DNA from: Candidatus Methylomirabilis tolerans
Lineage (GTDB): Bacteria; Methylomirabilota; Methylomirabilia; Methylomirabilales; Methylomirabilaceae
Length of the DNA: 48,167 bases
Direction: 5' to 3'
Assembly: GCA_019912425.1 (NCBI GenBank)
Contig: JAIOIU010000142.1
Coordinates: forward strand, 1-48,167
Position numbers and translations under genes: made by a program. Of the stretch, positions 1 through 48,167 are shown one piece after another. Under the pieces are notes generated by a model. The model saw only the letters and a list, made by a program, of their open reading frames with translations. It was not told where the DNA came from and made no database searches. Each line of letters opens with the position of its first letter. Positions within the stretch are counted from its first letter, which is position 1.

Positions 1-41
1 CGCTCCACGGCGGAGGCGGGGTAGGTTGGCTGCTCCCTCAT
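1..41 (-). CDS. Transposase, N-terminus only (runs off left edge)
   Basis: On the minus strand an ATG at 41 is preceded by a strong ribosome site (AAAGGAGGA, 47-55) and opens a frame with no stop to base 1, starting MREQPTYPASAVE. This start resembles the IS481/ISNCY-like integrase transposases, whose N-termini begin similarly before a helix-turn-helix, but 13 residues cannot prove the family. The repeats at 92-136 behind it fit an insertion sequence end. Confidence 0.4.
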   Translation of the reverse strand, partial: MREQPTYPASAVE

Positions 42-91
42 GGTCTCCTCCTTTCTGGACGAGACCGCAGCCTACCCCATCTCCTGAGAAA

Positions 92-136
92 GCGGACAGA
101 TCATTTGCTACAGGAGGCGGACATTTCACATGCTAC
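92..136. repeat. Two imperfect direct repeats at the insertion sequence tip
   Basis: GCGGAC...TGCTAC occurs at 92-111 and again at 117-136, 25 bases apart, with 14 to 15 of 20 positions shared. They lie between the transposase start and the first chromosomal bases, where transposase-binding units sit in many insertion sequences. Confidence 0.5.
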
Positions 137-158
137 CAACATTTTCCTTGCCTTTGCG

Positions 159-187
159 TTGACAATGTATCCGTTGTGTGCTAAGGA
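159..187 (+). promoter_or_regulatory. Possible sigma-70 promoter for the HNH gene
   Basis: A perfect TTGACA at 159-164 is followed after 17 bases by TAAGGA (182-187), a weak -10. It starts 18 bases beyond the insertion sequence tip. The 11 bases beginning with TTGACA are identical to those of the mraZ promoter at 12839. Transcription from here would begin near 194, favouring the downstream ATG at 238 for the gene. Confidence 0.35.
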
Positions 188-189
188 TC

Positions 190-783
190 ATGTCACTAGA
201 GGGGGATACGCGAGCCCTGAGCCGACTGAACCGCTCGATGGACACTGACAAAGTATTAGTATTGAATAACTCCTTTGAACCCCTCCACGTCTGCACCGCG
301 CGAAGAGCCATTATTCTGCTGTACACCGGAAAGGCCGAACGGATCGAGGACAGCCCGAGTATTATTCATTCCCCCTCGATTGCCATTATCATCCCCGCCG
401 TTATCCGTCTCCATCGCTACGTGAGGCGGCCTGCCATTCCCGCGGTCTCTTTTAACAAGAAGAATATCCTGAAGCGGGATGCCTACACCTGTCAGTACTG
501 TGGTCGAAATGGCGGCGAACGGATGACCATCGACCATGTGATCCCAAGATCGCTTGGCGGACGAACCATCTGGGAGAACGTGGTGAGCGCCTGCCGTGCG
601 TGCAATGTGAAGAAGGGAAACAAGCCTCTTCACGAGGTCAGCATGAACCTGCTCCGCAAGCCTGCCAAGCCGGTCTCTGCCGTGTACCTCGGTATCATGT
701 TCTATTCCCCGCACGGGATCACGTCCTGGAGTAAGTACCTCCCTCGCGGAGCAGGTGGGGACCTATCGGGTTTCCTTTCCTGA
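190..783 (+). CDS. HNH endonuclease (McrA-like)
   Basis: Predicted small nuclease of the HNH family. A CxxC zinc knuckle (CQYCGRNGG) is followed by the core DHVIPRSLGG and then a second knuckle with CxACNxKKG, the usual order in free-standing HNH proteins; the DH pair should hold the catalytic metal. The N-terminal part (DKVLVLNNSFEPL) is the conserved lead-in of this family. The start is uncertain: GTG 178, ATG 190 and ATG 238 are all in frame, none with a well-spaced ribosome site. ATG 238 best matches the family length and the possible promoter at 159-187. Free-standing HNH proteins of this kind are common housekeeping-associated genes of unknown target; no restriction or phage partner lies next to it. 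uvrB follows 12 bases downstream. Confidence 0.85.
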   Translation: MSLEGDTRALSRLNRSMDTDKVLVLNNSFEPLHVCTARRAIILLYTGKAERIEDSPSIIHSPSIAIIIPAVIRLHRYVRRPAIPAVSFNKKNILKRDAYTCQYCGRNGGERMTIDHVIPRSLGGRTIWENVVSACRACNVKKGNKPLHEVSMNLLRKPAKPVSAVYLGIMFYSPHGITSWSKYLPRGAGGDLSGFLS

Positions 784-795
784 CCACCTCACCCC

Positions 796-2796
796 ATGCC
801 AAATTTCAAGCTCGTCTGCGACTATCAGCCGAAAGGCGATCAACCCCAAGCGATCAGGAAGCTGGTTGACGGGTGCCTGCAGGACAGGCCTCACCAGGTA
901 CTCCTGGGGGTGACCGGTTCGGGTAAAACCTTTACTATGGCGAACGTCATCGCGTCGGTCGAGCGCCCCTCGCTGATCATTGCCCACAACAAGACCCTGG
1001 CAGCCCAGCTCTATGAAGAGTTCAAGGCGTTTTTCCCGCACAACGCCGTTGAATACTTCGTCAGCTACTACGACTACTATCAGCCGGAGGCGTATCTGCC
1101 TGTTACCGATACCTTCATCGAGAAGGATTCCATGATCAATGATCAGATCGATAAGCTACGTCATTCAGCTACGCGTTCGCTGTTGGAGCGACGTGATGTA
1201 GTCATTGTGGCCTCCGTCTCATGCATCTACGGTCTGGGCTCTCCGGAAGCCTATTATGGAATGATGGTGTTCCTGGAGCGGGGCGGCTTCTGCGACCGGG
1301 AGGCGATGCTCCGGAAGCTGGTGGAGATCCAGTATCAGCGAAACGACTACGATCTGCACCGGGGCAGTTTCCGGGTGCGAGGGGACGTGGTGGAGATCTT
1401 CCCCGCCTATGCCGACACGGTGGTTCGAGTGGAGCTGTTCGGCGACGAGGTAGAAGGGCTGTGGGAGGTCGACTCGCTCACCGGCGAGCGGATCCAAGGA
1501 CTCCATCGGGTTCCGATCTATCCGGCCACGCATTATGTTACCCCCCACGACCGTCGAGAGGCGGCTTTTGCGGCGATCCTTGATGAGCTGAATGAACAGG
1601 TCGCGTCCTTTGAGAAGACCGGAAAACTCCTCGAGGCACAGCGACTGAAGCAGCGAACATCCTTCGACCTGGAGATGATGCGGGAGATCGGGGTCTGCAA
1701 AGGGATCGAGAACTACTCACGTCACCTGTCTGGCCGGACCCCTGGCGAGCCGCCTCCTACGCTGATGGACTACTTGCCGAGGGATGCCCTGGTGATCATC
1801 GATGAATCTCACCAGACGATCCCGCAGATCCGCGGTATGTATCACGGCGACCGCTCCCGTAAGGGAACGCTGGTCGAGTACGGGTTCCGTCTTCCGTCGG
1901 CCTTGGATAATCGGCCGTTCACCTTCGAGGAGTTCGAGCGGGCTGTGCATCAGGTCATCTACGTATCGGCTACACCGGGCCCCTACGAATTGACGAAGGT
2001 CAAGGGGGAGATCGTGGAGCAGATTATCCGCCCCACCGGGCTGATCGATCCCGAGATCCAGGTCAGGCCGATCCGCGGGCAGATCGATGATCTGATCGGC
2101 GAAGTCCGGGCTGTCACTGCCAGAGGCCATCGCGTCCTGGTCACGACGCTCACCAAACGAATGGCCGAGGACCTTACCGACTACCTCACCGAGGTTGAAA
2201 TTAAGGTTCGCTACTTGCACTCCGACATCGATACGCTGGAGCGGAGTGAGATCATCCGCGAACTGAGGCTGGGGAAGTTCGATGTGCTGGTCGGGATCAA
2301 CCTGTTGCGGGAAGGGCTGGACATCCCTGAGGTGGCGCTGGTGGCTATTCTGGACGCGGACAAGGAGGGGTTCCTTCGTTCCTCCGGTTCCCTTATCCAG
2401 ACCATCGGCCGTGCCGCAAGGAATGTCGAGGGACGGGTGATACTGTATGCCGACGTCATCACAGATTCGATGAAGCGCGCTATGGAGGAGACTGAGCGGC
2501 GACGTGAGCGTCAGATGGCCTATAACCGCGAGTACGGAATCACACCGGAAAGCATTAAGAAGTCGATCTCTAATGTTCTCTTGAGCGTCTGCGAGAAAGA
2601 CTATTACACCGTCCCGGCGACGCCGGAGGTCGAGACAACCGACCGTCTCACGGAAGAAGAGCTGTCGGCTAAGATTGTGCAGCTGGAGAAAGAGATGCGA
2701 GCGGCGGCAAAGCGGCTGGAGTTCGAGCGGGCGGCGGAGATCCGGGATCAAATCCGGGAGATGGAGAAGCGCCGCCTCGGCATCGTCGAGGGTTAG
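796..2796 (+). CDS. uvrB: Excinuclease ABC subunit B
   Basis: UvrB receives damaged DNA from UvrA, verifies the lesion by strand separation and recruits UvrC in nucleotide excision repair. The 666 residues match the family length. Walker A GVTGSGKT is at 38-45, the aromatic beta-hairpin [12 protein letters not shown] at 91-102 that is inserted between the strands, and the helicase motif II DESH at 336-339. Helicase motifs continue through TIGRAARN, and the C-terminus carries the UVR motif ([24 protein letters not shown] region) that contacts UvrC. The ATG at 796 gives the conserved N-terminus and has only a weak ribosome site. No LexA box was recognised upstream. Confidence 0.98.
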
Positions 2797-2866
2797 AAGG
2801 GGCTGGAGGAGGGAGGCTGGCCGAAGAACGGAGTGGTAGAGAACTTGGGGTTCGGGAAAAAGGATT

Positions 2867-2884
2867 CCTGTCTATATGGACAGG
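2867..2884 (+). other. Small hairpin in the cold-shock gene leader
   Basis: CCTGTC (2867-2872) pairs with GACAGG (2879-2884) around a six-base loop, about 50 bases ahead of the cold-shock start codon. Cold-shock mRNAs often carry structured leaders, but a 6-bp stem is weak evidence for regulation. Confidence 0.25.
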
Positions 2885-2930
2885 GCGGCGAAAGACTGTA
2901 GGTCCTTCAGGGCCAGAGGAGGTATTGAGC

Positions 2931-3134
2931 ATGAAAGGCAAAGTGAAGTGGTTCAACGTGACGAAGCGGTTCGGATTCGTTGTGCGGGACGATGGGGGGC
3001 AGGATGCGTTCGTCCACGCGAGCGATGTGGAGGGGGGTACCACCTTGAAGGAAGGCGACACGGTCGAGTTTGACCTGGGTCAGGATGATCGTGGCCGCGC
3101 GAAGGCAGTCCGGGTCCGGGTCGTGCCGGGGTAA
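2931..3134 (+). CDS. Cold-shock domain protein
   Basis: Single cold-shock domain protein of 67 residues, an OB-fold RNA/DNA chaperone. The RNP1-like core is present: KGKVKWFNVTKRFGFV near the start and DAFVHASDV in the middle, though the usual GFGFI is KRFGFV here. The ATG at 2931 has an excellent ribosome site (AGAGGAGGT, 8-base gap); a TTG six bases upstream lies too close to it. The 134-base gap after uvrB suggests its own transcript or a leader. Whether it is cold-induced cannot be told from the sequence. Confidence 0.95.
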   Translation: MKGKVKWFNVTKRFGFVVRDDGGQDAFVHASDVEGGTTLKEGDTVEFDLGQDDRGRAKAVRVRVVPG

Positions 3135-3334
3135 TTACCAGACCAGACCTGTCTGAATAGATATTCGCTTAAATCGCGCTGAGAGGATCGTCGGGAGGGG
3201 ATCGCTCCATCGTAAGCTACATGTCTGTCCCTCATGGTGTTTACGGTCCGGCTGCGTGAAGTTGTGCCGTGAATTGTGCCGGCACCGGGGCTTCGCACGT
3301 CATCCAGACATGGATTCTCTCTCCCACTTTCTTT

Positions 3335-3363
3335 TTGACTCCTCGCGTTCCCTGTGCCAGAAT
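3335..3363 (+). promoter_or_regulatory. Probable promoter for the lysA operon
   Basis: TTGACT (3335-3340) and CAGAAT (3358-3363) are separated by 17 bases, matching five and four of six consensus positions. Initiation near 3370 would leave a leader of about 27 bases before the lysA ribosome site. It lies in the 262-base gap after the cold-shock gene. Confidence 0.45.
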
Positions 3364-3396
3364 TCAACACACAACTACTCACGAGGAGAATGCTGC

Positions 3397-4653
3397 ATGC
3401 ATCATTTCCAGTATCGTGGCGATCAGCTTATGTGCGAAGACCTGCCGATCGAACGGATTGCTGAGGAGGTCGGCACGCCGTTCTATCTGTATAGCCATGC
3501 CACGCTCACACACCATTTCCGGACCTTTGATCAGGCGTTCGCCGACATCCCCCACCTGGTCTGTTTTGCGATCAAGGCCAACTCCAACGGCGCGACCCTG
3601 AAGCTCTTTGCCGACCTTGGAGGCGGCGCCGACGTCGTATCGGGCGGGGAGTTGTATCGTGCCATGAGGGCCGGCATTCCGCCCAGTCGGATCGTTTTTG
3701 CGGGAGTGGGTAAGACCCGTGAGGAAATGGGGTTCGCCCTGAAGTCCGATATCCTGATGTTTAACGTAGAATCCCCACAGGAACTCCGCCTGTTGAACGA
3801 CGTGGCCGGGGCCATGGGGACGAAGGCGAGGGTGGCGTTGCGGATCAACCCGGACGTCGATCCTAAAACCCATCCGTATATTTCGACCGGGCTGAAGAAG
3901 AGTAAGTTCGGCATCGACATCTCCCTGGCGATGGAGGAGTACCGAGTCGCCAAGGAACTGCGCCACATCGATGTCGTTGGGGTCCATCAGCATATCGGGT
4001 CCCAAATCACAGAGATCGCGCCCTTTGTAGACAGCCTGGTCAAGGTTGCGGGCCTGATCGCCCAACTTCGGGAACACGGCTTTGCCATCAAGTATCTGGA
4101 TGTCGGTGGCGGGCTCGGGATTACCTATAAGGATGAAGATCCGCCTGTGCCGAGGGTCTTTGCGGAAGCGATGATTGCCGTCATTAAGGATCTCGGCTGC
4201 ACCATCGTGCTGGAGCCAGGACGGGTGATTGTTGGAAATGCGGGGGTCCTGGTGACAAAGGTGCTCTACGACAAGCGCACACCCGCCAAGCACTTTATCG
4301 TGGTTGATGCCGGGATGAACGACCTGGTCCGCCCGAGCCTGTACGGTTCTTTCCACTCTATCCTCCCCGCGCGGCGTCAGAAAGGTCGGGAGGAGGTGAT
4401 GGCTGATGTAGTGGGTCCTGTCTGTGAGTCTGGTGATTTCTTGGCCAAGGACCGGTCTATGCCGGTCCCTGAGTCGGGAGAGCTGTTGGTTGTGATGAGT
4501 GCCGGCGCCTATGGCTATACGATGTCATCCAGCTATAATAGCCGACCTCGGCTACCGGAGATCATGGTGAAAGGAGATCGTTGGTTCACGATCCGCGAGC
4601 GAGAAAGCTACGAAGATCTGATCCGTGGCGAGCGACTCCCTGAGGAGCTATAG
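3397..4653 (+). CDS. lysA: Diaminopimelate decarboxylase
   Basis: Catalyses the last step of lysine synthesis, meso-diaminopimelate to L-lysine and CO2, with PLP. The PLP lysine is Lys60 in FAIKANS. Further family motifs follow in order: HQHIGSQ, DVGGGLG (phosphate-binding glycine loop), EPGR, then CESGDFLAKDR, which supplies the active-site cysteine and substrate contacts from the partner subunit, and GAYGYTMSSSYNSRPR. The frame is open upstream to 3256, but ATG 3397 has a GAGGAG ribosome site and gives 418 residues, the normal length. It heads the lysine/DAP block and has a plausible promoter at 3335-3363. Confidence 0.97.
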   Translation: MHHFQYRGDQLMCEDLPIERIAEEVGTPFYLYSHATLTHHFRTFDQAFADIPHLVCFAIKANSNGATLKLFADLGGGADVVSGGELYRAMRAGIPPSRIVFAGVGKTREEMGFALKSDILMFNVESPQELRLLNDVAGAMGTKARVALRINPDVDPKTHPYISTGLKKSKFGIDISLAMEEYRVAKELRHIDVVGVHQHIGSQITEIAPFVDSLVKVAGLIAQLREHGFAIKYLDVGGGLGITYKDEDPPVPRVFAEAMIAVIKDLGCTIVLEPGRVIVGNAGVLVTKVLYDKRTPAKHFIVVDAGMNDLVRPSLYGSFHSILPARRQKGREEVMADVVGPVCESGDFLAKDRSMPVPESGELLVVMSAGAYGYTMSSSYNSRPRLPEIMVKGDRWFTIRERESYEDLIRGERLPEEL

Positions 4654-4671
4654 AAGAACGTGCGAAGAGTG

Positions 4672-4717
4672 AAATCCCCCCCCTTGCCCCTTTACAAAGG
4701 GAGGTACGGGGGGATTT
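4672..4717. repeat. G/C-run inverted repeat
   Basis: AAATCCCCCC at the left is answered by GGGGGGATTT at the right, with CCCTTTAC/AAAGGGAGG in the middle, giving an imperfect 46-base palindrome between lysA and dapF. Similar palindromes built of C-runs, a short AAAG core and G-runs are dispersed in many environmental genomes. As RNA it would be a strong hairpin, but no T-run follows. Confidence 0.6.
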
Positions 4718-4731
4718 GGGGTGCGAGGCAG

Positions 4732-4767
4732 AACCCCTATACCCTGAACCCTAACCCCTATACCCTG
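4732..4767. repeat. CCCTA-type word repeat
   Basis: A run built from ACCCCTATACCCTGAACC-like words fills the space just before dapF. The same words recur at 6586-6617, 9630-9645, 18596-18732, 22499-22524 and 28742-28810, always between genes. Confidence 0.6.
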
Positions 4768-4776
4768 GTCTTGTAG

Positions 4777-5601
4777 ATGGATAAGCTGATCTTTGTGAAG
4801 ATGAGCGGGAACGGGAACGATTTTATCGTGATCGACAACCGCGATGGTCGGCTCGATGTCGAGCCCAGGACACTGGCCGAGCGGATCTGTCGGCGCAGGG
4901 TATCGGTGGGAGCCGATGGTCTGATCGTAGTCGAGCCCTCCTCAGTAGCGGATTTCCGAATGCGGATCCTGAACGCCGACGGCAGTGAGGCGGAGATGTG
5001 CGGTAATGGCGCTCGCTGTGTAGCCAGGTTCGCCGAGATGTTAGGGATCGCCGGGCCCCACATGGCCTTTGAAACGCTGGCAGGGATCATCCTGGCCCGG
5101 GTAGACGGTTCCAGAGTCACGCTCCAGACAAGTCGACCACAAGGGATGCGCCTTCACCAATCGATCGAGGTGGACGGTGTCGTCCACGAGATTCACAGTA
5201 TCAATACAGGGGTTCCTCATGCGGTTCTCTTCTACTCGGATTTGGAGGCGATCCCGGTCAGAACTCTAGGGCGCACGATCAGGTTTCACCCGGCCTTTCA
5301 ACCGGCAGGAACGAATGTCGATTTTGTCACAGTCCTTGACGGGCATACGCTGGCCATTCGGACCTATGAACGCGGCGTCGAGGACGAGACGCTGGCTTGT
5401 GGTACAGGGACCATCGCCTCGGTGCTGGTTGCAGCCACATTGGGGCTGGTCTCTTCCCCGGTGGATGTCAGGGTGAGATCCGGCGAAATACTCACTGTAT
5501 CGTTTACCGGGAAGGGACCGGAATTTCATGAGGTCTTTTTCGAGGGAGAGGTCCGGCTGGTCTACCAGGGCGAACTGATGGCGGATGCCCTGAAAGAGTA
5601 G
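4777..5601 (+). CDS. dapF: Diaminopimelate epimerase
   Basis: Converts LL-diaminopimelate to meso-diaminopimelate, needed both by LysA and by MurE. It works without a cofactor through two cysteines: Cys75 in MCGNGARC and Cys208 in LACGTGT, both present. GNGNDF near the N-terminus and GTNVDF are further family signatures. The 274-residue length is normal. The upstream space is taken up by a CCCTATACCC word repeat, leaving no recognisable ribosome site before ATG 4777. It sits between lysA and dapA as part of a full DapL-variant pathway. Confidence 0.97.
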   Translation: MDKLIFVKMSGNGNDFIVIDNRDGRLDVEPRTLAERICRRRVSVGADGLIVVEPSSVADFRMRILNADGSEAEMCGNGARCVARFAEMLGIAGPHMAFETLAGIILARVDGSRVTLQTSRPQGMRLHQSIEVDGVVHEIHSINTGVPHAVLFYSDLEAIPVRTLGRTIRFHPAFQPAGTNVDFVTVLDGHTLAIRTYERGVEDETLACGTGTIASVLVAATLGLVSSPVDVRVRSGEILTVSFTGKGPEFHEVFFEGEVRLVYQGELMADALKE

Positions 5602-5616
5602 TGTTTTAGTGTAGAA

Positions 5617-5679
5617 CAGTTTTTAGTTTTGAGTTTTAGATTCTTGGCTAAAAACTCAAAGCTGAAAACTTGAAACTGT
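5617..5679. repeat. TTTTAG-word inverted repeat
   Basis: The dapF-dapA space consists of AGTTTTGAGTTTTAG words followed by their approximate complement. TGAGTTTTAG (5630-5639) pairs with CTAAAAACTCA (5648-5658), and the outer ACAGTTT (5617-5623) with AAACTGT (5673-5679). A long AT-rich hairpin is possible; there is no T-run after it, so it is not a standard terminator. Confidence 0.55.
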
Positions 5680-5695
5680 GCTGAGGGGAGATCAT

Positions 5696-6580
5696 ATGAA
5701 GCGAATGTTTCAGGGTTCGATGGTAGCACTGGTGACCCCCTTCAAGGGTGGGCGGATTGACGAGCCGACTCTCCGTGAGCTGGTAGAGTTTCATATCAAA
5801 AACGGCACCGATGCCCTGATCCCCTGCGGAACGACAGGAGAGTCTCCCACGCTCAGCCATGACGAACATAGGCGGGTGATCGATCTCGTGATTGAGGCGG
5901 CGAATAGGCGCATATCGGTCGTCGTCGGGACCGGCTCGAACAGTACGGCTGAAGCGATCGATCTGACCCGCTATGCCAAACAGGCCGGGGCCGACGGTGC
6001 TCTCCTGGTTCTCCCCTATTACAACAAGCCGACCCAGGCGGGTCTCATCGCTCACTGTCGTGCCGTTGCCGATGCGGTGGAACTGCCATTGATTCTCTAT
6101 AATATCCCGGGGCGGACGGGGGTCAATATGCTGCCGGAGACGCTGGCGGTGCTGGCAGACCATCCATGCATCGTCGGCATGAAAGAGGCAACCGGTAACC
6201 TGGAACAGATGACTCATGACATCGTCCTGTGCGGGGACAAGCTCTCGTTTCTGTCGGGGGATGATACACTCACGCTGCCGCTTTTGGCGGTGGGTGGGCG
6301 AGGTGTGATCTCGGTTGTCGCGAATATTGTGCCACGTGATGTGGCTGACTTGACCCGCGCTTTCCTCAACGGCGACTGGAAGCGCGCCAGAGAGATTCAC
6401 CTCAAGCTCTTCTCACTGTGCCAGGCGATGTTCTTCGAGACGAACCCGATCCCGGTCAAGACTGCTATGGCCCTTCTGGGGATGATTGGTGGCGAATTTC
6501 GCCTGCCGCTCTGCCCGATGAGCGAGCCCAACCTGAACCGGCTCAAAGCCGCCATGCGGGCCTACGGGCTGATCTCGTGA
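5696..6580 (+). CDS. dapA: 4-hydroxy-tetrahydrodipicolinate synthase
   Basis: Condenses pyruvate with aspartate semialdehyde, the committed step of the lysine/DAP branch. The Schiff-base lysine is Lys163 (GMKEATG), the proton relay Tyr135 (ILYNIPGRTG) with Arg140, and the GTTGES loop lies at 45-50. The 294 residues fit the TIM-barrel family. ATG 5696 follows a good ribosome site (GAGGGGAG, 5-base gap); an in-frame GTG at 5678 lies ahead of that site and is unlikely. It is separated from dapF by a word-repeat hairpin and followed by a CCTACAC tandem repeat before dapB. Confidence 0.97.
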   Translation: MKRMFQGSMVALVTPFKGGRIDEPTLRELVEFHIKNGTDALIPCGTTGESPTLSHDEHRRVIDLVIEAANRRISVVVGTGSNSTAEAIDLTRYAKQAGADGALLVLPYYNKPTQAGLIAHCRAVADAVELPLILYNIPGRTGVNMLPETLAVLADHPCIVGMKEATGNLEQMTHDIVLCGDKLSFLSGDDTLTLPLLAVGGRGVISVVANIVPRDVADLTRAFLNGDWKRAREIHLKLFSLCQAMFFETNPIPVKTAMALLGMIGGEFRLPLCPMSEPNLNRLKAAMRAYGLIS

Positions 6581-6585
6581 GCGTT

Positions 6586-6617
6586 CCTACACCCTACACC
6601 CTACACCCTACACCCTG
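6586..6617. repeat. CCTACAC tandem repeat (7-bp unit, about 4.5 copies)
   Basis: Four perfect copies of CCTACAC followed by CCTG fill the short dapA-dapB space. It is the cleanest example of the CCCTA-type words that recur between genes in this window. The unit resembles a telomere repeat only by chance. Confidence 0.8.
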
Positions 6618-6632
6618 TTCTTTGGGTCTTCG

Positions 6633-7445
6633 ATGATACGCGCCGTTGTCTGTGGTGCGGCTGGGCGAATGGGCGGACGTATTATCGCCATGATCCAAGC
6701 GGCGGACGACTTCACCCTGGCTGGGGCAGTGGAGCGACCAGGCAATCCACGTATCGGGCAGGATGCAGGAGAGGTGGCGGGCATCGGTAAGATCGGCATA
6801 CCCCTTGTCGGCGATCTGGGTACCGTGATGGGTGAGGGGCAGGTGGTGATCGACTTTACCGCCCCGCAGGCCACCATGACCCATCTGGCTATTGCCGCCC
6901 ACGCAAAGATGCCTGTTGTAGTCGGGACTACGGGGTTGAACGCCGCCGATCTGGAGAGGATTCAAGAACTCAGCTCGGCTGCTCCGTGCGTCGTCTCACC
7001 CAATATGAGCGTCGGGATCAACGTCCTGTTGAAGGTCCTGACCGAGATAGCCTCAACCCTTGGAGAAGAGTACGACGTTGAGATCGTTGAGACCCACCAT
7101 CGGTTCAAGCAGGACGCCCCAAGCGGAACCGCTTTGAAAATTGCGCAGGTGATCGCACAGACGCTGGGTCGTGAACTGGACACGACAGGGGTCTATGGCC
7201 GCAAGGGATTGGTCGGAGCGCGCAGCAAAGAGGAGATCGCCATCCACGCGCTGCGAGCCGGCGATGTGATCGGGGATCATACGGTCATCTTTGGGGGTAT
7301 GGGGGAGCGGATTGAGGTGACGCACCGCGCCCACAGTCGGGATAATTTTGCTCGTGGTGCATTACGGGCGGCCCGTTGGATCATTGGCCGGCCGCCCGGC
7401 TTGTACGATATGCAGGATGTACTGGGATTAAAAGAGCGAACATGA
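6633..7445 (+). CDS. dapB: 4-hydroxy-tetrahydrodipicolinate reductase
   Basis: Reduces the DapA product with NAD(P)H to tetrahydrodipicolinate. The Rossmann motif GAAGRMG is at 8-14, GTTGL at 99-103, the catalytic pair His155-His156 with Lys159 in ETHHRFKQ, and the substrate loop DAPSGTA at 161-167. The 270-residue length is standard. ATG 6633 has no clear ribosome site because the upstream space is the CCTACAC repeat, so coupling to dapA is plausible. Together with dapA, dapF, lysA and the downstream dapL it makes a complete short lysine route. Confidence 0.97.
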   Translation: MIRAVVCGAAGRMGGRIIAMIQAADDFTLAGAVERPGNPRIGQDAGEVAGIGKIGIPLVGDLGTVMGEGQVVIDFTAPQATMTHLAIAAHAKMPVVVGTTGLNAADLERIQELSSAAPCVVSPNMSVGINVLLKVLTEIASTLGEEYDVEIVETHHRFKQDAPSGTALKIAQVIAQTLGRELDTTGVYGRKGLVGARSKEEIAIHALRAGDVIGDHTVIFGGMGERIEVTHRAHSRDNFARGALRAARWIIGRPPGLYDMQDVLGLKERT

Positions 7446-7462
7446 ATCTCAGGAGCAGTGTA

Positions 7463-7571
7463 GTCATTGCGAGCGACCAAAGGGAGCGTGGCAATCTCAT
7501 CGTTGTACCCAGGAACCACGTACCCCAACTGCTGTAAGATTGCTTCGGTCGCTCCGCTTCCTCGCAATGAC
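7463..7571. repeat. GTCATTGCGAG palindromic element, copy 1
   Basis: GTCATTGCGAGCGACC at the left end is answered by GGTCGCTCCGCTTCCTCGCAATGAC at the right end, with GGCAATCTC and AAGATTGCTTC inside. This is the widespread REP/MITE-like element of environmental bacteria; a second, shorter copy lies at 44771-44846. It occupies most of the 178-base dapB to FAH gap and carries no gene. Confidence 0.7.
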
Positions 7572-7623
7572 CGCTGAGGGAGACTTTCCGGGCAATAATT
7601 TTTCAGTGCCATGGACTTAAATA

Positions 7624-8385
7624 ATGCGGATTGTGCGATTTGTCGCCGGCAAGCAACTACGGTACGGTGTGGTAGAGGACTCCGTCGTCCGGGAGATACA
7701 GGGCGACATCTTCGGCAAGTTTACCGTGATGGATCGGACGCATTCGCTGAAGAGAATCAGATTTCTTGCGCCGACCGAACCCACTAAGATCGTGGGGGTA
7801 GGTCTGAACTACCATGATCATGCCGAGGAGATGAAACTTCAATCCCCTGACGAGCCGATCATTTTCTTGAAGCCGCCGACCGCTGTGCTCGCCCATCGTG
7901 GACGGATCATCTATCCGCAGTCATGTGGTCGGCTGGATTATGAGGCGGAGTTGGGGGTTGTCGTGAAGAAGACTGCGAGGGCTGTGCCGATCGAGAAGGC
8001 CCATCGCTATATCCTGGGGTATGTCTGCTTTAACGATGTGACAGCTAGAGACCTACAGCGTCAGGACGGACAATGGACCCGATCAAAATCGTTTGAGACC
8101 TTTGCTCCGTTCGGTCCGTGGATCGAGACCGATCTCGATCTTTCCGATGCGCCAATCCGGGCATTCCTGAATGGTGTGATGCGACAGGAGTCGAACATTA
8201 ATAACCTGATCTTTGAGATTCCGTATCTGATTCATTTTATCTCTACGGTTATGACTCTCTGCCCGGGCGATGTCATTACTACCGGCACCCCTTCGGGGAT
8301 CGGTCCGATGCGGCCCGGCGATACGATTGAGATCGAGGTGGAAGGGATCGGCCGATTACGCAACACGGTTGTTGCTGAAAGCTGA
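7624..8385 (+). CDS. Fumarylacetoacetate hydrolase family protein
   Basis: A 253-residue member of the FAH superfamily, which cleaves or isomerises beta-keto acid type substrates with a divalent metal. The order of motifs is typical: GVGLNYHDHAEEM (catalytic His), EAELGVVV (metal-binding acidic residues), YVCFNDVTARDLQ, then TGTPSGIGPMRPGD near the end, after a short N-terminal domain. Sequence alone does not separate hydroxyhepta-dienedioate isomerase, fumarylpyruvate hydrolase or oxaloacetate decarboxylase activities. It lies between dapB and dapL, but no role in lysine synthesis is known for the family. Confidence 0.9.
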   Translation: MRIVRFVAGKQLRYGVVEDSVVREIQGDIFGKFTVMDRTHSLKRIRFLAPTEPTKIVGVGLNYHDHAEEMKLQSPDEPIIFLKPPTAVLAHRGRIIYPQSCGRLDYEAELGVVVKKTARAVPIEKAHRYILGYVCFNDVTARDLQRQDGQWTRSKSFETFAPFGPWIETDLDLSDAPIRAFLNGVMRQESNINNLIFEIPYLIHFISTVMTLCPGDVITTGTPSGIGPMRPGDTIEIEVEGIGRLRNTVVAES

Positions 8386-8419
8386 CCGCTAACAGCTAAT
8401 CCAAGAGGAGAAGAAAGGT

Positions 8420-9601
8420 ATGGGTGATCCCTTTAGCGTTGCACAACGGCTGTCGAAGCTGCCCCCCTATCTTTTTGCTGAAATCGATCGTCTGAAGCAA
8501 GAAGCGATGCGTCGTGGGATGGATATCATCAACCTGGGAATCGGCGACCCTGATCTGCCGACACCGCCGCACATCGTAAAGAGAATGCAGGAGGCTTCGG
8601 CCGACCCGCGGCACCACCAGTACCCTTCATACGAAGGGATGCTGAGCTTTCGGCAGGCGGTAGCCGACTGGTACAGCAAGCGATTCGGCGTGACGCTTGA
8701 TCCTGTGACGGAGGTCCTGAGCCTTATCGGCTCGAAAGAGGGGATCGGCCATATCCCCCTGGCGTTTGTCGATCCTGGCGACATCGTTCTGGTACCCGAT
8801 CCCGGCTATCCGGTCTATCAGGCGGGAACTGTCTTTGCGGAAGGAGTTCCTTACTTCATGCCGCTTACGCGGGAACGTTCGTTCCTTCCGGACCTTGAGG
8901 CGATCTCACCTGAGGTTCTGAGGAAGGCTCGGGTCCTGTTTCTGAACTACCCCAATAACCCGACGGCCGCCGTAGCGCCCATGGCCTTTTTTGCTGAGGC
9001 GGTCGCCTTCGCGCGCAGGCACCGGCTGATTCTTTGCCACGATGCGGCCTATTCCGAGATGGCATACGACGGATATCTCCCGGACAGTATCTTGGCGGTG
9101 GAGGGGGCGAAGGACGTGGCCATCGAGTACCACTCCCTGTCCAAGACGTACAATATGACCGGATGGCGTATCGGATTTGCGGTTGGGTGCCGTGAGGTGC
9201 TTTCCGGCCTTGGCCGGATTAAGACGAACCTGGACTCCGGTGTCTTTCAAGCGGTGCAGGAGGCTGCCATTGCGGCACTTGGTGGCCCGCAGGAGTGTGT
9301 TGAGGCGATGAGGGCTATCTACAAAGAGCGGCGCGATGCGCTTGTAGATGGCCTATCGGCGCTCGGGTTCGCGGCGGAGAAACCCAAAGCGACCTTTTAC
9401 GTCTGGATTGATGTGCCTCAGGGCCATACTTCGGCCTCATTCGCTTCTGCATTGCTTTCCGAGACCGGCATCGTCATGACCCCGGGTACCGGATTTGGCC
9501 GATGCGGCGAAGGGTATATTCGGGCAGCCCTGACAGTGGATGTCGCCAGGATCAAAGAGGCGGTTGAACGGATTGCCGCCTCGAATCTTAAACCCCGGTA
9601 G
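8420..9601 (+). CDS. dapL: LL-diaminopimelate aminotransferase
   Basis: Class I/II PLP aminotransferase that turns tetrahydrodipicolinate directly into LL-diaminopimelate, bypassing the acylated dapD/dapC/dapE steps. The PLP lysine is Lys242 in SLSKTYNMTGWR, with NYPNNPT at 176-182 and GDPDLPTPP near the N-terminus. The opening LPPYLFAEIDRLKQEA is typical of DapL. The 393 residues and the good ribosome site (AAGAGGAG...AAAGG) support ATG 8420. The neighbouring dapA/B/F and lysA make DapL much more likely than a general aspartate or alanine aminotransferase. Confidence 0.9.
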   Translation: MGDPFSVAQRLSKLPPYLFAEIDRLKQEAMRRGMDIINLGIGDPDLPTPPHIVKRMQEASADPRHHQYPSYEGMLSFRQAVADWYSKRFGVTLDPVTEVLSLIGSKEGIGHIPLAFVDPGDIVLVPDPGYPVYQAGTVFAEGVPYFMPLTRERSFLPDLEAISPEVLRKARVLFLNYPNNPTAAVAPMAFFAEAVAFARRHRLILCHDAAYSEMAYDGYLPDSILAVEGAKDVAIEYHSLSKTYNMTGWRIGFAVGCREVLSGLGRIKTNLDSGVFQAVQEAAIAALGGPQECVEAMRAIYKERRDALVDGLSALGFAAEKPKATFYVWIDVPQGHTSASFASALLSETGIVMTPGTGFGRCGEGYIRAALTVDVARIKEAVERIAASNLKPR

Positions 9602-9645
9602 TTTTCAAATGGTGGATCAGTGCCCTTTTATACCCTACACCCCAG

Positions 9646-10173
9646 ATGATGAGCGAGCGTGCGTATATCGGAGTCGGATCCAATCTGGGCGACCGGACCC
9701 TACGCTGTCAAGAGGCTATCAGGGCTATATCGAAGATTGCAGGGGTTACAGCGATAGATGCCTCGTCATTCTATGAGACCACACCGGTTCCTCCCGCCTC
9801 TGGTGGCTGGTTTATCAATGGAGTAGTGTCAGTGCAGACGCAGCTCACACCCGAAGCATTGCTGTTCGAGTTGCGGCGGATCGAACAGAGTATGGGCAGG
9901 GCAGCAGAGCGAGCACGAGGCGCCGATCGGAGCATCGACCTCGACCTGTTGCTTGTAGGATCACAGGTCGTGGAACAGCCGGACCTTGTGCTGCCCCATC
10001 CGCGACTGCACCAGCGACGTTTTGTCCTGGTTCCGCTTTGCGAACTTGATCCGAATCTTCGTCATCCGGTCTTCGGCGTTACGATGCAGGAGTTACTTCA
10101 TCGTCTCGACGATCCGTCGCTCGTCCGGCTGCTGATGTCGGCGGAGAAGTCTATACCAAGGGAGGATGGGTAG
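9646..10173 (+). CDS. folK: 2-amino-4-hydroxy-6-hydroxymethyldihydropteridine pyrophosphokinase
   Basis: Transfers pyrophosphate from ATP to hydroxymethyl-dihydropterin in folate synthesis. The N-terminal GVGSNLGDR and the later RGADRSIDLDLLLV, with its metal-binding aspartates, are diagnostic of HPPK. At 175 residues it is a single-domain enzyme, not fused to FolP or FolB. Two ATGs are adjacent (9646 and 9649); either may start it. It ends directly against the next gene. Confidence 0.95.
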   Translation: MMSERAYIGVGSNLGDRTLRCQEAIRAISKIAGVTAIDASSFYETTPVPPASGGWFINGVVSVQTQLTPEALLFELRRIEQSMGRAAERARGADRSIDLDLLLVGSQVVEQPDLVLPHPRLHQRRFVLVPLCELDPNLRHPVFGVTMQELLHRLDDPSLVRLLMSAEKSIPREDG

Positions 10174-10830
10174 GTGATAGGCCGCGCATCTAAGCCTCGT
10201 TACATCGTGGTCGAAGGCCCCATCGGTGTCGGCAAGACGAGTCTGGTTGAATTGCTGGCGGAGCGGCTGCAGGCCAGAAAGTTGCTGGAGGGTCCCGATG
10301 AGAACCCGTTTATTACGCAATTCTACACCGATATGCGTCGGTACGCCTTCCAGACTCAGCTCTATTTCCTGTTGAACCGGTTCCGCCAACAGCAGGAACT
10401 TGTCCAGTTCGATCTCTTCAAACAATCTCTGGTGAGCGACTATCTGTTCGTCAAGGATAAGATTTTTGCGTATCTGACGCTCGATGATAACGAGTTGGCC
10501 CTCTACGAAAGGTTGCAGCCGCTTCTGGAGACGCGTGTCGTCAAGCCGGACCTCGTCCTGTATCTGCAGGCCGATACCGAGATCCTGATTCGGCGAATTC
10601 AATCGCGGGCGAGAACTTCAGAGCGAGAACTGGGCCGCGCCTACCTGGAGGACGTGAACGCCGCCTATAACCATTTCTTTTTCCACTACTCGACGACGCC
10701 GCTGCTGGTCATCAATACCAACGAGATTGACTTCGTCAAGCACAGGGAGGATTTCGACGATCTGGTCAAACAGGTCGAGACGGTGCGGGTGGGCACGCAC
10801 TACTATGTGCCGCTTGGATCTCGCAAGTAG
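10174..10830 (+). CDS. Deoxynucleoside kinase family protein
   Basis: P-loop kinase of the deoxynucleoside kinase family (deoxyadenosine/deoxyguanosine kinase type). GPIGVGKTS near residue 15 is the Walker A loop, and the lid carries RIQSRARTSERE. The family phosphorylates salvaged deoxynucleosides. GTG 10174 follows the folK stop with no gap and has a GGGAGG ribosome site within the end of folK, so the two are co-translated. The folK-kinase-panB-panC order suggests a cofactor/nucleotide operon. 218 residues is normal. Confidence 0.88.
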   Translation: MIGRASKPRYIVVEGPIGVGKTSLVELLAERLQARKLLEGPDENPFITQFYTDMRRYAFQTQLYFLLNRFRQQQELVQFDLFKQSLVSDYLFVKDKIFAYLTLDDNELALYERLQPLLETRVVKPDLVLYLQADTEILIRRIQSRARTSERELGRAYLEDVNAAYNHFFFHYSTTPLLVINTNEIDFVKHREDFDDLVKQVETVRVGTHYYVPLGSRK

Positions 10831-10852
10831 AGACCGAGATGCGGGAAGCGTT

Positions 10853-10974
10853 CAGCTCTCAGCAATCAGCGGTCGGCCAAACAAGGAAATACCGCAGGTA
10901 ATGCCCAACCTAGCCTCCTACCAAAGGGGACGGTCTCTCCCGGTCACGTCTTCTTGACTGAAAGCTGAGAGCTT
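10853..10974. repeat. CAGCTCTCAGCAATCAGC-type inverted word repeat
   Basis: The 10831-10985 gap carries AGCTCTCAG near 10854 and its complement CTGAGAGCT near 10965, flanking about 100 unique bases. The same AGCTTTCAGC/ATCAGC vocabulary appears at 8377-8400 and 12731-12815. A TTGACT (10954-10959) inside the right arm could act as a -35 for panB, but no good -10 follows. Confidence 0.5.
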
Positions 10975-10985
10975 CATTATGTCCG

Positions 10986-11858
10986 ATGTGGTGTGAACGC
11001 GAAAGGAGGGCGACCATAACCAGCCAGGCGGTCAGGACGGTCACTCTGCAAGAAATGAAGCGCGAAGGGCGGAAGATCACCATGCTGACGGCGTATGACT
11101 ACCCGATGGCGCTGCTTGTTGATCGTGTCGGGATCGATCTGATCCTGGTGGGTGACTCCGGGGGGATGACCGTGTTGGGATACGAGACTACCATCCCGGT
11201 TACCATGGACGAAATGCTTATGATGACGAAGGCGGTCACTCGCGCCGTCAAGCGCGCTATGGTCGTCGCTGATATGCCGTTCATGTCGTACGAGGCTGAA
11301 CCGGCCGATGCGATTAGAAATGCCGGGCGCTTCGTAAAAGAGGGCTTGGCTCACGCCGTCAAGGTCGAACGCGGTTGGCCTTCGCTGCCATGTGTGAGGG
11401 CGATTGTGGACGCGGGGATTCCGGTCATGGGTCATGTCGGGCTTACTCCGCAAACGGCGGTGTTGCAGGAAGGGTTGAAAGTTCAAGGGAGGAGGCTCGA
11501 TGCCGCCCGTCGTATCCTTGAAGATGCCCTGGCGCTTGAGAAGGCTGGGGCCTTCGCGATCGTGCTTGAGGCGATTCCGGGAATGCTTGCCAGAATTATC
11601 ACCAGCAGGTTGACGGTGCCCACCATCGGGATCGGCGCCGGGCCGGACTGCGACGGTCAGGTCCTGGTCCTTCACGATCTGCTTGGGTTGTTCGATCGCT
11701 TCGTCCCGAGGTTCACGAAGCAGTACGCTGATCTTGCCGGGGTGATCAGGGACGCGGTGAGCCGTTTCCGGGAGGAAGTGACCGAGGGCCGATTCCCCGA
11801 TGCCGCGCACACATTCTCGATCGACCGGGAGACCGAGAAAGCGTTACTGGAACTGTGA
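10986..11858 (+). CDS. panB: 3-methyl-2-oxobutanoate hydroxymethyltransferase
   Basis: First step of pantothenate synthesis: adds a hydroxymethyl group from methylene-tetrahydrofolate to ketoisovalerate. Family motifs are ITMLTAYDYP, LVGDSGGMTVLGYETTIPVTMDEM (Mg-binding Asp), MPFMSYE, the Lys/Glu pair in VKVERG (usually VKLEGG), HVGLTPQ and IGIGAGPDCDGQVLVLHD. The start is odd. The only in-frame ATG upstream is 10986, with no ribosome site, whereas a perfect AAAGGAGG (11002-11009) stands 6 bases before an in-frame ATA at 11016, where family alignments would start. panC follows 9 bases later. Confidence 0.95.
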   Translation: MWCERERRATITSQAVRTVTLQEMKREGRKITMLTAYDYPMALLVDRVGIDLILVGDSGGMTVLGYETTIPVTMDEMLMMTKAVTRAVKRAMVVADMPFMSYEAEPADAIRNAGRFVKEGLAHAVKVERGWPSLPCVRAIVDAGIPVMGHVGLTPQTAVLQEGLKVQGRRLDAARRILEDALALEKAGAFAIVLEAIPGMLARIITSRLTVPTIGIGAGPDCDGQVLVLHDLLGLFDRFVPRFTKQYADLAGVIRDAVSRFREEVTEGRFPDAAHTFSIDRETEKALLEL

Positions 11859-11867
11859 GGAACTGCC

Positions 11868-12716
11868 ATGCAGACTGTTCATGAGGTGGACGCGATTCAG
11901 CGTCGTTGTGAGTCGCTTCGGCGTGAAGGGAAGACCATCGGGCTTGTGCCCACGATGGGCGCCTTTCACGAGGGACATCTGTCGCTCATGCGGAGTGCGC
12001 GCATAGAAGATGATGTCGTTGTCGTGAGCATCTTCGTCAATCCGCTCCAGTTCGGGCGGGGCGAGGATTTCGACAACTATCCGCGAGACCTGCAGGGCGA
12101 TCTGGCCCAAGCGGAGAGGGTAGGGGTTGATCTGGTGTTCACGCCGTCCGCAGAGGCGATCTATCCGAAGGGCTTCCAGACATACGTTGACGTGACCGGG
12201 CTCACCGAGGGATTGTGCGGCGCCTCCCGTCCGGGGCACTTTCGTGGTGTGACGACGGTCGTTACGAAACTGTTCAATCTCATCAGGCCGCACCGGGCCT
12301 ACTTCGGACAGAAGGACTACCAGCAATCGGTAACGGTTCGGCGCTTGGTGGCCGATCTCAACATGGACATCGAGATCGTCCTTTTGCCGACGGTCCGGGA
12401 GGCCGACGGCCTTGCGATGAGCTCACGGAACGTTCGGTTGACGCCTGAGGAGCGAAGAGCCGCGCCTGTCCTTTATGCGTCCCTGCGACTTGTGGAAGAG
12501 CGGGTCAGGGCCGGGGAGCGCAGCGCGAAGGATATTCTTGATGCGATGCGCGCAACGATTGAGATCGAACCGCTGGCGCGGATCGATTACGTTGTGCTGT
12601 GCGATCCCGAGACGCTGCAGCCGATCGATTGGATTGAAGGTCCCGTGCTGTCGGCTCTCGCCGTACGATTCGGCGATACGCGCCTCATTGACAATCTTCC
12701 GATTACGCTTTCCTAA
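11868..12716 (+). CDS. panC: Pantothenate synthetase
   Basis: Joins pantoate and beta-alanine using ATP through a pantoyl-adenylate. The nucleotidyltransferase signature is clear: VPTMGAFHEGHLSLMR (HxGH), FVNPLQFGRGEDFDNYPR, then HFRGVTTVVTKLFNLI, FGQKDYQQ and SSRNVRL. The 282 residues match the family. It lies 9 bases after panB and completes the pantoate branch; no panD is visible in this window. A word-repeat and the mraZ promoter follow. Confidence 0.97.
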   Translation: MQTVHEVDAIQRRCESLRREGKTIGLVPTMGAFHEGHLSLMRSARIEDDVVVVSIFVNPLQFGRGEDFDNYPRDLQGDLAQAERVGVDLVFTPSAEAIYPKGFQTYVDVTGLTEGLCGASRPGHFRGVTTVVTKLFNLIRPHRAYFGQKDYQQSVTVRRLVADLNMDIEIVLLPTVREADGLAMSSRNVRLTPEERRAAPVLYASLRLVEERVRAGERSAKDILDAMRATIEIEPLARIDYVVLCDPETLQPIDWIEGPVLSALAVRFGDTRLIDNLPITLS

Positions 12717-12730
12717 CGGTTTTCCTGCCG

Positions 12731-12815
12731 GCTTTCAGTTATCAGCGATCAGCAATCAGCGGAAAGGCATTTCCCTTCAACCGAATGCTGGGGCTGAAAA
12801 CTGACCGCTGATAGC
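12731..12815. repeat. CTTTCAGTTATCAGC-type inverted word repeat
   Basis: GCTTTCAGTTATCAGCG, with ATCAGC repeated twice more (12731-12760), faces CTGAAAACTGACCGCTGATAGC (12794-12815), giving a long imperfect inverted repeat between panC and the mraZ promoter. It may separate the two transcripts, but there is no T-run. Confidence 0.55.
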
Positions 12816-12838
12816 CGCATGTCACCCTCACATTTTTC

Positions 12839-12867
12839 TTGACAATGTAACCCAGCTTTTATATCTT
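12839..12867 (+). promoter_or_regulatory. dcw cluster promoter (mraZ promoter)
   Basis: A perfect TTGACA (12839-12844) is followed after 17 bases by TATCTT (12862-12867, four of six). Transcription would start near 12874, immediately before the GTGGG repeats. This is the natural entry promoter for the division and cell wall genes. Confidence 0.65.
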
Positions 12868-12876
12868 TGCGCCACA

Positions 12877-12901
12877 GTGGGATGAGGTGGGATGAAATGG
12901 T
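12877..12901 (+). promoter_or_regulatory. MraZ operator: three 10-bp-spaced GTGGG-type boxes
   Basis: GTGGG at 12877 and 12887 and the weaker ATGGT at 12897 lie exactly 10 bases apart with similar spacers (ATGAG, ATGAA). MraZ of E. coli and mycoplasmas binds GTGGG-like repeats at this 10-base period before its own gene. The site overlaps the expected transcription start and lies 32 bases before the mraZ ATG, so autorepression of the whole cluster is likely. Confidence 0.75.
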
Positions 12902-12932
12902 ATAAACTACCATAAAGAAGCGGTGTGAGCCC

Positions 12933-13382
12933 ATGTTCCGCGGAAGCTTCGAACACGCCATCGACGACAAGGGACGGCTCAGCATTCCAGCCAGATACCG
13001 CGAGATCTTGAAGCGGAGGCGAGAGCGTGAGCTTATCCTCGTTGATCCTCTTTTTGACGCCTGCATCGTAGCCTACCCGATCAAAGCCTGGCAACAGATC
13101 GAGCAGAATCTTCTGAGCCATGGAAACTCGGACAAGAAGTTTCGGGAGTATGCTCGCCTCATCTCGGCTCATGCGGTTGAGTCGACTGTTGACAGCCAGG
13201 GACGAATCCTAATCCCTCCTCAGCTTAGAGAAAAGGCAGATCTGCGCCGGGATGTCGTGATCGTCGGGGTATTGGATAAGGTCGAAATCTGGAATAGAGA
13301 GCGCTGGGCGTCCTTTTGCGCACAGGAGCGGGATCCTGAGGATTACGCCGGTAAACTGGCGGAACTGGGTATCCGAGTATAG
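12933..13382 (+). CDS. mraZ: Transcriptional regulator MraZ
   Basis: DNA-binding regulator at the head of dcw clusters, built of two SpoVT/AbrB-like swapped-hairpin domains that form a ring. MFRGSFEHAIDDKGRLSIPARYRE is the first repeat, and VDSQGRILIPPQLREKA (about 77-95) the second; both have the DxxGR(L/I)xIPxxxR pattern that contacts DNA. The 149-residue length is typical. Three GTGGG-type boxes lie just upstream at 12877-12901. The ribosome site before ATG 12933 is poor. rsmH follows after 20 bases. Confidence 0.97.
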   Translation: MFRGSFEHAIDDKGRLSIPARYREILKRRRERELILVDPLFDACIVAYPIKAWQQIEQNLLSHGNSDKKFREYARLISAHAVESTVDSQGRILIPPQLREKADLRRDVVIVGVLDKVEIWNRERWASFCAQERDPEDYAGKLAELGIRV

Positions 13383-13402
13383 ACGTAAGGGGTGGAGGCG
13401 CT

Positions 13403-14320
13403 GTGGCAGGAGACGTAACCGTCGAGGGCCGGCATCTCCCAGTCCTACTGGAGGAGGCGGTAGCCATCCTGCAACCTCGGACTGGTGGTCGCTACCTGGA
13501 TGCGACCGTAGGATTGGGAGGGCACGCGGAGGCCCTTCTGATCGAGAGCGCACCGACCGGCCATCTGTGCGGGATGGATCGCGATGTCGAGGCTCTGGCC
13601 CTAGCCAAGGGGCGGCTCAGTCAGTTCGGGGATCGAATTGAGTTGTTCCATGGTGACTTCGCCATGCTGGGCGCCATCGCCGACGAGAACGGATGGGCCC
13701 CTTTCGATGGCATCCTGTTTGATTTAGGCCTTTCATCTTTTCAACTGGACGATGCTTCCAGGGGATTCAGCTTTATGAAAGAAGGACCGCTGGACATGCG
13801 AATGGATCGCCAGGGAGGCGGGAAGTCGGCGGCGGAGTTATTGACCAGGCTCTCGGAGCGCGAGATCACAAGACTCCTGCAGGACTACGGCGAGGAGCGA
13901 TGGGCGAGGCGGATAGCGGCGCGGATTGTTGAAGAGCGGCGGAGGCAGCCACTCACCTCTACCGTCCAGCTTGCGCGTCTGGTGGCCGGGGCAGTGCCAC
14001 GGTATGCCTGGCCGCGGCAAATCCACGTTGCGACACGCGCCTTCCAAGCGTTACGCATTACCGTAAACGATGAGTTGACCAAGCTTACACATGGTTTGCA
14101 AAATGCCGTCGAGTTGCTTGTCGCTGGCGGAAGGATCTGTGTGATCAGTTTTCACTCGCTCGAGGATCGGATTGTAAAGGAAACACTTCGGGGGTGGGCA
14201 CGTTTGAAACCGCCGCGCGTCCACGTGTTGACTAAACGGCCGATTATTCCAACGGAACGGGAGATCGAGGCCAATCCGCGTGCTCGCAGCGCAAAGCTCC
14301 GGGCTGCGGAACGGTGCTAG
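13403..14320 (+). CDS. rsmH: 16S rRNA (cytosine-1402-N4)-methyltransferase
   Basis: Also called MraW; methylates C1402 of 16S rRNA with S-adenosylmethionine, tuning the P site. DATVGLGGHAEALL (33-46) is the SAM-binding loop, FDLGLSSFQLDDASRGFSF the conserved central motif, and FHSLEDRIVK and NPRARSAKLRAAER close the protein. 305 residues is standard. It starts at GTG 13403 with a GGAGG ribosome site. Second gene of the dcw cluster, directly after mraZ as in most bacteria. Confidence 0.97.
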   Translation: MAGDVTVEGRHLPVLLEEAVAILQPRTGGRYLDATVGLGGHAEALLIESAPTGHLCGMDRDVEALALAKGRLSQFGDRIELFHGDFAMLGAIADENGWAPFDGILFDLGLSSFQLDDASRGFSFMKEGPLDMRMDRQGGGKSAAELLTRLSEREITRLLQDYGEERWARRIAARIVEERRRQPLTSTVQLARLVAGAVPRYAWPRQIHVATRAFQALRITVNDELTKLTHGLQNAVELLVAGGRICVISFHSLEDRIVKETLRGWARLKPPRVHVLTKRPIIPTEREIEANPRARSAKLRAAERC

Positions 14321-14333
14321 AGGAGGGGATGAG

Positions 14334-14717
14334 GTGAGGACGCAAAGCATGACCGTATTGACGTCGGTCGGACGGGACCGGGCAAGTAATGTACTGAAAC
14401 CGCGGGTTGATCAGATCCGAAAATTCGATCTACTCCCGTCGTTGCTGATGGGCGGCCTTGTTCTAGCCGGGGTCCTATGCTACGTGTGGCAGCCCATTCA
14501 GGTGGTTCGACTCGGATACCAGGTAGAATATCTTGCGGGGGAACGCGCCGGTCTCATTCGACAGCAGAAGGAACTACGCCTTGATGTCGCCAGACTCAGG
14601 TCGCTCCGCCGCGTGGAGGAGATTGCTCGCCAGCAGCTTGGACTCACCAGTCCTAAGCCGGGTCAGGTGATCACAGTCGAATCATTGCCATCCACAATAA
14701 CCGACAACAATCTTTAG
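14334..14717 (+). CDS. ftsL: Cell division protein FtsL
   Basis: A bitopic membrane protein of 127 residues. A basic cytoplasmic tail (about 1-32) is followed by one membrane segment (about 33-52) and a short periplasmic coiled coil rich in Leu/Arg/Glu (about 58-92), the FtsL plan. FtsL pairs with FtsB and FtsQ to activate FtsW/FtsI at the septum. GTG 14334 has a strong ribosome site (AGGAGG, 7-base gap) and was chosen over an in-frame start inside rsmH and an ATG at 14349 without a site. Identity rests on position and topology because the family is poorly conserved. Confidence 0.85.
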   Translation: MRTQSMTVLTSVGRDRASNVLKPRVDQIRKFDLLPSLLMGGLVLAGVLCYVWQPIQVVRLGYQVEYLAGERAGLIRQQKELRLDVARLRSLRRVEEIARQQLGLTSPKPGQVITVESLPSTITDNNL

Positions 14718-14745
14718 GGACATTGAAATTCCTCATGTGGTGGAC
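14705..14745 (+). repeat. Direct repeat, left copy, flanking the response regulator
   Basis: The 41 bases spanning the ftsL stop codon match 15246-15286 at about 33 positions. They start with CAACAATCTT and contain ATTGAAAT and CCTCA. Both copies begin in the last codons of a gene and run into the following gap. Confidence 0.75.
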
Positions 14746-14852
14746 GGGTTCGCAGGTAACCACTCGTTGTAAGGGATTCCAACGTCTTGAGGGTCGAGTG
14801 TAGAGCTATGGCGTCGCGTACCGTTCCTGTTGACAAAGCATAGGGAGAGAGA

Positions 14853-15257
14853 GTGAGCGCACAACGGTTTAATGATGAAAGGCAGAAAGTCTTGGTTGTG
14901 GATGACGATCCATTCTTCAGGGAACTCATGACGGACCTGCTCGAACCGGCAGGCTACGACGTGTGGACCGCCCACGACGGTCTGGCCGGCTTGGACGCCC
15001 TGCACAATGGTCCATTCGATCTTATCCTGACGGATTACCGGATGCCTGGAGTAACCGGTATCGAGATGGCCGCATTCATACGGAGGTCCGATACGGTCAC
15101 CCCAATCATCCTTATCACAGGCGACTCCTATACGCTTGACCCGGATGTCATCGTACGGGCTGGGATTACACGGGTCCTGTCAAAACCTCTGCAGATCGAT
15201 GACTTCTTGAATAAGTATTCACTCACTGCGATCCAAAATAACTGGCAACAATCTTAA
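14853..15257 (+). CDS. Receiver-only response regulator
   Basis: A 134-residue single receiver (CheY-like) domain with no output domain. The acidic pocket is Asp17-Asp18-Asp19, the phospho-acceptor Asp61 (LILTDYRMPG), the switch Thr89 (ILITG), and Lys111 (LSKPL), so it should be phosphorylatable. GTG 14853 has an AGGGAGAG ribosome site. No histidine kinase is in the window. It stands between ftsL and ftsI, where a regulator is not normally found, and is bracketed by an imperfect 41-base direct repeat, so it looks inserted into the cluster. A role in signalling to septal wall synthesis is possible but only inferred. Confidence 0.93.
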   Translation: MSAQRFNDERQKVLVVDDDPFFRELMTDLLEPAGYDVWTAHDGLAGLDALHNGPFDLILTDYRMPGVTGIEMAAFIRRSDTVTPIILITGDSYTLDPDVIVRAGITRVLSKPLQIDDFLNKYSLTAIQNNWQQS

Positions 15258-15286
15258 GGAATATTGAAATGCCTCACGTTGTACAC
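15246..15286 (+). repeat. Direct repeat, right copy, flanking the response regulator
   Basis: Matches 14705-14745 at about 33 of 41 positions and again spans a stop codon, here that of the response regulator. A GGTCGAGT word follows both copies (14791 and 15295), so the likeness extends further into the two gaps. Confidence 0.75.
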
Positions 15287-15315
15287 TGGTTTATGGTCGA
15301 GTAGTCTGAGGTAGT

Positions 15316-17109
15316 ATGCCGATACAGCGTCGTACTCGTGAGAGATCATCTACAAAAGGAGACACCACACCAGCGACGGCGAAGCGCGGCCGACTGCGAC
15401 GTCGTGTGATTGTGCTATTCTGCTCGCTTGCCGGAGCCCTCGCGGTCATTTCCGGCCAACTCTTTTCTCTTCAGGTGTATCGATATGCGGAACTGGCCGA
15501 AGCCGCGAAGCAGCAGTCCTTACGGCGGGTTCCATCGGTCTCCCGGCGCGGAACGATTTATGACCGCAATGGTCGGGAGCTGGCTATCAGTCTTGGGGCC
15601 TCTTCAATTTTCGCTCAGCCGTCCCAAGTGGAGAACCCGAGGCAGACTGCCGCCGTCCTGTCTGCCGCACTCAATTTGCCTGCCGGAAAGATCCTTGAGC
15701 AGTTACAAACAGGGAAATCGTTTGCATGGATTAAGCGATTAGTTTCTCCGGAGGAGGCGGAGGCTGTTGCGCGCCTCAAGCTGAAGGGGATCGAATCCAA
15801 TACGGAGAGTAAGCGATTTTATCCAAAACAACAACAGGCGGCTCACCTGTTGGGATTTGTTGGGATGGACGATCGTGGGCTGGAAGGACTTGAGCTGCAG
15901 TACGATGCCTACCTGGCTGGCAAGAGTAAGTTGATTTTGCGACAACAGGATGCCAAGCGTCGGCCGATTTTTAGAGAGGACGCAGGTGAGGCGCAGGGTT
16001 CAGATCTGTACCTGACGATTGATGAGGTGGTTCAATATATCGCCGAGCGGGAGCTGGAAGCCGCAGTGACCCAATCCGGTGCCCTCAGCGGCAGTGCCAT
16101 TGTGATGGATCCTTTCAGCGGTGAGATCCTGGCGCTTGCCAACTACCCCACGTTTGACCCGAATGCGTATGCCGAGGCACCCGCCTTCGCTCGCCGGAAT
16201 CGGGCAGTTGCCGATTACTACGAGCCGGGGTCGGCCTTTAAGGTTATTGTGGGCGCCGGCGCCCTGGAAGAGAGACTCGTGCGGCCCGAAGACCGGTTCA
16301 GCGGTGAGGGGGGGGCCATCGAGGTGGGTGGGGTGACCATTCGTGATCATGAACGGTTCGAGAGCCTCACGTTTTCCGAGGTGCTGGCTCACTCCAGCAA
16401 TGTGGGAGCTATCAAGGTCGGTCAGCGGCTGGGCAAGAGCCTCTACTACGATTACATCAGCGGGTTCGGGTTCGGTAATCTCGCTAAGATCGATCTGCCG
16501 GGAGAGACGCCCGGCATGATCCGACGTCCGAAGGAATGGTCGGCCCTTTCGCTCGCGTCGCTTTCCATCGGGCAGGAGATATCCGTGAGTCCGCTGCAGA
16601 TGTTGGTAGCGACGAGCGCAATTGCGAACGGCGGCATCATGGTTCGTCCCTATGTCGCGAAGTCGATCATCTCGGCGGATGGCAAAGTCGTCCGTGAGAA
16701 TGCGCCGATTCAAGTCAGGCGGGTCATCTCGGAAGCCACCGCAAGGACCCTTACGACTGTCCTCAAGGGGGTTGTAACGGAAGGGACGGGGAAGGCGGCT
16801 GCCGTGGAGGGGTTCGATGTGGCGGGCAAGACCGGGACCTCTCAGAAACTGGATCCGACTACCCACCGTTACTCTCGACATAAGGTCGTGGCGTCATTTG
16901 TCGGGTTTGTCCCGGCTGATCAGCCTCGACTGGCCATCATCGTTATCATCGACGATCCGAGCGTGCTCCGTTGGGGTGGATCGATCGCGGCGCCGACGTT
17001 CCGGGAGATTGCTCGCGAGTCCCTGAAGCATCTTAAGGTTGCCCCAGTCACCCAAGAGCGGCCCCGGTTGGCGGAAGGGATTCACAGTGCATCTTTTCGC
17101 CTTAATTGA
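15316..17109 (+). CDS. ftsI: Peptidoglycan transpeptidase FtsI (PBP3-like)
   Basis: Septal class B penicillin-binding protein of 597 residues that cross-links peptides of new wall. A basic tail and one membrane segment (about 31-50) precede the pedestal domain (RRGTIYDRNGRELA) and the transpeptidase domain. All three catalytic motifs are present: Ser306-x-x-Lys309 (PGSAFK), Ser360-Ser-Asn362, and KTGT at 505-508. No PASTA domains. The end overlaps murE by 23 bases. ATG 15316 has no clear ribosome site; the gap before it carries the right copy of the repeat that flanks the response regulator. Confidence 0.95.
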   Translation: MPIQRRTRERSSTKGDTTPATAKRGRLRRRVIVLFCSLAGALAVISGQLFSLQVYRYAELAEAAKQQSLRRVPSVSRRGTIYDRNGRELAISLGASSIFAQPSQVENPRQTAAVLSAALNLPAGKILEQLQTGKSFAWIKRLVSPEEAEAVARLKLKGIESNTESKRFYPKQQQAAHLLGFVGMDDRGLEGLELQYDAYLAGKSKLILRQQDAKRRPIFREDAGEAQGSDLYLTIDEVVQYIAERELEAAVTQSGALSGSAIVMDPFSGEILALANYPTFDPNAYAEAPAFARRNRAVADYYEPGSAFKVIVGAGALEERLVRPEDRFSGEGGAIEVGGVTIRDHERFESLTFSEVLAHSSNVGAIKVGQRLGKSLYYDYISGFGFGNLAKIDLPGETPGMIRRPKEWSALSLASLSIGQEISVSPLQMLVATSAIANGGIMVRPYVAKSIISADGKVVRENAPIQVRRVISEATARTLTTVLKGVVTEGTGKAAAVEGFDVAGKTGTSQKLDPTTHRYSRHKVVASFVGFVPADQPRLAIIVIIDDPSVLRWGGSIAAPTFREIARESLKHLKVAPVTQERPRLAEGIHSASFRLN

Positions 17110-18592
17110 GGGAACCGAGCACCAGGTCCTCCGCGGATCCGTCGATCTGGAGGTTCATGAGATCCGGTATGATTCCAGACAGGTGAGACCTGGAGATCTG
17201 TTCGTTTGTATTAAAGGGTTCAGGCGCGATGGCCACGACTTCCTCCAGACCGCCTGGGCAGCGGGAGCCGTTGCGGCCTTAGTGGAGCGAAGCGACCTTC
17301 CGGAAGAGACGCTACGAGGTGGGACGGTGGTGAAGGTGGCCGATGCCCGGCAGAGTCTTGCCATGGTCGCGTGTCGATTCTACGGTCACCCCTCGCGCAA
17401 GCTCGGCATGGTGGGTGTCACCGGAACCAACGGCAAGACCACGACCACCTATCTGGTCGAGTCGGTGCTGCGCCGCGCGGGACATCAGATCGGACTGATC
17501 GGTACGATCGGGTACCGCTGCAACGGGGTGGAGACAGGGGCAGCGCGGACGACACCGGAGTCGTGCGACCTGCAAGCCCTTCTCGATCGGATGCTGCGCA
17601 TGGGCGCCGATAGCGTCGTCATGGAGGTCTCGTCCCATGCCCTGGCCCTGCATCGCGTTGCCGGCTGCGAGTTTGACGTCGCCGTATTTACGAATCTCAC
17701 ACAGGACCACCTGGATTTTCATGACACCATGGAGGCGTACCGGAGCGCGAAACTGTCCCTGTTCGAGGGGATGGGTGTCGGGTCAACGAAAAGGGTGGAG
17801 AAGGCGGCGGTCATCAACCTGGATGATCCGGCCGCGGACCTCTTTCTTAGGGCGACACGGGCGAAATGCTACACCTACAGTGTGCAGCATCCGGCGGATC
17901 TGTCGGCCACTGATATCAGCATAGGGCCGAATGGAATCCGGTGCCGACTGCAAACCCCGTGGGGAGCAACGGCGATTCGCTCTCCGCTGCTGGGGCGTTA
18001 CAACCTGTCCAATATCCTGGCGGCCGCCGCCACAGGGCTCCATCTTGGCGTGGATCTGCCGACGGTGACGGACGGGATTGCGGCGCTCCGCCACGTCCCC
18101 GGTCGGTGTGAGCGGGTGGAGGAGGGACAGGAGTTCAGCGTGATGGTCGATTATGCGCATACCCCTGACGCCCTGCGACGTGTTCTCAGTATGGCACGGC
18201 AGTGCTGTCCTGGACGCCTGATCGTCCTGTTCGGATGCGGAGGAGATCGGGATCGGGGCAAGCGTGAAGTCATGGGAGAAGCGGCCCTGCAGTTGGCCGA
18301 CTTCACAGTGATTACCTCTGACAATCCTCGCAGTGAGGACCCTCATCAGATCATCGAGGAGGTCGAGACCGGGGCGAAAAAGGTATGGGGTCAAGGAAAG
18401 GGCTATGTTACAATTTTAGATCGAGGGATGGCGATTCGCGAGGTCCTCTCGCTGGCGGGACGAGGTGACATGGTGGTGATTGCGGGGAAAGGGCATGAAG
18501 CCTATCAGATTCTCCGTGATCGGACGATCCCTTTTGATGACCGACTGGTGGCCCGAGAGGCGCTTCACGAGTTGGGGTTCCGTCGAGAGTGA
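17087..18592 (+). CDS. murE: UDP-MurNAc-tripeptide synthetase, meso-DAP adding
   Basis: Adds the third residue to UDP-MurNAc-L-Ala-D-Glu. The ATP loop is GTNGKT with Lys117, and the C-terminal DNPR motif (412-415, DNPRSEDP) is the signature for meso-diaminopimelate rather than lysine, in keeping with the DAP block upstream. VMEVSSHALAL is the central motif. GTG 17087 has a GGAAGGGA ribosome site and gives the family N-terminus (HLFALIEGTE...YDSRQVRPGDLFV), 501 residues; it overlaps the end of ftsI by 23 bases, so the two are probably coupled. Confidence 0.97.
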   Translation: MHLFALIEGTEHQVLRGSVDLEVHEIRYDSRQVRPGDLFVCIKGFRRDGHDFLQTAWAAGAVAALVERSDLPEETLRGGTVVKVADARQSLAMVACRFYGHPSRKLGMVGVTGTNGKTTTTYLVESVLRRAGHQIGLIGTIGYRCNGVETGAARTTPESCDLQALLDRMLRMGADSVVMEVSSHALALHRVAGCEFDVAVFTNLTQDHLDFHDTMEAYRSAKLSLFEGMGVGSTKRVEKAAVINLDDPAADLFLRATRAKCYTYSVQHPADLSATDISIGPNGIRCRLQTPWGATAIRSPLLGRYNLSNILAAAATGLHLGVDLPTVTDGIAALRHVPGRCERVEEGQEFSVMVDYAHTPDALRRVLSMARQCCPGRLIVLFGCGGDRDRGKREVMGEAALQLADFTVITSDNPRSEDPHQIIEEVETGAKKVWGQGKGYVTILDRGMAIREVLSLAGRGDMVVIAGKGHEAYQILRDRTIPFDDRLVAREALHELGFRRE

Positions 18593-18595
18593 AAA

Positions 18596-18732
18596 GACAG
18601 GGTATAGGGTGAAGGGTATAGGGGATGGGGCTAAGAAAATACCGAGAAACTCTTTGTTACACCCTACCCCCTAGTACTCTGATCCCTGTTCTTAAACCCT
18701 AAACCCTACCCCCTATACCCTCTACCCTGTAT
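18596..18732. repeat. CCCTA/TAGGG word-repeat region
   Basis: The whole murE to hydrolase gap is built from GGGTATAGGG words followed by CCCTACCCCCTA, CCCTAAACCCTACCCC and CCCTATACCCTCTACCCTG. The left part is the complement of the right, so a hairpin can form. It is the longest such region in the window and holds no gene. Confidence 0.7.
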
Positions 18733-18743
18733 TTGGTGGTGGC

Positions 18744-19511
18744 GTGTTGATTCGTGTCGGTGACCTGGATACCCATTTTACCGTGTGTGGAGAGGGAAGG
18801 CCTATGGTGCTCCTGCATGGATGGGGCACGTCAGCCGAGTCCATGGGCGCAGTGGCCAAGAGCTTGGAGGATCGATTTCGGGTGTACGCCCTTGATCTGC
18901 CGGGATTCGGTTGGACCCCGGCCGCTGCTGCGCCATGGGGAACATGGGAGTATGCAGCCTATGTCGAGGCATTCATGGACCGCGTCGGTATCCCCGTAGC
19001 CGGTCTGATCGGTCATTCATTTGGGGGTCGGATCGCACTGGCCTTGGCTTCCCGGTGGCCCGACAGGGTCAGGAGCCTTATTCTGGTGGCCAGCGCGGGG
19101 ATTCGCCCAACACGAGGGCCCCTGTATCACATGAAGGTTGGAGCCACAAAGCTGGCAAAGCGGCTCTTTTCCTTCCCTATATGGGGCAGACTGGGCGAGC
19201 GAAAGGTTGCCGAGATCTATCGACGGGTAGGGTCACGGGACTATCGGAACGCCGGACCATTACGCGCCACGCTGGTAAAGGTTGTGGGTGAGGACCTCCG
19301 ATCGATCTTATCGTCGATTCGCGTGCCTACCCTGATCATCTGGGGAGACAAGGATCAGGAGGTACCGTTCTCCTCGATGCAGATCATGGCGCGTGGAATA
19401 GCCGGCTCGCGCTTGGAGGTGCTCGAAGGGGCTGGTCATTTCCCGTTTGCCGACAGACCAGACCGTTTTGGCCGGTTGGTGAGGGAGTTCTTGTGTCAGG
19501 ACAGCCGGTGA
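18744..19511 (+). CDS. Alpha/beta hydrolase
   Basis: A 255-residue alpha/beta hydrolase fold protein with a complete triad: nucleophile Ser92 in GHSFGG, Asp204 in GDKDQEVP, and His232 in GAGHFPF. HGWG at 25-28 forms the oxyanion hole. The substrate cannot be read from sequence; the fold covers esterases, lipases and C-C hydrolases. It lies within the dcw cluster between murE and murF and overlaps murF by 19 bases, so it is expressed with wall genes, which hints at a lipid- or wall-linked substrate without proving it. Start is GTG 18744 (a TTG follows directly), after a word-repeat region. Confidence 0.88.
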   Translation: MLIRVGDLDTHFTVCGEGRPMVLLHGWGTSAESMGAVAKSLEDRFRVYALDLPGFGWTPAAAAPWGTWEYAAYVEAFMDRVGIPVAGLIGHSFGGRIALALASRWPDRVRSLILVASAGIRPTRGPLYHMKVGATKLAKRLFSFPIWGRLGERKVAEIYRRVGSRDYRNAGPLRATLVKVVGEDLRSILSSIRVPTLIIWGDKDQEVPFSSMQIMARGIAGSRLEVLEGAGHFPFADRPDRFGRLVREFLCQDSR

Positions 19512-21187
19512 TGTCGTCGGGCATGGTATTCGGATCTTCACTCGCAGGTCGGGCCATGACTGGTCTTGTGCCGTATATGGCGGTTGTTGTAATGCGCTAT
19601 CTGGATCTGATATACCTCATCCAGTTGGAGCGTTACAACAGTACGCGCCTGTGCGGTTGGATCGCCAGGCACTGGGGTATTGCTCTGGATGGCCGAGGGG
19701 CCCTTGTCCAGACGGCGGTCCTGGTGGCCGGAATCCTCCTTGCGGAGTCGCCTCTTCCTGCTATTACCTTTTATATCGTCTGGTTGGCCGCCGGGATGTG
19801 GCTCAGAGCCCGGTGGTCCTCACTCCAGGTCAGCCAGCGACTACAATGGACACCGCGAACGGTGCGTTTGGCGGCGGTCGCGTTTGTCCTTGCGGGGGCG
19901 ATGATGTTTGTCACCTCCTGGCTGGCTGTGGTGTTGCTGTCCCGACTCATGGTGGCGCCTCGCGTTCTTCTTGTCGGCATCGGCCTCGCCGCCGGCCTGC
20001 TCGTCATGTCCGAGGTTGCAGCAGGCATGGTTCTTGTAGCAAATCTGAGCCTTGCCCCGCTTGAGCATGCGATTAACCGCCGCTTCTACGCGCAGGCTCA
20101 CGCGCGGATGCGTCAGTATCCCGGAGAAATCATCGGGATCACAGGCAGCTACGGGAAGACGACCACCAAGTTTATCACCGCTGCGCTACTTCAGAGGCGC
20201 TACTCGGTCTTCAAGACGCCTGATGGAGTCAACACCACCATGGGCATTGTCCGGGTCGTCCGTGAGGCGCTACGGGACGACCATCAATTCTTTGTCGTTG
20301 AGGTGGCGGCGTACGGCCCAGGCGAGATCAGGGAGGTATGCGAGATCCTGCGGCCCAGGCTCGGTATCCTTACGGCGGTTGGGGTCCAACACCTCGAGCG
20401 ATTCGGCACGCCGGAGCGGATCGCCGAGGCGAAGTATGAGCTGATCGATTCGCTCCCACCGGATGGCCTGGCGATCGTGAACGCCGACGATCCGGTCTGC
20501 CTGCGGTTGGCCGAGCGTGCGAGACAGGAAGGTCGGCGCGTGCTCTTGTACGGGATCGGCGAGGACGAGAGGGCGCTGGGTGTCCGCGGGAAAGATGTTA
20601 AGCTCTCCAGTAAGGGTTCGGCCTTTCGCGTAGAGACCGAGTATGGCGCCGCCATGTTCGAGACCAGACTGCTGGGCGGCTGGAACATCGGCAATATCCT
20701 GGGGGCAACGGCTGCGGCGCTGGAGTGCGGCATGCCCCTGGAGGAGATCGCCGATGGGGTGAGGACTCTCGCGCCGGCTCCAAAGCGCCTGGAGATTCGC
20801 GAAGAAGGCGGGGTTATCAAGCTGATCGATGTGGCCAATGCCAACCCGCGCGGGGCGCAGATGGCCTTGGACGTTCTCAGTCAGTTTGAGGGAGGCTCGA
20901 AGATCCTGATCACGCCGGGACTGGTGGAGCTGGGCCAGATTGAGGCGGAGGAGAACCGCCGCTTGGGCCGGGCGGCGGCTGCCGTGTGCGATTATGTGGT
21001 GTTGGTCGGGCCGCAGCAGACACAACCGCTGCGGGAGGGGCTTCGCGAGGCCGGTTTTTCCGGAAGTCGAGTCCTGATAGCCAGGCACGCGGATGAAGTA
21101 GCCGACTGTCTCAAGGCGATCGTCTGCGAAGGCGATGTTCTGCTGTATGAGAATCGGCTGCCGGATACCTACCTGGAGTTCGCATGA
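19493..21187 (+). CDS. murF: Membrane-anchored MurF-type Mur ligase
   Basis: Mur ligase of 564 residues in the murF position. The N-terminal ~200 residues are hydrophobic with several predicted membrane spans (for example ALVQTAVLVAGILLA, LAAVAFVLAGAMMFV, VLLVGIGLAAGLLVM) and stand where soluble MurF has its substrate-binding domain. The ATP loop follows as GITGSYGKTTTK (about 213-224), Tyr replacing the usual Asn, then GVNTTMGIVR and the C-terminal NPRGAQMALDVLSQF. It should add D-Ala-D-Ala to the UDP-MurNAc-tripeptide, since Ddl is next and no other murF is present. GTG 19493 has a GAGGGAG site; ends overlap the hydrolase and ddl. Confidence 0.85.
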   Translation: MSGQPVMSSGMVFGSSLAGRAMTGLVPYMAVVVMRYLDLIYLIQLERYNSTRLCGWIARHWGIALDGRGALVQTAVLVAGILLAESPLPAITFYIVWLAAGMWLRARWSSLQVSQRLQWTPRTVRLAAVAFVLAGAMMFVTSWLAVVLLSRLMVAPRVLLVGIGLAAGLLVMSEVAAGMVLVANLSLAPLEHAINRRFYAQAHARMRQYPGEIIGITGSYGKTTTKFITAALLQRRYSVFKTPDGVNTTMGIVRVVREALRDDHQFFVVEVAAYGPGEIREVCEILRPRLGILTAVGVQHLERFGTPERIAEAKYELIDSLPPDGLAIVNADDPVCLRLAERARQEGRRVLLYGIGEDERALGVRGKDVKLSSKGSAFRVETEYGAAMFETRLLGGWNIGNILGATAAALECGMPLEEIADGVRTLAPAPKRLEIREEGGVIKLIDVANANPRGAQMALDVLSQFEGGSKILITPGLVELGQIEAEENRRLGRAAAAVCDYVVLVGPQQTQPLREGLREAGFSGSRVLIARHADEVADCLKAIVCEGDVLLYENRLPDTYLEFA

Positions 21188-22494
21188 ACAGCAGCCTGAC
21201 ACGCATAGGGCTGATCTTCGGAAGCCGCTCGGTAGAGCGCGAGGTTTCGATCATGACCGCGGGCAAGGTCTATGAGGTCTTGCTGTCGCTGCAGGATCGG
21301 TTCGAGACACTGCCGATTTTTCTGACAGCGGAGGGTACGTGGCTCACCGGCGAGGCGGTTCGAGATCTGTTGACGGTCGATGCTGAAATACGAAAGCTGG
21401 CGGAGCGTGGCGCCATGGCCGGACCGGATGAGCGAGTGAGGCTCGATGCCGAAAAGTTGCGGCTGAATCGCGAGCGATACGCGCCGCAGATCGAGAACCT
21501 GGACCGGGGTGTGAACGCAACGGGGGTTGAGCCGCTCTTTCTGTCGCCGGATCCGTCGGTCGGCGGGCTGATGCCGCAGCAGGAACGGAAGGGCTGGCTT
21601 CGTAAGACGCTCCATCCCACCATCGACGTGGCCTTCCCGGTCATTCACGGGACGCATGGCGAGGATGGAACGATTCAGGGTCTGTGCGAATTGGCTGATC
21701 TGCCGTACGTTGGGGCTGGGGTTGCCGCCTCGGCCGTGGGAATGGATAAGATGATCTCCAAGCTCGTCTTTCAAGGCGCAGGCCTCCCGGTTGTTGAAGG
21801 GATCGGTATCACCCGGCGTGAACTGTTGGAGGATGAGGCGGCAGTTGTCAAGGCGATTGAGCATAGGCTGAGCTACCCGGTAGTGGTGAAGCCTGCCGTG
21901 GCCGGTTCCAGTGTTGGTATCGGTGTTGCTCATGATGCGACCGAAGCGCTGAGCTTGGCGAAGCGCGCGATGCGGTTCAGCTATCGCGTGCTGGTCGAGC
22001 GAGCTGTTCAGCATCGGATCGAGGTGCAATGCGGCGTCCTGGGCAACCATGCGTTGACCGTTTCGGAATGTGAGGAACTCATCGGTTCGGGTGAGGTTGT
22101 GGGCTACCGTGATAAGTATTCGGAGAACAAGCAGCCAGGGAGTGCGGACCTGGCGCCGAGCATCATCCCCGCAAGGATTTCCCAGGCGCTTTCTGATGAG
22201 ATACGATCTATGGCTGTAGCAGCCTTTCAGGCGATCGATTCGAGAGGAATCTCCCGGGTTGATTTCCTCATCGACAGGAGCGCCATGAAGCCGTATGTCA
22301 ATGAGGTCAATACCATGCCGGGGTCGCTTTCCTTGACCCTCTGGGAGCGGAGCGGGGTGAAGCCCGCGGAACTGATCGTTCGCCTGGTGGAATTGGCGCT
22401 TGAGGCTCATCGGGACAAACACTCAACCTACTTCAAGTCGGCAGAGGGTAAGACGTTGGTGGATCGGCGGCATCTGGTGTCGCCGGGCAAATAA
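21184..22494 (+). CDS. ddl: D-alanine--D-alanine ligase
   Basis: ATP-grasp ligase making the D-Ala-D-Ala dipeptide for MurF. Conserved pieces are GSRSVEREVSIMTAG, FPVIHGTHGEDGTIQGLCEL, VVKPAVAGSSVGIG, the metal-binding DFLID and EVNTMPGSLSLTLWE. At 436 residues it is longer than most Ddl (roughly 300-370), with an extra stretch of about 70 residues between the first and second motifs (about 60-140) as in the VanA/large-Ddl group. It overlaps murF by four bases (ATGA). Its position between murF and mraY differs from the usual place near murB. Confidence 0.95.
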   Translation: MNSSLTRIGLIFGSRSVEREVSIMTAGKVYEVLLSLQDRFETLPIFLTAEGTWLTGEAVRDLLTVDAEIRKLAERGAMAGPDERVRLDAEKLRLNRERYAPQIENLDRGVNATGVEPLFLSPDPSVGGLMPQQERKGWLRKTLHPTIDVAFPVIHGTHGEDGTIQGLCELADLPYVGAGVAASAVGMDKMISKLVFQGAGLPVVEGIGITRRELLEDEAAVVKAIEHRLSYPVVVKPAVAGSSVGIGVAHDATEALSLAKRAMRFSYRVLVERAVQHRIEVQCGVLGNHALTVSECEELIGSGEVVGYRDKYSENKQPGSADLAPSIIPARISQALSDEIRSMAVAAFQAIDSRGISRVDFLIDRSAMKPYVNEVNTMPGSLSLTLWERSGVKPAELIVRLVELALEAHRDKHSTYFKSAEGKTLVDRRHLVSPGK

Positions 22495-22498
22495 CAAA

Positions 22499-22524
22499 CA
22501 GGGTATGGGGTAGAGGGTTAAGGT
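22499..22524. repeat. GGGTATGGGGTAGAGGG word repeat
   Basis: A short member of the CCCTA/TAGGG family fills the ddl-mraY gap on the G-rich strand and displaces any ribosome site for mraY. Confidence 0.55.
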
Positions 22525-22527
22525 TTT

Positions 22528-23610
22528 ATGCTGTATCACCTGCTGTACCCGTTGCACGAGAGCTACGCGGTCTTGAACGTCTTCCGATACGTCACCTTCC
22601 GGACGGCCGGGGCCATTCTTACCGCGCTGCTGATCAGTTTGCTCCTGGGGCCGGCGCTAATCCGTAAGCTTCAGGAGTTACAGATCGGCCAGAGCATCAG
22701 GGACGACGGGCCGGCGGGTCATCTGCAAAAGGCCGGGACACCCACGATGGGCGGCCTCCTGATCCTGGCCTCTGTATTTATCGGTACGTTGCTCTGGGCG
22801 AACCTGACCAACCGGTTCGTTTGGCTCGCCCTGTTGTGCACGGTCTGGATGGGGGCGGTGGGGTTCATCGACGACTACCTGAAGGTGGCATCAAAAAACA
22901 GCAGGGGACTCTCAGTCAGGGGAAAACTGTTGTGGCAGGTGATTCCCGGTATGCTCGTTGGGCTCTTCCTGTATGTCAACCCGGTGGATACGTACACCAC
23001 GAAGCTGGCTATCCCCTTTCTTAAGCACTGGATGCCAGACCTGGGCTGGGGCTACGTCCTGTTTGTGATGCTGGTCATTGTCGGCGCGTCAAATGCGGTG
23101 AACCTCACCGACGGCCTGGATGGGCTGGCTATCGGTCCGATCCTGATGACCGCCGCAGCGTATACGGTCCTGGCGTACATTGCAGGACATGCCAGCATCG
23201 CGCACTACCTGCAGGTGGTCTTTGTCAGGGGGAGCTCGGAGCTCACCGTCTTCGGCGGCGCCATCGTCGGGGCCAGTCTGGGATTCCTCTGGTACAACGC
23301 CTACCCCGCGCAACTCTTTATGGGCGACACCGGCTCGTTGGCGCTTGGAGCCGCCGTGGCCACGCTCGCTGTCCTGGTCAAGAGCGAGTTGCTCCTGCTC
23401 ATCGTCGGGGGGGTGTTTGTGGCGGAGGCCATCTCGGTGATCATGCAGGTCTTCTCCTACAGGACGACCGGTCGACGGGTCTTTCGGATGGCGCCCATCC
23501 ATCACCACTATGAGCTGAACGGGATGGCGGAGCCGAAGATTATTGTCCGATTCTGGATCATCTCCTTTATCCTGGCCTTACTTTCGCTCACCACATTGAA
23601 ATTGAGGTGA
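22528..23610 (+). CDS. mraY: Phospho-MurNAc-pentapeptide transferase
   Basis: Polytopic membrane enzyme that moves phospho-MurNAc-pentapeptide onto undecaprenyl phosphate to form lipid I. Catalytic Asp-containing motifs are present: [19 protein letters not shown] and [10 protein letters not shown], and the C-terminal [12 protein letters not shown] histidine motif. [10 protein letters not shown] is the conserved early cytoplasmic loop. About ten membrane spans in 360 residues, as usual. The upstream space is a GGGTATGGGG word repeat with no ribosome site. Confidence 0.97.
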
Positions 23611-23623
23611 AGGCGTTGAGAAA

Positions 23624-23714
23624 GGTTTCGAGTTTCGAGTTTCGAGTGCCACATGCCAGGTTTCACGTTACGAGTGTGGCTTACTCGAAACCCGGAACCC
23701 GGAACCCGGAACTG
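23624..23714. repeat. TTTCGAG / CCCGGAA word repeats
   Basis: The mraY-murD gap carries GTTTCGAGTTTCGAGTTTCG (three units) on the left, CTCGAAACCCGGAACCCGGA on the right, and three CCCGGAA units. TTTCGAGT and ACTCGAAA form an inverted pair. No gene, and no recognisable ribosome site for murD. Confidence 0.6.
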
Positions 23715-23727
23715 CATGGTGGTAACC

Positions 23728-25110
23728 ATGCTGGATCTGGCCGGTAAGCGAGTGATAGTCGTGGGGTTGGCGCGATCCGGAGCGGCGGCCTGCCGTCTGT
23801 TGCTCAAGCAGGGCGCAACGGTCATCGGCGCCGATCGCAGGGGCGTGCGTGAGATCGGTGCCGACCTCTGCAGCCTGGAGCGGGACGGGGTCGGTCTTGA
23901 GCTGGGTGAGCAGTATCTACACTCCTTATTTTTGGCCGACCTTATTGTCGTCAGCCCTGGGATCGATCTGCGTGAGCCGTCGTTTCAGCGGGTTCGGGAG
24001 GCAGGTATCCCGCTCATCGGCGAGGTTGAGTTAGCCTACCGGTACAGTGAAGCCACATTGATCGGAATCACTGGAACCAATGGTAAGAGTACCACGACGA
24101 CCCTTCTCGGCGCGATACTCACACAAGCCGGCCTGCCTTCGCATGTGGCCGGTAACATCGGGACCCCCCTCTGCGGAGTAGCGCCTTCTCTTGCGGCGGG
24201 TGAATTTGTGGTGACGGAGCTGTCGAGTTTTCAATTGGAAACGATCAAGGAGTTCAGGCCGCGCGTGGCGTTGCTCTTGAATCTTGCGCCAGATCATCTT
24301 GACCGATATGACTGCGTCGAGGACTATTATCGGGCCAAAGCCCGCATCTTCGAGAATCAGCAGCCGTCGGATGTTGCCATTGTGAATGCGGACGATCCGT
24401 TGGTGCTCCAAGCGGCAGTGCAGGCCAGAGGGCGAAGGTTTGCATTCAGTCGGACCAGACCGCTCGATGCGGGGGCGTACGTCAGCGAAGATCACCTGAT
24501 CCTCAATCTTGACGGGAGGCGGGAGACCATTTGCCGGGTGTCCGAGGTGAAGATCCAGGGGGTGCATAACCTGGAGAACGCCCTGGCCGCCAGTCTTGCG
24601 GCGGCAGTAGCCGGCATATCCCCGATGGCGATCCGGAATGCGCTCGTCAGCTTCGAAGGGCTCCCGCACCGCCTGGAGTATGTCGCCGAAATCGGTGGCG
24701 TTCGTTATATCGATGACTCCAAGGGGACAAACGTCGGAGCGGTGATCCGATCGCTTCAGAGTTTCACCGTCCCCATTGTGCTTATTGCCGGTGGCAAGGA
24801 TAAGCAAAGCGACTTCGGGCCGCTGGTGCCTCTTGTCCGCGAACGGGTGAAAAGGCTGATCCTGATCGGTCAGGCCGCTCCAACGCTGCGACGTGCGCTT
24901 GCCGGGGCCTGTCCGATGGAGGAGACATCGAGCCTTGAGGAGGCCGTTCGGCGCGCTGCAACCGCCGCATCGCCGGGAGAGGTTGTGTTGCTGTCTCCGG
25001 CCTGCGCCAGCTTCGATATGTTTACTGATTTCGAAGAGCGAGGGCGTGTCTTCAAGGCGGCGGTACGGGGACTTCCACCTGCCGCCGACAGCACGCGAGG
25101 ACAGGCATGA
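23728..25110 (+). CDS. murD: UDP-MurNAc-L-alanine--D-glutamate ligase
   Basis: Adds D-glutamate to UDP-MurNAc-L-Ala. The N-terminal Rossmann segment VIVVGLARSGAAA binds the nucleotide sugar, the ATP loop is GTNGKS (116-121), ELSSFQLE and NLAPDHLDRY are central motifs, and YIDDSKGTN and LSPACASFDMF are MurD signatures near the C-terminus. ATG 23728 gives the family start (MLDLAGKRVIVVG), 460 residues; ATG 23716 is also possible. Neither has a good ribosome site because the upstream space is TTTCGAG/CCCGGAA repeats. It overlaps ftsW by four bases (ATGA). Confidence 0.96.
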   Translation: MLDLAGKRVIVVGLARSGAAACRLLLKQGATVIGADRRGVREIGADLCSLERDGVGLELGEQYLHSLFLADLIVVSPGIDLREPSFQRVREAGIPLIGEVELAYRYSEATLIGITGTNGKSTTTTLLGAILTQAGLPSHVAGNIGTPLCGVAPSLAAGEFVVTELSSFQLETIKEFRPRVALLLNLAPDHLDRYDCVEDYYRAKARIFENQQPSDVAIVNADDPLVLQAAVQARGRRFAFSRTRPLDAGAYVSEDHLILNLDGRRETICRVSEVKIQGVHNLENALAASLAAAVAGISPMAIRNALVSFEGLPHRLEYVAEIGGVRYIDDSKGTNVGAVIRSLQSFTVPIVLIAGGKDKQSDFGPLVPLVRERVKRLILIGQAAPTLRRALAGACPMEETSSLEEAVRRAATAASPGEVVLLSPACASFDMFTDFEERGRVFKAAVRGLPPAADSTRGQA

Positions 25111-26222
25111 TCAGTAGGCGCCTCTCTCACGATAAGCTGTTGTACGGCGTGTCGCTGCTGCTGGTCCTGGTCGGTATTGTGATGGTCTATAGCGCGAGCG
25201 CCATCAGGGCCCAGGAAAAATACGACGACCCGTTCTTTTTCCTGAAGAAGCAGCTCCTGTGGGCGCTGATCGGGTTGGCGGTCATGTTTTGGGCCATGCA
25301 CCGCGACTATCGCACATTCCAACAGTATGCGCCGCTGTTGTTCTTTTGCTCGCTGTTGCTCCTCGGCCTTGTGCTGATCCCATCGATCGGGATCAAGGTC
25401 AACAACGCCAGGCGGTGGCTTCGGCTATTCGGGATCTCCTTTCAACCGTCCGAACTTGCCAAGCTCTCCATTATTCTCCTTGTAGCCAGACTCCTCGCCA
25501 AGAGCGCCGATCGGGAGGAGCAGTCCGCCAAACGCCTTCTTGTACCGCTCATTGTCTCCGGACTGGTTTGCAGTCTGATTGTGTTTCAGCCCCACTTCGG
25601 GATGGTAGCGATCCTGCTGTGTGCGGTACTGGCCCTGTGTTTCATGGCAGGCATCCGTCTGGGGCATCTGAGCGCCGTCGCTCTTGGGGCCATGGCGTTG
25701 GCCGTCCTGCTCGTCTGGACCCACCCATACGCCTTGGAGCGAGTCATGACGCGGCTGGATCCAAGTCACGCCTCCCCTAAAGCCGCACACCAGACTAACC
25801 AGGCCATAGTTGCAATTGGGCCTGGGGGGCTTCTGGGGCGAGGTCTCGGCGACAGCTTCGGTAAGCTGGGGTATCTGCCAGAGTCCCATACCGAGTTTAT
25901 CTTTGCCGTTGTCGGGGAAGAAACGGGGCTTGCGGGGACTCTGCTGGTTGTCTGCCTCTTCGGCGTGCTTCTGTGGCGGGGAACTCGGATCGCACTCCGG
26001 GCGCCTGATCTGTTCGGCACCTATGCGGCAATGGGGATTACCTTTACCATCGTGACGCAGGCCGCTGTCAATTTTGGAGTGGTTGTCGGACTACTACCTA
26101 TTACGGGTTTGCCGTTGCCGTTGGTCAGCTTCGGCGGCACATCCTTGGTCGTTACCCTGTTGTGCATCGGAATCCTGCTCAGCATTTCGCGTCACCAGAC
26201 GGCGAAAGGGCGATTCGCGTGA
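25107..26222 (+). CDS. ftsW: Septal peptidoglycan polymerase FtsW
   Basis: SEDS-family glycosyltransferase that polymerises lipid II at the septum with FtsI. About ten membrane spans in 371 residues. VYSASAI near the start, NNARRWLRLFGISFQPSELAK with the conserved PSE, HTEFIFAVVGEETG and the final LPLVSFGGTSLV are SEDS signatures. Location between murD and murG indicates FtsW rather than RodA. It overlaps murD and murG by four bases each. Confidence 0.96.
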   Translation: MISRRLSHDKLLYGVSLLLVLVGIVMVYSASAIRAQEKYDDPFFFLKKQLLWALIGLAVMFWAMHRDYRTFQQYAPLLFFCSLLLLGLVLIPSIGIKVNNARRWLRLFGISFQPSELAKLSIILLVARLLAKSADREEQSAKRLLVPLIVSGLVCSLIVFQPHFGMVAILLCAVLALCFMAGIRLGHLSAVALGAMALAVLLVWTHPYALERVMTRLDPSHASPKAAHQTNQAIVAIGPGGLLGRGLGDSFGKLGYLPESHTEFIFAVVGEETGLAGTLLVVCLFGVLLWRGTRIALRAPDLFGTYAAMGITFTIVTQAAVNFGVVVGLLPITGLPLPLVSFGGTSLVVTLLCIGILLSISRHQTAKGRFA

Positions 26223-27382
26223 AGGCCATCATTGCAGGCGGTGGGACGGGGGGGCATCTCTTTCCTGCTATTGCGTTAGCCGAGGAGCTTCGCTCGCGAT
26301 GGGCCGATCTGCCGCTCCTGTTTGTCGGCGTCGAGGGAGGGGTTGAGGCATCGTTGCTCGCGACGAGAGGTTGGGATTTCGAAGGGATCAAGGCGTCGGG
26401 CTTACAGGGGAAGCGCTTTCTGTCGCGGATGCGGAGCCTCTCGTTGATCCCATTGGGGCTCATCCGATCTCTCTCGATCCTTCGACGGTTCCGTCCCGAT
26501 GTCGTGGTTGGGTTTGGCGGCTACGCTTCGGTTGCCATGGTGCTGTCTGGAGTGCTTGCGAGGGTTCCGACCGTGATCCATGAGCAGAACGCCTTACCGG
26601 GGCTTGCTAACCGATGGTTGGGGAGGGTCGTTGATCACGTCGCGGTGGCCTTCGATGAGGCAGCCGATTTTTTTCCAAAGCGTAAGGTGCGGGTGACCGG
26701 CAATCCGGTCCGAGCGGAGCTCTTCGGCATAAGCGGGGCAGAGGCAGTGACCCGCTTGGATCTCGATCCGGATCGGCTCACCATCCTAATCTTCGGTGGC
26801 AGCCAGGGGGCTCATCGGCTGAACCAAGCGGTCATGGAGGCCCTCCCCACGCTTGCGGACTGGCGAGAGCGGATCCAGTTCATTCACGCCACGGGTCCGC
26901 GCGACCTTGCTTCCGTTCGGCAAGGGTATGACGCGGGGGGGTATCGAGCAGTCGTAGAGCCGTTCTTTCAGGCGATGGCCATGGCATATGCCGCTGCCGA
27001 TCTCTGTTTCTGTCGGGCGGGGGCCGGCACTGTGGCAGAGCTTTGCGCCTTGGGAAAACCGTCGGTGCTCATTCCGTTCCCCTTTGCCGCCAACGATCAC
27101 CAGCGCTACAATGCTGAAGCGCTGGTCGCCTCCGGCGGGGCCCGGATGGTCCTGGACCGCGAGTTGAACGGCGCCACGGTGGCCGAAATCATACGGACAT
27201 TTCTTCGCAACAGAGAGGGGCTTGAGGCTATGGCGCGCAGGGCGAAGACCTTGGCGAAGCCGGATGCGGCGATACGCTTGGCCGATCTCGTTACACGGAC
27301 TGCGTCCCGAGGGTCAAGGGCCAAGCTCCGGCTTCTCGGCCCGGACCTGCAAAGCGGGACAAGGAACTGCGAACATGTTTAA
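26219..27382 (+). CDS. murG: Lipid II synthase MurG
   Basis: Membrane-associated GT-B glycosyltransferase that adds GlcNAc to lipid I. GGGTGGHLFPAIALA (7-21) is the N-terminal glycine loop, HEQNALPGLANRWL the acceptor-side motif, and GGSQGAHRLNQ and FCRAGAGTVAELCALGKPSVLIPFPFAANDHQ the UDP-GlcNAc site. GTG 26219 overlaps the ftsW stop (GTGA) and has an AAAGGG ribosome site; the frame is open further upstream but the glycine loop must be near the N-terminus. 387 residues. Confidence 0.97.
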   Translation: MKAIIAGGGTGGHLFPAIALAEELRSRWADLPLLFVGVEGGVEASLLATRGWDFEGIKASGLQGKRFLSRMRSLSLIPLGLIRSLSILRRFRPDVVVGFGGYASVAMVLSGVLARVPTVIHEQNALPGLANRWLGRVVDHVAVAFDEAADFFPKRKVRVTGNPVRAELFGISGAEAVTRLDLDPDRLTILIFGGSQGAHRLNQAVMEALPTLADWRERIQFIHATGPRDLASVRQGYDAGGYRAVVEPFFQAMAMAYAAADLCFCRAGAGTVAELCALGKPSVLIPFPFAANDHQRYNAEALVASGGARMVLDRELNGATVAEIIRTFLRNREGLEAMARRAKTLAKPDAAIRLADLVTRTASRGSRAKLRLLGPDLQSGTRNCEHV

Positions 27383-28751
27383 AAAGATCCGGCACATCCA
27401 TTTTGTCGGGATCGGAGGGGTCGGAATGAGCGGGATTGCCGAGGTCCTCCACAATCTTGGCTATCAGATCAGCGGCTCCGACCTGAAGATATCGGAACAC
27501 ACCCTTCGTCTTCAGGCATTGGGGGTTATCGTGCAGATTGGCCACGATTCCGCACACGTACAGGATGCCGATGTCGTGGTCCGCTCCTCGGCGGTCTCTC
27601 CGGAGAATCCAGAAATCGTCGCGGCGAAGGCGCATGCCATTCCGGTCATTCAGCGCGCCGAGATGCTGGCCGAGCTGATGCGAATGAAGTACGGCGTGGC
27701 CGTTGCCGGTACTCATGGGAAGACGACGACAACCTCTATGGTGGCCACGGTCCTGGCCAGGGCGGGTCTTGATCCCACCGTGGTCATCGGGGGCAGGCTG
27801 GATGCGCTTGGCAGTAATGCGAAACTCGGGCAGGGCGAGTTTATGGTCGCAGAAGCCGACGAAAGCGACGGCTCTTTCCTTAAGTTGACTCCTACCATCG
27901 CCGTGGTGACCACCATCGATGCCGAGCACCTCGATTACTATCGCGATCTGCAGCAGATCAAGGAGACGTTTCTCGAGTTCATCAACAAAGTTCCCTTCTA
28001 CGGCTCTGCTATTCTGTGCCTCGATCAAGAGGAGATCCGAGACCTGTTGCCTAGGGTGCAGAAACGGATTGTCTCGTATGGCTGTAGCGAGCAGGCCGAT
28101 TTGACGGCGGAGGGGGTCTCGCTCACAGGACTCGGCTCTGCCTTTAAGGCGAGGTTTAGAGGAGAGCCTCTTGGAGAGGTACAGCTCAGGGTTCCTGGAT
28201 TACACAATATCTCTAATGCGTTGGCAGCCATAGCAGTGGGTCTTGAGTTGGAGATCGAATTTGCTGTGATCCGGACGGCACTCGGGGAGTTCTCCGGCGT
28301 TGTTCGACGTTTCCAGGTGAAGGGGAATCCTCAGGACATCATGGTAGTGGATGACTACGCTCATCATCCGGCAGAGATCCAGGCCACGCTACGGGCGGCC
28401 AGGGATGGATTTGAGCGGCGGCTGATCGCCGTCTTCCAGCCACATCGTTATAGCAGGACCAGCAAACTTCTCCACGAGTTTGCCCCTGCCTTCGACCTGG
28501 CCGATCAGGTGATCATCACCGAGATCTACCCGGCTGGAGAGGCGCCGATTGACGGTGTGTCCGGCAGGCGGCTGGCGGACGGGATTGCCGGTCGGGGACG
28601 ATCAAAGGTTCTGTACGTGGAACGGAAGGAGGAAATCCCGGATCGGGTCGTTGATCTGGCCCGTCCGGGCGACCTGGTCATCACCATGGGTGCGGGTGAC
28701 ATCTGGAAGACCGGTGAGCAGATTGTCAACCGACTGGAAGACAGGGTGTAG
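27375..28751 (+). CDS. murC: UDP-MurNAc--L-alanine ligase
   Basis: Adds the first residue, L-alanine, to UDP-MurNAc. VGIGGVGMSG (11-20) binds the nucleotide sugar, GTHGKTTT (112-119) is the ATP loop with the His typical of MurC, EADESDGSFL and DDYAHHPAEI are further signatures, and FQPHRYSR lies near the end. ATG 27375 overlaps the end of murG by eight bases and gives 458 residues, normal for the family. A CCCTA/TAGGG repeat hairpin follows its stop codon. Confidence 0.97.
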   Translation: MFKKIRHIHFVGIGGVGMSGIAEVLHNLGYQISGSDLKISEHTLRLQALGVIVQIGHDSAHVQDADVVVRSSAVSPENPEIVAAKAHAIPVIQRAEMLAELMRMKYGVAVAGTHGKTTTTSMVATVLARAGLDPTVVIGGRLDALGSNAKLGQGEFMVAEADESDGSFLKLTPTIAVVTTIDAEHLDYYRDLQQIKETFLEFINKVPFYGSAILCLDQEEIRDLLPRVQKRIVSYGCSEQADLTAEGVSLTGLGSAFKARFRGEPLGEVQLRVPGLHNISNALAAIAVGLELEIEFAVIRTALGEFSGVVRRFQVKGNPQDIMVVDDYAHHPAEIQATLRAARDGFERRLIAVFQPHRYSRTSKLLHEFAPAFDLADQVIITEIYPAGEAPIDGVSGRRLADGIAGRGRSKVLYVERKEEIPDRVVDLARPGDLVITMGAGDIWKTGEQIVNRLEDRV

Positions 28752-28810
28752 GGTAGAGGGGGTAGGGTGCGGGAACAGCACGTGGTCGCTTCTTTCCCCT
28801 ACACCCTGAC
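28742..28810. repeat. AGGGTGTAGGG / CCCTACACCC hairpin
   Basis: AGGGTGTAGGGTAGAGG across the murC stop codon faces CCCCTACACCCTGA near 28797-28810, forming a stem around about 40 bases. It belongs to the same CCCTA word family as 6586-6617. No T-run, so termination is not implied. Confidence 0.55.
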
Positions 28811-28825
28811 TCTGGGGTACGAGAG

Positions 28826-29749
28826 ATGGTAGCGACGCAGCTCAAATTGCAGGAACGGCTGCAGGGTGTGGTTAAGGGAACGATCCTCAATGAGGAGCCG
28901 CTCTCCCTGCACACCTACTTCCGAATCGGCGGCCCAGCCGAGGTGATGGTCTATCCCGCTGACCTTGAAGATGTGAAGGTCTTACTTAAGGTGGTGCGAG
29001 ACGACACGATTCCTCTCCTGATCCTCGGTAGCGGAAGTAATATGCTGGCGTTGGATGGAGGGGTCAGGGGTCTGGTCATCAATCTCTCGCGCACCTTCCT
29101 GGATCTCCACGTGATCGGCGAACAGATCAGGTGCGGAGCCGGTATCCGAACAAGCCGTCTGCTGGCCCTCTCCGCGATGAATGGCCTGACCGGTCTCGAA
29201 GGGCTGGCGGGTGTGCCTGGAACCGTTGGAGGGGCGATCAAAGGCAATGCCGGGACGCCCTTGGGCGCCATCATCGATCATCTTGACTGGATTCGTATTG
29301 TGGACGGCCTCGGTGAGGAGCGTTATCTTACGCGGGAAGAGCTCAACCCGGGTTATAGGCACTGCACCCTTCCGATGGGCTCAGTCATCATTGAAACGTG
29401 TTTTACGCTCAGGCGCGCAAGAGTGGTAGAGATCAGGGGGATGATTTCGACGTTGCTGGCAAGGAGGAATCTGACGCAGCCCGTGGAGGGCAGGTCGGCA
29501 GGGTGCATCTTCAAGAACCCTCCTGGGGATTTCGCGGGACGTCTGATGGAATGTGCGGGACTCAAGGGGATTCGGCATGGCAATGCGCAGATCTCTGAGA
29601 AGCACGGCAACTTCGTTGTGAACCTTGGCGGGTCTACGGCGGCAGAGGTTCTCTGGCTGATCGAGCGAGCTCGAATTGAAGTGATGGCCAAGACAGGAGT
29701 GGCGCTTGAACTGGAGATTCAGATCGTCGGATCGCCCATCGCGAGTTGA
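28826..29749 (+). CDS. murB: UDP-N-acetylenolpyruvoylglucosamine reductase
   Basis: FAD/NADPH enzyme making UDP-MurNAc. TYFRIGGPAE, LGSGSNML (FAD loop), GLEGLAGVPGTVGGAIKGNAG and the catalytic region SAGCIFKNPPG are present. Residue 227 is Cys where many MurB have the proton-donating Ser. The pattern SAG(S/C)xFKNPPG with the downstream GLKGIRHGNAQISEKHGNFVVN is that of type II MurB. 307 residues. ATG 28826 follows a CCCTA word-repeat hairpin and has a weak GAGAG site. Confidence 0.96.
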   Translation: MVATQLKLQERLQGVVKGTILNEEPLSLHTYFRIGGPAEVMVYPADLEDVKVLLKVVRDDTIPLLILGSGSNMLALDGGVRGLVINLSRTFLDLHVIGEQIRCGAGIRTSRLLALSAMNGLTGLEGLAGVPGTVGGAIKGNAGTPLGAIIDHLDWIRIVDGLGEERYLTREELNPGYRHCTLPMGSVIIETCFTLRRARVVEIRGMISTLLARRNLTQPVEGRSAGCIFKNPPGDFAGRLMECAGLKGIRHGNAQISEKHGNFVVNLGGSTAAEVLWLIERARIEVMAKTGVALELEIQIVGSPIAS

Positions 29750-29825
29750 GGATAGTGTTGGGTTTCGCCCAAATCGGCGTTTCCTGAGGCTAGGATCGAC
29801 AAAATCAGGATGGCGGCAGAGAGGC

Positions 29826-30608
29826 GTGACTCGCATGAGCTTGCGGCGTATTTCGCGCCTCAGGCGGGGCGTAGGAGTAGCCATCCTCTCGGCGTTACTT
29901 GTCGTGCCTGGATGGCTGGCGTGGCAGCGAATCCCACACTCCACGTTCCTACGCTATTTTCAGATCAGCGATCTCATCGTTGAAGGAAATCAACGCGTGT
30001 CCTCAGCAGCGATTATCGACAGCTTGGCCCTGCCCTCTCGTACGGACCTCTTGCAAGTCGACTTGAAGGAATTGGCGGAGGCTGTTTTGCGCAATCCCTG
30101 GATTAAAACGGCCAGGGTGAGCAGGCGCCTTCCGGCAACCTTGCAGGTTCACGTATCAGAGCGCGCGCCGCACGCGGTTGTGGTAGCCGATCGCCCCTAC
30201 CTTGTCAGCGAGGATGGGCTGATACTGCAAGAGGCTTCACCATCTGAGATGTCCGATCTTCCGCTCCTGAGGCTCCACGACGATCGCCCGCTCGAGACGG
30301 GGGAGCGGATCGATCCCGCTCGCATCGAGCAGGGGGCGCGCCTGTGGCAGCGGTTTCATCGGGGCGTCTTAGGGCCGGATGTGCAGGCGAGGGAGATCAG
30401 ACTGCAAAACGATGGGAGTTGCACCGTCCTGCTTGGTCCCGGGTTGCCATACCTGCATTTCGGAGAGGGGGATGGCTTACAGTGGCAGTTGGATCGGTTA
30501 ATGCGAGTACTTGAGATGCGGGGGACTACCCTGCGCGAATTGGAATATGCCGATCTCCGGTTCGCCGATAAGGTCATCGTCAAGCCGCTTTCGAGGGAGG
30601 GTGTATGA
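29826..30608 (+). CDS. ftsQ: Cell division protein FtsQ
   Basis: Bitopic division protein: short basic tail, one membrane segment (GVAILSALLVVPGWLAW), then a POTRA domain (FQISDLIVEGNQRVSSAAIIDSL region) and the FtsQ beta domain. FtsQ bridges FtsL/FtsB to the divisome. GTG 29826 has an AGAGAGG site and gives 260 residues; ATG 29835 is possible, and the frame is open back into murB. Position between murB and ftsA supports the call. It overlaps ftsA by four bases (ATGA). Confidence 0.92.
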   Translation: MTRMSLRRISRLRRGVGVAILSALLVVPGWLAWQRIPHSTFLRYFQISDLIVEGNQRVSSAAIIDSLALPSRTDLLQVDLKELAEAVLRNPWIKTARVSRRLPATLQVHVSERAPHAVVVADRPYLVSEDGLILQEASPSEMSDLPLLRLHDDRPLETGERIDPARIEQGARLWQRFHRGVLGPDVQAREIRLQNDGSCTVLLGPGLPYLHFGEGDGLQWQLDRLMRVLEMRGTTLRELEYADLRFADKVIVKPLSREGV

Positions 30609-31840
30609 CCCGAAAGGGCGAGCTTGTGACAGGACTCGATATCGGTACGACGAAGATCTGCGTGATCGTCGCTGAGCTGACAGAGAATGGAATTGAAATC
30701 GTCGGATGCGGGATCAGTCCATCGCAGGGTCTGAAGAAGGGTGTTGTCGTCAACATCGATGTGACGGTTGAGTCGATCAGACAAGCGGTCGAAGCGGCAG
30801 AAGCGATGGCAGGAGTCACCCTGGATTCCGCATTTGTGGGAATCGCCGGAAGTCACATCAAGGGGATCAACAGTCGGGGAGTCATCGCCATCTCCGGTAA
30901 GAACCGGGAGGTCACGCAGGCCGATTTGGATCGGGTCATCGAGGCGGCCAAGGCTATCACGCTGCCCGCCGATCGCCGGGTGATTCATATCATTCCTCAG
31001 GAGTTTATCATCGACGATCAGGGGGGGGTGAAGGAACCGATTGGAATGAGCGGATGTCGACTTGAGGCCGAGATCCATATCGTCACAGGCGCCATCGCCT
31101 CGGCGGAAAATATCATCAAGTGTGCGAACAGGGCCGGGTTGGAGGTGCGGGACATCGTGTTGCAGCCGCTGGCCTCCAGTGAAGCGACGCTGACCGCAGA
31201 TGAGAAAGAGCTGGGGGTAATTCTGATAGATATCGGCGGAGGGACCTCGGACATTGCCGTCTTCGTCGATGGGAGCATCCGCCACACGGCGGTGCTGCCG
31301 CTGGGCGGCGACCATCTGACCCATGACATTGCCATCGGACTCAGGACGCCTCCTCAATGTGCCGAAGAGATCAAGCGTCAGTACGGTTGCGCCCTGGCCT
31401 CTCTCGCGGGTGGCGAGGAGGTGGTGGAGGTTCCGAGTGTCGGCGGTCGCAAGCCTCGCTTGCTCTCGCGGCAGATGTTGTGCGAGATCATTCAGCCAAG
31501 GGTGGAGGAGATCTTTGCGCATGCAGATCTGGAAGTACGACGGGCCGGCTTGATGCAACAGGTGGCCGCCGGGGTTGTCGTCACCGGCGGATCCTCGGTA
31601 ATGGCGGGTATGCCGGAGCTGGCCGAGCAACTCTTCGACTTACCGGTACGGCTGGGGATACCGTCTGGCGTCGGCGGATTGAAGGAAGTGGTCAACGCGC
31701 CGATGTATGCGACTGGGGTGGGTCTGGTGCTGTATGGCGCAACGCATCTGGACCAGCATCGGTTTAGCAGATCGTCGGAGCGAAGCCTGATGGAAAAGAT
31801 CATCAATCGGATGAGGCAGTGGTTTAACGATTTTCTGTAA
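30605..31840 (+). CDS. ftsA: Cell division protein FtsA
   Basis: Actin-like ATPase that tethers FtsZ to the membrane. GLDIGTTKICVIVAE is the phosphate-1 motif, IDIGGGTSDIAVF the phosphate-2 motif and VVVTGGSSVMAGMPELAE the adenosine motif; the inserted 1C subdomain (SHIKGINSRGVI region) is present. The C-terminus, EKIINRMRQWFNDFL, is the amphipathic membrane-targeting helix. 411 residues. Begins at ATG 30605 overlapping ftsQ, 39 bases before ftsZ. Confidence 0.97.
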   Translation: MTRKGELVTGLDIGTTKICVIVAELTENGIEIVGCGISPSQGLKKGVVVNIDVTVESIRQAVEAAEAMAGVTLDSAFVGIAGSHIKGINSRGVIAISGKNREVTQADLDRVIEAAKAITLPADRRVIHIIPQEFIIDDQGGVKEPIGMSGCRLEAEIHIVTGAIASAENIIKCANRAGLEVRDIVLQPLASSEATLTADEKELGVILIDIGGGTSDIAVFVDGSIRHTAVLPLGGDHLTHDIAIGLRTPPQCAEEIKRQYGCALASLAGGEEVVEVPSVGGRKPRLLSRQMLCEIIQPRVEEIFAHADLEVRRAGLMQQVAAGVVVTGGSSVMAGMPELAEQLFDLPVRLGIPSGVGGLKEVVNAPMYATGVGLVLYGATHLDQHRFSRSSERSLMEKIINRMRQWFNDFL

Positions 31841-31879
31841 GATCCAACATCCAACAACCGCTTTCGAAGGGAGGTGGAG

Positions 31880-33055
31880 ATGTCATTCGCGCTGGAGATC
31901 GGTGCCGAGCACGCGGCTAAGATTAAGGTCATCGGAGTTGGGGGTGGAGGGTCCAATGCAGTGAACCGGATGTCGGCATCGGATTTCACCGGAGTTGAAT
32001 TTTTTATCGTCAACACTGACACCCAGGCACTCAGGATGTCTCCTGTGGACACCAAGATTCAGATCGGTGCCAACGTCACGGGGGGTCGTGGAGCAGGGGC
32101 GAATCCGGAGATCGGGCGACAAGCGGCGATTGAGGACACCGACAAGATTCTGAGCCTCCTGGAAGGCGCGGATATGGTGTTTATCACCGCCGGACTGGGG
32201 GGAGGGACGGGAACCGGTGCCGCACCTGTCATCGCGAACCTGGCCAAGGAGTTGGGCATTCTGACAGTCGGGGTCGTGACCAAACCATTCGGGTTCGAGG
32301 GTAAGACCAGAGAGGTTCAAGCGACCAGGGGGCTTACAGCGCTATGTGAGAGCGTTGATGCATTGATTACGATTCCAAACCAGCGGTTGCTACAGGTGGT
32401 GGAGCGACAGACCTCCCTGACCGATGCCTTCAAGATTGCCGACGACGTGTTGCGCCAAGCGGTGCAGGGGATTGCGGACCTCATCGTAGTGCCTGGTCTG
32501 ATCAACCTGGATTTTGCCGATGTCAAGACCATTATGTCGGAACGTGGAATTGCTATGATGGGCATCGGAGTTGCGTCAGGAGAGAGCGCAGCCTCAGAAG
32601 CGGCCATAAAGGCTATTAACAGCCCACTCCTGGATAACATCTCCATCGACGGCGCCAGGGGCGTCCTCATTAGCATCACGGGCGGTCCGACGCTCTCACT
32701 GTACGAGGTGAACGAGGCCAGCTCTACGATCTGCAAGTCGGCCCATCAAGACGCCAACATCATCTTCGGGGCGGTGATCGACGAATCGCTCAACGATAGT
32801 GTGTGCGTGACGGTCATTGCCACCGGGTTCGAGGCCGCTGCCCCGGTGAAAGAGGAGGGATCCTCAAATATGATTGAGATGAAGGCGTATGCGGTCAAAG
32901 CGGCGGAACGCGTAGGCTTTCTCAGGAAGCGGGGGGCGGTTGGATATGAGACCTCTGATGAGCAAGTCAATCTCCGCGGCATGGAGCACAGATCCCAGGA
33001 TCTTGATGGAGATGAGTTGGATATTCCGACCTTTTTGCGGCGTCAGGCCGATTAA
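31880..33055 (+). CDS. ftsZ: Cell division protein FtsZ
   Basis: Tubulin-like GTPase forming the Z ring. The GTP loop GLGGGTGTGAAP covers about 106-117, VGGGGSNAVNRM is the N-terminal nucleotide contact, and NLDFADVKTIMSERG is the T7/synergy loop region. A linker leads to the conserved C-terminal peptide DELDIPTFLRRQ that binds FtsA. ATG 31880 has an excellent site (AAGGGAGGT); a GTG six bases upstream overlaps that site. 391 residues. Last gene of the dcw cluster here. Confidence 0.98.
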   Translation: MSFALEIGAEHAAKIKVIGVGGGGSNAVNRMSASDFTGVEFFIVNTDTQALRMSPVDTKIQIGANVTGGRGAGANPEIGRQAAIEDTDKILSLLEGADMVFITAGLGGGTGTGAAPVIANLAKELGILTVGVVTKPFGFEGKTREVQATRGLTALCESVDALITIPNQRLLQVVERQTSLTDAFKIADDVLRQAVQGIADLIVVPGLINLDFADVKTIMSERGIAMMGIGVASGESAASEAAIKAINSPLLDNISIDGARGVLISITGGPTLSLYEVNEASSTICKSAHQDANIIFGAVIDESLNDSVCVTVIATGFEAAAPVKEEGSSNMIEMKAYAVKAAERVGFLRKRGAVGYETSDEQVNLRGMEHRSQDLDGDELDIPTFLRRQAD

Positions 33056-33109
33056 CGATTCCGGAAAAAGCCCCTCCTCGACGTATGCCAGAGAAGGGAG
33101 AATAGGTCA

Positions 33110-33304
33110 ATGAGGCGACTCAGCAAACTGTTTCAGATGTTTTTGTTTTCAGGCAGATCGATGGCTACAACCTGCCCACACTGCTTGTTGCCGATCTCCG
33201 GATCGGAGAATGTCTGCCCGAACTGCCGTCGGCTGTTGCGGTTCGAGGGGATCGCGGAGCTCCGAGCAAGCCATCCGGATCACGCCTTGCGGCGGTGCAT
33301 GTAG
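33110..33304 (+). CDS. Small zinc-ribbon protein
   Basis: A 64-residue protein with a CPHC...CPNC pair (19-residue span) that forms a zinc ribbon of the kind found in many short uncharacterised proteins. The first 17 residues are hydrophobic and basic (RRLSKLFQMFLF); starting instead at the internal Met18 would remove them. A GAAGGGAG site lies upstream of ATG 33110. It lies between ftsZ and the YggS gene and is probably transcribed with them; function unknown. Confidence 0.65.
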   Translation: MRRLSKLFQMFLFSGRSMATTCPHCLLPISGSENVCPNCRRLLRFEGIAELRASHPDHALRRCM

Positions 33305-33328
33305 GGGTGGAGGTGAAGAAGGGGACGC

Positions 33329-34027
33329 TTGACGGAACGGGTGAAAGATCGCGTTGAGCAGGTAAGGCAGCGGATGGCCGAGGCGGCCCGCCGCGTCGGC
33401 AGGGACCCTGATGAAGTGGAGCTGATTGCCGTCACCAAGACCGTGTCGATTCCCCGTATCCGAGAGGCGGTCGATGCCGGTGCGACGCTGCTGGGCGAAA
33501 ATCGGGTCCAGGAAGCGTCAGATAAGATTACCCTCCTGAGCTCGCTTCCGGTCAAATGGCATCTGATCGGTCATTTACAGACGAATAAAAGTCGGCTTGC
33601 CGCTGAGCTGTTTGATCTGATCCATTCGCTCGATTCTTTGAAGCTTGCTGCCGCCCTGGACCGGCATGGAGCTTTCTTACAGAAGCAGGTACGAGTTCTC
33701 ATTGAGGTGAACCTCGAAGGCGAATCGAGTAAGGCTGGTATTCTCGAACATGACCTTGTGCCGCTCCTTCAAGCCTGTCGACGGTTGACACATCTGGTGA
33801 TTGAAGGTCTGATGGCTATCCCTCCGTATTGTAAGAATCCTCAGGACGTCCGTCCTTTCTTTCTGAGGCTCCGACGATTACGAGACCAGGCAGCCAATGC
33901 CTGTCCCGATTACCCTCTGCACCACCTCTCAATGGGGATGAGCCACGATTACGAGATCGCCATCGAAGAGGGGGCAACGCTGGTACGAGTCGGTACGGCG
34001 ATCTTTGAGGGACGACCGGTCATATAG
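33329..34027 (+). CDS. YggS/PLPBP-family pyridoxal phosphate homeostasis protein
   Basis: Single-domain PLP-binding protein (YggS, YlmE, PROSC family) without known enzyme activity, involved in vitamin B6 and amino acid homeostasis; it sits next to ftsZ or sepF in many bacteria. PLP lysine is Lys37 in AVTKT; GENRVQEASDK, KWHLIGHLQTNKSR, EVNLEGESSKAGI, and LSMGMSHDYEIAIEEGAT with VRVGTAIFE complete the family pattern. TTG 33329 with an AAGAAGGGG site is the best start (232 residues); a GTG at 33341 is the alternative. Confidence 0.94.
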   Translation: MTERVKDRVEQVRQRMAEAARRVGRDPDEVELIAVTKTVSIPRIREAVDAGATLLGENRVQEASDKITLLSSLPVKWHLIGHLQTNKSRLAAELFDLIHSLDSLKLAAALDRHGAFLQKQVRVLIEVNLEGESSKAGILEHDLVPLLQACRRLTHLVIEGLMAIPPYCKNPQDVRPFFLRLRRLRDQAANACPDYPLHHLSMGMSHDYEIAIEEGATLVRVGTAIFEGRPVI

Positions 34028-34041
34028 GCTGTAATTTTTCG

Positions 34042-34070
34042 TTGACAACAATAGAACACCATTTTATAGT
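34042..34070 (+). promoter_or_regulatory. Strong sigma-70 promoter for the IclR regulator
   Basis: Perfect TTGACA (34042-34047), a 17-base spacer, and TATAGT (34065-34070, five of six). It is the best promoter match in the window. Initiation near 34077 leaves a leader of about 97 bases before ATG 34174. Confidence 0.75.
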
Positions 34071-34173
34071 CACATCACTTTTTCCTTCCGTTTTCCATCA
34101 AATCCCAGGCAACGTAATAGCAGGGTGTACTGAAAAGGCGTTGTCTCGCTTTGCCGAAGGGTGTGGGGGGTGT

Positions 34174-34980
34174 ATGGACCATCGAAAGAAAGAAAAGGCC
34201 GAATATCTCGTCCAGTCAGTCGATCGAGCGCTTGATATTCTGGAGTCGTTCGATTATCAGGCAGGGGAGTTAGGCGTGACGGAACTCGCCGAGAAACTTC
34301 ACCTGCCCAAAAACAATGTCTTCCGGTTGCTGGCCACCCTTGAGGTTCGTGGTTATATCGAGCAGGATAAAAAGACAGCCAACTACCGTTTGGGAATCAA
34401 GCCGTTCGAAGTTGCTAATGTCTTCCTCCATCATCTGGGATTTCGACGCCAGGCCAGACCGGTTATCGAAGAGTTGGTAGTCCAGTGCGATGAAACCGCC
34501 TATCTTGCCGTTGTAGATGGATCAGAGGTCATTTATGTGCTTGTTCAGGACACCAGTCAGATGGTTCGGGTCGCATCGTTTCCCGGGCGCCGTCTTCCGG
34601 TTCATTGTACCGCCGCAGGAAAGGCCCAACTGGCCTATGAATCAGCCGACCGGCTAGACAGCATCCTTCAACACCAACCGATGCGTCAACTAACCGAGCA
34701 TACGATTACTGACCCCCAGTTATTTCGGGAACACCTCCGCGAGGTGGCCGGGCTTGGATTCGCCGTAGATAATGAAGAGTACGAGCCGGGGGTACGGTGT
34801 ATTGCCGCTCCCGTGAGAGATTATTCTCGCAAGGTAGTGGCCAGCATTGGCCTGTCCGGTCCCATCACCCGGTTCTCCCTTGAGCGGATCGAACATGAAC
34901 TCGCCCCGCTTGTCAAGGCAGCCGCGATCAAGCTCTCTGAACGACTCGGCTACGAGGCGACAACAGTTCCAGCCGACTGA
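34174..34980 (+). CDS. IclR-family transcriptional regulator
   Basis: Regulator of 268 residues with an N-terminal winged helix (VQSVDRALDILESF...GVTELAEKLHLPKNNVFRLLATL, about 12-65) and a C-terminal effector domain (about 85-255) with the family motifs FPGRRLPVHCTAAGKAQLAY and EEYEPGVRCIAAPVRD. Members sense small organic acids and control catabolic or glyoxylate genes. The target is unknown; nothing catabolic adjoins it. ATG 34174 is preferred over earlier in-frame codons because the helix-turn-helix must be near the N-terminus and the promoter lies at 34042-34070. Confidence 0.93.
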   Translation: MDHRKKEKAEYLVQSVDRALDILESFDYQAGELGVTELAEKLHLPKNNVFRLLATLEVRGYIEQDKKTANYRLGIKPFEVANVFLHHLGFRRQARPVIEELVVQCDETAYLAVVDGSEVIYVLVQDTSQMVRVASFPGRRLPVHCTAAGKAQLAYESADRLDSILQHQPMRQLTEHTITDPQLFREHLREVAGLGFAVDNEEYEPGVRCIAAPVRDYSRKVVASIGLSGPITRFSLERIEHELAPLVKAAAIKLSERLGYEATTVPAD

Positions 34981-35541
34981 TAAAACAGAGTTTGATTATC
35001 TGACCATTGATCCCACCTCACTCGCCTGCTTCGTCCTGCGTAAAGCTCTCGCAGGCATCTATTAAAATATCCGGAGGAGAGTTGGTCAGATTCCTACCGA
35101 ATATCTGCTTCCCAAAGAGATTTGTTCGATTTTACGAGGTGAGTCACCGGATGAGGGCACATGTTTCCCTCGAAGCTGGTCGCGAGCCTTCCGAGGCCTT
35201 CAAGACGGGTTGATGGAGTTCTGTGCGGGAAAGTTGACCGTCTATAAGTGCCTCAGGATGTGACATTCATAGAGCGGATCACGCGCCTCGCCGGCTCTGG
35301 CACCGGTAGACTCCTCCGCCAGTAGGAACAGGACAAGGCACAGACAGAGATAAAAATGCTGTCGAGGTTCGTAAACAGTTGGGCCGCGCAGCTTGAGGCC
35401 GCCGCCGACGAATCGCCATAAGATGAGATCTTGTGGCGATTCGATCAGGTAGACCAACTCTCGCTCCGTTACGAGAGAATCGGGAGTTTGAAAACTGACC
35501 CGCTTTGCGGCAACTCAACTATCTTATTACACAAAGATAAA
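34981..35541. other. 560-base gap without a supported gene
   Basis: No convincing reading frame, RNA gene or repeat family was found. Short frames at 35007-35213 (plus) and 35242-35457 (minus) have no recognisable domain or good start. A 13-base inverted repeat lies at 35410-35442. The gap marks the border between the conserved block to the left and the accessory region with AT-rich DNA to the right. Confidence 0.5.
35410..35442. repeat. 13-bp inverted repeat with 7-base loop
   Basis: GAATCGCCATAAG (35410-35422) faces CTTGTGGCGATTC (35430-35442), pairing at 12 of 13 positions. No T-run follows on either strand, so it is more like a protein-binding site or a mobile-element scar than a terminator. 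It lies 100 bases before the glycosyltransferase start. Confidence 0.5.
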
Positions 35542-37161
35542 ATGAAACTTTTCTCTATTTACACAAATCAGACGTTGGTACTGAAAGATCAATGGTTTTT
35601 AAAAACACTTCAAGATGATTGGGAATTACACCTGATATATCTTAAGGACGCACCAAAAGGAGATGGCGATTACTTGTCTGATGAATGGTACTATTGCATA
35701 AAATCAAAGATAGCGCTTCTTATTGAAGCAATCAAAAATAATTGGAATGCTGTTATTATTTGGGCAGATATTGATATACAGTTTTTCAGAAGATGCACGG
35801 ATATTATCGAACAGTCTATACAAAATAATGATATCGTTTTTCAAATTTGGAACAAGAAAAAGAAAGAAGTTAATTCTGGATTCATGGCAATCCGCTGCAA
35901 TGAAAAAACTCTTGCTTTTTTTAAAACTGTGCTAGCTACTCCTTTTAAAGATAGGAAATATGCGGATCAAGACATAATCAATGATATGTTAAAGCAAGGC
36001 TCGATGTCTATTCGTTGGGGATTCTTCGGCCGCGAAATTTATCACATTGGTCTGGGTGTAGTACCCTTCAATATTGTGTTGCATCACGCGTGCGGCACGT
36101 CGGCACCTTTTATTAAATATGGCAGAAAAATTAGTTCAATTGAACTCAAGATTAAACAGCTCACAAGACTAAGACGAGTTAAGGGATTTTATTTGTGGAT
36201 CAGTACGTCTATTGTCCTTAAAAAACTAATTAAATATATAGTACATAGGTTAAATTGGCGGGTAAAGAAGCGGATAAGGTATGTAGGCTGGAATGGAATC
36301 AGAGTAGCTTACTATAAAAATATATACGCGAAAATCATTCTAAAAACTAAACCGATGGTCTGCACCGATGAAGGACGGTTTGAGTTGCACACATTGACGT
36401 GCGAGAAGGATTCGTTAAATACTCTGTGGTCTCTGAAGACTTTTTGCACTTTCAGCGAGGTTCGGCCAAGAGTGGTCATATATGATGATGGATCTCTAAG
36501 CGAGGCCGCTATAGATATATTCTCGGAACATTTTTTAAACTGTCAGATCATCCGGCGAGACAGGTTTCATCGGGACATGGAAGATTTCTTAAAGGTTCAT
36601 AGAATGAGCTTGGAGAATAGTAAGATGAAGTCTTTCTATTTGGCCCTCAAGCTGTTTGGACCGATGTACTATGCGAAATCTGAGTACATACTATGCTTGG
36701 ATTCCGACGTGCTTTTCTTTCAAAAACCCAGGGAGATGCTGAAGCACATGGAGAACGGAACGCCGTTTTACATGAACGATTACCAGAATGCCTATTCCCA
36801 TCCGATAGAACTCCTGAATAGCCTGCTTAAAATTAATCTCCCGCATAGGATAAACTCTGGCTTGTTCTATATTGCCAAGAGAGACTTTGCCGATAATATC
36901 GGTCTTGTGGAATCTTATTTTAGAAAGGTTCCGAAATGTTACGGTATGGGATGGCTTGAACAAACGCTGGCCGCGATACTTCTTTCGAAGGCCAACGCGG
37001 TGAGGCTGAGCAGCGATTACCAAATCTCCAGGGAGCCTGTCACTGATGAGACCATAAGCCACCATTTTGTGAATGACGGTTCACGCCCGGATTTTTATGC
37101 GGTCGGGTTGAGGCGGCTTAAATCGGCGGGATTTATCAAAAAACTTGGAGATCCGGCGTGA
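35542..37161 (+). CDS. Two-domain glycosyltransferase-like protein
   Basis: A 539-residue protein with two GT-A-like halves. Domain 1 (about 1-200) has WADIDIQFF with Asp76-x-Asp78 and NSGFMAIR (111-118), the pattern of nucleotide-diphospho-sugar transferases (GT77-like). Domain 2 (about 270-539) repeats it: CLDSDVLFF with Asp387-x-Asp389, NSGLFYIA from Asn438, and LEQTLAA. The donor and acceptor sugars cannot be told. The first ~800 bases are AT-rich, unlike everything around them, and the composition rises near 36350 where domain 2 begins, which suggests a fusion of genes with different histories. ATG 35542 is chosen; an earlier TTG frame lacks a site and the family start. Confidence 0.8.
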   Translation: MKLFSIYTNQTLVLKDQWFLKTLQDDWELHLIYLKDAPKGDGDYLSDEWYYCIKSKIALLIEAIKNNWNAVIIWADIDIQFFRRCTDIIEQSIQNNDIVFQIWNKKKKEVNSGFMAIRCNEKTLAFFKTVLATPFKDRKYADQDIINDMLKQGSMSIRWGFFGREIYHIGLGVVPFNIVLHHACGTSAPFIKYGRKISSIELKIKQLTRLRRVKGFYLWISTSIVLKKLIKYIVHRLNWRVKKRIRYVGWNGIRVAYYKNIYAKIILKTKPMVCTDEGRFELHTLTCEKDSLNTLWSLKTFCTFSEVRPRVVIYDDGSLSEAAIDIFSEHFLNCQIIRRDRFHRDMEDFLKVHRMSLENSKMKSFYLALKLFGPMYYAKSEYILCLDSDVLFFQKPREMLKHMENGTPFYMNDYQNAYSHPIELLNSLLKINLPHRINSGLFYIAKRDFADNIGLVESYFRKVPKCYGMGWLEQTLAAILLSKANAVRLSSDYQISREPVTDETISHHFVNDGSRPDFYAVGLRRLKSAGFIKKLGDPA

Positions 37162-37205
37162 AATCACCGGCATCACAATTTCTTCGAAGCAGAAAAACAG
37201 AAACA

Positions 37206-37541
37206 ATGGGAAACGGGGTCAAGAATTACGGCCGTCAGAAAATTGCCACCTCTCCTCCTGGTGAAGTGCTCCTGGAGGAATTCCTGAAGCCTCTGGGGAT
37301 CTCCCAATACCGGCTGGCGAAAGAGATCAGCGTGTCCCCACGGCGCGTGAACGAGATCGTACACGGCAATCGCGCGATTACGGCAGACACGGTGTTGCGG
37401 CTCGCTCGCTACTTCGGAACCAGCGACCGGTTCTGGCCAAATCTTCAGACGCGGTACGATCTAGAGGTCGAGCGGGATCGGTTGGGGTCAAGGCTGGAGC
37501 GTGAAGTCTCGGTGTTGGCCGGTTCCGCCCGCGCCGTCTAG
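37206..37541 (+). CDS. HigA-family antitoxin, without a HigB partner
   Basis: Xre-type helix-turn-helix protein of 111 residues, HigA/VapI group: PPGEVLLEEFLKPLGISQYRLAKEI, then RRVNEIVHGNRAITADTVLRLARYFGTS, typical of HigA, which represses its operon and neutralises the RelE-like toxin HigB. HigB normally precedes HigA, but the glycosyltransferase lies there and no RelE-like frame was found on either side. The frame is open from GTG 37158, overlapping the glycosyltransferase end; ATG 37206 fits the family. It may be an orphan regulator or a remnant of a toxin-antitoxin pair. Confidence 0.85.
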   Translation: MGNGVKNYGRQKIATSPPGEVLLEEFLKPLGISQYRLAKEISVSPRRVNEIVHGNRAITADTVLRLARYFGTSDRFWPNLQTRYDLEVERDRLGSRLEREVSVLAGSARAV

Positions 37542-37781
37542 CAAGTGTCTGAACTCCCGAAGACCTGCTTCGCGTCGGGTGCCGAACCCGCTGCGCATGC
37601 TCGTTCTGGGGGAGGAAGTAGAGGACGGAGTACCGCATCTGCTGACGGAGCCGCACACCCCACTCGCTTGTCGGCAGGCGTCTATGGTAGTGTTTAGCTG
37701 AGAGTTCGTGATACATGAGGTATTTCCGAACGAGAATCGACACAATCACAGCTTTTCAGCCTTGTGAGGGAGGGACAGATT

Positions 37782-38210
37782 ATGGTGAACGCATCGAGCA
37801 GTTCAATTCGCGTTCTCTCCGGATCGAGAACATTCGGACCGAGAACACAATCAGTCGAAATAAGAAACGGCTCGAAAAAGCAGGTGACGGTGTATCTCGA
37901 AAAATTAGGCAGCGAACACTTTAGCATCCCCGATTCATGTCAGAAGTTGACAGTGAAGCCCGGCACTTCGGCGCGGGTGCAGGTGAAGTTTCAGGTCCCG
38001 GAAAAAGGCATGGTAATGACCTTGAGCGCGACCTACAGGGCGATGATCAAGGTGTGGGTGCTCAAGAAGGGAAAGGGGGCAAAGAAAGAGCTTGTGGATA
38101 TGTTTGATGTGACGGGTAGTGGTCCGGGATTTGTTTCATTGGACAGTCTGCATTGTTTTGATCCAACAGGTTCGCGTAGACAATATAAAGCCGGAAGGAG
38201 GACACCATAA
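37782..38210 (+). CDS. Ig-like (ASH-type) beta-sandwich protein, unknown function
   Basis: A 142-residue protein not recognised by name. Residues about 8-75 alternate like an immunoglobulin-fold strand set (FGPRTQSVEIRNGSKKQVTV ... F.I ... LTVKPGTSARVQVKFQVP), resembling ASPM/SPD-2/Hydin-type domains, with a strand-rich tail ending in basic residues. There is no signal peptide or membrane segment. ATG 37782 has a strong GAGGGAGGG site. The stop codon overlaps the next gene's start (TAATG), so the two proteins are made together and may interact. GC content is near that of the genome. Confidence 0.6.
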   Translation: MVNASSSSIRVLSGSRTFGPRTQSVEIRNGSKKQVTVYLEKLGSEHFSIPDSCQKLTVKPGTSARVQVKFQVPEKGMVMTLSATYRAMIKVWVLKKGKGAKKELVDMFDVTGSGPGFVSLDSLHCFDPTGSRRQYKAGRRTP

Positions 38211-39070
38211 TGGCGGCTCCAACGATAACCATCAGCAGCGTGATACCGGGCACCTCTATTCCGGCTAACACCGGAGACGTCGAGGTGAGTTGGGGTGTCA
38301 GCGACACGCCCCCGAATGCCGCGACGGCGGTGTGGTTGGGAAGCGGGACGCTGGGGATGGAGGTGCTACCGGAAGGCGTCTTTACAGACGAGGGTGGCGG
38401 AGCGTCCAACGTCTTTCCGACGACCAGCGATTCATATGCTATGAGTATCATCCGCACGTCGTTCATCAATATCTATGCGACGAATGAAGACGGCGGTACC
38501 ACCGATCAGGAGACCTTTTACGCCAAAATACGAGTCGGCTATCACGACGCGACCGTCCCAGGCGCTCCGGTACGAGAGAGCGATCTTGATCTCATTCGAG
38601 GATATTTGGAGGAAATAGATCGTAGGCTCAATGACAATGTTCTGACGAACCTGCCCGACTATATTGAAGAATTCAATAGCCGGGTTCCTGCGGGTGAGGG
38701 CTTTCCTGATTTCGCCGATATGGACTATCTGAGTGGCGGAGTGGGTACGGGCAATCTTACTGACGACATACTTGCCGCCATGCGGGATGCGCTGATCTAT
38801 ATTAGTCCCGCCACAATGCCCCGCGGCTACCGGCCGGGCACGATCACAGATGCTGAGCGAAGGGCGTTGTGTGAGGAGTATGAACACGATGGCAGGACAG
38901 TCACAGTATATGGACAATCGACTCGTGAGTGGGTATCCATTTGTCTGGATCGTGGTGCGGACGACTTGACGCTTCTTCATGAACTGTTTCATTATGCTTC
39001 GACTTCAAATAATGGAAATGAGGCGAGAGCGGCCGCCGTATCCATGTGTGCGTATAATTGGCTTCCATGA
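38210..39070 (+). CDS. Putative zinc metallopeptidase with N-terminal Ig-like domain
   Basis: A 286-residue protein not assigned to a named family. Residues 1-120 look like a beta-sandwich (TITISSVIPGTSIPANTGDV...WGVS) and may be Ig/FN3-like. A helical middle follows (SDLDLIRGYLEEIDRRLNDN). The C-terminus has a zincin core, LLHELFHYAS with His257-Glu258-xx-His261, and Glu271 in GNEARAAA 14 residues after the first His, a plausible third ligand. No signal peptide, so it would act inside the cell or be exported by another route. It overlaps the Ig-like gene by one base and has a GGAAGGAGG site. Protease activity is inference; the substrate is unknown. Confidence 0.6.
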   Translation: MAAPTITISSVIPGTSIPANTGDVEVSWGVSDTPPNAATAVWLGSGTLGMEVLPEGVFTDEGGGASNVFPTTSDSYAMSIIRTSFINIYATNEDGGTTDQETFYAKIRVGYHDATVPGAPVRESDLDLIRGYLEEIDRRLNDNVLTNLPDYIEEFNSRVPAGEGFPDFADMDYLSGGVGTGNLTDDILAAMRDALIYISPATMPRGYRPGTITDAERRALCEEYEHDGRTVTVYGQSTREWVSICLDRGADDLTLLHELFHYASTSNNGNEARAAAVSMCAYNWLP

Positions 39071-39224
39071 CGGCGGGTTGAAGCGAGTCGTTGATGCTAT
39101 GACGGACCTCCTGCGCGCTGGCAGCTCGTCATGATGCGGGCGTATCTGAGAGAGATCGTGCCTAACCAAGCGATGGAGACTGACGCCGGAAGGCGATGCC
39201 ACGTTGTGAGCGGGCGCCAGGCGA

Positions 39225-40032
39225 ATGGATAAAGACCAGCACTTCAGTGACGCCTATCCGCCGCGCGAGATTGCGCGGAAGGTCGAGGGTCTCGGTGTTG
39301 CGAAGGCGCGTACCGATTTACGGACGCTGCTCGTGCTGGCCGTATTGGCAGGGGCGTTCATCTCGCTTGGGGCGCTCTTTTTCATCGTCATGGTGACAAA
39401 CTCCACCCTTGGGTTCGGCATGACGCGGTTGGTCGGCGGCTTAAGCTTCTGCCTCGGGCTGATCCTCGTCGTGGTCGCGGGTGCCGAGCTGTTCACCGGG
39501 AATAACCTTATCGCCATGGCCTGGGCGAGCCAACTGATCGGGACTCGAGAGGTCATGCGCAACTGGGTCCTGGCCTACCTGGGCAATGTGGGCGGCTGCC
39601 TGGCTACGGTGCTGCTCGTTGTGTGGGCCAACGTTGCCGGTCTGGGCGGGGGCGCGGTCGGCGAGATGGCTCTCAGCATCGCTCGCACGAAGGCCGATCT
39701 TTCCATGACCGAGGCCTTCGTGCGCGGCGTTTTGTGCAACGCGCTGGTCTGTCTGGCGGTATGGCTCGCCATGGGCGGGCGTAGCGTGACCGACAAGATT
39801 CTGGCGATTCTCTTTCCCATTACCGCATTCGTGGCGATGGGCTTCGAGCACTCTATCGCCAACTGGTTTTTCCTGCCCCTCGGGCTCGCGCTGGATGGGG
39901 AAGGCGCAGTATCGGTCGTCGGGGCCACGAGAAACATCGTCGCCGTGACCGCCGGTAACGTGGTCGGTGGCACCCTGCTGGTCGCCGGCGTCTACTGGGT
40001 GGCCTACCTTCGAGGCGAGCGTCGGCCAAACG

Positions 40033-40046
<14 letters not shown>
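39225..40046 (+). CDS. Formate/nitrite transporter family channel
   Basis: FNT-family (FocA/NirC) inner-membrane channel of 273 residues with six membrane spans. GAELFTGNNL and GFEHSIANWFFLP are the family signatures forming the two pore half-helices, and AGNVVGGTLLVAGVYW ends the last span. The family passes formate, nitrite or hydrosulfide; the sequence here does not decide which. Nitrite would suit a nitrite-dependent methane oxidiser if the host is Methylomirabilis-like. ATG 39225 lacks a strong site. The end overlaps the P-type ATPase by 14 bases. Confidence 0.92.
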
Positions 40047-42735
<2,689 letters not shown>

Positions 42736-42741
42736 GGGCAT

Positions 42742-43030
42742 TTGCGCAAGTGTCTATTTCTGGAGACACGAGATGTCCTAATTTCCCGACGATCCATTCG
42801 GTTCTTCCAAGGCAACCGCCGATCTGGATCAGGCGCGTCAGATCTGGTCGCGTGCCGGCGAGTGCTGCCGATAAGACCGTCTCGCCCATGGTTGCGTCGG
42901 TTTCTGAGGCGGCGGCGTACAGGCGATCCATGACGGCCGGAGGGATCGGGGCGTTAAGCTCTTCGGCCAAATAGCCCAGGGTAACGGATAGGGACCTCGA
43001 TAGTAACCGTAACCGTGCAGAGAGGTTGAA
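42742..43030 (-). pseudogene. Remnant of a second nucleotidyltransferase-like gene (C-terminal part)
   Basis: The minus strand reads without a stop over about 290 bases as LRLLSRSLSVTLGYLAEELNAPIPPAVMDRLYAAA..., amphipathic and rich in Leu/Ala, resembling the helical C-terminal part of the same uncharacterised nucleotidyltransferase family as the plus-strand gene at 43036. There is no catalytic domain and no ribosome site; a TTG at 42970 is the only nearby start. The two lie head to head. The likeness is by eye and may be accidental. Confidence 0.25.
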
Positions 43031-43035
43031 GGATA

Positions 43036-44133
43036 TTGGAAGACCCTATTCGATCAATGGGTTCGAGGGTAAACATCCCCCCAGAGGGAACCGCGCTGCT
43101 TACCTTAGTGCGAGCCTCCCTGTCGGCAATCCCTCCTGTGTTCGAGGGCTTTCTCTCCTCGCTCGATTGGGATTTGTTCCTGCGGTTGACTCGGCATCAT
43201 CGGCTTGAGCCGCTTCTCTGTTATGGCCTCCGAAACTCTCGCTTTGCTGGGATACCGACTGAGATTCGTGAGGAGTGGGAGGCGCGCCGCCGGACGTCAA
43301 TCGCTACCGCTCTGTACCATCAGGAAGCGCTGAGAGAAATCGCAGCGGCTTTCGCAGATCGTGGCCTTCCATTTGTTGTCTTGAAGGGTGAGGCGCTCTC
43401 GAAGGCATTCTACCCCCAGGAAGGCCTACGACCTTACGGAGATATCGATCTTCTCATCCGACCAGAGACCTACGAGTTGGCAAAAGCGACGCTGATGAGC
43501 CTTGGATTTCGACTTCGACAGACGGTCAACGAGGCGGAAAAGCTCCGTCTCTTCGGAGAGATTGAGTTCGATAAAGAGGGTCCCGTGACCATGACGGTGG
43601 ACCTCCACTGGGACACGCTGATGGCTTCCTGGGAGCCACAATCGTTGCTGAGCGACCACGGAACATGGGCGTCCCTTGATCAAGTTCGCCTGGGAAGTCA
43701 TGCCATACCGATCCTCAAGGGGGAGGTTCTCCTGATCTACCTCTGTGTTCATTTTGCATTTCATCATACATTTGACGGGCTAATTCTCCTCTGTGATCTC
43801 TTCCTGGTTCTCAAGCATGACGCAGAGAGGATCGACTGGGATCGCCTCATTGCGATGGCGAACCGATGTCAGTGTCGGCATGCGCTCTACTGGTCCCTCT
43901 ATTTTGCCAAATCACTCATGGCTGCTCCGGTGCCAGACTCAATTCTTGACCGGCTGCGACCAAATGTACTGATCCGGGCCCTCATGCCAACCACTCGATT
44001 GCTGTTTCGAGAGAGCTTGGTCTCTCAGATGCTGGAACGATACATCAAGTTCCTCTTGATCGATACTCAGAAGGGGCGTTGGCGAGCACTGCAAGTCTGG
44101 CTTCAATCAAGCAAGCGACTCTTCGGGAGGTGA
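43036..44133 (+). CDS. Uncharacterised nucleotidyltransferase family protein
   Basis: A 365-residue protein of the NTP_transf_5-like (uncharacterised nucleotidyltransferase) family, often found beside polysaccharide or peptide modification genes. FVVLKGEALSKAFYPQEGLRPYGDIDLLI contains the polymerase-beta-type GDID pair (Asp136, Asp138), and VDLHWDTL and LCVHFAFHHTFDGLILLCDL follow as is usual. The role is unknown. The start is TTG 43036 with an AAGGA only two bases before it, or ATG 43057 without a site. A short hairpin follows the stop. Confidence 0.8.
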   Translation: MEDPIRSMGSRVNIPPEGTALLTLVRASLSAIPPVFEGFLSSLDWDLFLRLTRHHRLEPLLCYGLRNSRFAGIPTEIREEWEARRRTSIATALYHQEALREIAAAFADRGLPFVVLKGEALSKAFYPQEGLRPYGDIDLLIRPETYELAKATLMSLGFRLRQTVNEAEKLRLFGEIEFDKEGPVTMTVDLHWDTLMASWEPQSLLSDHGTWASLDQVRLGSHAIPILKGEVLLIYLCVHFAFHHTFDGLILLCDLFLVLKHDAERIDWDRLIAMANRCQCRHALYWSLYFAKSLMAAPVPDSILDRLRPNVLIRALMPTTRLLFRESLVSQMLERYIKFLLIDTQKGRWRALQVWLQSSKRLFGR

Positions 44134-44160
44134 CAAGAGCCTGAATCGTCCTCTTGTCTT
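44132..44160 (+). terminator. Possible terminator after the nucleotidyltransferase
   Basis: GACAAGAG (44132-44139) pairs with CTCTTGTC (44151-44158) across an 11-base loop, directly overlapping the stop codon and followed by only two Ts. It may slow or end transcription, but is weak as an intrinsic terminator. Confidence 0.35.
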
Positions 44161-44298
44161 GCGACCGAGACTCAGCCCACGTTATCCTGATCGGGAGCAG
44201 AAGGCGAACGATGGTTATCCTCTCCATGCAGGCATCGAGGCCAAGGCACCCATCGCTGCCGCTCACTGTCCGTAAGCGGTCGCACCCGTAGCGTCACA

Positions 44299-44628
44299 TC
44301 ACGATGCTGGGCTGGTGGGGGCCGGTGCTGGGGGAGGCGTTGGCGCCGCGACAGGTGTCGGTGCTGCGGTAGCCGGTTTTTCTTCCACAGGCACAGGGAC
44401 GGCCTTTTTGACTGACAGTTGCCACCGGGGCAACCCATCGAGGATCTTCTTCGGGGCGGCGACGGTAAAACCCTGGCTGGTGGCCCACTGCTGTATTTCC
44501 CCTGCCAGCGATTGCTCGGGTACGACGATTACCAGCTCGTCGTCCGCTGCCAACTCCTGCAGCGCAAGCTTGGCCTGGGGTAATCGGTAGTGACTCATCT
44601 CTCCTAGCAACTGCAAAAATCGCTTCAT
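44299..44628 (-). CDS. TusA/SirA-like protein lacking the active cysteine
   Basis: A 109-residue minus-strand protein. Residues about 10-75 resemble the TusA/SirA sulfur-relay fold: LPQAKLALQEL, ELVIVVPEQSLAGEIQQWATSQG and a final W-x-L-x-V-K strand. The CPxP motif that carries sulfur in TusA is replaced by YRLPQ, and there is no cysteine in the protein, so it cannot relay sulfur. A proline/alanine-rich tail (about 80-109) follows. ATG 44628 was chosen with AAGGAGG 12 bases upstream; ATG 44640 touches that site. The frame runs on upstream through a non-coding repeat and should not be extended. The homology is by eye. Confidence 0.55.
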   Translation of the reverse strand: MKRFLQLLGEMSHYRLPQAKLALQELAADDELVIVVPEQSLAGEIQQWATSQGFTVAAPKKILDGLPRWQLSVKKAVPVPVEEKPATAAPTPVAAPTPPPAPAPTSPAS

Positions 44629-44770
44629 CGCTGTCAGCATCCTCCTTAGCGTTCCATTGAGAAGATAATCACGGCTACAGACTACCAAAGTGGGCAAGCC
44701 CGAGTCAACGCACGTTTTCGATTTTTCGACCCTGGAATAGTGATTGGCGACGTAACCGGTTAGCGCGTCA

Positions 44771-44846
44771 GTCATTGCGGGCAGCTGAATGGTGTGCGGC
44801 AATCTCACTGCGGAAAGCGAGATTGCTTCGCTACGCTCGCAATGAC
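44771..44846. repeat. GTCATTGCGAG palindromic element, copy 2
   Basis: GTCATTGCGGGCAGC at the left and GCTACGCTCGCAATGAC at the right form the ends, with GGCAATCTCACTGCGGAAAGC and GCGAGATTGCTTCGC inside pairing with each other. It shares both tips and the GCAATCTC / GATTGCTTCG words with 7463-7571. It lies upstream of the minus-strand TusA-like gene. Confidence 0.7.
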
Positions 44847-44882
44847 ACTTTGCAATGGCTATCCTCAGGTTCGTTTTTCTCC

Positions 44883-44912
44883 TTGACGCTGCTTTTAAAG
44901 CGGTATTACTAT
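44883..44912 (+). promoter_or_regulatory. Possible promoter of an orphan RNA
   Basis: TTGACG (44883-44888, five of six), an 18-base spacer and TACTAT (44907-44912, four of six) in a space with no downstream gene for 500 bases. A start near 44919 would feed directly into the hairpin terminator at 45029. Confidence 0.35.
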
Positions 44913-44918
44913 TCGGCC

Positions 44919-45072
44919 ACTTCGGCGACTCCCCTCTGCCGTGAACCGAAGACGGAAAACACTGGCGGTCGGCGAGGAAACGGCTGTGAAAAGTCAGACT
45001 CGCACGTCTGGATGGAGTTGTAGGTATAGGCCCTTCAGGGCAGTTCACGCCCCGAAGGGCCGTTCTGTTTTC
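44919..45072 (+). ncRNA. Candidate small RNA, about 150 nt
   Basis: The stretch lies between a plausible promoter (44883-44912) and an intrinsic terminator (45029-45072) and has no supported reading frame. Inside it CAGAC and GTCTG near 44995-45010 form a small stem around TCGCAC. It matches no RNA family that I recognise (not 6S, SRP, tmRNA, RNase P or a known riboswitch). It could equally be a leader whose gene is regulated by attenuation, though the next frame begins 330 bases later. Confidence 0.3.
45029..45072 (+). terminator. Intrinsic terminator
   Basis: GGCCCTTCAGGGC (45029-45041) pairs with GCCCCGAAGGGCC (45049-45061) at 12 of 13 positions across a 7-base loop and is followed by GTTCTGTTTTC. 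The opposite strand has no T-run, so it acts on plus-strand transcripts. The nearest plus-strand gene upstream ends 900 bases away. Confidence 0.65.
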
Positions 45073-45134
45073 AGGAGATCTGTGGAGGGAGGCAAGGGCG
45101 TGAGGAGTCCGTTGGATGTGCCGTGAATCAAAGA

Positions 45135-45161
45135 GGTCTTATGCGGAAACCACATAAGACC
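45135..45161. other. Hairpin in the gap before the small orphan gene
   Basis: GGTCTTATG (45135-45143) and CATAAGACC (45153-45161) pair perfectly, with a further GG/CC pair inside. The left arm word GTCTTATGC recurs at 45229-45237. The rest of 45073-45403 has no supported gene; it includes a GCTACTAG/CTAATAGC stem near 45360-45380 and could be a structured leader of the gene at 45404. Confidence 0.45.
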
Positions 45162-45403
45162 CCAAGACACCGCAACGCTGCACGTAGCCCTCCGATACGT
45201 GGGATCTTTATACGGCTAAGCGGAGGCGTCTTATGCCGACCCCGAAGCAGATAGCAGATAAAGGAACAGGGACACATTCAGAAACCATATACCCCATGGC
45301 GGGACGGGGCGGTAATCTGATGTAACACGACACTTAACCGAAGGTATGGTCAAGCCACGCTACTAGCCGACTAATAGCAGCGGACAGTATAGGAGCTAAA
45401 CGG

Positions 45404-45745
45404 ATGGTTAATTGGAAGTCTTACACTTACGATCCTCGACAGCATGCAGCTCAGCCGGGCGGAGTGTTCCCTCATGAGACCTACCTAGCTCCCGGCACCT
45501 TCTTTGTGTATTACGGCCTGAGTGACAAAGTTGGATTGCAACTTCCCCCATCTCTGATTAAGACGGCAGGTCCGTTTGGAGTGCAACTGGGGAAAAACTA
45601 TACATGTATTTTTCGCAAACCGGACTTTGTGGACTTTAGAGAAGGGGCACCATTGATGTATTCAGTCTATCCCGATAGGGCGACTATTTACGTACGCAAT
45701 CAAATGACCGATGATGTCTTTCTTGGTGTACGTATAGGTCCCTAA
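45404..45745 (+). CDS. Small protein of unknown function
   Basis: A 113-residue protein I do not recognise. It is rich in aromatic and beta-prone residues (TYLAPGTFFVYYGLSDKVGLQL, YSVYPDRATIYVRNQ, and a closing FLGVRIG), suggesting a compact all-beta domain, with no signal peptide, membrane span or metal motif. ATG 45404 has a TAGGAG site nine bases upstream. The 330 bases before it are untranslated and can fold; a possible attC-like GCCTAAC follows 50 bases after the stop. It stands alone on its transcript. Confidence 0.55.
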   Translation: MVNWKSYTYDPRQHAAQPGGVFPHETYLAPGTFFVYYGLSDKVGLQLPPSLIKTAGPFGVQLGKNYTCIFRKPDFVDFREGAPLMYSVYPDRATIYVRNQMTDDVFLGVRIGP

Positions 45746-45961
45746 GTATCATCATTGTTTCAATGCTGGATCTGCTTCCAGGCGTGGTACGTCGCCTAAC
45801 TATTTACTTACACCTGACGCCACTTGCGCCGCGCTTCGATGGTGCAGATACTTTGCGCCGGCCATCATGCGGATGCAGCGGGGCGATTCTACGCGCGAGC
45901 ACACTCGCGCATCAACCCGTCGCCTAACCCGTTGCCCCGATAGCAGGACGATAAGAACAGG

Positions 45962-46010
45962 TTGACCCCTTCGGTCCTCATAGGCTAGTATGATTGTACA
46001 ATTGTACAAT
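45962..46010 (+). promoter_or_regulatory. Toxin-antitoxin promoter with an 18-bp palindromic operator
   Basis: TTGACC (45962-45967) and TAGTAT (45986-45991) are 18 bases apart, and the perfect palindrome ATTGTACAATTGTACAAT (45993-46010) covers the expected start point. Such operators are bound by the antitoxin or the toxin-antitoxin complex. A GGGAG ribosome site follows before ATG 46024. Confidence 0.6.
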
Positions 46011-46023
46011 AAAAGGGAGTGCA

Positions 46024-46422
46024 ATGAACATTGTTGTAGATACCTCTGCCATCATTGCCGTTGTGACGAATGAAAAGCATAAGAGGCAGATGGTTGAAGT
46101 GACCAAAGGCACTGAACTTATTGCCCCTGCTTCCATTCCGTGGGAGATCGGCAATGCATTCTCAGCGATGTTCAAACGCAAACGGATGAACGTGCGGCAG
46201 GCCAAGGCAGCGCTACGGGCATATGACAAGATTCCGATTCAGTTTATTGATATCCCACTGGGGGAAGCTCTCGATCTGGCCGCCAATCTCGACATCTACG
46301 CGTATGATGCCTACTTTATCCAGTGTGCCCTGAAGCATAAGAGTCCTCTTTTGACGCTGGATCGAGATCTTTGCCGTGCTGCCCGAAGCGCTGGAGCAGC
46401 CGTGATCGAGGTGGAGCCATGA
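46024..46422 (+). CDS. PIN-domain toxin (VapC family)
   Basis: A 132-residue PIN-domain ribonuclease toxin. The acidic metal site is complete: Asp6 (VVDTSAI), Glu41 (IPWEIGNA), Asp95 (YAYDAYFIQCA) and Asp113 (LLTLDRDL). VapC-type toxins cut tRNA or rRNA and stop growth until neutralised. It precedes its antitoxin gene and overlaps it by four bases (ATGA), the reverse of the usual vapB-vapC order. ATG 46024 has a GGGAG site, and the promoter is covered by an 18-base palindrome. Confidence 0.92.
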   Translation: MNIVVDTSAIIAVVTNEKHKRQMVEVTKGTELIAPASIPWEIGNAFSAMFKRKRMNVRQAKAALRAYDKIPIQFIDIPLGEALDLAANLDIYAYDAYFIQCALKHKSPLLTLDRDLCRAARSAGAAVIEVEP

Positions 46423-46637
46423 CAACATACACATTCTCAGAAGCTCGGCAGAAATTTGCGGCCGTACTGGAAAAGGCGAAATCCGAGGGAAGGGTCTTGG
46501 TGAAACGGAAAGATGGGTCGGCATTTATGATCGCTCCCGTTTCGAAGCCTGAGTCACCCCTCGATGTTGAGGGGGTGGACTTAGACATGACCGCAGACGA
46601 AATCGTCAAAATCGTACGTGAGGTTCGGAGGCGGTAG
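46419..46637 (+). CDS. Phd/YefM-type antitoxin
   Basis: A 72-residue antitoxin. The N-terminal half, MTTYTFSEARQKFAAVLEKAKSEGRVLVKRKDGSAFMIAP, is the Phd/YefM DNA-binding domain; the acidic C-terminal half (DVEGVDLDMTADEIVKIVREVRRR) should wrap the PIN toxin encoded just upstream. The start overlaps the toxin stop (ATGA), so translation is coupled. It is expected to bind the 18-base palindrome at 45993-46010. Confidence 0.88.
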   Translation: MTTYTFSEARQKFAAVLEKAKSEGRVLVKRKDGSAFMIAPVSKPESPLDVEGVDLDMTADEIVKIVREVRRR

Positions 46638-46660
46638 CGATTCCGGATTCCGGGGATTCC

Positions 46661-47403
46661 GGGGACACAATACTAAATTCCTCTTGACGGCCTCGTAGTT
46701 AACCGAATATGTTTCGCCTATGGCTCGGATTGCCAGACTCGTGGTGCCGGGTTATCCGCACCATGTTACGCAACGGGGCGTACGTTCAATCCCCATCTTC
46801 AGCGACCACAGTGATCGCCGAGCGTACCTTGATATCATGGCCGAGCAGTTGCACCGGTTCGGTATCGAGGTGTTGGCTTGGTGCTTGATGACGAATCACA
46901 CCCATCTTGTTGTGGTTCCCAAGGACCAAGTGGCCCTGGCGCGGGCGATTGGGGAAGCGCACCGGCGATACACGCGACTGAAGAACGTCGCCGACGGCGT
47001 ACGCGGCTATCTCTTCCAAGGTCGTTTTGGCTCTTGTGCTTTAGATGAGACGCATCTCTTGGCGGCTGCGCGCTACGTGGAGCTCAATCCCGTTCATGCT
47101 GGCATGGTAAGATCAGCCGAGGAATATCCCTGGTCCAGCGCTCGGTTTCACCTCGGTTTGATCCCCAATGACATTTTAGTAACGGACAAAGACCTACTGG
47201 GGCTAGTAGGGAACTGGGGAGAGTATCTTGGAAGAAACGACGAGAAAGCCGATGGTAGGCTGGTCAAAGCGATACGCTCAGGTAGGCCGGCCGGAAATGC
47301 GCAGTTTATACAGTTGGTTGAAACGCTTACCGGACGTTCTCTCAGTTTAGGAAAGCGAGGTCCCAGGCCAAAGAGGCTTCCTGATAATTAGTATTATGTC
47401 CCC
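46661..47403 (+). mobile_element. REP-type transposase unit bounded by inverted repeats
   Basis: GGGGACACAATACTAAATT (46661-46679) and AATTAGTATTATGTCCCC (47386-47403) are inverted copies differing at about two positions. They enclose one transposase gene whose stop codon lies inside the right repeat. IS200/IS605 elements proper lack terminal inverted repeats, but REP-associated transposases are flanked by inverted palindromic units. ATTCCGGGG copies precede the left repeat. Confidence 0.65.
46720..47391 (+). CDS. REP-associated tyrosine transposase (Y1/HUH family)
   Basis: A 223-residue member of the Y1 transposase family (REP-associated, TnpA_REP type). PGYPHHVTQRG opens the fold, His60-Thr-His62 (TNHTHLVV) is the HUH motif, and Tyr119 in AARYVELNPVHAGMV is the expected nucleophile, so the catalytic core is intact. 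The basic C-terminus (GKRGPRPKRLP) may bind DNA. It starts at ATG 46720 with a weak TTGACG-18-TATGTT promoter just upstream and is enclosed by inverted repeats that probably mark the unit it moves. Confidence 0.9.
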   Translation: MARIARLVVPGYPHHVTQRGVRSIPIFSDHSDRRAYLDIMAEQLHRFGIEVLAWCLMTNHTHLVVVPKDQVALARAIGEAHRRYTRLKNVADGVRGYLFQGRFGSCALDETHLLAAARYVELNPVHAGMVRSAEEYPWSSARFHLGLIPNDILVTDKDLLGLVGNWGEYLGRNDEKADGRLVKAIRSGRPAGNAQFIQLVETLTGRSLSLGKRGPRPKRLPDN

Positions 47404-47536
47404 AAAATTGAGAGATGAAAGGCTTACCCTTTCGCTGCGCTTCATTGCTGCCGCTGACCCGCAGCCCCGTTCGGCTGGCATCGAAGTATGGCGTAGGGCC
47501 TGAGAGACGGGAAGAGCTGACAAAGGGAGACACTCG

Positions 47537-48088
47537 ATGCAGCGCTGGACGTTCGAACCTGGGCATACCGCAGCCGAGTTCTGCGTAAGGCACATGATGG
47601 TCACGGACGTTCGGGGTCACTTTAAGAACGTGCATGGCACGCTCGAGTTCGAGCCGGAGTTTCCCGCGTTGTCTCGTGTCGAGGCGGTCATCGATGCGCG
47701 GGGTCTCTGGAGCGGTGAGCGTGATCGCGATACCCATCTCAAGGGTTCTGACTTTCTTGATGTCGAGCGCTTTCCAGAGATCACCTTTCGTGGGAGCCAG
47801 GTTCGCCTCCGCGGGGCCACCGAGGCGGTCGTGCTCGGCGATCTCACGCTTCGTGGCGTGACCCGCCCCATCGAACTCTACGTCCGCTACCTCGGGCAGT
47901 GGCAGACGCCGTGGTGGGAGGACGGTGTGGATACGGGACCAAGGACTCGCGCTGGGTTTCTTGCCACCACACGGATCAACCGTCACGAGTTTGGCGTGAG
48001 CTGGAACGGCGCGCTCGATCGCGGCGGGGTGATTGTCGGCGACGACGTGGCGGTGACGATCGATGCCGAGGCCATCCTGCAGCCCTAG
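47537..48088 (+). CDS. YceI-family protein
   Basis: A 183-residue lipocalin-like YceI barrel that binds polyisoprenoid or similar lipids in its cavity. WTFEPGHTAAEFCVRHMM at the start, SGERDRDTHLKGSDFLDVERFPEITF in the middle, GDLTLRGVTRPIEL, then INRHEFGVSWN are the family pattern. There is no signal peptide, so unlike E. coli YceI it should stay in the cytoplasm. ATG 47537 has an AAAGGGAG site. It is not overlapped by neighbours and the ligand is unknown. Confidence 0.92.
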   Translation: MQRWTFEPGHTAAEFCVRHMMVTDVRGHFKNVHGTLEFEPEFPALSRVEAVIDARGLWSGERDRDTHLKGSDFLDVERFPEITFRGSQVRLRGATEAVVLGDLTLRGVTRPIELYVRYLGQWQTPWWEDGVDTGPRTRAGFLATTRINRHEFGVSWNGALDRGGVIVGDDVAVTIDAEAILQP

Positions 48089-48136
48089 TTCGGGGGCGCG
48101 CGCATGAGCGTCTGGCGCCAGGGACGATGATAGGCC

Positions 48137-48167
48137 GCCGAACAAGGCGCGTCAAGCCGTTCGGGCT
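48137..48167. other. Possible attC-like fragment at the right edge
   Basis: GCCGAACAAGGCGCGTC after the YceI gene resembles the first core of integron attC sites (R-Y-Y-Y-AAC then AAGGCG), with one mismatch. The rest is cut off by the window edge, so it cannot be judged. Confidence 0.2.

What the first reader, a model, noticed from the sequence alone, without database searches (positions are those of the whole stretch)
37782..39070. Two-gene cassette: Ig-like protein plus a putative HExxH metallopeptidase
The genes overlap (TAATG) and have strong ribosome sites. The first is an ASH/Ig-like beta protein. The second has an Ig-like N-terminus, a helical middle and a C-terminal HELFH with Glu271 as possible third zinc ligand. 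Neither has a signal peptide and neither matches a family I know. A coupled adaptor-protease pair next to an orphan antitoxin and foreign DNA could be an effector, defence or delivery system. This is the strongest candidate for something undescribed here.
Basis: inference. Interest (0 to 1): 0.65.

Follow-up and report, generated by a model that had tools for sequence, protein, structure and literature searches.

The report
Mobile two-gene zinc-peptidase/Ig-like cassette
A rare two-gene unit carries an acidic, zinc-peptidase-like protein and a small basic Ig-like partner; it has jumped as a pair between unrelated bacteria and belongs to no described family, so it is probably a small protease module of the toxin/defence type, although no activity has been shown.

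Summary
ORF1 (37782-38210, 142 aa) and ORF2 (38210-39070, 286 aa) overlap as TAATG, and each has a strong Shine-Dalgarno. The host is a Candidatus Methylomirabilis MAG; 13 congeners lack the pair. One relative was found: an Acidiferrobacteraceae MAG (DRJZ01000169.1) carries both genes, in the same order, with the same overlap, alone between nadE and bamD. Identity is 75% for ORF2 and 58% for ORF1, with dN/dS 0.12 and 0.27. DNA similarity stops at the two ORFs, so the pair is the unit that moves or is retained. HELFH (257-261) and Glu271 are conserved. ORF2 matches no family. ORF1 is a sub-threshold ASH/MSP-type Ig-like protein. ORF2 is acidic with one lysine; ORF1 is basic and lysine-rich; both traits hold in both genomes. 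In congeners the same chromosomal site carries PIN, HicB, DUF433/DUF5615 and TIR genes. The nearby HigA is independent of the pair. Best reading: a horizontally moving protease-partner module in which ORF2 is a C-terminal minizincin peptidase and ORF1 its bound Ig-like inhibitor or chaperone. Structure prediction failed, so fold, zinc, activity and partnership are unproven.

The parts
37782..38210 (+). ORF1 (P1), 142 aa, basic (pI 10.3), lysine-rich, predicted all-beta ASH/MSP-type Ig-like protein without signal peptide
38210..39070 (+). ORF2 (P2), 286 aa, acidic (pI 4.2), one lysine; Ig-like N-terminal third (about 1-110), helical middle, C-terminal HExxH domain
37767..37774 (+). Shine-Dalgarno AGGGAGGG of ORF1; a purine-rich site also precedes ORF1 in L004
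38195..38201 (+). Shine-Dalgarno AAGGAGG of ORF2, inside the end of ORF1; identical AAGGAGG in L004
38208..38212 (+). TAATG stop/start overlap, same in L004
38966..39016 (+). codons of the 17-residue invariant run LTLLHELFHYASTSNNG (residues 253-269)
38978..38992 (+). HELFH codons (residues 257-261)
39020..39022 (+). Glu271 codon, candidate third zinc ligand (motif ExRA), conserved in L004
37612..39113 (.). species-specific islet: outside these bounds at least one congener aligns on each side (HigA tail up to 37611 in G004; 39114 onward in G013)

Best explanation
The pair is a horizontally moving two-gene module. Shown: the two ORFs are conserved together, in order, with the same translational coupling, in two phyla, and DNA similarity is confined to them. 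Inferred: ORF2 is a zinc peptidase of the minimal gluzincin type. Strand EWVSIC is followed by the active helix LTLLHELFHYA, a short loop, and a glutamate helix with E271, right at the C-terminus. ORF2 carries its own Ig-like domain and a helical linker. Inferred: ORF1, a small basic ASH/MSP-type sandwich made first and in coupled amounts, binds the acidic ORF2 and keeps it inactive or folded until the partner is released or removed. ORF2 would then cut an unknown target in its own cell or in an invader, as in a protease-inhibitor or toxin-antitoxin-like accessory module. The near-absence of lysine in ORF2 suggests selection against self-cleavage at lysine or against lysine modification.
For: Pair conserved in order with the same TAATG overlap and ORF2 Shine-Dalgarno in an unrelated gammaproteobacterium. 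DNA similarity (72%) covers only the two ORFs, with no meaningful similarity in 80 bp on either side. Purifying selection in both genes, dN/dS 0.12 and 0.27. Sites without the pair exist at both loci. H257/E258/H261/E271 conserved; motif rare by chance. Opposite, conserved charges: pI 10.3/9.3 against 4.2/4.5. ORF2 has 1 lysine in both genomes, 0 Lys in 148 residues at variable positions against 11 Arg, while ORF1 is 9% Lys in both. In congeners the same chromosomal site holds PIN, HicB, DUF433/DUF5615 and TIR genes. A precedent for a small intracellular C-terminal HExxH protein exists (PMC3890501).
Against: ORF1 has no DNA-binding domain and no match to a known inhibitor, antitoxin or immunity family. 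Toxicity, zinc binding, proteolysis and ORF1-ORF2 contact are all untested. Only two distinct homologues are known, so E271 and the pairing rest on one comparison. The AlphaFold model of ORF2 is worthless (pLDDT 34) and does not even place HELFH in a helix. The hotspot also carries non-defence genes (transporter, glycosyltransferase).
Confidence: 0.38

Rival explanations
1. ORF1 is a substrate-recruiting adaptor or sensor, not an inhibitor: its ASH/MSP-like sandwich binds a target peptide or surface and presents it to the peptidase ORF2, as an intracellular quality-control or anti-phage protease.
For: Eukaryotic MSP/ASH domains are peptide-binding adaptors, and the best weak fold matches of the ORF1 model are of that class (VAP-A MSP, SCS2, OCRL1 ASH, CEP192). 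A TIR gene sits at the equivalent site in a congener.
Against: Foldseek E-values are no better than 6.5e-3 on a model with pLDDT 43. No PADLOC match for either protein. No sensor domain.
Confidence: 0.25
2. The pair is an exported or injected effector with its partner or chaperone (type 1/6 secretion or contractile particle cargo), ORF2 acting outside the cell and ORF1 protecting the producer.
For: Ig-like domains are common in exported proteins; HExxH domains are common in polymorphic toxins (PMC3482391); three conserved cysteines in ORF2.
Against: No signal peptide or lipobox visible in either protein (sequence read by eye). No secretion genes next to the pair at either locus; the flanks are nadE/bamD, and HigA/formate-nitrite transporter. 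No hit in phage, plasmid or viral collections.
Confidence: 0.17
3. ORF2 is not a peptidase: HELFH is a conserved structural or metal-storage site, and the pair is a two-subunit binding protein (for example a carrier or adhesion pair).
For: Other stretches of ORF2 are as invariant as the motif (17-residue N-terminus, 16-residue YLSGGVGTGNLTDDIL), and a 17-residue identical run is not exceptional at this identity (P=0.27). No profile recognises a peptidase.
Against: HExxH is rare by chance (0.28%); the uncharged-flank zincin consensus and a downstream ExxA are met and conserved.
Confidence: 0.2

Closest known systems
Minimal zincins (PF06262/DUF1025 mini-zincin; minigluzincins)
   Same: HExxH close to the C-terminus, little sequence beyond the third ligand, no signal peptide (PMC3890501)
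   Different: No sequence match; E at +10 after the second His instead of HExxHxxGxxD; added Ig-like domain; fixed partner gene
ImmA/IrrE (COG2856, M78) with Xre regulator
   Same: Intracellular HExxH peptidase encoded in a mobile two-gene module (PMC2701414); resemblance of LTLLHELFH...ExRA to the M78 active-site layout is from memory only
   Different: No Pfam/NCBIfam match; partner is an Ig-like sandwich, not an HTH regulator
Protease-inhibitor operons (e.g. serralysin with Inh; intracellular proteinase inhibitor BsuPI)
   Same: Protease gene next to a small beta-sandwich or beta-barrel protein (from general knowledge); BsuPI appears as a weak fold match of ORF1 (rank 19)
   Different: No sequence similarity; gene order reversed; no secretion signals
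ASH / MSP / choice-of-anchor-D Ig-like domains (PF15780 and relatives)
   Same: ORF1 residues 21-71 align to PF15780 at E=0.0013; predicted seven-strand sandwich
   Different: Below the curated cut-off; free-standing, basic, no signal peptide, coupled to a peptidase-like gene

Membership tests
Zincin metallopeptidases (clan MA) | HExxH with uncharged flanking residues | tested here: met
   TLLHELFHYA at 254-263, conserved in L004
Zincin metallopeptidases (clan MA) | third zinc ligand C-terminal of HExxH (Glu for gluzincins) | tested here: inconclusive
   E271 at +10 conserved in both homologues; the model is too poor to show geometry
Zincin metallopeptidases (clan MA) | zincin fold and bound zinc, proteolysis | not testable with these tools
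   AlphaFold mean pLDDT 34; no experiment possible
ImmA/IrrE (M78) | match to the Pfam M78 model or an NCBIfam model | tested here: not met
   no such hit at E up to 10 in Pfam or up to 1 in NCBIfam
ImmA/IrrE (M78) | partner HTH/Xre repressor | tested here: not met
   ORF1 is predicted all-beta; HigA is not part of the conserved pair
ASH (PF15780) | score above gathering cut-off | tested here: not met
   19.3 bits against 27
ASH (PF15780) | Ig-like sandwich fold | tested here: inconclusive
   seven strands, ASH/MSP-class fold matches with E above 6e-3, pLDDT 43
Type II toxin-antitoxin modules | mobile, coupled two-gene module with patchy distribution | tested here: met
Type II toxin-antitoxin modules | known toxin or antitoxin family | tested here: not met
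   no Pfam/NCBIfam/PADLOC match to a toxin or antitoxin for either protein
Type II toxin-antitoxin modules | toxicity of one protein neutralised by the other | not testable with these tools
   needs expression

The most novel reading that the evidence does not exclude
A new kind of mobile two-gene module in which a lysine-avoiding minizincin protease is held in check by a lysine-rich, free-standing ASH-type Ig-like protein, i.e. a protease toxin or defence effector with an Ig-like antitoxin or inhibitor that may itself be cut at lysine to release the protease.
Probability: 0.12. Interest if true: 0.75.

Novelty: new variant of a known kind. Interest (0 to 1): 0.42.

Why it matters
If the reading holds, it adds an undescribed zinc-peptidase family and an unusual Ig-like partner to the mobile two-gene modules that bacteria exchange, with a clear experimental handle (E258A, co-expression). 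The lysine asymmetry is a concrete, testable clue to specificity.

Tried and rejected
Family libraries Pfam, PHROGs, PADLOC, NCBIfam: nothing for ORF2, only sub-threshold ASH for ORF1. PDB sequences: only incoherent weak hits. Viral contigs, phages and plasmids: nothing; a HELFHYA DNA match in a viral contig (L040) lies in no open frame of that kind (genes there run on the other strand) and was rejected. About 1450 genome searches (repeat searches of the same genomes counted): the one extra hit (G1204, E=0.0046) is antisense to a sulfite-reductase flavoprotein-like (CysJ) gene and was rejected. AlphaFold of ORF2 failed, so no fold search was made with it. HigA as part of the system: rejected, because it occurs without the pair and vice versa. 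Integron attC, transposon ends, terminal repeats: no inverted repeats and no convincing direct repeats at the borders, no Rfam match; the mechanism of movement is unknown. Homology of ORF1 to the ORF2 N-terminus: none. M35 aspzincin: considered from memory; no Pfam match and no room for its distal Asp ligand after HELFH.

Full report
OBSERVATION. The two ORFs are present as described. ORF1 runs from ATG 37782 to TAA 38210 (142 aa); a GTG six codons upstream is possible, but the Shine-Dalgarno fits the ATG. ORF2 runs from 38210 to 39070 (286 aa). The genes overlap by one base (TAATG), and an AAGGAGG site for ORF2 lies inside the end of ORF1. HELFH is at residues 257-261 and E271 exists. In shuffles of the protein HExxH arises in 0.28%, and in 0.036% with the uncharged flanks expected of zincins.

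HOST AND DISTRIBUTION. An identical contig is labelled Candidatus Methylomirabilis sp. (L003), and a same-species assembly carries the same segment at 100% identity; these two may be the same record. None of 13 other Methylomirabilis genomes nor about 80 further related genomes has either gene. A scan of about 85,000 species genomes found exactly one other relative, in an Acidiferrobacteraceae MAG (L004, DRJZ01000169.1). That scan relied on short exact peptide patterns; only LHELFHYA matches L004, so further relatives may have been missed. Profile searches of samples of Gammaproteobacteria, Pseudomonadota and two other phyla added none. Phage, plasmid and viral collections are empty.

THE PAIR IS THE UNIT. 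L004 has both genes in the same order with the same TAATG overlap and the same AAGGAGG. Proteins are 75% (ORF2) and 58% (ORF1) identical. dN/dS is 0.12 and 0.27, with dS 1.4 and 0.9, so both are genuine proteins under purifying selection. Nucleotide similarity (72%) starts 13 bases before the ORF1 start and ends at the ORF2 stop; flanks are unrelated. In L004 the pair alone lies between nadE and bamD. In a relative (G102) the same nadE-bamD interval holds 5.9 kb of other genes, the flanks aligning up to L004 3412 and from 4836.

THE METHYLOMIRABILIS SITE. In congeners the interval between the IclR-type regulator and the formate/nitrite transporter is variable. G013 joins window 37554 directly to 39114; G008 joins 35116 to about 39120; G004 carries HigA up to 37611 and then the transporter. 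In several congeners an acyl-CoA ligase sits there; the window retains only its first codons near 35080 (by eye). In the congeners the ligase-transporter interval carries a TIR protein, HicB, DUF433/DUF5615, PIN toxin, PDDEXK-like and transporter genes. So the pair lies in an integration hotspot rich in TA and TIR genes. HigA is independent of the pair. No terminal repeats or RNA-family match explain the movement.

ORF1. Best Pfam match is ASH (PF15780, E=0.0013, below the cut-off); the homologue's best is Cep192_D4, a similar domain. By eye it carries the pattern of ASH/choice-of-anchor-D domains (FSIPDSC...LTVKPGTSARVQVKF). AlphaFold from two sequences gives seven strands at pLDDT 43, and Foldseek ranks VAP/SCS2 MSP, OCRL ASH, CEP192 and FixG-type sandwiches, none significant. 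I take the Ig-like sandwich as likely and anything finer as unproven.

ORF2. No family in four libraries, no PDB sequence relative. AlphaFold failed (pLDDT 34). Reading the alignment: N-terminal third strand-rich (SWGVSD, YATNEDGGTT pattern of fn3/Ig-like domains, by eye); helical middle (VRESDLDLIRGYLEEIDRRLNDNVLT); C-terminal strand EWVSIC, then LTLLHELFHYASTSNNG, then ExRAxAxSMCAYNxLP. This matches the order strand, active helix, glutamate helix of a minimal gluzincin, and small intracellular zincins with the motif near the C-terminus are documented (PMC3890501). Caution: identical runs as long as that around the motif are expected at this identity (P=0.27), so conservation supports but does not prove catalysis.

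A NEW CLUE. ORF2 has one lysine (K106) in 286 residues and its homologue one in 282, the lowest fraction among the ORFs compared in the window and in L004. Among 148 residues at positions that differ or are gapped, none is lysine while 11 are arginine (chance about 0.001-0.004 from local lysine usage). ORF1 is 9% lysine in both genomes and exchanges Arg and Lys freely. The proteins also have opposite charge in both genomes (pI 10.3/9.3 and 4.2/4.5). Inference: direct contact, and selection against lysine in ORF2, for instance to avoid self-cleavage by a lysine-directed peptidase or to avoid lysine modification.

CONCLUSION. The most likely function is a protease-partner accessory module with ORF2 as a minizincin and ORF1 as its Ig-like inhibitor or chaperone (0.38). 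Adaptor, exported effector and non-catalytic readings remain open.

Noticed in passing
38210-39070 and L004:3951-4799: Extreme lysine avoidance (one Lys per protein) in ORF2 next to a 9% lysine ORF1, conserved in both genomes.
   Followed up: partly
about 35080-35118: Remnant of the first codons of an acyl-CoA ligase gene (GQIPTEYL.PKE) that is intact in congeners; the window species has lost the rest, replaced by a low-GC (33-45%) glycosyltransferase-like gene 35431-37161 and HigA.
   Followed up: partly
L044:1612-2214, 4022-4620; L046:679-1056; L048:2020-3262: The ligase-to-transporter site in other Methylomirabilis genomes carries TIR, DUF433/DUF5615, PIN and PDDEXK-like genes: a small integration hotspot.
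   Followed up: partly
43036-44133: NTP_transf_5 nucleotidyltransferase (PF14907, E=1e-53) with a weak AbiEii match in PADLOC.
   Followed up: no
45994-46422: PIN-domain (VapC-like) gene; with orphan HigA, another TA-type gene in the same region.
   Followed up: no
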